Assembly (NCBI GenBank): GCA_012521575.1
Contig: JAAYMD010000048.1
Span: 1 to 40,061, forward strand
DNA length: 40,061 nt
Source: Mollicutes bacterium
GTDB lineage: Bacteria > Bacillota_I > Bacilli_A > RF39 > UBA660
Direction of reading: 5' to 3'
Of the stretch, positions 1-40,061 are shown piece after piece (the first letter of the stretch is position 1; each line of letters begins with the position of its first letter). The notes beneath the pieces were generated by a model that did no database searches, was not told the origin of the DNA, and saw only the letters and a program-made list of their open reading frames with translations. The position numbers and the translations under genes were made by a program.

Positions 1-461
1 AAGAAATATATAAAAATGTTGATAATAGTTATATTATTACCATTATGCGAAGAATGATGTATCGAATAGCAGAAAAAGTGGCTAAAAAAAGAGGATGCAA
101 AGTAATAATTAATGGCGAAAGTATAGGACAAGTTGCTAGTCAAACTTTAGATAGTATGGTTGCAATAAATCATGTTACTAATATGCCAGTTATCAGACCA
201 GTTGCTTGTATGGATAAAATAGAAATTATCGATTTAGCACGTAAAATTAACACTTATGAAACAAGCATTTTGCCCTACGAAGATTGTTGTACGCTTTTTA
301 TTCCTAAACATCCAGTAATTAATCCTGTGCTTGAAAAATGTATAAATATGGAAAAGAATTTTGATTATGAATCGTTAATTGAAGAATGTATTAATGATAT
401 GGAGACTATTACTAATTTAAAAACAGATTTTAAATTAGATAATATTGATGATCTGTTATAG
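1..461 (+). CDS. thiI: tRNA 4-thiouridine synthase ThiI, C-terminal part (5' truncated by window edge)
   Basis: Reading frame is open from the window edge; contains NGESIGQVASQTLDSM and PYEDCCTLFIPKHP motifs typical of ThiI. Confidence 0.9.
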   Translation, partial: EIYKNVDNSYIITIMRRMMYRIAEKVAKKRGCKVIINGESIGQVASQTLDSMVAINHVTNMPVIRPVACMDKIEIIDLARKINTYETSILPYEDCCTLFIPKHPVINPVLEKCINMEKNFDYESLIEECINDMETITNLKTDFKLDNIDDLL

Positions 462-527
462 GAGAAAATTACCATGTATTTTTTCATCATCCGTACACAA
501 GGTAATAGTGTACAGGAGGTGAAATGT

Positions 528-752
528 ATGAATAATGCAAAACAAACTGGAAACACTAATCGTTTAGTTGTACCAGGAGCTAGACAAGCAATTGATCAAA
601 TGAAGTATGAAATTGCTAATGAATTTGGTGTTAATCTTGGACCAGATACAAGTGCACGTATGAATGGTTCTGTTGGTGGTGAAATTACTAAGAGATTAGT
701 TCAAAGAGGACAACAAAACATCAGTAATTCAGCAAATTTTCAAACAAAATAA
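528..752 (+). CDS. Alpha/beta-type small acid-soluble spore protein
   Basis: [48 protein letters not shown]; start refined to the ATG after aggaggtgaaatgt. Confidence 0.93.
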
Positions 753-759
753 ATAAAAA

Positions 760-784
760 TGGACAGATAAACACTGTCTTTTTT
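760..784 (+). terminator. Rho-independent terminator after first SASP
   Basis: ggacag-ataaac-actgtct followed by a T run. Confidence 0.6.
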
Positions 785-881
785 CATAAAAAAACTTATT
801 TTTATTGCCATAACTTACCGATGTAAAAATTACATTATTTATGACAATTTGTACAATCTATTAGTAAAGGTGGTGAGAAGC

Positions 882-1100
882 ATGAATAATACAAATGTAA
901 GTTCAAGAAACACAAATAAATTAGTCGTGCCGGGTGCAAAACAAGCACTTGAGCAAATGAAATACGAAATAGCACGTGAATTTGGTGTTAGTCTTGGACC
1001 AGATACAAGCGCTCGTTTAAATGGTTCTGTTGGTGGCGAAATTACAAAAAGATTAGTTCAATTAGGCCAACAACAAATTTCAAATAGCCAAACTCAATAA
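882..1100 (+). CDS. Alpha/beta-type small acid-soluble spore protein (tandem paralog)
   Basis: [52 protein letters not shown] aaaggtggtga upstream. Confidence 0.93.
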
Positions 1101-1109
1101 TAAAAATTG

Positions 1110-1145
1110 AAAGTTAAGTTGGTTTTCCAACTTAGCTTTTTGTTT
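1110..1145 (+). terminator. Rho-independent terminator after second SASP
   Basis: gaaagttaagttgg / ccaacttagcttttt stem-loop with T tract. Confidence 0.7.
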
Positions 1146-1237
1146 TAAATAACATATATAAATCATGTAAAAATGATTTTAGATAAAAGTAGATAAACGA
1201 AATGAAATAACTTCTATATTATTTTTCATTAGTGCAC

Positions 1238-1278
1238 AAAAAAAAGATGAAGAGGAAAAATTTTTAATTACTCTTCAT
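1238..1278 (-). terminator. Terminator for clpP
   Basis: On the minus strand atgaagag...ctcttcat followed by ctttttttt. Confidence 0.6.
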
Positions 1279-1849
1279 TTTCTAAAATTTTATCAATAAT
1301 ACCATATTCTAAAGATTCTTTGGCATTCATAAAATTGTCACGTTCAGTATCCATCTCAACCTTTTTTAATTCTTGACCGGTATTTTTAGCAAGCATAATA
1401 TTTAATTTATTTTTTAATTTTAATATGCGTTCAGCAGCAATTTTAATATCAGTTGCTTGACCTTGAACTCCTCCTAAGGGTTGATGGATCATTATTTCTG
1501 AGTTAGGAAGGGCGTATCGTTTCCCTGGAGTACCACTAGAAAGTAGTAGAGCTGCCATGCTTGCTGCAATACCAACACAAATAGTTGAAACATCACTTTT
1601 GATATGATTCATAGTATCATAAATGGCAAGACCACCATTAACACTTCCTCCTGGGGAATTGATATATAAACTAATATCATCATTATTTATTGAATCTAAG
1701 TATAAAAGTTGAGCAACAATAGTATTAGAATTAACATCGGTAATTTCACCTGATAAAATGATGATTCGATCTTTTAATAATCGTGAATAAATATCATATG
1801 CTCGTTCTCCGTTATTTGTTTTTTCAATCACTGTCGGAATTAGGCCCAA
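1268..1849 (-). CDS. clpP: ATP-dependent Clp protease proteolytic subunit ClpP
   Basis: [33 protein letters not shown] and MIHQPLGG; Ser/His catalytic motifs present; probable TTG start after aggagatgat. Confidence 0.96.
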
Positions 1850-1964
1850 AATATCATCTCCTAATATTATAATAAGTGTAAACTATAAAAATATGTATTA
1901 AAAAATGTGACAAAAACTTGTTTATTTGGTAAAATATAATTATAAAAGAATAGAGGGATGATAT

Positions 1965-3632
1965 ATGGATAAAACAGTTGTAGTAAATTTTCGTAATATG
2001 ATTTCTAAATCATTTCCGATTGGAACTACTTTATATGAAGTAAGCAAAAGTTTTCAAAAACATTTTAATTATCCTATTTTAGTTGCACGTGTTAATAACG
2101 ATATTATGGATTTAAGTGAAAAATTAACCCAAAATTGTAATATTGATTTTTATGATCGAAGTAGTACCATAGGTAATGGTGTTTATGCTAGAAGCCTTTA
2201 TTTTATGCTCGTTTTAGCTGTCAAAAAAATTTTAGGAAATAATGCTGATGTAATTATTGAACATTCAATTGATAAAGGCGTTTATTGTGAAATAACAGGA
2301 GAGGATATTGATAAACCAATTATTGAAAAAATTGAAAATAAAATGCATGAAATTGTGCAGGAGGGACATTTATTTACTAAAATAAATGTTTCTAGATACG
2401 ATACAATTAGATATTTTAAAAAAATAAAAAGAATGGATAAAGTTAATGCTTTGAAGTATATTAGTAATAGTTACATCAATTTGTATCGTCTAGATAATTT
2501 ATATGATTATTTTTATAGTGAAATGGCTTATAGTACTAAAGACATTAATGATTTTAAATTAACATATATTAAAAATAATGTTTTTGTGTTAAGTTATCCT
2601 GATATTTATAATCCCGAATGTACATTAGATTATGTACATCATAAAAAGTTGTTTGATGCTTTTTTAGATTATACAAAATGGGGGCGTGTTTTAAACATTT
2701 CAACTGCAGCTGATTTGAATAAAGCAGTTTCAACGGGAAAATATGATGATTTAATTAGATTAGCTGAAGCATATTTTAACAGCCAATTAACTAGAGTAGC
2801 TGATGAAATCGCGTCACGTCGAAAAGATATAAAAATTGTTTTAATTGCGGGACCAACATCAAGTGGGAAAACCACAACTTCTAAAAAATTAGAAATTTAT
2901 TTGCAAAGTCATGGTTTAAAAACGCATCAAATTTCATTAGATAATTATTTTTTAAATCGTGAGGACACCCCTAAAGATAAAAATGGTAATTATGATTTTG
3001 AATCAATTCGTGCAATTGATTTGGAGCTTTTTAATCAACATTTAGTTAAATTATTAAATAACGAAAAAGTTCTATTACCAGAATTTAATTTTGTAACTGG
3101 TAAACGTGAATATAAAAATAATTGGTTACAATTAGGGGAAAATGACATTATTATTATTGAAGGTTTACATGCCCTAAATGAGGAGTTAACAATGTCGATT
3201 GAAAGAAAACACAAATATCATATTTATATAAGTCCTCTTACTCAATTAAACATTGATATTCATAATCGTATTCATACAAGTGATACGAGAAAATTAAGAA
3301 GAATTGTTCGCGATAATAAGTATCGTGGTTATAGTGTTTCTGATACATTAAAAATGTGGGATAAAATTAGAGATTCTGAAGAAAAACATATTTTCAAATA
3401 TCAAGATTTAGCAGATGTCATCATTAATTCTGCTTTAGTATATGAATTAGGAGTATTAAAAACTTATGTGGAACCACTTCTATTTTCAGTAGATGAAGAT
3501 GATGAGGTTTATCCTGAAGCAATAAGGTTAATTAATTTTTTGAGAAGTTTTTTACCAATACCAAGCGATAATGTGCCAAACGATTCAATTTTAAGAGAGT
3601 TTATAGGTGGCAGTTGTTTTTATGAAAAATAA
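1965..3632 (+). CDS. TGS-domain nucleoside (uridine) kinase-like protein
   Basis: TGS/ThrRS-like N-terminus followed by P-loop IAGPTSSGKTTTSKKLE and PRK/uridine kinase C-terminal half (IIIEGLHALNEELT). Confidence 0.85.
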   Translation: MDKTVVVNFRNMISKSFPIGTTLYEVSKSFQKHFNYPILVARVNNDIMDLSEKLTQNCNIDFYDRSSTIGNGVYARSLYFMLVLAVKKILGNNADVIIEHSIDKGVYCEITGEDIDKPIIEKIENKMHEIVQEGHLFTKINVSRYDTIRYFKKIKRMDKVNALKYISNSYINLYRLDNLYDYFYSEMAYSTKDINDFKLTYIKNNVFVLSYPDIYNPECTLDYVHHKKLFDAFLDYTKWGRVLNISTAADLNKAVSTGKYDDLIRLAEAYFNSQLTRVADEIASRRKDIKIVLIAGPTSSGKTTTSKKLEIYLQSHGLKTHQISLDNYFLNREDTPKDKNGNYDFESIRAIDLELFNQHLVKLLNNEKVLLPEFNFVTGKREYKNNWLQLGENDIIIIEGLHALNEELTMSIERKHKYHIYISPLTQLNIDIHNRIHTSDTRKLRRIVRDNKYRGYSVSDTLKMWDKIRDSEEKHIFKYQDLADVIINSALVYELGVLKTYVEPLLFSVDEDDEVYPEAIRLINFLRSFLPIPSDNVPNDSILREFIGGSCFYEK

Positions 3633-3649
3633 GAAAGAGGGGATGATAC

Positions 3650-4663
3650 ATGAAGAAAGTTGCAATTAATGGTTTTGGAAGGATTGGAAGATTAATTTTT
3701 CGTTTGCTACAAGGTGATGAAAATTTAGAAGTTGTTGCTATTAATGATTTAACTGATGCTGAACAACTAGCTTACCTATTAAAATACGATACTAGTCATA
3801 GAAACTATATGCCTGATAAAATAAGTTATGACAATGACTACATTATTGTAGATGGTAAAAAAATAAAAATATTTTCAGAAAAAGATCCGAAAAATTTACC
3901 ATGGCAAGAGCTTGATATTGATTTAGTATTTGAATGTACAGGAATATTTAGAAGTAAAGAAAAAGCTATGGCCCATATCGAAGCGGGTGCTAAAAAAGTG
4001 ATTATTTCTGCACCAGCAAAAGGGAATGAAAAGGTAAAAACAATTGTTTATAATGTTAATCATGATATATTAGATGGTAGTGAAGAAGTAATAAGTGCGG
4101 CAAGTTGTACAACTAACTGCTTAGCACCAGTTGTCAATTTGTTAGATAAACATTTTGGAGTAAAAAAAGGATATATGACAACTGTTCACGCTTATACTAA
4201 TGATCAATCAATACTAGATCTTCCACATAAAAAAGGCGCAAATTCAAGGCGTGGGAGAGCTGCAGCGGCTAACATTATTCCATCATCAACGGGTGCTGCA
4301 AGTGCAATTGGGTTAGTTATACCAAAATTAAATGGAAAATTAGATGGAACTGCTCTTCGTGTTCCAACTACTACTGGGTCAATTGTTGATTTAACCGTTG
4401 AATTAGAAAAAAAAGTAAGTGTTGAAGAAGTAAATGAAATGTTTAAAGAGAATCAAAATGAAACAATTGCTTTTACCATGGATCCAATTGTATCAAGTGA
4501 TATTATTGGCTCGCATTTAGGTGCTCTTGTTGATGGTCAATTAACAAATGTGCTTGATGTTGATGGAAAACAATTGGTAAAAGTAATGGCTTGGTATGAT
4601 AATGAGATGGGTTATAGTGCTCAAATGGTTAGAGTTGCTAAACATTTATTAAGTTTAAAATAG
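3650..4663 (+). CDS. gap: Glyceraldehyde-3-phosphate dehydrogenase, type I
   Basis: KVAINGFGRIGR, AASCTTNCLAP and WYDNEMGYS. Confidence 0.97.
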   Translation: MKKVAINGFGRIGRLIFRLLQGDENLEVVAINDLTDAEQLAYLLKYDTSHRNYMPDKISYDNDYIIVDGKKIKIFSEKDPKNLPWQELDIDLVFECTGIFRSKEKAMAHIEAGAKKVIISAPAKGNEKVKTIVYNVNHDILDGSEEVISAASCTTNCLAPVVNLLDKHFGVKKGYMTTVHAYTNDQSILDLPHKKGANSRRGRAAAANIIPSSTGAASAIGLVIPKLNGKLDGTALRVPTTTGSIVDLTVELEKKVSVEEVNEMFKENQNETIAFTMDPIVSSDIIGSHLGALVDGQLTNVLDVDGKQLVKVMAWYDNEMGYSAQMVRVAKHLLSLK

Positions 4664-4687
4664 ATTGGAATTATCCAATCTTTTTTT
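4662..4687 (+). terminator. Rho-independent terminator overlapping the gap stop codon
   Basis: agattgga-atta-tccaatct followed by ttttttt. Confidence 0.75.
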
Positions 4688-4745
4688 AATACTTGAATAT
4701 TATAACAAAACAAGATAAAATAATAATTAGAAGATAGGTGGTTTA

Positions 4746-5801
4746 ATGAAGGAAAAAAAAGCGTTTACATTAGTTGAATTGCTTGGAGTAATAGTTATTT
4801 TAGGATTAATAGCAATAGCTACTTTTCCTAATATTATTACTTTATTAAAAAAATATGGAGAAAAAGATTATGAAAGATTTGTGAAAGATCTGCAACTTGT
4901 TACTGAAAGTTATGTTAATGATAACATTGATAAATTAAATTTAAAAGAACCTGGTGATGTAGAATTTATAGAATTAGGGGATTTGGTAAACGCTGGGTAT
5001 CTAAGTAAAAAAAAGATTAATCCAAAAACGGAAAAAGAAATTGAATTAAACACGACAATGATGGTAACAGTTTTAAATGATAAAACAAGAAATTATGAGT
5101 ATACAGGTGTAGTTAATGGTATTCAAAATTATCGAATTAATAATTTAAAAGTTATGTATGATGGATATAATAAATTAAAAGAAAATAATGGTCAAATTAT
5201 TTGGGAAGATGTAATGGGTAATATTGCTGGTGTTTTAATAAATGGAGCCGGTGTTGAAGATTGGTATGACAATCGAATTAAGTTATATGATATAGCTAAT
5301 TATATTCAAATTCCAGGATCATCTTCGTTAATTCCGTATGATTCAGATGTTACTATTGAAATTGTTTATGAAATACCTTCTGAAGGACAAGATTTAACAT
5401 TTAGGAATCAAGGTTTGGGACTTTATTATTTTGATTTGTATACTGATGGTTTAATTCTTTCAATGGTTAGAAATAGTACTGATACAGCCAATTATTGGCC
5501 AGCTGCTACTAGTTTGGCTATGCGTCAAATTAATAAAGTTCATACATTAGCAGTTACAATGAAAAAAAATGAAGATTTAATTAATTTTAATTATTATGGA
5601 GATGGTAAAGCTCTACAAATGAGTAGTGCCACCGGTTTAAAATATAATAATGATGATTTTACTATTGGAAAAGACTATACAACTGAAGCATCGGTTGTTA
5701 ATATATATGGCTTTAGGTTATATGATGCTGCGCTTACCGAAGAAGAGATTGCTAAAAATCATGAAATCGATATAAATAGATATAGTTGGAGGGGAAAATA
5801 A
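4746..5801 (+). CDS. Prepilin-like protein with LamG/concanavalin A-like C-terminal domain
   Basis: MKEKKAFTLVELLGVIVILGLIAIATFPNI is a type IV prepilin class III signal; C-terminus VNIYGFRLYDAALTEEEIAKNHEID resembles LamG-like domains. Confidence 0.8.
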   Translation: MKEKKAFTLVELLGVIVILGLIAIATFPNIITLLKKYGEKDYERFVKDLQLVTESYVNDNIDKLNLKEPGDVEFIELGDLVNAGYLSKKKINPKTEKEIELNTTMMVTVLNDKTRNYEYTGVVNGIQNYRINNLKVMYDGYNKLKENNGQIIWEDVMGNIAGVLINGAGVEDWYDNRIKLYDIANYIQIPGSSSLIPYDSDVTIEIVYEIPSEGQDLTFRNQGLGLYYFDLYTDGLILSMVRNSTDTANYWPAATSLAMRQINKVHTLAVTMKKNEDLINFNYYGDGKALQMSSATGLKYNNDDFTIGKDYTTEASVVNIYGFRLYDAALTEEEIAKNHEIDINRYSWRGK

Positions 5802-5804
5802 AAA

Positions 5805-6989
5805 ATGAAAAAGACAATAAAAGATTATGATTTAAAAGGGAAAAGAGTTATTATTAGATGTGATTTTAATGTACCAATTAAAGATGGAGTTATAACTGAT
5901 GATAATAGAATAATTGCAAGTTTAAAAACAATTAATTATGCCCTTGATAATGGCGCTAAAGTTATTTTGATGTCACATTTAGGCAGGATTAAAAGTGAAG
6001 AAGATAAAATGAAAAACTCATTGAAAGTAGTAGCAGATCGACTAAGTGAATTTTTAAATAAAGAAGTTATTTTTATTCCGGAAACAAGAGGAAGTAAGTT
6101 AGAAAATGCAGTTAAAAATTTAAAAGAAGGAGAAGTAATTTTAATTGAAAATACCAGATTTGAAGATTTTCCGCAAAAGCGTGAAAGTGGAAATGATCCA
6201 AAACTGGCCAAATATTGGGCCAATTTAGGGGATATTTTTATCAATGATGCTTTTGGAACTTCGCATCGCATGCACGCATCTAATGTGGGAATAGGTAGAC
6301 TTCTACCAAATGGTGTTGGATTTTTAGTAGAAAAAGAAATAAAAATGATAGGAGAAGTAATTAAAAATCCTAATCGTCCATTTATAGTTATTTTAGGTGG
6401 TGCCAAAGTTAGTGATAAAATAGGGGTTATTAAAAATTTAGTTAATATTGCTGATTATATTTTAATTGGTGGAGGAATGGCATATACTTTTTTGTGCGCT
6501 AAAGGTTTGGAAGTTGGAAGATCTATTGTAGATAAAGATAGTATTGATTTTTGTAAGGAAATTATGGAAAAATATAGCGAAAAAATAATTTTACCTGTTG
6601 ATGTTGTTTGTGGAAAAGAAATCGATGAAAATACGCAAACTACTCTTCGTTTAGTAGAAGAAATCGAAAATTCAGAAATGGGATTAGATATTGGACCAAA
6701 AACAGTTGAGTTATTTAAAAAATATTTAGAAAATTGCAAAACTGTTGTTTGGAATGGGCCGGTAGGAGTTTTTGAAATTGAAAAATTTAGTCACGGAACA
6801 AAAGCTCTTGCTGATATTTTAGCAAATCAAAATATAACAACAATTATTGGTGGTGGAGATACTGCTGCAGCTGTAATTCAAATGGGTTATAAAGATTCAT
6901 ATACTCATATTTCAACTGGTGGCGGAGCTTCGCTTGAAATGTTAGAAGGAAAAATTTTGCCAGGGATAGATGTTATTAACGAAAGATAG
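5805..6989 (+). CDS. pgk: Phosphoglycerate kinase
   Basis: GKRVIIRCDFNVPIKDG, LMSHLGR, IGGGDTAAAV and STGGGASLEMLEG. Confidence 0.97.
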   Translation: MKKTIKDYDLKGKRVIIRCDFNVPIKDGVITDDNRIIASLKTINYALDNGAKVILMSHLGRIKSEEDKMKNSLKVVADRLSEFLNKEVIFIPETRGSKLENAVKNLKEGEVILIENTRFEDFPQKRESGNDPKLAKYWANLGDIFINDAFGTSHRMHASNVGIGRLLPNGVGFLVEKEIKMIGEVIKNPNRPFIVILGGAKVSDKIGVIKNLVNIADYILIGGGMAYTFLCAKGLEVGRSIVDKDSIDFCKEIMEKYSEKIILPVDVVCGKEIDENTQTTLRLVEEIENSEMGLDIGPKTVELFKKYLENCKTVVWNGPVGVFEIEKFSHGTKALADILANQNITTIIGGGDTAAAVIQMGYKDSYTHISTGGGASLEMLEGKILPGIDVINER

Positions 6990-6999
6990 GAAATGACAA

Positions 7000-8241
7000 A
7001 TGAGAATAGGAATGTTTACTGATACTTATCCTCCGTTTATTAATGGGGTATCTACCAGTATTGTAGTTTTAAAAAAAGCTTTAGAGAAAAAAGGTCATGA
7101 GGTTTTTATTGTAACTGTTAATAATGAAAAAATTGGGTATGATTTATCCGATAAAAAAATTATTAGAATTCCTGGCATCCCAGTTGGTATTTATGATTAT
7201 CGATTATCAGGAATATACCCAATTAAAGTTATTAAAAAAATCAAAAAGCTTAATTTAGATGTTATTCATTCTCATACTGAATTTGGTGTTGGAACTTTTG
7301 CCCGACTTATATCCAAACAATACGATATACCTTTAGTACACACTTATCATACGATGTATGAAGATTATATTTCATCTGTAACTAAAGGATATCTTGACTG
7401 GCCAAGCAAACCAATAATTGCAGAATTAACTAAATTTTATTGCGATAAAACATCTTCTGAATTAATTGTTCCAACGAAAAAAACATATGATTTATTTAAG
7501 AAAAAATATAAAGTAGATCGTGATGTGCACATAATACCTAGTGGTATTGAAATAGAAAAATATTTTCGAGAAAATTATAATAAAGAAGATATTGAAGCTT
7601 TAAGAAAAAAAATGGGAATTAATAAAGAGGATTTTGTTATTTTATATGTTGGACGTTTAGGACAAGAAAAAAATGTAGAGTTTTTAATTGATGCCCATGT
7701 CGCGCTTGCAAGACAATATCATAATTGTAAATTATTAATTATTGGGGATGGACCGTTAATGGAAAAATTACAAAAAAAGGTTAGGTGCTATCGAATTGAA
7801 GAGTCTGTTATTTTTGGAGGAAAAGTTCCTTATGAAGAAGTAGGAATTTATTACCAGTTAGCTTCGGTTTTTGCAACGGCCTCAACTGCCGAAACGCAAG
7901 GATTAACAGTTATTGAAGCGCTTGCTGCATCGCTTCCAATAATTGTTATTAATGATGAAAGTTATGAAAGTGCTGTAGAAAATGAATATAATGGTTTTGT
8001 TTTTAAAAATAAAAGAGAATATCACAAACGAATTAAATTCTTAATGCAAAATCCTGATATTTTAAAAATAATGAAAGTTAATGCGCGAAACAGCTCCTTT
8101 AAACATTCCGCTGATTATTATGCTGATAGAGTGTTAGAAGTATATAAAATAGCTGTTGGAGATCGAAAAGTTAATGAAAAGAAAACTTATTTTAGTCGAT
8201 TGAAAAAGGTGGTGAGTGATAGTTGGAAAATAAAAAAATAG
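7000..8241 (+). CDS. GT4-family glycosyltransferase, probable 1,2-diacylglycerol 3-glucosyltransferase
   Basis: MRIGMFTDTYPPFINGVSTS, HTYHTMYEDY and ETQGLTVIEALAASLP, typical of the MGlcDAG synthase group. Confidence 0.85.
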   Translation: MRIGMFTDTYPPFINGVSTSIVVLKKALEKKGHEVFIVTVNNEKIGYDLSDKKIIRIPGIPVGIYDYRLSGIYPIKVIKKIKKLNLDVIHSHTEFGVGTFARLISKQYDIPLVHTYHTMYEDYISSVTKGYLDWPSKPIIAELTKFYCDKTSSELIVPTKKTYDLFKKKYKVDRDVHIIPSGIEIEKYFRENYNKEDIEALRKKMGINKEDFVILYVGRLGQEKNVEFLIDAHVALARQYHNCKLLIIGDGPLMEKLQKKVRCYRIEESVIFGGKVPYEEVGIYYQLASVFATASTAETQGLTVIEALAASLPIIVINDESYESAVENEYNGFVFKNKREYHKRIKFLMQNPDILKIMKVNARNSSFKHSADYYADRVLEVYKIAVGDRKVNEKKTYFSRLKKVVSDSWKIKK

Positions 8242-8957
8242 TTGTTGGTAATTTAAAATCAACGATGAATATAGAAGATGTAAGCAAATATTTACAGGTA
8301 ATAAATAAAGAAATTGCTAGCAAAGAAGTTATTATTTGTCCATCTAGTATTTATATTCCTTATTTTTTAAAGAAAAATTATCAAGTGGGTCTACAAAATA
8401 TTTTTTTAGATGAAGGGGGTCCATATACTGGTGAAATAACACCCACACAAGCTGTTAGTCTAGAAATAAGATATGCAATTGTAGGCCATAGTGAAAGAAG
8501 AATTCACTTAAATGAAACAGATGAAATAATTAATAAAAAAATAGTTGCAGCAATAAACAAAAATATGTATGTCATTTTATGTATTGGTGAAACTTTAGAA
8601 GAAAAAGAAATGCTTAGAACAGATATGGTAATTAGAAGACAGCTTGTTAATGCTTTAAATGGACTTTCAATAGATATGCTTTATAATGTTATTATTGCCT
8701 ATGAACCAGTTTGGGCGATTGGTACAAATAATATTCCAAGTATTAAAGAAATTGAAAAGACGGTTGAATATATAAAAAATGTTGTAAAGCAAATAAGTGG
8801 TTATGAAGATATTAAAGTCTTATACGGTGGAAGTGTTAATGAACATAATGTTAAAGAATTAAATAAAATAAATAATATTTCAGGATTTTTGGTTGGTGGT
8901 GCATCTACCAAAGCAGATAGTTTTTTAAAAATAATTGATGAAGTCATTCAAAAGTAA
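8223..8957 (+). CDS. tpiA: Triosephosphate isomerase (divergent N-terminal active-site loop)
   Basis: VVGNLKSTMN, AIVGHSERR, AYEPVWAIGT and VLYGGSV; TTG start inside the 3' end of the upstream gene. Confidence 0.92.
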   Translation: MENKKIVVGNLKSTMNIEDVSKYLQVINKEIASKEVIICPSSIYIPYFLKKNYQVGLQNIFLDEGGPYTGEITPTQAVSLEIRYAIVGHSERRIHLNETDEIINKKIVAAINKNMYVILCIGETLEEKEMLRTDMVIRRQLVNALNGLSIDMLYNVIIAYEPVWAIGTNNIPSIKEIEKTVEYIKNVVKQISGYEDIKVLYGGSVNEHNVKELNKINNISGFLVGGASTKADSFLKIIDEVIQK

Positions 8958-8967
8958 TGACTTTTTT
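8941..8967 (+). terminator. Rho-independent terminator overlapping the tpi stop
   Basis: agtcatt-caaaagt-aatgact plus T7. Confidence 0.7.
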
Positions 8968-9265
8968 TGCTTTTTATGATTTTTTTTAAATATTTAATAC
9001 CTAGTTAAAAACACAAAATTTATATTTTTTTAATTTTAGGTAAAATAAATTTTAAAATGCAAAGATTTTTTTAAAATGATTTATAGAATAAATTATAGAT
9101 TTCAATAAATTCATTATTATAATTGTCATATTAGATAATAAGTATAAATTAGAAATATATGATTATATTAAAATTAGGGATTGAAATGTATGAAAAATGC
9201 ATATTTTTATAATAACATAATGCAAAATATTTTGATTATCACGGTGAAATACATTAAAAATATAA

Positions 9266-10062
9266 AAAGTAGAGCGCTTTATTATTATGATAGTAATAGT
9301 AGTGCTAGCAATAATTATGGCAATAACTGTACCATTAGTATTAAATACAATAGAAGAAGCGAAAAAAGGAGCTTTTAAAAGTTCAGTATATGCAATGGTA
9401 AAAGCCGTAGAATTAGAATATATAAAGCAAGTATTACAAGGTGTAAAAACAAATGAGATAATTTACACCTATGAAAATGGAGAAGAAACATCTAGTATAG
9501 GTAAGCAGTTAGGAATAAAAGGAACAAAACCAAAAAACGGAGAAATAAGAATAAACAATGAAGGAGAAGTTGCATTAGCAATCCATGATGGGACGTATTG
9601 TGCTTTACATTCATATAATGTATATCCCATTTTGCAAGTACAACCCATAATATTTATGGAATATATGATATGAGTGACGGAGCTTGGGAAAGAGTAGCAG
9701 CATATATAGATAATGGAAATAGTTATTTATCAAATGGCCAAAGCATAATAAATGCCAATTCAAAATATAAGGATGTATATATAATGGGAACAAGTGATAC
9801 TCAAGCAGATAATTATTTAACAAATGCCAATAAATATGGAGAGGCTATATACGAAACAAGTAATGGAAATGATAGTTCTAATTCGTGGTATAATGATTAT
9901 TCACGCATGCCGTATTCTGGATATTCATGGTTTCCGCGTGGCGGCCGTTATGACAGTGATGTGAGCGGTGGTGTGTTTAGCTTCAGCCTAAACGATGGTG
10001 ATGTATTCTCATATTACAGTTTTCGCCCGGTAGTTATTGCTACTACAATTTCTGCACCATAG
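9266..10062 (+). pseudogene. Disrupted type IV pilin-like gene with FGE-sulfatase/C-type-lectin-like C-terminal domain
   Basis: ORF 9287-9673 begins inside the pilin hydrophobic helix (MIVIVVLAIIMAITVPLVLNTIEEAKKGAF), lacks the FTLIE motif and has an in-frame TAA just upstream at 9263. A frame change near 9600-9670 leads to ASTTHNIYGIYDMSDGAWERVAAY...WFPRGGRYDSDVSGGVFSF...SFRPVV. Confidence 0.72.
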
Positions 10063-10281
10063 CTAAAGCATAAAAGGTTTTTTCTTGTTTTTTTGACAAA
10101 AGCCCTGCCGTTTAGTAGGTGGTGTGTATTGAGTAGTGGTGAATAAGATCATGAAATTTGAAACTATGATGGTACATGCGATTGGCATAAAAAGGTCTAA
10201 ATGATGAAAATTTTGTAAATATATTTTTGAAACGAATAATATTTTTTGGAATATTAAGTAAGCTTCGTATATAATGATTAG

Positions 10282-10316
10282 GAGACTAAAATAAATTTTT
10301 TTAGTCTCATTTTTTT
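10282..10316 (+). terminator. Rho-independent terminator upstream of spo0A
   Basis: gagactaaaa / ttttagtctc perfect stem followed by T7. Confidence 0.8.
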
Positions 10317-10362
10317 GTAAAAAATTGATGAAAAAATTTTGTTTCTAAAAGATATTTTAAAT

Positions 10363-10369
10363 CCGACAA
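10363..10369. promoter_or_regulatory. Candidate Spo0A box (one mismatch)
   Basis: tccgaca versus the reverse 0A-box consensus ttcgaca, about 50 bp upstream of the spo0A -10-like tataat at 10413-10418. Confidence 0.3.
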
Positions 10370-10456
10370 AAAAAGATAAATTATTCTCTAGTCAAAAAAT
10401 GTAAAGGTGTGTTATAATTAAGATACGTGAGTGCAGTACTTTGAAGGGAGAATGAT

Positions 10457-11221
10457 ATGGAAAAAATACGTGTTTTAATGATTGACGATAATGTCAATCT
10501 AGTTGGAATGATTAAGGAGTACTTTGGCAGTCACGATTTTATTAGTATCGATTTTGAGGCCTATGATGGGGCAGAAGGAATCGATCTGATTGAAAAAAAA
10601 CAGGAGCAGTATGATGTAATCATTTTAGATTTGATCATGCCTAATAAGGATGGAATGTATGTTTTAGAAGAAATGAAAAAAAGGGGGATCGATAAGAAAG
10701 TTATTGTTGCCACTAGTTATAATGCAAATGAGATTATTAGGGAAGTATCTGAATATGGTGTTAGTTACTTTATCTTAAAACCATTTGATTTAGCTGATTT
10801 GGAAAAACGAATTATCGAATGTCAAAATAAAGAAAAAACCAGAAAAGCAATTGACTTTCACCATAACAATTTACAAATATCGATTAGCAGAATTTTGCAC
10901 GAATTAGGTATACCTTCCCATATAAAAGGATATCAATACATCAGAGAGGCAATTACAATTATATATGATAATCCTGAGATAATTGGTGGCATAACTAAAG
11001 AACTCTATCCTGAATTAGCAGAAAGGTTCGACACTATTGTTTCAAGAGTCGAACGTGCTATTAGGCATGCCATAGAAGTAAGCTGGAATAGGGGCAATTG
11101 GGAGATGATGGAAGAAATTTTTGGGCATAGTGTTGATATTGATAAAGCTAAGCCCACTAATTCTGAGTTTATCGTTACCATTGCCGATAAGTTAAGATTA
11201 GAGTATCACAAAGTAGGGTGA
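10457..11221 (+). CDS. spo0A: Sporulation transcription factor Spo0A
   Basis: Receiver domain ([21 protein letters not shown]) plus Spo0A effector: [41 protein letters not shown]. Confidence 0.97.
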
Positions 11222-11229
11222 TTAACTTT

Positions 11230-11255
11230 AGGCATGAATAAATCATGCTTTTTTT
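11230..11255 (+). terminator. Rho-independent terminator after spo0A
   Basis: gcatga-ataaa-tcatgc followed by T run. Confidence 0.65.
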
Positions 11256-11295
11256 CAATTTGACACATTTTTTTAAAGAAGTATAATAGATTTGG

Positions 11296-12189
11296 GTGAT
11301 TTTTGTGAAACGAATTTTTATTGTTAATCCTATTTCAGGTAATGGCAAAGCATTGAAAATTGCTAAGGTAATTAAAGAAATATGTAATAGTGAAAACCTT
11401 GAACATGAAATTATATATACTGCTGGGCCAAAGGATGCAACAGAGATTGCAAAAAAATTTCGAGGGGAACTGGGACAATATATTGTTTATAGTGTAGGAG
11501 GCGATGGAGTTTTAAATGAAGTTGTAAATGGGATTATTAATAGTGGTACAATTTTAGGGGTTATTCCTGCCGGAACGGGAAATGATTTTTCACGAATGAT
11601 TAGGCCAACTAGCGAAACTTTATTTCGTAAAATAGATGTAGGCAGAGTTAATAACCGTTATTTCATTAATATTGCGTCACTTGGACTTGATGCTAAAATT
11701 GCTGAGTGTGCAAATAATTTAAAAGGAAAAAAGATACCTACAGAACTAGTTTATTATTTGAGTATAATTAATGAATTTATAAAATTAGATAGTGTCAAGT
11801 TAAAAGTTGATAAAAGAGAAAATTTTGATGATTATACTTTATTATCCGTTTGCAACGCTACTTATTATGGTGGAGGTTTAGCCCTTGCTCCCAAAGCTTC
11901 TTTAAATGATGGTCTTTTTGATGTTTATGAACTTCCAAAAGTAAATAGAATTAAACTTTTAAAGATGTTTAGTTTATTATTAAAAGGGCTACATGAAAAA
12001 TCAAAGCTAGTTAATTACTGGAAAACTGATTATTTTGAAGTTGAGTCACCACAAAAAATAATATGTAATATAGATGGTGAAATAATAATGGATAAAAAAT
12101 TTGTTTTCGAAAATATCAGGAAAAGTTTATATTTAATAAATAATGATCATCCTAAATTAAAGAGTTTAAATAAAAATTTCCAAAAATAA
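11296..12189 (+). CDS. YegS/DagK-family diacylglycerol/lipid kinase
   Basis: IFIVNPISGNGKA, VGGDGVLNEVVNGI, GVIPAGTGNDFSR; start may be the GTG at 11305. Confidence 0.9.
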   Translation: MIFVKRIFIVNPISGNGKALKIAKVIKEICNSENLEHEIIYTAGPKDATEIAKKFRGELGQYIVYSVGGDGVLNEVVNGIINSGTILGVIPAGTGNDFSRMIRPTSETLFRKIDVGRVNNRYFINIASLGLDAKIAECANNLKGKKIPTELVYYLSIINEFIKLDSVKLKVDKRENFDDYTLLSVCNATYYGGGLALAPKASLNDGLFDVYELPKVNRIKLLKMFSLLLKGLHEKSKLVNYWKTDYFEVESPQKIICNIDGEIIMDKKFVFENIRKSLYLINNDHPKLKSLNKNFQK

Positions 12190-12235
12190 TAAAAAAGTAA
12201 TAAATGTATGTTACAATAATATTGGAGATGATGAT

Positions 12236-13741
12236 ATGAAGCCGATAGTTCTTTGTATTTTAGATGGTGTTGGAATTAGAAAAGAAAAAAAAGGTAATGC
12301 TTTTTTACTCGCAAACAAACCTAATTTTGATTACTTATGGAATAATTTTCCTCACACATTGATTGAAGCAAGTGGGGAAATGGTTGGTTTACCACCTGCT
12401 CAAATGGGAAATAGTGAAGTAGGGCATATGAATATAGGTGCTGGAAGGATTGTTTATCAACCACTTCCATATATTAATATGCAAATTAAAAACAAACAAT
12501 TTTTTAACAATGAAAAAATTTTAGACGTTATTAATCATGTTAAAAATAATGATACTAAATTACATATAATGGGTCTTGTTAGTGATGGTGGTATTCACTC
12601 ACACATTGATCATTTAATGGCTTTAATAGATATGGCTGCTTTAAATAATGTCAAAAATTTATATTTACATTTATTTTTAGATGGCCGTGATACACTACCC
12701 GCTGTTGCGCCAAAATATTTAGAGCAAGTTGAAAAAAAGCTTAAGGAAACAGGTATTGGTGTAATTGCCACGGTATCAGGTCGCTATTATGCGATGGATC
12801 GTGATAAAAGATGGGATCGAACTAAAAAGGCTTATGATGCACTTGTTTATGGTATTGGTGAAGAATATGAAAAGGTTGAAAAATTAATTGAGAGTAATTT
12901 AAATAGGGGTATTACTGATGAATTTGTTATACCTGCTGTTTTAGATAAAAATGGTGTGATTGAAGAAAATGATGGAATTATTGTGTTTAATTTTCGTCCT
13001 GACCGTTTAAGACAATTATTAAGAGTTTTTTCTGATTCTACTTTTAATGAGTTTGAATGTGAAAAATTTAATAATTTAAAAATTGTAACAATGATGCCAA
13101 CAGGTTATAAAATTGAAAGTGCTTTTAAACAGGAAGAATTGAATAATACTTTAGGGGAATATATTAGTGATTTAGGTTTAAAACAACTTCGAATTGCAGA
13201 AACAGAAAAGTATGCCCATGTTACTTACTTTTTTGATGGAGGGGTAGAAAAGAATTTAAAAGGGTGTAAGAAGTTGTTAATATCTTCACCTAAAGTGGCA
13301 ACTTACGATTTAAAACCAGAAATGAGTGCTTATGAAGTAACAGAAGCTTTACTAAAAGAATTGGATAAGGATTATGATTTAATTGTTTTAAACTATGCCA
13401 ACGGTGATATGGTTGGGCATACTGGTGTGCTTAAGGCAGCCATTAAAGCAGTTGAAGCAGTTGATGAGTGTTTAGGTAAAGTTTATGAAAAAGTTAAAGA
13501 AAAAGGAGGAACTTTAATAGTTACAGCTGATCATGGTAATTGTGAGTATATGATTGATGAAAATGATAATATTTTAACATCTCATACTACTAATAAAGTG
13601 CCATTTATTATAACTAATAAAAATTATGAATTAAAAAAAGAAGGTTGTTTAGCAGATATTGCACCAACTATTTTAGATATTTTAAATATTGACAAGCCTA
13701 AGGAAATGGACAGAGAAAGTCTATTAGTTAAAAAAGAGTGA
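12236..13741 (+). CDS. gpmI: 2,3-bisphosphoglycerate-independent phosphoglycerate mutase
   Basis: LCILDGVGIRKEKKGNA, QMGNSEVGHMNIGAGR, FLDGRDTLP and TADHGNCEYMID. Confidence 0.97.
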   Translation: MKPIVLCILDGVGIRKEKKGNAFLLANKPNFDYLWNNFPHTLIEASGEMVGLPPAQMGNSEVGHMNIGAGRIVYQPLPYINMQIKNKQFFNNEKILDVINHVKNNDTKLHIMGLVSDGGIHSHIDHLMALIDMAALNNVKNLYLHLFLDGRDTLPAVAPKYLEQVEKKLKETGIGVIATVSGRYYAMDRDKRWDRTKKAYDALVYGIGEEYEKVEKLIESNLNRGITDEFVIPAVLDKNGVIEENDGIIVFNFRPDRLRQLLRVFSDSTFNEFECEKFNNLKIVTMMPTGYKIESAFKQEELNNTLGEYISDLGLKQLRIAETEKYAHVTYFFDGGVEKNLKGCKKLLISSPKVATYDLKPEMSAYEVTEALLKELDKDYDLIVLNYANGDMVGHTGVLKAAIKAVEAVDECLGKVYEKVKEKGGTLIVTADHGNCEYMIDENDNILTSHTTNKVPFIITNKNYELKKEGCLADIAPTILDILNIDKPKEMDRESLLVKKE

Positions 13742-13762
13742 TTTGGAAAATCACTTTTTTTA
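13737..13762 (+). terminator. Rho-independent terminator after gpmI
   Basis: agtgattt-gga-aaatcact plus T run. Confidence 0.7.
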
Positions 13763-14030
13763 TAAAAAAACATTTTGTTTTTTTAATTTATAATATTATT
13801 TTTATTGCTAAATGTATAATGCTAATGCAAAAAATGCTAATAAAATTAAAATAAAATAGATAGCAAAGTTTGACAAGTAAAATAAAATATGTTATTGTTT
13901 GACATAAATGTTTTAAAAACATTAAAAAGTAGAGGTTGTACTTTAAGACAATAACAAAAGTAAAATCACATGAGATTTTAACTTCTTGTTTTATAGGATT
14001 ATTTATAATATAATTATTAAAGGTGATACT

Positions 14031-15003
14031 ATGTGGAAAATAGGTAACGTGGAGATTAAAAATCAAGTTGTATTGGCACCAATGGCAGGGATTTCCAATA
14101 GTGCATATCGCCGCATCGCCAAGGAGATGGGCTGTGGATTAATGTATGCTGAAATGGTTAGTGATAAAGCAATTGTATATGAAAACAAAAAAACGCTTGA
14201 CATGTTATATATGACAGAAGAAGAAAGACCTATCGCTCAACAAATTTTTGGAAGTGATGTTGAATCATTTGTGAAAGCTGCTAAATTTATATATGAAACA
14301 ATGAAAGTAGATATTATTGATATTAACATGGGGTGTCCTGTTCCTAAAGTTGCCCTTCGTGCTAAAGCAGGAAGCGCTCTTCTTAAAGATCCACAAAAAA
14401 TATATGATATTGTGTCAAATGTTGTAAAAAGTGTGCCAATTCCCGTTACCGTTAAAATTAGAAGTGGATGGGATAGTAAAAGTATTAATGCTGTTGAAGT
14501 AGCTAAGATATGTGAAAAAGCAGGTGCTAGTGCAATAATCATTCACGGTCGAACACGTAGTCAAGGATATGGAGGAGTAGTTGATTTAGATATTATCAAA
14601 AAAGTTAAAGAAAGTGTTAATATTCCGGTTATTGGTAATGGTGATATAAAATCGTGTTATGACGCTAAAAAGATGCTTGATTATACAGGGTGTGATGCTG
14701 TTATGATTGGACGAGCAGCACTAGGCAATCCTTGGATTTTTAAAGAATGTGTTCTTTATTTAGAAAAAGGTGTGGAACCTAAACCAGTAAGCTTATCAGA
14801 AAAAATAGAAATGATAAAAAAGCATGTTAATTATTTACTGGAATTTAAGGCGGAAAAAGTAGTTATGCTGGAAATGCGCAGTCATGTTGCATGGTACCTA
14901 AAAGGGGTGCCAGGTAGCAGTGAAGTGAAAAAGAAGTTGAATGATTTAAAAACAGTATCGGAGTTATTTAAACTTTTAGATGAGTTTTTAGAGGGGAAGG
15001 TAA

Positions 15004-15023
<20 letters not shown>
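14031..15023 (+). CDS. dusB: tRNA-dihydrouridine synthase (DusB-like)
   Basis: VVLAPMAGISNSAYRRIAKEMG, DINMGCPVPKV, IIHGRTRSQGYGG and VIGNGDI; start refined to ATG after aaaggtgatact. Confidence 0.93.
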
Positions 15024-17086
<2,063 letters not shown>

Positions 17087-17101
17087 AAAAGAGGGATATA
17101 C

Positions 17102-18280
17102 ATGAAGATTTTAGCTATCAACGCAGGAAGTTCATCTTTAAAATTTAAAATGTTTGAAATGCCTGAAGAAATAGTAATTGTATCAGGTTTATTTGAACGG
17201 ATTGGTATTGATGGAAGCGGTTATACAATAAAAATTAATGGTGAAAAAATAAAAAAAGAAGTAGAATTAAAAAATCATGAAGATGCAGTTAAATATTTAA
17301 TTGAAGAATTAATAGAAAATGAAATTATATCATCATTAGATGAAATTGAAGCAATTGGGCATCGTATAGTACACGGTGGTGATAAATATGCTGATTCAGT
17401 GATTATAACTGATGAAGTTTTAAATGATATTGAATCTTTTTCATCACTGGCACCCCTTCACAATCCAGCCAATGTTTTGGGAATTAAAGCTTTTCAAAAA
17501 CTTGTTCCAAAGGCAACGGTAGTAGGAGTTTTTGACACAGCATTTCATCAAACTTTAGAAGAAAAAGATTTTTTATATGGAGTACCATACGAATGGTATA
17601 CCAAGTATAAGGTAAGAAAATATGGTTTTCATGGAATTAGTCATAAGTATTTAGCTAATTACATGGAAAAAAAATTAGGTAAAAAAGAATTTAAACTTAT
17701 CACTTGCCATTTAGGAAATGGTGGAAGTATAAGTGCTATTAAAAATGGTAAGTGTATTGATACATCAATGGGGTTTACTCCTAATGCAGGTATTTTAATG
17801 GGTACTCGTGCCGGTGATATTGACGCATCAATCATTCCTTATATTATGGAACAAACAGGTATGAGTTTAGATGAAGTAATGAACAGTTTAAATAAAGAAA
17901 GTGGTTTTTTAGGAGTTAGCGGTGTTAGTAGTGATTCAAGGGATATTGAAGAAGGGATACTTGAAAATAATCAGAGGTGTATTTTAACTCATCAAATGTT
18001 TGTTAAAAGTGTTGTTAGCTATATTGCTAGTTATTATGTATTGCTTGGTGGCGTAGATGCTATTTGTTTTTCTGCAGGAATTGGAGAAAATTCTAGTAAG
18101 GTAAGAAAAGATATCATTGAAGCATTAAGTGTTTTAGGAATTAAATTAGATGAAGAAGCTAATAATGTAAGAGGAAAAGAAGCGTTAATAACGACTAGTG
18201 ATTCTAAAATTTCTTGTTATGTTATACCAACTAATGAAGAATTAATGATTGCCAAAGACGTTTATAATCTTGTAAAATAA
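17102..18280 (+). CDS. ackA: Acetate kinase
   Basis: ILAINAGSSSLKFKMFEMPEE, RIVHGG, YGFHGISHKY and MGTRAGDIDASI. Confidence 0.97.
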   Translation: MKILAINAGSSSLKFKMFEMPEEIVIVSGLFERIGIDGSGYTIKINGEKIKKEVELKNHEDAVKYLIEELIENEIISSLDEIEAIGHRIVHGGDKYADSVIITDEVLNDIESFSSLAPLHNPANVLGIKAFQKLVPKATVVGVFDTAFHQTLEEKDFLYGVPYEWYTKYKVRKYGFHGISHKYLANYMEKKLGKKEFKLITCHLGNGGSISAIKNGKCIDTSMGFTPNAGILMGTRAGDIDASIIPYIMEQTGMSLDEVMNSLNKESGFLGVSGVSSDSRDIEEGILENNQRCILTHQMFVKSVVSYIASYYVLLGGVDAICFSAGIGENSSKVRKDIIEALSVLGIKLDEEANNVRGKEALITTSDSKISCYVIPTNEELMIAKDVYNLVK

Positions 18281-18289
18281 AAATAGGAA

Positions 18290-19282
18290 GTGTGGGGTAA
18301 AATGAGTCGAAGAATAATAAGAAAAATATATCGAAAAATAAAAAAATACGATACAATTGTTATTGCACGTCATGTGGGACCAGATCCCGATGCTATATCA
18401 AGTCAAATTGCTCTTCGTGATGTTATTTTAAATACATTTCCTAAAAAAAAGGTTTATGCTGTTGGGGCACCTGCTTCTAAATTCAAATATTTAGGGTCAC
18501 TTGATAAATTTCATGAAGATATGTATAAAGATGCTTTGTTAATTGTTTTAGATGTTCCTGATAAAGCAAGAGTTGATGGTGTTAATCCAGATCTTTTTAA
18601 AGAAAGAATTAAAATCGATCATCATCCTTTTGTTGAAAAGTTTTGTGAAATTGAATGGATTGATGATAACGCCAGCAGTGCCGCCCAAATGGTAATTGAG
18701 TTAATTTTAACAACTAAACTTCGGATGACAAAAGAGGCTGCAGAAAAATTGTTTATTGGTGTTGTTGCTGATACTAATCGCTTTTTATTTTATTACACAA
18801 CACCAAAAACTTTTGATTTAGTATCAACGATGATAAAAAAAACAAATATAGATTTTACCAATCTTTATGAAGATTTATATATGCGTCCATTAAAAGAAAT
18901 AAAGTTTCAAGGTTATATTATTAATAATTTGCAAGTAACGGAAAATGGACTTGGTTATATAAAACTAAGTGATGAAATATTAAAAGAATATAATGTTGAT
19001 CCAGCATCAGCTGGTAATATGGTTAATAATTTTAATTATATTGAAGAGTTATTGGTCTGGGTAGTTTTTTCAGAGGATAAAGTTAATGGAAATATTCGAG
19101 GTTCGATTAGATCTAGGGGACCAGCTATTAATGAGGTTGCAACTAATTATAATGGTGGTGGTCATGTTTATGCTAGTGGTGTTCGCTTAACTACTGAAGA
19201 GGAAATTGACAAATTAGTTAAAGAGTTGGATAAAGTTTGTTTTCTTTACAAACAAAAGCAAAGTGAGGAACTTGAAGCGTAA
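18290..19282 (+). CDS. DHH/DHHA1 phosphoesterase, NrnA-like
   Basis: ARHVGPDPDAISSQIAL, KIDHHPF, GVVADTNRF and NGGGHVYASG; start may be the ATG at 18302. Confidence 0.88.
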   Translation: MWGKMSRRIIRKIYRKIKKYDTIVIARHVGPDPDAISSQIALRDVILNTFPKKKVYAVGAPASKFKYLGSLDKFHEDMYKDALLIVLDVPDKARVDGVNPDLFKERIKIDHHPFVEKFCEIEWIDDNASSAAQMVIELILTTKLRMTKEAAEKLFIGVVADTNRFLFYYTTPKTFDLVSTMIKKTNIDFTNLYEDLYMRPLKEIKFQGYIINNLQVTENGLGYIKLSDEILKEYNVDPASAGNMVNNFNYIEELLVWVVFSEDKVNGNIRGSIRSRGPAINEVATNYNGGGHVYASGVRLTTEEEIDKLVKELDKVCFLYKQKQSEELEA

Positions 19283-19297
19283 AAATGCGCTTTTTTT
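19275..19297 (+). terminator. Rho-independent terminator
   Basis: aagcg-taaaaatg-cgctt plus T run. Confidence 0.6.
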
Positions 19298-19371
19298 ATT
19301 TTTGGTAAAATTTAGTTAAAAAATATATTTTTGGGAATTGATAATATTTTGATTAGTATTAAAATAGAAAA

Positions 19372-19755
19372 TTAAGGAATTAGAATATTAGGTTGTTCTT
19401 CGTCATCATCAGGAAAAATAAATGGAAGTATAGTTATAACAATAACTAATATTAATTGAGCTTCATTGACTATTAAATTGATGAAAGAAACTTTAGTAGA
19501 ATTAATTTTTCCTTTTGTTCGGTTAATTTTATATTCCCGATAAGCTGTATAAACAAAAACTAGTGCAATTACTAATAAGATGAAATTGCTAATATTAGTA
19601 ATTGTTTTTTCATTTTCTTTATTAAAAAGGGGTTTTTTATTTAAAAGTTTTAATTTATCATTATATGTAAGTAAAATAGATATAACGATTTTAAATATAA
19701 AAATAATTGAGCCATATAAATTGATATCTATTAATCGAACTTCTTCTTCTTTCAT
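19372..19755 (-). CDS. Hypothetical membrane protein (about 3-4 predicted helices)
   Basis: ORF with alternating hydrophobic stretches on the minus strand; no recognised family. Confidence 0.55.
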   Translation of the reverse strand: MKEEEVRLIDINLYGSIIFIFKIVISILLTYNDKLKLLNKKPLFNKENEKTITNISNFILLVIALVFVYTAYREYKINRTKGKINSTKVSFINLIVNEAQLILVIVITILPFIFPDDDEEQPNILIP

Positions 19756-19839
19756 AATAAATTATATATTTATTAGTACTAAATAATTACAATGCATAAA
19801 CTTTTTAAAACAAATCATAATAAAATTAGGGAGGCAAAT

Positions 19840-20394
19840 ATGAAACGGTTAGAAATAATAATAGGAATTTGTATAATTGTTTTTTTAGTAGCGGCGTGCA
19901 GTATGAATGATATGAATAATACCCCTACAAAACAAGTAGAAATTTTTTTTAAAAAATATCAAATGCTTGATGAAAGTGTGTTAAATGATTTAAATCGTGT
20001 GGTTGCAGAAGAAGAACAATTCAATAATGAGCAACGAGAAAAATATAAAGACATTATGAAAAAACATTATCAAAATTTAATTTATAATATTAAAGATGAA
20101 GAAGTTAATGGAGATATTGCTATAGTTAGTGTGGAAATTGAAGTTACAGATTATTCTCGTATTTTAAGGGAAGCTGAACTATATTTACAACAAAATCCAG
20201 AAGAATTTCAAACTGAAGATGGTGAATTTGATATTCAAAAATATTCTGAATATCGCTTAAATAAATTAGAAGATGCTAGTGAAACGGTAAAATATACATT
20301 AGATATCGGTTTAACTCGTATTGATGAAGAATGGAAAGTAAATCAAATAAGTGAAATTGATGAAGAAAAAATTCATGGGGTATATGAATATTAA
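19840..20394 (+). CDS. Hypothetical lipoprotein
   Basis: MKRLEIIIGICIIVFLVAACSMND lipobox (VAAC) with RBS gggaggcaaat upstream. Confidence 0.8.
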   Translation: MKRLEIIIGICIIVFLVAACSMNDMNNTPTKQVEIFFKKYQMLDESVLNDLNRVVAEEEQFNNEQREKYKDIMKKHYQNLIYNIKDEEVNGDIAIVSVEIEVTDYSRILREAELYLQQNPEEFQTEDGEFDIQKYSEYRLNKLEDASETVKYTLDIGLTRIDEEWKVNQISEIDEEKIHGVYEY

Positions 20395-20414
20395 GGACTT
20401 TGTCCTTTTTTTTA
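20393..20414 (+). terminator. Rho-independent terminator
   Basis: aaggac-ttt-gtcctt plus T8. Confidence 0.65.
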
Positions 20415-20457
20415 TTCTAAAATTCTTTTATTTTCATAAGATTAACTAGGTGGTTAG

Positions 20458-21531
20458 ATGAAAAAAATAATAATCATATTATTATTCATTCTTATATTCC
20501 CGTTTAAAATCAGTGCTTTAGAAACAAGTGCAGAATGCGCGATTTTAATGGATCAAAAAAGTAAAAGAATTATGTATGCAAAAAATATTCATAAAGTAAA
20601 AAGTGTGGCTAGCATTAGTAAAATTATGACTGCTATTATTGCTATTGAAAGTGAAAAAATAAATGATAAAGTAATAATAGGTGATGAAGTGTTAAGTGCT
20701 TATGGTTCATCTATATATATAAAACCAGGTGAAGAAATAATTTTACTTGATTTGGTATATGGTTTAATGCTTCGAAGCGGAAATGATGCGGCATTATCTA
20801 TTGCTAAATATGTTTCAGGAAGTGTTGATAATTTTGTAAAATTAATGAATAAAAAAGCAGAAGAAATAGGAATAAAAAATACTGTTTTTAATAATCCAAG
20901 TGGTCTTGATAATGAAACTGGTAATTATTCTACCGCATATGATATGGCACTTCTCACCAGTTATGCAATGGAAAATGAATTATTTAAAAAAGTTACAGGA
21001 ACAAAAAGACATGTTGTTAAAACTAATATGAATACATATGAATGGTTTAATAAAAATAAACTTCTTTTTATGTATGAATATGCAACAGGAGGAAAAACAG
21101 GATTTACGGAAAAAGCTAGACGAACTTTAGTGACAACAGCTAGTAAAGATAATTTGGATTTAGTGGCGGTCACACTTAATGATGGTAATGATTTTTATGA
21201 TCATCAAAAGTTATTTGAAGAAGGATTTAATAGTTATAAGAATTATCAAATTCTTAAAGCTGATAAAATTAATATTTTAAATGAAACTTATTATAAAAAA
21301 TCTTTTTATTTAAAAAGAAGTTTTAGTTATCCATTAACAGAAATGGAGGTAGATAATATTTATTTAAAATTTGAATTAGAGAAAAAAAGAGAGTATCAAA
21401 ATGGTGATAAAGTAGGAATTGTTAAAGTAATGCTTGGAAATGAAAGTGTATATGAAGATAATGTTTATATCGGCGAAGAGAAAGAAAAAAAGAAATTTAA
21501 TATCTTAGAATGGTTGAAAAGTTTATGGTAA
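20458..21531 (+). CDS. dacF: D-alanyl-D-alanine carboxypeptidase (DacF-like)
   Basis: Signal peptide, ASISKIMTAI (SxxK), RSGNDAA (SxN), ATGGKTGFT (KTG). Confidence 0.92.
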   Translation: MKKIIIILLFILIFPFKISALETSAECAILMDQKSKRIMYAKNIHKVKSVASISKIMTAIIAIESEKINDKVIIGDEVLSAYGSSIYIKPGEEIILLDLVYGLMLRSGNDAALSIAKYVSGSVDNFVKLMNKKAEEIGIKNTVFNNPSGLDNETGNYSTAYDMALLTSYAMENELFKKVTGTKRHVVKTNMNTYEWFNKNKLLFMYEYATGGKTGFTEKARRTLVTTASKDNLDLVAVTLNDGNDFYDHQKLFEEGFNSYKNYQILKADKINILNETYYKKSFYLKRSFSYPLTEMEVDNIYLKFELEKKREYQNGDKVGIVKVMLGNESVYEDNVYIGEEKEKKKFNILEWLKSLW

Positions 21532-22109
21532 ATAAAATTTGGAGTTTCTTTATTGTAGTAGGGATCGGTTTTGCTCTGCTTACAGGACAATTCGAAAAAA
21601 TAAATCAGATTTTTTTTGAAAGTACTAAAGTTAGCTTTGATTTAACAATGCAAATATTTCCGGTAATTGCACTATGGCTTGGCATTATGAATATTGCTTC
21701 TGTTTCTGGCATGCTAAAAAGAATGTCAGAAATTTTATCTCCATTTTTAGGAAAAATTTTTCCGGAAATACCTCGAGGTCATGAATCACTTAGTTTAATT
21801 GCTTCAAATATTGTTATCAACATGCTTGGGCTTGGAAATTCGGCAACGCCTTTTGGACTTAAAGCCATGCAATCTTTACAAGAATTAAATGATAAAAAAG
21901 ATACAGCAAGTAACAGTATGGTAACATTTTTAATTATCAATACAAGTGGTGTGACAATTATTCCAACGACTGTCATTACTATGCGAATGATGTATGGAAG
22001 TGCTCATCCAACAGAAATTGTAGCAGCGTGTATTATTTCAACATTAATATCTTCATTAAGTGGAATTTTTATTGATTATATTATTAGAAAAAGGAGGGGC
22101 CGTGCTTAA
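21525..22109 (+). CDS. spmA: Spore maturation protein A
   Basis: MVNKIWSFFIVVGIGFALLTGQ, PEIPRGHESLSLIASNIVINMLGLGNSATPFGLKAMQ, IINTSGVTIIPTTVI; overlaps the dacF 3' end. Confidence 0.95.
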   Translation: MVNKIWSFFIVVGIGFALLTGQFEKINQIFFESTKVSFDLTMQIFPVIALWLGIMNIASVSGMLKRMSEILSPFLGKIFPEIPRGHESLSLIASNIVINMLGLGNSATPFGLKAMQSLQELNDKKDTASNSMVTFLIINTSGVTIIPTTVITMRMMYGSAHPTEIVAACIISTLISSLSGIFIDYIIRKRRGRA

Positions 22110-22626
22110 TTTAATTTCAGAATTAACAATACCATTATTAGTTGTAATAATTATTCTTTATGCTCTACGAAAAAAAGTTAATATTTATGATGCCTTTGTT
22201 GAAGGTACAACGGAAAGCTTTCAAATGATTTTAACCATTTTTCCTAGCATTTTGGCCATGATTTTTGGAATAAATATTTTTTTAGGAAGTGGTGTTTTAA
22301 CTAGTGTTTTAGATTTTATAAAACCTTTTTTATTGAGTTTGAAAGTACCAGTTGAAATAGTGCCAATGGCTTTAATGAGACCAATTTCTGGAAATGCCAC
22401 TTTAGCGATTTTAAATAATCTTCTTCTTGAATTTGGACCCGATAGTATGATTGGAAGAATGGCTTCGGTAATTCAAGGTTCAACAGAAACAACTCTTTAT
22501 GTTTTAACTTTATATTTTGGAAGTGTAGGAATAAGAAAAATAAGACATGCTATGTGGACCGGACTTGCTGTTGATTTAATAGGTATAATAGCAAGTATTG
22601 GAGTAGTACTTTTCATTTTTGGTTAA
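22102..22626 (+). CDS. spmB: Spore maturation protein B
   Basis: FVEGTTESFQMILTIFPSILAMI, PMALMRPISGNA and GSTETTLYVL; GTG start after aaaaggagggg. Confidence 0.95.
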   Translation: MLNLISELTIPLLVVIIILYALRKKVNIYDAFVEGTTESFQMILTIFPSILAMIFGINIFLGSGVLTSVLDFIKPFLLSLKVPVEIVPMALMRPISGNATLAILNNLLLEFGPDSMIGRMASVIQGSTETTLYVLTLYFGSVGIRKIRHAMWTGLAVDLIGIIASIGVVLFIFG

Positions 22627-22655
22627 ACATCATGTGAAATTCACATGATGTTTTT
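22627..22655 (+). terminator. Rho-independent terminator after spmB
   Basis: acatcatgtgaa-a-ttcacatgatgt with 12-bp stem plus T run. Confidence 0.8.
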
Positions 22656-22832
22656 GTAATAATTTAGTAAAGTAGTTTTAAGTCCATCATTAAAAAAAGA
22701 ATTATTATATAATATACTAATATAACAAATGTAAAAAAACAGCGAATATGTTTTTTCTATTTAAATTTGAAGTATAATATTTTTGTGGTAAAATTATATA
22801 GTAATATGGTAAATTAATGGAGGAGAGGTCTA

Positions 22833-23549
22833 ATGGAAAGATTATCAAAAGTTATGTCTAATTATGGTTATTGTTCGAGGCGAAAAGCAGAACAACTTAT
22901 TGCAAATGGGAAAGTTAAAGTAAATGGTAAAGTTGTAAAAGAGCTATGGACGCGTGTTGAAGAAAGTGATCTAATTGAAGTAGAAGGTAGACCTTTAGAA
23001 AAACCAGAAAAAATATATATAATGCTTAATAAACCAAGAGGAGTTATAACGTCAACTAAAGATGATAAAAATCGTAAAACAGTTATTGACCTCATTCCAA
23101 TTGAAAAAAGAATTTATCCAGTTGGAAGATTGGATTATAATACAACTGGACTACTACTTTTAACTAATGATGGAGAGCTTGCTAATTTAATTATGCATCC
23201 AAAAAATAAGATTGAAAAAGTTTATATTGCAAAAATTAAAGGAATTTTAACTAAGGAAAGTATAAAAAAATTAGAAAAAGGAATTGTAATAGAAGGAGTG
23301 AAAACTTCTCGTGCAAAGGTGAAAGTGCGAAAAGTTAATAAAAAGAAAAATAATAGTATCGTAGAATTAACAATTTATGAAGGACGAAATCATCAAGTAA
23401 AAAAAATGTTTAAAGCGGTTGGTCATGAAGTATTAAAATTAAAAAGAGAAAGAATTTCTTTTTTGGAGTTGGGCAACTTAAAATCAGGTGAGTTTAGGTT
23501 TTTAACACCAAAAGAGGTGAAAAAAATATATAATGAAGTTAAAAAATAA
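22833..23549 (+). CDS. rluB: 23S rRNA pseudouridine synthase, RluB family
   Basis: S4 domain ERLSKVMSNYGYCSRRKAEQLI, NKPRGVITST, PVGRLDYNTTGLLLLTNDGELA and EGRNHQVKKMF. Confidence 0.95.
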   Translation: MERLSKVMSNYGYCSRRKAEQLIANGKVKVNGKVVKELWTRVEESDLIEVEGRPLEKPEKIYIMLNKPRGVITSTKDDKNRKTVIDLIPIEKRIYPVGRLDYNTTGLLLLTNDGELANLIMHPKNKIEKVYIAKIKGILTKESIKKLEKGIVIEGVKTSRAKVKVRKVNKKKNNSIVELTIYEGRNHQVKKMFKAVGHEVLKLKRERISFLELGNLKSGEFRFLTPKEVKKIYNEVKK

Positions 23550-23562
23550 AGGGTGATTAGGT

Positions 23563-24795
23563 ATGAGAGAATATATTGATAATTTAACGGGTTTGTATGA
23601 TTTATATTACTTGAAAGAACATTATAATGAATACATTGACAATAAAGAGGAGTGTTATTTAATTTCGATTGATTTTAAAAAATTAAAATATATTAATGAT
23701 AATTTTGGTCATGCAAGTGGTGATAAAAGTATTATTACTTTTGCTAATATTGCTAAAGATGTATTTGAGAAATCTTTAGTTGTTAGAAGAAGTGGAGATG
23801 AATTTGTTATTGTTACCGATTTTTCTGTTGAAAAAATTATTAATTGTTTACAATTAATTGTCCAAAAAATTAATGAAGCTCATCAAAAGGGAATAATTCC
23901 AATTAATTTTGAATTCAATAGTGGAATTAAATTATGCGAAAATGATTTTAAAGAAACTCTATATAAATCAGATCTTACTATGTATCATGCAAAGAACAAC
24001 GATTTGTTATATACTTGTTATACACATGATTTATTATTTAAAGTTAAAAATAATAAAAGGTTTATTAGTAAAATTGATGAATTAATTGAAAATAATAATT
24101 TAAATTATGTTATTCAAACTGTTTATGATATTGATGGAAGAAAAACCAATATTAATCAAATTTATACGCGTGATAATAATAACGAATCTATTTTTAAGGA
24201 TGGAAAACTTGAAATTTTAAAAAAATATTACCGTATTAAGCGTATTGATACGAAAAATATGGAATTATTATTAAAGTATGTATTACCAAAGAGTAATAAC
24301 GATGCCAAGTATATGATAAATGTTTATTATGATACAATAATGTCAAGAGAATGTAATTTTTTAAATTATATGAAAAAATTAAAAAGCGAAACTACTTTTA
24401 ATTTTGAAAATTTAATTTTAAATATTAATATTACCGATTACAATGATTCATTATATAAATTAATCGCGGTTATTATTAAATTAAAGGAGACTGGTTTTTC
24501 AATATGTTTAGATAATTTAGATTTCAGCAAACAAGATGTTATTATCTCGCTTTCATCAATGATTACTTTTGAGTATGTAAATGTTTATCGAAAATTGTTA
24601 ATTAAAGCAATGAATGAAAAAAGATATAAAATTGTTTTAGATAGAATTATTAATTTATTATTAGATTTAGGGATTACTCCAATTTTTGTAAATGTTGAAA
24701 AACCAAGTGAAGTTAAGTTTATTAAAGAAATGAGTGACAAATGTTTAATTAGGGGCTATATTTATGGGAAAGAAGAGCAATTAAAGAAAGGTTAG
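23563..24795 (+). CDS. GGDEF protein with degenerate EAL-like C-terminal domain
   Basis: DNLTGLYD, KYINDNFGHASGD and RRSGDEFVIV; the C-terminal half follows the EAL layout but lacks the catalytic motifs. Confidence 0.82.
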   Translation: MREYIDNLTGLYDLYYLKEHYNEYIDNKEECYLISIDFKKLKYINDNFGHASGDKSIITFANIAKDVFEKSLVVRRSGDEFVIVTDFSVEKIINCLQLIVQKINEAHQKGIIPINFEFNSGIKLCENDFKETLYKSDLTMYHAKNNDLLYTCYTHDLLFKVKNNKRFISKIDELIENNNLNYVIQTVYDIDGRKTNINQIYTRDNNNESIFKDGKLEILKKYYRIKRIDTKNMELLLKYVLPKSNNDAKYMINVYYDTIMSRECNFLNYMKKLKSETTFNFENLILNINITDYNDSLYKLIAVIIKLKETGFSICLDNLDFSKQDVIISLSSMITFEYVNVYRKLLIKAMNEKRYKIVLDRIINLLLDLGITPIFVNVEKPSEVKFIKEMSDKCLIRGYIYGKEEQLKKG

Positions 24796-24798
24796 TTA

Positions 24799-24823
24799 AA
24801 AGCATAAAAATTATGCTTTTTTT
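24799..24823 (+). terminator. Rho-independent terminator
   Basis: aaagcata-aaaat-tatgcttt plus T run. Confidence 0.7.
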
Positions 24824-24964
24824 ATTATCATAGCAAAAAGTTGATGAAAAATTTTATTATCACCCAATATTAAAACAAAAAAATCAGCATTATATGATAT
24901 CTAGATCATGAAAAATATAGCACAAAAGGATGGGGTTAGAATAAAATAAATAACTCAATTTATT

Positions 24965-25007
24965 AGAAAAAAAAGACAACCCCAAAATAAAAAAAGTTTG
25001 TGGTTGT
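24965..25007 (-). terminator. Second terminator downstream of ferredoxin (minus strand)
   Basis: Minus strand: gacaacc...ggttgtc followed by tttttttt. Confidence 0.5.
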
Positions 25008-25020
25008 CAACAATTTGTAA

Positions 25021-25051
25021 AAAAAAAGAACATGTGATTGTTCTTTTTTTA
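25021..25051. terminator. Terminator between convergent units
   Basis: aaaaaaagaaca-tgtgat-tgttcttttttt, symmetric A/T flanks. Confidence 0.6.
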
Positions 25052-25240
25052 TTCTTCAACCCACGTAATTGCCTCAGTCGGACAAGCTTCAATTGCTTCT
25101 TCAACAGCTTCAACTAATTCTTCACTTACTTCATCTACTATTACTTGCGCAACATCATCAACTGCAAAAACATCACTAGCAATTGATTCACAAAGTCCAC
25201 AGGCAATACATTTTTCTTCATTAATTTGTGCTTTTTTCAT
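25049..25240 (-). CDS. Single [4Fe-4S] cluster ferredoxin
   Basis: EKCIACGLCESIASDVF...EACPTEAI. Confidence 0.92.
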   Translation of the reverse strand: MKKAQINEEKCIACGLCESIASDVFAVDDVAQVIVDEVSEELVEAVEEAIEACPTEAITWVEE

Positions 25241-25346
25241 GTTACCTCCCTAAATAATTATAGTTAAAATAAACAGAAAATGCAATATAATGTTCAAAAA
25301 AGTTTTAAATTGTGATATTATAGTAATAAGTGATGAGGTGTTTAAA

Positions 25347-26159
25347 ATGAGAAGTAGAATGGAAAGGTATTATAAAACGGGTAAATATAGAAGTCGCATG
25401 GAAAAAAATCAGGAGTTGTATCGCACCATGTATGATGTTGGTGAATATACCAATATTGAAGGAATTGCTAGTATTGAAAAAACTAATCAAATAGATTTAA
25501 AACAAATTCAAGAATTACTTAGGAAAGTGAATAATGAAGAAAAAAAAGAAATTCAAGAATCTGTAGCAACAAAAGAACCAACCAGTATAAGCACCACTAT
25601 AGAATCCATTTTTGATGATGAGGAAAAAAGTTATGATATTAAAGATGTGTTAAATAAGGCTAAATCGGAAAGAAAAGACACTTCCAGCAAACACCACAAT
25701 TTAGATAATACACAATATAATATTTTGAAAAAATTAAAAATAAATGAAAACAAGGATTATAGTGATGATGAAAAACATGAGTTAAAAGAATTAATTCACA
25801 CCATTGCTAATACTGATATATTGAATAAATTAGAAGATCGGGAATTAAGTTTAGATTTGATTTCTTCATTAAAAGCTGGTGAAGAAACTTTAATTAGAGA
25901 ACGGGAAGAAATGGAAAAAGAATTAAATAAAGAAGATTCAACACAATCAGAAAAAACTGCACAGTTAGATAATATTGATAACTCTTTTTTTACATCAAGT
26001 TTAAATTTTAGCGAAGAAGATTTTGAAGATTTGAAAGACATTGGGAAAACGTTAAAGAAAAATAATCTTTTAATTAAGATATTAACAATTTTGTTGGTCG
26101 TTATAATTATTTCAGTTGCGGGATATGTTGCATATACTTTTTTTGGATTAGGAACTTAA
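25347..26159 (+). CDS. Hypothetical tail-anchored membrane protein, N-terminal MRSRMERYYKTGKYRSRMEKNQELY
   Basis: Charged low-complexity body with a single C-terminal TM helix (LLIKILTILLVVIIISVAGYVAYTFF); start refined to the ATG at 25347. Confidence 0.75.
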   Translation: MRSRMERYYKTGKYRSRMEKNQELYRTMYDVGEYTNIEGIASIEKTNQIDLKQIQELLRKVNNEEKKEIQESVATKEPTSISTTIESIFDDEEKSYDIKDVLNKAKSERKDTSSKHHNLDNTQYNILKKLKINENKDYSDDEKHELKELIHTIANTDILNKLEDRELSLDLISSLKAGEETLIREREEMEKELNKEDSTQSEKTAQLDNIDNSFFTSSLNFSEEDFEDLKDIGKTLKKNNLLIKILTILLVVIIISVAGYVAYTFFGLGT

Positions 26160-26201
26160 AGGTTCCTAATTTAATTGTTAAATAATGTAGTGAGGTATAA
26201 A

Positions 26202-27257
26202 ATGGATGTACTTGTTGAAAAAATAAAAAAGAAGATGTTAGAAGGTATAAAAGAAAAAGTATTTCCTGGTGCAGTATATGCAATTATTTATAAAGAGAAA
26301 ATATTAACTATTGAAGCAGTTGGTAATAAATCGTTATATCCTAAAAAAGAAGTTAATACTATTGATACTATATATGATTTAGCTTCTTTTACCAAAGTAA
26401 TAGTTACTAACACTTTAATTAGTAAATTATACGAAGAAAAAAGAATTAATTTAATGGATAAAGTAAAAAAATACATTCCAGAATTTAAACATGATGATAT
26501 AACTATTTTTGATTTATTAACTCATTCATCTGGTCTTCCTGCTTTTGTTAATTGGGAAGGAATTAAAACCAAAGAAGAATATATTAATTTAATTTTCAAA
26601 GTAGATAAAGAAGTTTTTCGACATACAAAAGTTATTTATTCCGATATAGGTTTTATTTTGTTGGGTATATTAATAGAGAAAGTAACAGGAGAAACATTAG
26701 ATGAATTAGCCCAAAAAGAAATTTTTGAAAAACTTGGGATGGATAATACAATGTTTAATCCGATTGATAAAAAAAGATGTGCCCCAACAGAAAAAGAAGG
26801 GGATATATACATAAAAGGAGTGGTGCATGATAAAAAAGCTCGACTTTTTAATGGGGTTGCTGGGCATGCCGGCCTTTTTAGTACCATTTTTGATGTTATG
26901 AATTTTGCTTTAATGGTGAAAAATGATGGTAAATTTGGTGGTAAACAATTTATTTCGAAAAAAATAATTGATTTATGGTATAAACCGTTTTTTAAAGATG
27001 ATGATGGAAGATTTCGCACTCTTGGTGGTTGGCTTTATGGACCAACTTCACAAGTGTGTGATAAAATTTCTAAAAAAGCTCTTTTTCAACAAGGCTTTAC
27101 AGGAAGTAGAATGATTATTGATAAAGAAAATGATTTAATCATAATTATGCTTACAAATCGAGTTCATCCAACAAGAGAAAATAAAAAACTGGGGCCATTT
27201 TGGAAAAACTTTGCAACCTTTGTTTATCATGAATTAATTGCTGAAAAAGTAAAATAG
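26202..27257 (+). CDS. Beta-lactamase-family serine hydrolase
   Basis: DLASFTKVIV (SxxK), YSDIGFILLG (YxN-type region), GVAGHAGLFST. Confidence 0.88.
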   Translation: MDVLVEKIKKKMLEGIKEKVFPGAVYAIIYKEKILTIEAVGNKSLYPKKEVNTIDTIYDLASFTKVIVTNTLISKLYEEKRINLMDKVKKYIPEFKHDDITIFDLLTHSSGLPAFVNWEGIKTKEEYINLIFKVDKEVFRHTKVIYSDIGFILLGILIEKVTGETLDELAQKEIFEKLGMDNTMFNPIDKKRCAPTEKEGDIYIKGVVHDKKARLFNGVAGHAGLFSTIFDVMNFALMVKNDGKFGGKQFISKKIIDLWYKPFFKDDDGRFRTLGGWLYGPTSQVCDKISKKALFQQGFTGSRMIIDKENDLIIIMLTNRVHPTRENKKLGPFWKNFATFVYHELIAEKVK

Positions 27258-27266
27258 GTGGTGATT

Positions 27267-29012
27267 ATGAAAGATTTAGTAAGTTTAATAAAATATTTAA
27301 AACCATATAAAAAATGGGCGCTTCTGGCGCCACTATTAGTTTTATTGGAAGTAGTCATGGAATTGATGTTACCTAAAATTATGGCTAATATTGTTAATAT
27401 TGGAATTGGCGGAAGTAACATAGATTATATTTTATGGAATGTCTTTTTAATGATTATTTTATCTATAGTAGGAATTATAGGTGGAATAGGTAGTATTTAT
27501 TTTGCTACGATGGCTAGTGAATCAACGGTAGCGGATATTCGTGAAGATTTATTTACCAAAATTAATAGTTTGTCACTAGTTAATTTTAGTAAATTGAAAA
27601 CAGGACAACTAATTACTATTCTTACTAATGATACTTATTCTGTTAGTAATTTAATAACGATGGTTCTTCGTTTTCTTTTTAGAGTACCAATTATTTTAGT
27701 TGGAAGTATTATTATGGCATTAATTATAAGTCCCCAATTATCATTAATTTTACTTTTTATGACACCAATTTTATTAATTGTTGCTATTTTAATCATAAAA
27801 AAAGTATTTCCTTATTTTACAATTATTCAAAAAACAGTTGATGATGTAAATGCTGTTGTTCGTGAAAATATAGGTGGTATTCAAGTTGTTAAATCATTTG
27901 TCATGGAAGATTATGAAATTGAAAAATTTGATAAGATTAATAAAAAAATGATGGATGTAGTAATTCGTGCTATGCGTTTTGTTGTGCTTGCTATGCCGCT
28001 TATGATGTTATTTATCAATATGGCAACAGTACTAGTGCTTTGGTATGGTGGAAAACTAGTTATGATAGGTGATTTGGAAATAGGAAGTATTATAGCTTTT
28101 ACACAATATTTAACTAACATTTTAATGTCACTTTTAATGATTTCAATGGGCATTGCTGTTACAACAAGAAGTGTAGTTAGTGCCAAAAGAATTAATGAAA
28201 TTTTTGCTTTAACTGAAGATGTTAAGGAATTGGATAATCCAATTAAAAAGGAAAAAATAGAAGGTAAAGTTGAATTTAAAAATGTTAGTTTTTCATATGA
28301 ACAAGGAAGCGGTGACGCTGTTTTAAATGATATTAACTTTGTTGTTGAAAAAGGAAAAAAGGTAGCAATTTTAGGACCAACGGGAAGTGGAAAATCCACT
28401 GTTGCCGCTCTCATTGCGCGATTTTATGATCCAACTGAAGGTGTTGTTTTAATTGATGATATTGATATTAGAAAGTACTCATTAAAAACCCTTAGAAAAA
28501 ATATAGCTGTTGTTTTTCAAAAAACAGTTCTTTTTTCCGATTCTATAAGAAACAATATTAAATATGGTAGGAGAGATGCAACTGATGATGAAGTTGTGAA
28601 GGTAAGTAAAATTGCCCAAGCTCATGATTTTATTACAAAAAAAGAAGAAGGTTATGATTATGTTGTTGAACAGGGTGCGGTAAATTTAAGTGGTGGTCAA
28701 AAGCAAAGACTTTCACTTGCTCGTGCTCTTATTATGGATGCGCCAATTCTTATTTTAGATGATACGACTAGTGCTTTGGATCTGAAAACAGAAAAGAAAA
28801 TAAGAACGACTTTAAAAAAAGAATTAGCAGATAAAACCGTTTTTATCATTACCCAAAGAATCGCAACTGCACTAGATGCTGATATGATTATTGTTCTTGA
28901 TGATGGTAAAATTTCTGGAATTGGTAATCATGATACATTAATTAAAACAAATGAAGTTTATAAAAGTATATATGAATCACAGATAAAAAGTAAAAAGGAT
29001 GTGGTTGCATGA
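27267..29012 (+). CDS. ABC exporter half-transporter (TMD-NBD), degenerate ATPase site subunit
   Basis: Walker A GPTGSGKST, signature LSGGQKQR, Walker B LILDDTTSALD. Confidence 0.93.
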   Translation: MKDLVSLIKYLKPYKKWALLAPLLVLLEVVMELMLPKIMANIVNIGIGGSNIDYILWNVFLMIILSIVGIIGGIGSIYFATMASESTVADIREDLFTKINSLSLVNFSKLKTGQLITILTNDTYSVSNLITMVLRFLFRVPIILVGSIIMALIISPQLSLILLFMTPILLIVAILIIKKVFPYFTIIQKTVDDVNAVVRENIGGIQVVKSFVMEDYEIEKFDKINKKMMDVVIRAMRFVVLAMPLMMLFINMATVLVLWYGGKLVMIGDLEIGSIIAFTQYLTNILMSLLMISMGIAVTTRSVVSAKRINEIFALTEDVKELDNPIKKEKIEGKVEFKNVSFSYEQGSGDAVLNDINFVVEKGKKVAILGPTGSGKSTVAALIARFYDPTEGVVLIDDIDIRKYSLKTLRKNIAVVFQKTVLFSDSIRNNIKYGRRDATDDEVVKVSKIAQAHDFITKKEEGYDYVVEQGAVNLSGGQKQRLSLARALIMDAPILILDDTTSALDLKTEKKIRTTLKKELADKTVFIITQRIATALDADMIIVLDDGKISGIGNHDTLIKTNEVYKSIYESQIKSKKDVVA

Positions 29013-30775
29013 TAAATGAAAGTGATATTAAAAATATTAAAGCCACAAATCCGATAAAAACAATAAAAAGATTGTGGAAATATTTAAAAGATTACAGAAT
29101 AAGAATTAATTTAGTAATTATTTTAGTTGTTTTGACTACGATTATACAAATTTTTACACCAGTTATAATTCTGATTGCTATCGATGACTTTATTGCTAAA
29201 AATTATTTAGAAAATTTAAAAATCATTTTAATATTGCTTGGAACTTTTTATATTTTAACATCATTATTTAATTATTTATCAAGCTATATTATGACATCCG
29301 TTTCGGAGAAAGCGCTTTACATTATTCGCAAAGATTTATTTAATCATTTAGAAAAGTTATCATTAAGTTTTTTTGATAAACATAAAAAAGGAGATTTAAT
29401 GAGCCGTTTTACTAATGATATTAGTGTTATTAGCGATACTTTAAGTGATGCTGTTATTCAAATTATTAGTAGTTTCTTGCTTTTAATAGGGGTTACTGTA
29501 ATTATGTTTGTAATAAACCCTATTTTAGCTGTTACTACTATTTTAACGGTTCCTTTATTTTTTATAATTGTTGTAAAACTTGGAGAAAAAATTAATAAAT
29601 ATTATAAAGTAAGACAAGATACAGTTGGTAAATTAAACTCTTTTGCTGAAGAGCGAATAAGTGGGATCGAAGTAGTTAAAAGTTATGGAAAAGAAAATGA
29701 GACATTAGATCAATTTAAAGTGCATAATCAGAAATTAAAAGATGTATCCGTTAAAGCTTATATGTATTCTAGTTTAATTATGCCAACCAATATTATTGTT
29801 TCTAATATTAACAATATTTTATTGATTGCTATTGGTTCAGTCTTAACACTTAAAGGGATGGCGACAGTAGGAAGTATTTTGGCATTTCTTAACTATTCAA
29901 AAATGTTTAGACGTCCGATTAATCAGCTTGCCTCAATTTATTCATCAATCCAAACTTCTCTTGCTGGAGCAGAAAGAATTTTTGATATCATTGATCATCC
30001 GATTGAAGTAAAAGATGTAGAAAATCCAATTACAATGAAAGAAATTAAAGGTGAAGTAGAATTTAAAAATGTATGTTTTGGTTATACACCAGAAAAAATG
30101 GTTTTAAAAGATTTTAATTTAAAAGTAAAACAAGGAGAAAATGTTGCTATTGTGGGGCCTACTGGAGCAGGAAAGACAACAATAATTAATTTATTATCAA
30201 GATTTTATGATATAAATTCTGGACTAATTACTATTGATGGTATAGATATTAGTAAAGTTAAGAAAGCAGATTTAAGAAAGAAAATAGGAATAGTTCTACA
30301 GGATACTTATTTATTTAAAGGAACAATTTTAGAAAATATAAAATATGGTAAGATGGATGCTACTATTGAAGAAGTTATTGAAGCGTGTAAAAAAGCCCAA
30401 GCTCATTCATTTATTAGAAGATTACCAAACGGATATGATTCAATGATTGAAGAAAGTGGAAGTAATTTATCACAAGGTGAACGCCAACTTATTTCCATCG
30501 CGCGGGCAATATTGGCTAATCATGAAATTTTAATATTAGATGAGGCTACAAGTAATGTTGATACTAGGACTGAAGTAAATATTCAAAAGGGAATGAAAAA
30601 ATTGATGGAGGGAAAAACATGTTTTATAATCGCACATCGTCTATCAACGGTTAGAAATGTTGATACCATTGTTGTACTTAATCATGGTAAAATTGTTGAA
30701 AAGGGAAATCATGAAAGTTTAATGCAAAAGAAAGGTTTTTATTATAATTTATATAATAGTCAATTTGAAGATTAA
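29009..30775 (+). CDS. ABC exporter half-transporter (TMD-NBD), catalytic subunit
   Basis: Walker A GPTGAGKTT, signature LSQGERQ, Walker B LILDEATSNVD; 4-nt overlap with the partner gene. Confidence 0.93.
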   Translation: MINESDIKNIKATNPIKTIKRLWKYLKDYRIRINLVIILVVLTTIIQIFTPVIILIAIDDFIAKNYLENLKIILILLGTFYILTSLFNYLSSYIMTSVSEKALYIIRKDLFNHLEKLSLSFFDKHKKGDLMSRFTNDISVISDTLSDAVIQIISSFLLLIGVTVIMFVINPILAVTTILTVPLFFIIVVKLGEKINKYYKVRQDTVGKLNSFAEERISGIEVVKSYGKENETLDQFKVHNQKLKDVSVKAYMYSSLIMPTNIIVSNINNILLIAIGSVLTLKGMATVGSILAFLNYSKMFRRPINQLASIYSSIQTSLAGAERIFDIIDHPIEVKDVENPITMKEIKGEVEFKNVCFGYTPEKMVLKDFNLKVKQGENVAIVGPTGAGKTTIINLLSRFYDINSGLITIDGIDISKVKKADLRKKIGIVLQDTYLFKGTILENIKYGKMDATIEEVIEACKKAQAHSFIRRLPNGYDSMIEESGSNLSQGERQLISIARAILANHEILILDEATSNVDTRTEVNIQKGMKKLMEGKTCFIIAHRLSTVRNVDTIVVLNHGKIVEKGNHESLMQKKGFYYNLYNSQFED

Positions 30776-30850
30776 AACTATCTTTTTATTAAATTATTTG
30801 GTATAATTAAATATAGATAAAGTATGTTATGGATAAGGAGATGAAAACTC

Positions 30851-31285
30851 ATGAATAATAAAAAAGAAAATTTTGATGAGATAGAAATCCTTGATGAAAA
30901 TTTAGAAGCAAAGCCTATAACTAGTGAAGATTTGATTGCTACTGATTGGTTATCTGATTTTACCAATGTAGAAACAAAAACACTAGTTCAATCACAAACG
31001 GAAGATATTATAGAAATTATGGATGAGGATATAATAATTGAAGAAAAAGACGATGCTGATGAGAAAAAAACGACAGAAGTATTAAATAGTATTGAAGCTG
31101 TTGAGCCAAATAATGACACTACTTTTCAAAAACCACCAATACAAGAAGCAGACCATATTCCTGAAATTGATATCGAGGAAGAACTTAATAACAATCGTAG
31201 CGTTGCTTTTATTGCTACTTTGTTTGCTATATTAATTATCTTTATATTATTTTTACCAACAATTACTAAAATGATGGAACAATGA
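30851..31285 (+). CDS. Hypothetical acidic tail-anchored membrane protein
   Basis: Very acidic low-complexity N-terminal region and a C-terminal TM helix (VAFIATLFAILIIFILFLPTI); RBS aaggagatg. Confidence 0.7.
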   Translation: MNNKKENFDEIEILDENLEAKPITSEDLIATDWLSDFTNVETKTLVQSQTEDIIEIMDEDIIIEEKDDADEKKTTEVLNSIEAVEPNNDTTFQKPPIQEADHIPEIDIEEELNNNRSVAFIATLFAILIIFILFLPTITKMMEQ

Positions 31286-31303
31286 TAAATTGCGGTAAAT
31301 GAT

Positions 31304-31328
31304 AAGATACGAAATTGTATCTTTTTTT
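31304..31328 (+). terminator. Rho-independent terminator
   Basis: aagatac-gaaat-tgtatctt plus T run. Confidence 0.65.
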
Positions 31329-31388
31329 ATTACAACATTTGTAATTTTCTTCTAGTTGATTTTTATAATACATATTAACTAGAAAACA

Positions 31389-31428
31389 ACAAAACCTATC
31401 ATGCGTTTGGACAAGATAGGTTTTGTAT
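31389..31428 (-). terminator. Putative terminator for the YbaK-like gene
   Basis: aaaacctatc...gataggtttt inverted repeat just past the minus-strand stop. Confidence 0.5.
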
Positions 31429-31440
31429 AAATTAATTTTC

Positions 31441-31902
31441 TTATTCAATTGTTGTAACGTTTATCCATGTTCCCTTTGTTAGGGACGCTAAATCATCCAC
31501 ACTGATTTTTAAAGCAAGATTGAAGTCACCCGCTGCCGGATAAACATATTTTAATTGTTTTAGCGATTGGTCTAAATAAATTTCAATATTTTCTTTTAAA
31601 CCAAACGGACATACTCCACCAACAGGATGATTAGTTATGGTTTCAACTTGTTCAAATGGGATCATTTTTGCTTTTTCTTTAAAATATTCTTTATATTTTT
31701 TATTATTTATTTTAGCATCTCCACTTGTAACAATAACAATGTTTTTATCTTTTAACATAAACGCTAGAGTTTTGGCGATTTCATTTGTTGTTACTCCCAA
31801 CTCGGTTGCAGCTTTCAACACTGTTGAACTATCTTTTAATTCAATGATATTTATGTCATAATTGTGTTTTTGAAAAAAATTAATGACATGTTGTTTTGCC
31901 AT
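31441..31902 (-). CDS. YbaK/EbsC-family aminoacyl-tRNA deacylase-like protein
   Basis: GVTTNEIAKTLAFMLKDKNIVIVTSGDAKINNKK and HPVGGVCPFGL. Confidence 0.9.
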   Translation of the reverse strand: MAKQHVINFFQKHNYDINIIELKDSSTVLKAATELGVTTNEIAKTLAFMLKDKNIVIVTSGDAKINNKKYKEYFKEKAKMIPFEQVETITNHPVGGVCPFGLKENIEIYLDQSLKQLKYVYPAAGDFNLALKISVDDLASLTKGTWINVTTIE

Positions 31903-32016
31903 AATATCTTCTCCTTTACTATTAGAATTATACTATTATTTAAAATTGATTTCAAATATTTCAAAAGAGGTGTTTAAATTTGAGAATAAGTGCCAATAAT
32001 AACAAAAAAAGAAAAA

Positions 32017-32043
32017 TTAGCAGTCATATATTGACATTGCTAA
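32017..32043 (+). promoter_or_regulatory. CIRCE operator 1 (HrcA binding site)
   Basis: ttagcagtc-N9-cattgctaa versus TTAGCACTC-N9-GAGTGCTAA. Confidence 0.85.
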
Positions 32044-32059
32044 AATATAATAGTATAAT
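32031..32059 (+). promoter_or_regulatory. SigA-type promoter of the hrcA operon
   Basis: TTGACA-N17-TATAAT, flanked and overlapped by CIRCE elements. Confidence 0.85.
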
Positions 32060-32062
32060 GAA

Positions 32063-32089
32063 ATAGCATTCAGCAATTGACAGTGCTAA
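32063..32089 (+). promoter_or_regulatory. CIRCE operator 2
   Basis: atagcattc-N9-cagtgctaa, just downstream of the -10. Confidence 0.8.
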
Positions 32090-32129
32090 TCTGGTTTTGC
32101 TAGCGAAAGTATTAAAAGGTGGTGTTATA

Positions 32130-33153
32130 GTGTCATATAACGGTGCTTCACAAAATGCTGTGCTAACAGAAAGGCAAAAAATGATATTAAAATTGATTGT
32201 TGAAGAATATATCAAAACAGTCAAACCAGTTAGTTCAAAATCGCTTTGTGATGTTTTTGATTGTTCTAGTGCAACAATTAGAAATGAAATGGCAGTTTTA
32301 GAAGATATGGGACTTATTGAAAAACACCATATTTCTTCTGGTCGAATTCCTAGCGAACAAGGTTATAATTATTACATCAACAATATAATGGAACCAAAAG
32401 AATTAACTGGTGAAGATATGTTAAAACTACAAACAATTTTTCATAATCAATCATTAATGTTAAATGATGTTATTGTCAAAAGCATGGAGATTATATCAGA
32501 ACTTACAAATTATACATCAATTGTTCTTGGTAGTTCATCAAAAGATAATCGCTTAAGTAAAGTTGAGGCAATTCCTGTTAATGAGAATCGGGTTGTAGCC
32601 ATTGTTATAACTGATAAAGGACATGTCGAGCATAAACATATTTTTATTGAATCACCAGTTAGTAGTGAAGAGGTTCAAAAAACAATTGATTTGATTAATA
32701 AATTAATTGTTGGAACCCCAATTTCCGAAATAAGTATGAAGTTGGAGTGCGAAATTAAGCCAATTATTGCCAAGTATGTTAAGCAGTATGAAGCATTATA
32801 TAACGCCTTTTATACAGCATTTAGTGACTTTTCAAATGATGCTAAAATTAGAATAACAGGAGCTAGCAATATATTAAAGCAACCAGAGTTTCAAGACACT
32901 GGAAAAATTGCTGAAATTTTAGAAAAATTTGATGATAAAGAATTTATTAGAAGTATTATGAAAGAAGGTAATGGTATTAACATATATGTTGGTAGTGAAA
33001 GTGAGTTTGACCAAGATGTTGGTTTGATAAAGACTAGTTTTGAAGTTGGTGGTGAAGTTGGAACAATTGCCATTATTGGTCCAAAAAGAATGGAGTATAG
33101 TCGTGTTCTAGCACTCCTAGAATACGTTAAGAAAAACATAGAGGAGGGGGACT

Positions 33154-33170
<17 letters not shown>
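32130..33170 (+). CDS. hrcA: Heat-inducible transcription repressor HrcA
   Basis: LTERQKMILKLIVEEYIKTVKPVSSKSL, SSATIRNEMAVLEDMGLIEKHHISSGRIPSEQGY; GTG start after aaaggtggtg. Confidence 0.95.
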
Positions 33171-35678
<2,508 letters not shown>

Positions 35679-35681
35679 AAA

Positions 35682-35710
35682 AATGTAGAAGTCGTTATGA
35701 CTTCTACATT
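35682..35710 (+). repeat. Perfect 12-bp hairpin between dnaK and pepF, without a T tract
   Basis: aatgtagaagtc-gttat-gacttctacatt. Confidence 0.85.
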
Positions 35711-35740
35711 CTACTATAAATTAAAAAAAAGGAGAAAAAT

Positions 35741-37543
35741 ATGGCAATTAAAGAACAAACCCGAGCGGAAATTGATGAAAAATTTAAATGGGATTTGTCA
35801 GTAATGTATTGTTGTGATGAAAAGTGGTATGAAGAATACAAAAAGGTAAAAGAAAAAGTTAGTGAATTTAGTAAATATCAAGGTCATATTTTAGACAGTT
35901 CTCAAAGTTTATATAATACTTTAAAAGATTATGTGAATTTAGAACGTGTCTTATCAAAATTATATGTTTATGCATGTATGAAAAGTGACGAAGATACAAG
36001 TAATACTCATTATCAAAAAATGAAAGGTGAGGTACAAAACTTAAGTGTATTAGTGTCTAGTACCACATCTTTTGTTGTGCCTGAATTAATCCAAAGTGAT
36101 TATTCTTTAATTGAACAGTATATTGCTGAATTACCTGAACTAGCTTGTTATAAACGCATGCTTAAAGATATTTATCGTTTTAAAAAGTATACATTATCAA
36201 AGAAAGAAGAAAAGATTATTTCAAAATTGTCAAAAGTATTAGATTCATCTAGTTTAACAGCAAATTTGGTTCGTAATTCAGATTTAACTTTTGGAACTAT
36301 AACTGATGAAGAAGGAAGAGAAGTTGAACTTACTAATAGTAACTTTACTAAATATATGGAATCTAGTAATAGAGATGTTCGTAAGCAAGCATTTTATACT
36401 TTGTATCAAGGCTATGAAAAAGTAAAAAACACATTAGCGTCTACTTTAGCATCACAAGTTGAAACTAATGTGGCGATTGCTGATATTAGAGGATATAAAA
36501 GTGCACTTGAAATGTCCTTGTTTGGAAGTAATGTTGATGTTAATATTTACCATAATTTAATAAAAGTTGTTAATGACAATTTACATGTTTTACATAAATA
36601 CTATAATTTAAAAAAAGAATATTTAAAGTTAGATGAATTAAATTTATATGATGTTTATGCTCCATTAGTAGAAGAGGAAAATAATGTATATAAGTTTGAA
36701 AAAGCTAAAGAAATTGTCATCAATGCTTTAAGTGTTTTGGGTGAAAAATATATTAATGATTTAAAAAGAGCTTTTGATGAAAAATGGATAGACATTTATC
36801 CTAATAAAGGTAAAAGAAGCGGCGCTTATTCTTGGGGATGCTATGATAGTTATCCATATATTTTATTAAATTATCATGAACGTTTTAATGATGTTTCAAC
36901 ACTTGCGCACGAACTTGGTCATTCAATGCATAGTTTTTATTCAAGAAAACATAATGAATACCAAGATGCACATTATGAAATTTTTGTTGCTGAAGTTGCC
37001 TCAATTGTAAATGAACTTTTATTGTATCGTTATATGATAGATAATAGTAATGATAAAAAACAAAAATTAAATATCTTAAACAACATTTTAGAGCTTTTCC
37101 GTGGCACTTTGTTTCGCCAAACAATGTTTGCTGAATTTGAGTTAGAAATATATAATTTAGTAAATAATAATGAAGTTTTGACCCATGATACTTTATCAAA
37201 AATATATTATGATTTAAATAAAAAATATTTTGGTGATAATGTTGTTGTTAATGAAGAAATTAAATATGAGTGGGCAAGAATACCACATTTCTACACAAGT
37301 TTTTATGTTTATCAATATGCTACAGGAATGGCAGCGGCATGCGCAATAGTTAATGATATAATTAATAAAGGTGAAGATGCCATAAATAAGTATTTAGAAT
37401 TTTTAAAAACAGGTGGTCGTGATTATCCAGTAGAACTTTTAAAAATTGCTGGCGTTGATTTATCAAAGCCCGAACCTATAAAAGAAGCTATTAAACTTTT
37501 TGAAAAAACTATAGATGAATTTATAAAATTATCCCAAAAATAG
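35741..37543 (+). CDS. pepF: Oligoendopeptidase F (M3 metallopeptidase)
   Basis: TLAHELGHSMHSFYS zinc motif (HExGH), KRSGAYSWGCYDSYPYILLNY. Confidence 0.95.
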   Translation: MAIKEQTRAEIDEKFKWDLSVMYCCDEKWYEEYKKVKEKVSEFSKYQGHILDSSQSLYNTLKDYVNLERVLSKLYVYACMKSDEDTSNTHYQKMKGEVQNLSVLVSSTTSFVVPELIQSDYSLIEQYIAELPELACYKRMLKDIYRFKKYTLSKKEEKIISKLSKVLDSSSLTANLVRNSDLTFGTITDEEGREVELTNSNFTKYMESSNRDVRKQAFYTLYQGYEKVKNTLASTLASQVETNVAIADIRGYKSALEMSLFGSNVDVNIYHNLIKVVNDNLHVLHKYYNLKKEYLKLDELNLYDVYAPLVEEENNVYKFEKAKEIVINALSVLGEKYINDLKRAFDEKWIDIYPNKGKRSGAYSWGCYDSYPYILLNYHERFNDVSTLAHELGHSMHSFYSRKHNEYQDAHYEIFVAEVASIVNELLLYRYMIDNSNDKKQKLNILNNILELFRGTLFRQTMFAEFELEIYNLVNNNEVLTHDTLSKIYYDLNKKYFGDNVVVNEEIKYEWARIPHFYTSFYVYQYATGMAAACAIVNDIINKGEDAINKYLEFLKTGGRDYPVELLKIAGVDLSKPEPIKEAIKLFEKTIDEFIKLSQK

Positions 37544-37558
37544 GAAGTAGGTGATAGT

Positions 37559-38668
37559 GTGAGTAAGCGTGATTATTATGAAATTTTAGGAGTTAGTCGT
37601 GATGCAAGTGAAGCTGAAATTAAAAGTGCATTTCGACGCCTTGCTAAGAAATATCATCCTGATGTATCAAAAGACCCCAATGCATCAGAAAAATTTAAAG
37701 AAGCGCAAGAAGCTTATGCTGTTTTAAGTGATCCGGAAAAAAGACGTCAATATGATCAATTTGGACACTCTGCCTTTTCAAATGGTCAAGGTGGATTCCA
37801 GGGATTTGATTTTTCTGATTTCGATTTTTCGGATATTTTTGATGATATATTCGGTAGTGGTTTTGGTAGTTTCTTTTCAGGTTCAAGAACAAATAGTAAT
37901 CGACCGCGCAAGGGTCGCGACGTGTTAATGGAAATGAAGTTGACTTTTGAAGAAGCTGTTTTTGGGACTAAGAAAACAATTAAATTAGATGTTGCCGAAG
38001 ATTGTAAAGATTGTAATGGACATGGTGGTCATGGTGAAAAAACATGTTCAACATGCCGTGGTAGCGGATATGTAACTACGGAACAACGAACTTTATTTGG
38101 TACTTTTATGTCAAGAAGTACTTGTAGTGACTGTGCTGGAAAAGGGAAGACTTATGAGCGCCGATGTTCAACATGTCATGGAACTGGAAAAGTTAGTCGT
38201 ACGCAAACAATTGAAGTTAAAATACCAGCAGGTGTTGATACCGGCAATCAATTAAGTATTCCTGGCAAAGGTGAAGCAGGAATTAATGGTGGTCCCAATG
38301 GTGATGTTTATTTAGAACTTATTGTTGAAAAACATCCATTATTTGAAAGAAAAGGAAATGATATTTATTTAGAGCTTCCAATAACTGTTGCCGATGCTGC
38401 GCTAGGTGCAAAAGTTGACATACCAACATTAACTGGTAAAGTTAAATTAATAATTCCACCGGGAAGTCAAACTGATGATAAACATCGTTTAAAGGATAAA
38501 GGAGTCCCGCATTTAAATTCTAATCGTAAAGGAGATATGTATGTTATATTGAAAGTTGTGACCCCTAAGAAGTTAACTAAAGAACAAAAGAAAATTTTTG
38601 AAAGTTTAAGAAAAACTAAATTAGATGATAGTGAAGAATTTAAAAGATTTTATAAGTATTTAAAATAA
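37559..38668 (+). CDS. dnaJ: Chaperone DnaJ
   Basis: J domain with HPD ([27 protein letters not shown]), G/F region, four CxxCxGxG-type zinc repeats; GTG start. Confidence 0.97.
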
Positions 38669-38733
38669 AGATTATTGTTGAAAAAAAGAAATTTATATTT
38701 TATAATTATTAGTAGTATGGAAAGGATGAAGAT

Positions 38734-39276
38734 ATGGACGATATTTTGTTGTATGCTGACAATAAAATGAGTGAAGCTATTGACGTTTTAGAGTCTCGAT
38801 TTAACAATGTTCGTGCAGGACGTGCTAATCCGGCTTTATTAGATGGGGTGAAGGTATCTTATTATGGTGTTGATACGCCGTTAAAACAACTAGCCACTAT
38901 TTCTGTTCCAGAAGCAAGAGTATTATCAATTAAACCTTTTGATCCAAATACTTTATCTGCCATTGAAAAAGCTATTTTTGAAGCTAATATTGGTTTAACA
39001 CCTAATAATAATGGGGAAGTGATTATTCTCAATATTCCACCATTAACTGAGGAAACTAGAAAAGATTTAGTTAAACAAGTTAAAGCAATGGCTGAAGAAT
39101 GTCGCGTGATTCTTCGAAGAATTAGACAAGAATCAAACGACAAAATTAAAAAGCTGGAAATATCAGAAGATGAAATTAAAGCTGGAATGGATGAAGTTCA
39201 AGAATTAATTAACAAGTATAACAAAATTGTTGATGAAAAATTAAAAGAAAAAGAAGAAGAATTAATGACTATTTAA
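38734..39276 (+). CDS. frr: Ribosome recycling factor
   Basis: NNVRAGRANPALLDGVKVSYYGVDTPLKQLATISVPEARVLSIKPFD. Confidence 0.97.
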   Translation: MDDILLYADNKMSEAIDVLESRFNNVRAGRANPALLDGVKVSYYGVDTPLKQLATISVPEARVLSIKPFDPNTLSAIEKAIFEANIGLTPNNNGEVIILNIPPLTEETRKDLVKQVKAMAEECRVILRRIRQESNDKIKKLEISEDEIKAGMDEVQELINKYNKIVDEKLKEKEEELMTI

Positions 39277-39330
39277 AAAGATCCATATAAAATAGTAAGG
39301 AAATAAGATTTTATGGTAAATGTTTAGTTA

Positions 39331-39356
39331 GGAGCATAAAAATTATGCTTCTTTTA
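39331..39356 (+). terminator. Rho-independent terminator after frr
   Basis: agcata-aaaat-tatgct followed by tcttttatttt. Confidence 0.5.
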
Positions 39357-39573
39357 TTTTGGATTGAAGCAAGTATATATAAATCTTTTTTTGTTCAATA
39401 TTAATTTTACGTTAAAAATAGCGGTTGGTGTAAAGGGGTTTGGGGATTTTTTAGAAGTCTAAAATAAAAAGTGTAACATATGATTGATTTCTCTAGATCT
39501 TTTTTGTCAAATATTAATGTCTGTAATGGAATTTTGTTGATAAGTTTGATATAATATTTCTATGAGGTGGTAG

Positions 39574-40061
39574 ATGATGAAGAAACTTGCTTACATAATG
39601 TCAATGATTGTTTTATTGATACCAATGTTGATGTTCCCATTAGAAGTTAAGGCTGAGGCGAAAACCTTAAAAGATTTATATGATGAATTATCAAAATTAG
39701 AAAATGAGTTAAAAGAAATAAATAATGATAAAAGTTTAACAGAAGAACAAATTCAACAAATTCAACAAAATATTAAAAGTATTGATCGGGAAGTTATTGC
39801 CATTGAAAAAACTATTGCTGAAATTGAAAAAGAAATTAAAAGATTAGAGCAAGATATTATTACTAGAGATAAAGAAATGAAGGAATTAATGAAGTATTAT
39901 CAATTTTCAATTGGTGAAAATTTGTATCTGGAATATGCTTTTGGAGCGGCCAGTATGACTGATTTTATATACCGTTTAGCAATTGTTGAGCAATTGATGA
40001 AACACAATGAACGATTAATTGATGATATGAATAATATGATTGTTGAACAAGAGAAAAAATC
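39574..40061 (+). CDS. Secreted coiled-coil protein, N-terminal part (PcsB/CwlO/EnvC-like murein hydrolase or activator), truncated by window edge
   Basis: Open to the window end; signal peptide MMKKLAYIMSMIVLLIPMLMFPLEVKAEA then a long coiled coil and IGENLYLEYAFGAASMTDFIYRLAIVEQL. Confidence 0.75.
   Translation, partial: MMKKLAYIMSMIVLLIPMLMFPLEVKAEAKTLKDLYDELSKLENELKEINNDKSLTEEQIQQIQQNIKSIDREVIAIEKTIAEIEKEIKRLEQDIITRDKEMKELMKYYQFSIGENLYLEYAFGAASMTDFIYRLAIVEQLMKHNERLIDDMNNMIVEQEKK

Follow-up and report, generated by a model that had tools for sequence, protein, structure and literature searches.

In the MAG G000 (936 kb, 95 contigs, 98% complete), contig C50 carries a gene that begins as a pilin, changes its frame and ends as a lectin-like domain. 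The whole stretch of 40,061 nucleotides that was analysed is called the window. What kind of gene is this? The original prediction had described a broken pilin gene with an FGE-sulfatase/C-type-lectin-like C-terminal part and had offered two readings, a silent donor cassette analogous to pilS loci or a recently decayed surface display protein.

A broken prepilin gene between tpiA and spo0A

The features of the locus, all on the plus strand, are:

8223..8957, tpiA (triosephosphate isomerase), left neighbour; Pfam TIM 4e-71, syntenic in the congener G001
8970..10364, lineage-specific segment holding the broken gene, missing from G001 (blastn)
9287..9673, N-terminal fragment (prepilin helix, pilin head) that lacks start codon, leader and GFTLIEL; 77% amino acid and 86% nucleotide identity to the C45 prepilin
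9604..9633, 30-nt filler at a deletion scar, with about 250 residues gone and the downstream frame shifted; from the alignment with the intact C93 and L071 and the fragments C45 and C36
9634..10062, in the other frame, FGE/C-type-lectin domain (C-terminal half); 60% amino acid identity to C36, family fold matching TaqVP
9913..10034, remnant of a variable region (VR) of a diversity-generating retroelement (DGR); 122-nt alignment to the template-like C6
10063..10115, decayed 3' flank of the window copy, where C25 has two hairpins
10282..10316, hairpin with a T run, like an intrinsic terminator, where the inserted segment ends; sequence inspection
10457..11221, spo0A, right neighbour; Pfam Spo0A_C 3e-40, Response_reg 9e-22

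Positions 4002-8969 and 10365-11217 of the window match contiguous DNA in G001 by blastn. The interval between tpiA and spo0A measures about 110 bp in G001, and the window carries an extra segment of about 1.4 kb there. An insertion of 8970-10364 in the window lineage would be a simpler reading than a loss in G001. When the window was searched for an RNA element or a tRNA, none was found.

As had been recognised originally, the gene at 9287-10062 is broken; it joins a prepilin to a lectin-type domain, of which the C-terminal half is left. Its first frame begins within the pilin helix (FIIMIVIVVLAIIMAITVPLVLN), and the codons for FTLIEL are gone; an in-frame stop, also noticed before, lies just upstream at 9263-9265. 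Start, leader and the GFTLIE motif have been deleted in this copy. The second frame (open reading frame 9670-10062) reads ASTTHNIYGIYDMSDGAWE...FPRGGRYDSDVSGGVFSFSLNDGDVFSYYSFRPVV and stops at 10062. The frame change predicted near 9600-9670 is no point frameshift, for the intact paralogs identify it as a deletion scar: the homology to the C45 prepilin ends at 9603, that to C36 begins at 9634, and the 30-nt filler lies between. The lost middle comprises the stalk and the first half of the FGE domain. Both parts are separated by about 250 residues in intact relatives such as C93 of the same genome (520 amino acids) and contig C3 of G019 (504 amino acids).

A deletion on the 750-bp scale with a filler rules out a sequencing error or a programmed frameshift as the cause of the two frames. 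Two deletions have struck the gene and its 3' hairpin is lost; in the nearest relative that has the locus, the site is empty. This also speaks against the sequencing error that the original prediction had considered. We conclude that the window gene is a genuine pseudogene, in itself an ordinary one. For the N-terminal part compared with C45, dN/dS was 0.106/0.414. Most of the divergence from C45 thus arose under constraint, and the decay is probably younger.

Some observations concern the neighbourhood. Spo0A was found at E<=1e-30 in two of the four genomes of the window genus, a side note on G002 and G003. A diacylglycerol kinase/YegS gene lies at 11296-12189 between spo0A and gpmI, and at its position in G001 the last ~55 codons alone remain, a gene remnant in the relative. 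Between gap and pgk, the window holds at 4746-5801 an intact prepilin of 351 amino acids fused to a Laminin_G_3 (concanavalin-like lectin) domain, which is another prepilin-lectin fusion in the same operon; G001 has a prepilin open reading frame at the same place.

Paralogs in the window genome

Counted from searches and selected stretches of the genome, at least seven paralogous loci were found in the paralog search proposed with the original prediction, and the strength of the matches rules out a chance resemblance. The C-terminal open reading frame matched seven other places, down to E=5e-46 (C36, C55, C93, C53, C25, C44 and C6), and the N-terminal one matched eight, at best with 1.6e-52 (C45, C31, C63, C89, C93, C32, C72 and C44); C68 is a further match at the DNA level. 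Contigs C55, C53, C25 and C6 open at base 1-4 with C-terminal halves, C36 runs off its contig end, the N-terminal parts of C68 and C63 also run off contig ends, and C45 stops mid-domain at the contig start. The assembler broke inside the paralogs, as is usual when a family is repeated or polymorphic. In C93, as in the C93 orthologs of G001 and G002, the C-terminus is conserved and does not vary.

The window copy is accompanied by a second, more decayed one on C44 (L033, contig bases 21000-21700) with stops in both parts. C45 (L036), of all prepilin genes the one closest to the window copy, has a frame break too, at ~475-510 beside a GAACAR hexamer repeat, which may be a second pseudogene or a phase switch. 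In another genus, a decayed target copy on the minus strand (L072, G019:C79 from base 3000, ~452-1104) breaks its frame at the STTGNIYG motif, just where the window copy does.

Pilin anchor and lectin fold

A profile built from 39 relatives matched type IV pilins over residues 9-98 (PilE1 1.3e-8) and TaqVP (5VF4) over 261-414 (0.0013). 5VF4 is a DGR variable protein of Thermus aquaticus with the FGE-type C-type-lectin fold (PMC6328139). A structure prediction, originally proposed for the joined protein, was run with AlphaFold on the intact target of G100 (L197) and gave, at a pLDDT of 87, a helix at 11-62, a small beta head and a lectin domain with the VR at the C-terminus. When this model was submitted to Foldseek, the best PDB matches were TaqVP chains (1.4e-10). 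The intact relatives score above the TIGR02532 cut-off, which together with the helix 11-62 and the PilE1 profile match gives them type IV prepilin features; the intact N-terminus of C45 matches N_methyl with 2.4e-8.

On contig C55 of the window genome, a PilB-like ATPase and a prepilin peptidase adjoin each other. Judged from the sequence, the protein would be displayed by a pilus or pseudopilus, and its lectin domain would serve in binding. A phage origin was rejected: the full-length target of G019 found no relative in IMG/VR by that query, and the L197 target had no match in 50,697 phage records. Many tail fibres are among the phage proteins of related fold, as the shared lectin fold would lead one to expect.

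Paralogs differ at adenines of a template-like copy

The C-terminal ends of the paralogs were compared over a core of 121-122 bp, and C6 (RGGNYNNGTNAGAFNFNNSNGNANSNNSFRPVV, with AAY as Asn codons) was taken as the template-like copy. C25 differs from C6 at 15 positions, 14 of them C6 adenines (p=2e-7), in an otherwise unchanged GC-rich segment. With C53, 18 of 23 differences fell on adenines (p=9e-7, an 18-nt insertion set aside), and with C55 11 of 17 (p=0.002). When template and target were swapped, the adenine bias was gone (1/27 and 2/34). A GC-rich C-terminal repeat that differs mostly at template adenines in three paralogs is the signature of a DGR.

The VR remnant of the window copy has 46 mismatches to C6, with a weak bias to template adenines (19/46, p=0.034). 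Among the 27 non-adenine mismatches, 20 are C>T or G>A, which amounts to drift in an AT-rich genome. In C6 itself (L028, 3-149), the template-like VR has kept nearly all adenines and lies in an apparent target gene, with a decayed hairpin in its 3' flank. This flank derives from a target gene, no RT follows, and the locus has neither a TR flank nor an intact hairpin. C6 looks like a template-like state in a target gene and is a candidate template; the true template was not found.

Complete DGRs in relatives of the same family

When G000 was searched with the RVT_1 family and with the DGR reverse transcriptases (RTs) of two relatives, no reverse transcriptase was found; it may lie on a missing contig, since this MAG consists of 95 contigs. 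In two of the three congeners, no DGR reverse transcriptase was found either. Live copies in the window genome may still be mutagenised.

The complete DGR, with RT, Avd, template repeat (TR), VR and post-VR hairpin, is present in relatives of the same family. On contig C75 of G017 (L068), the VR, a MutS_I-like open reading frame, the TR, Avd and the RT follow in series, and 17 of 18 VR mismatches fall on TR adenines. An RT with TR/VR was found in L068, L148, L154-L157, L160, L163, L165, L197, L199, L228 and L245. Mismatches at TR adenines numbered 15/15 in G100, 17/18 in G180, 14/15 in G132 and 23/25 in G248; further pairs gave 11/11 (G161), 15/16 (G183) and 22/29 (G125), and the named records L199, L228, L245 and L242 gave 16/17, 10/10, 21/21 and 21/25. 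The RT of the relatives matches RVT_1. Their Avd matches Pfam bAvd (4.9e-15 and 4.7e-22) and the PHROG Avd (3e-27), and it passes the NCBIfam NF033474 cut-off of 80 with 83.8 bits. An open reading frame near the TR recurs in the DGR cassettes of the family (L068 751-1167, MutS_I-like with E 2.6e-4; L069 363-722) and may be an accessory gene.

The DGR of Bordetella phage BPP-1 needs a hairpin directly downstream of the VR (PMC3240598). A hairpin after the VR and absent after the TR was seen in G100 (three targets, identical), G161, G248, G019 and G180; in G100, TAGTCG-CTAG-CGACTA stands directly 3' of all three VRs and not after the TR. In the window genome, the 3' flank of C25 contains two perfect hairpins, GGCACAAAAGC-AAA-GCTTTTGTGCC and TCGGGC-GAAA-GCCCGA. 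Within 110 nt, the window copy has no hairpin with a stem of at least 6 bp. Since the BPP-1 element requires such a hairpin, the window copy is also without its recognition element.

One template and several prepilin targets

RT-linked, TR-proven targets with a GFTLIE-type leader were found in G100, G132, G248, L199 and L228. The single TR found in G100 matches three unlinked prepilin VRs, with 15/15, 23/24 and 19/27 mismatches at adenines, the latter two on other contigs. Part of the related targets in the family carry other membrane anchors in place of the prepilin leader.

Targets occur in 107 of the 243 genomes of the family. They were found in 35 of the 40 genomes with the strong RT clade (E<1e-50) and in 72 of the 203 without it (Fisher p=9e-10, uncorrected for relatedness). 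We lean towards the view that a single DGR works in trans on a dispersed multigene prepilin-lectin family in this large uncultured Bacilli family, so that each cell would show several independently mutated binding tips via a type IV pilus-like machine. The window gene would then be a dead member of the repertoire, a case of target-gene birth and death.

A probable decayed DGR target

The window gene is best explained as a whole, with a probability of about 0.87, as a former DGR target that has become a pseudogene. When intact, the protein is a type IV prepilin, with the GFTLIEL leader, a long alpha-1 helix and a small pilin head, and is joined at its C-terminal end to a C-type-lectin domain of the FGE type. 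An error-prone reverse transcriptase of the relatives copies the nearby template repeat with randomised adenines, and the mutated cDNA takes the place of the final ~120-150 bp in one target gene or several, so that the loops exposed on the lectin domain change. Several unlinked targets can be served by a single template. The window copy would have entered the tpiA-spo0A interval as one entire gene unit once G001 had split off. It has since lost its start, its leader, the middle part and the post-VR hairpin. Because of these losses it can be neither exported nor recognised by a DGR. The observations beneath this explanation are the family, the adenine signature, the RT, Avd, TR and VR of the relatives, the fold and the decay. 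The originally proposed DGR-type variable domain and the recently decayed surface display protein are both borne out by the paralogs, the FGE-type lectin fold, the adenine-specific mutations and the complete DGR in relatives.

Under the other original reading, the broken copy would persist as a store of segments that pass to an expressed pilin by gene conversion. A multi-copy family with a start-less copy would suit such a pilS-like donor, and so would the 86% identity of the N-terminal part to C45. However, when the DNA was aligned with eight same-genome copies or their flanks, as had been suggested for the detection of conversion tracts, the longest exact shared tract was 25 nt and the identity was even along the alignment. 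The copies vary at template adenines in their last 120 bp and not in cassettes, which is variation by reverse transcription from a template repeat. The window copy is also without half of the lectin domain, and the locus is missing from G001. We reject the donor for its short shared tracts and even divergence and regard it as very improbable.

It is improbable, too, that the gene is the ordinary pseudogene of a non-variable pilin family, with C-terminal differences due to plain divergence and with the DGRs of the relatives unconnected. A non-variable C-terminus does occur in C93 and in the C93 orthologs of G001 and G002, and no RT was found in the window MAG. Neutral divergence, however, does not place 14 of 15 mismatches of C25 on C6 adenines while the rest of the GC-rich segment is unchanged, and in relatives proteins of the same architecture are proven targets of a DGR that comes with RT, Avd, TR and hairpin. 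An assembly or binning artefact that stitched together pieces of different paralogs is hardly credible. The paralogs at contig ends do indicate that the assembler struggled with the family, but the window locus is internal to a 40-kb contig and its flanks are syntenic with G001. It is also clearly diverged from every paralog compared and is therefore not a join of their sequences.

Comparison with known systems

DGRs, lectin targets and multi-target cases are already known. DGR surveys seek the target beside the reverse transcriptase. One large survey notes that remote targets escape its approach (PMC8144416), and another speaks of putative pilin structures in connection with DUF1566 targets (PMC6642488). 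A literature search of partial coverage returned no description of a type IV prepilin leader on DGR targets of Bacilli. With many unlinked targets that have a recognisable prepilin leader, one could count from sequence alone how far a single DGR reaches over a gene family, and dead copies like the window gene would record the turnover of targets.

The relatives share with the DGRs of the BPP-1 type an RVT_1-type RT, Avd, adenine-specific TR/VR pairs, C-type-lectin targets with the VR at their 3' end, and a hairpin after the VR but not after the TR. Unlike BPP-1, they are chromosomal, their targets have a type IV prepilin leader, and in at least one genome several unlinked targets share a template; a further difference of the window genome is that it yielded no RT. 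Among the hairpins, some stems and loops depart from the published 7-10 bp with a GRNA loop (PMC3240598). Both the profile (E 0.0013) and the fold comparison (E 1.4e-10) give TaqVP of Thermus aquaticus (PDB 5VF4, PMC6328139) as the closest solved relative of the C-terminal domain. TaqVP is a single-domain protein, whereas the domain of this family is carried by a prepilin.

As in the antigenic variation of Neisseria pilE/pilS, there is a multi-copy pilin family with defective copies; unlike there, conversion tracts are lacking and the variability is template adenine mutagenesis at the C-terminal lectin domain. A passage in a review (PMC12632263) reports from Macadangdang et al. that Bacteroides DGRs diversify type V tip pilins. 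Both cases have in common the DGR diversification of a pilus-borne ligand-binding domain, but the Bacteroides pili are of type V (lipoprotein, Bacteroidota) and the proteins described here have a type IV prepilin leader in Bacilli. If they are exported by a type IV machine, they would represent a targeted hypermutation of pilus-borne lectins in Bacilli, the counterpart of the Bacteroides type V tip pilins.
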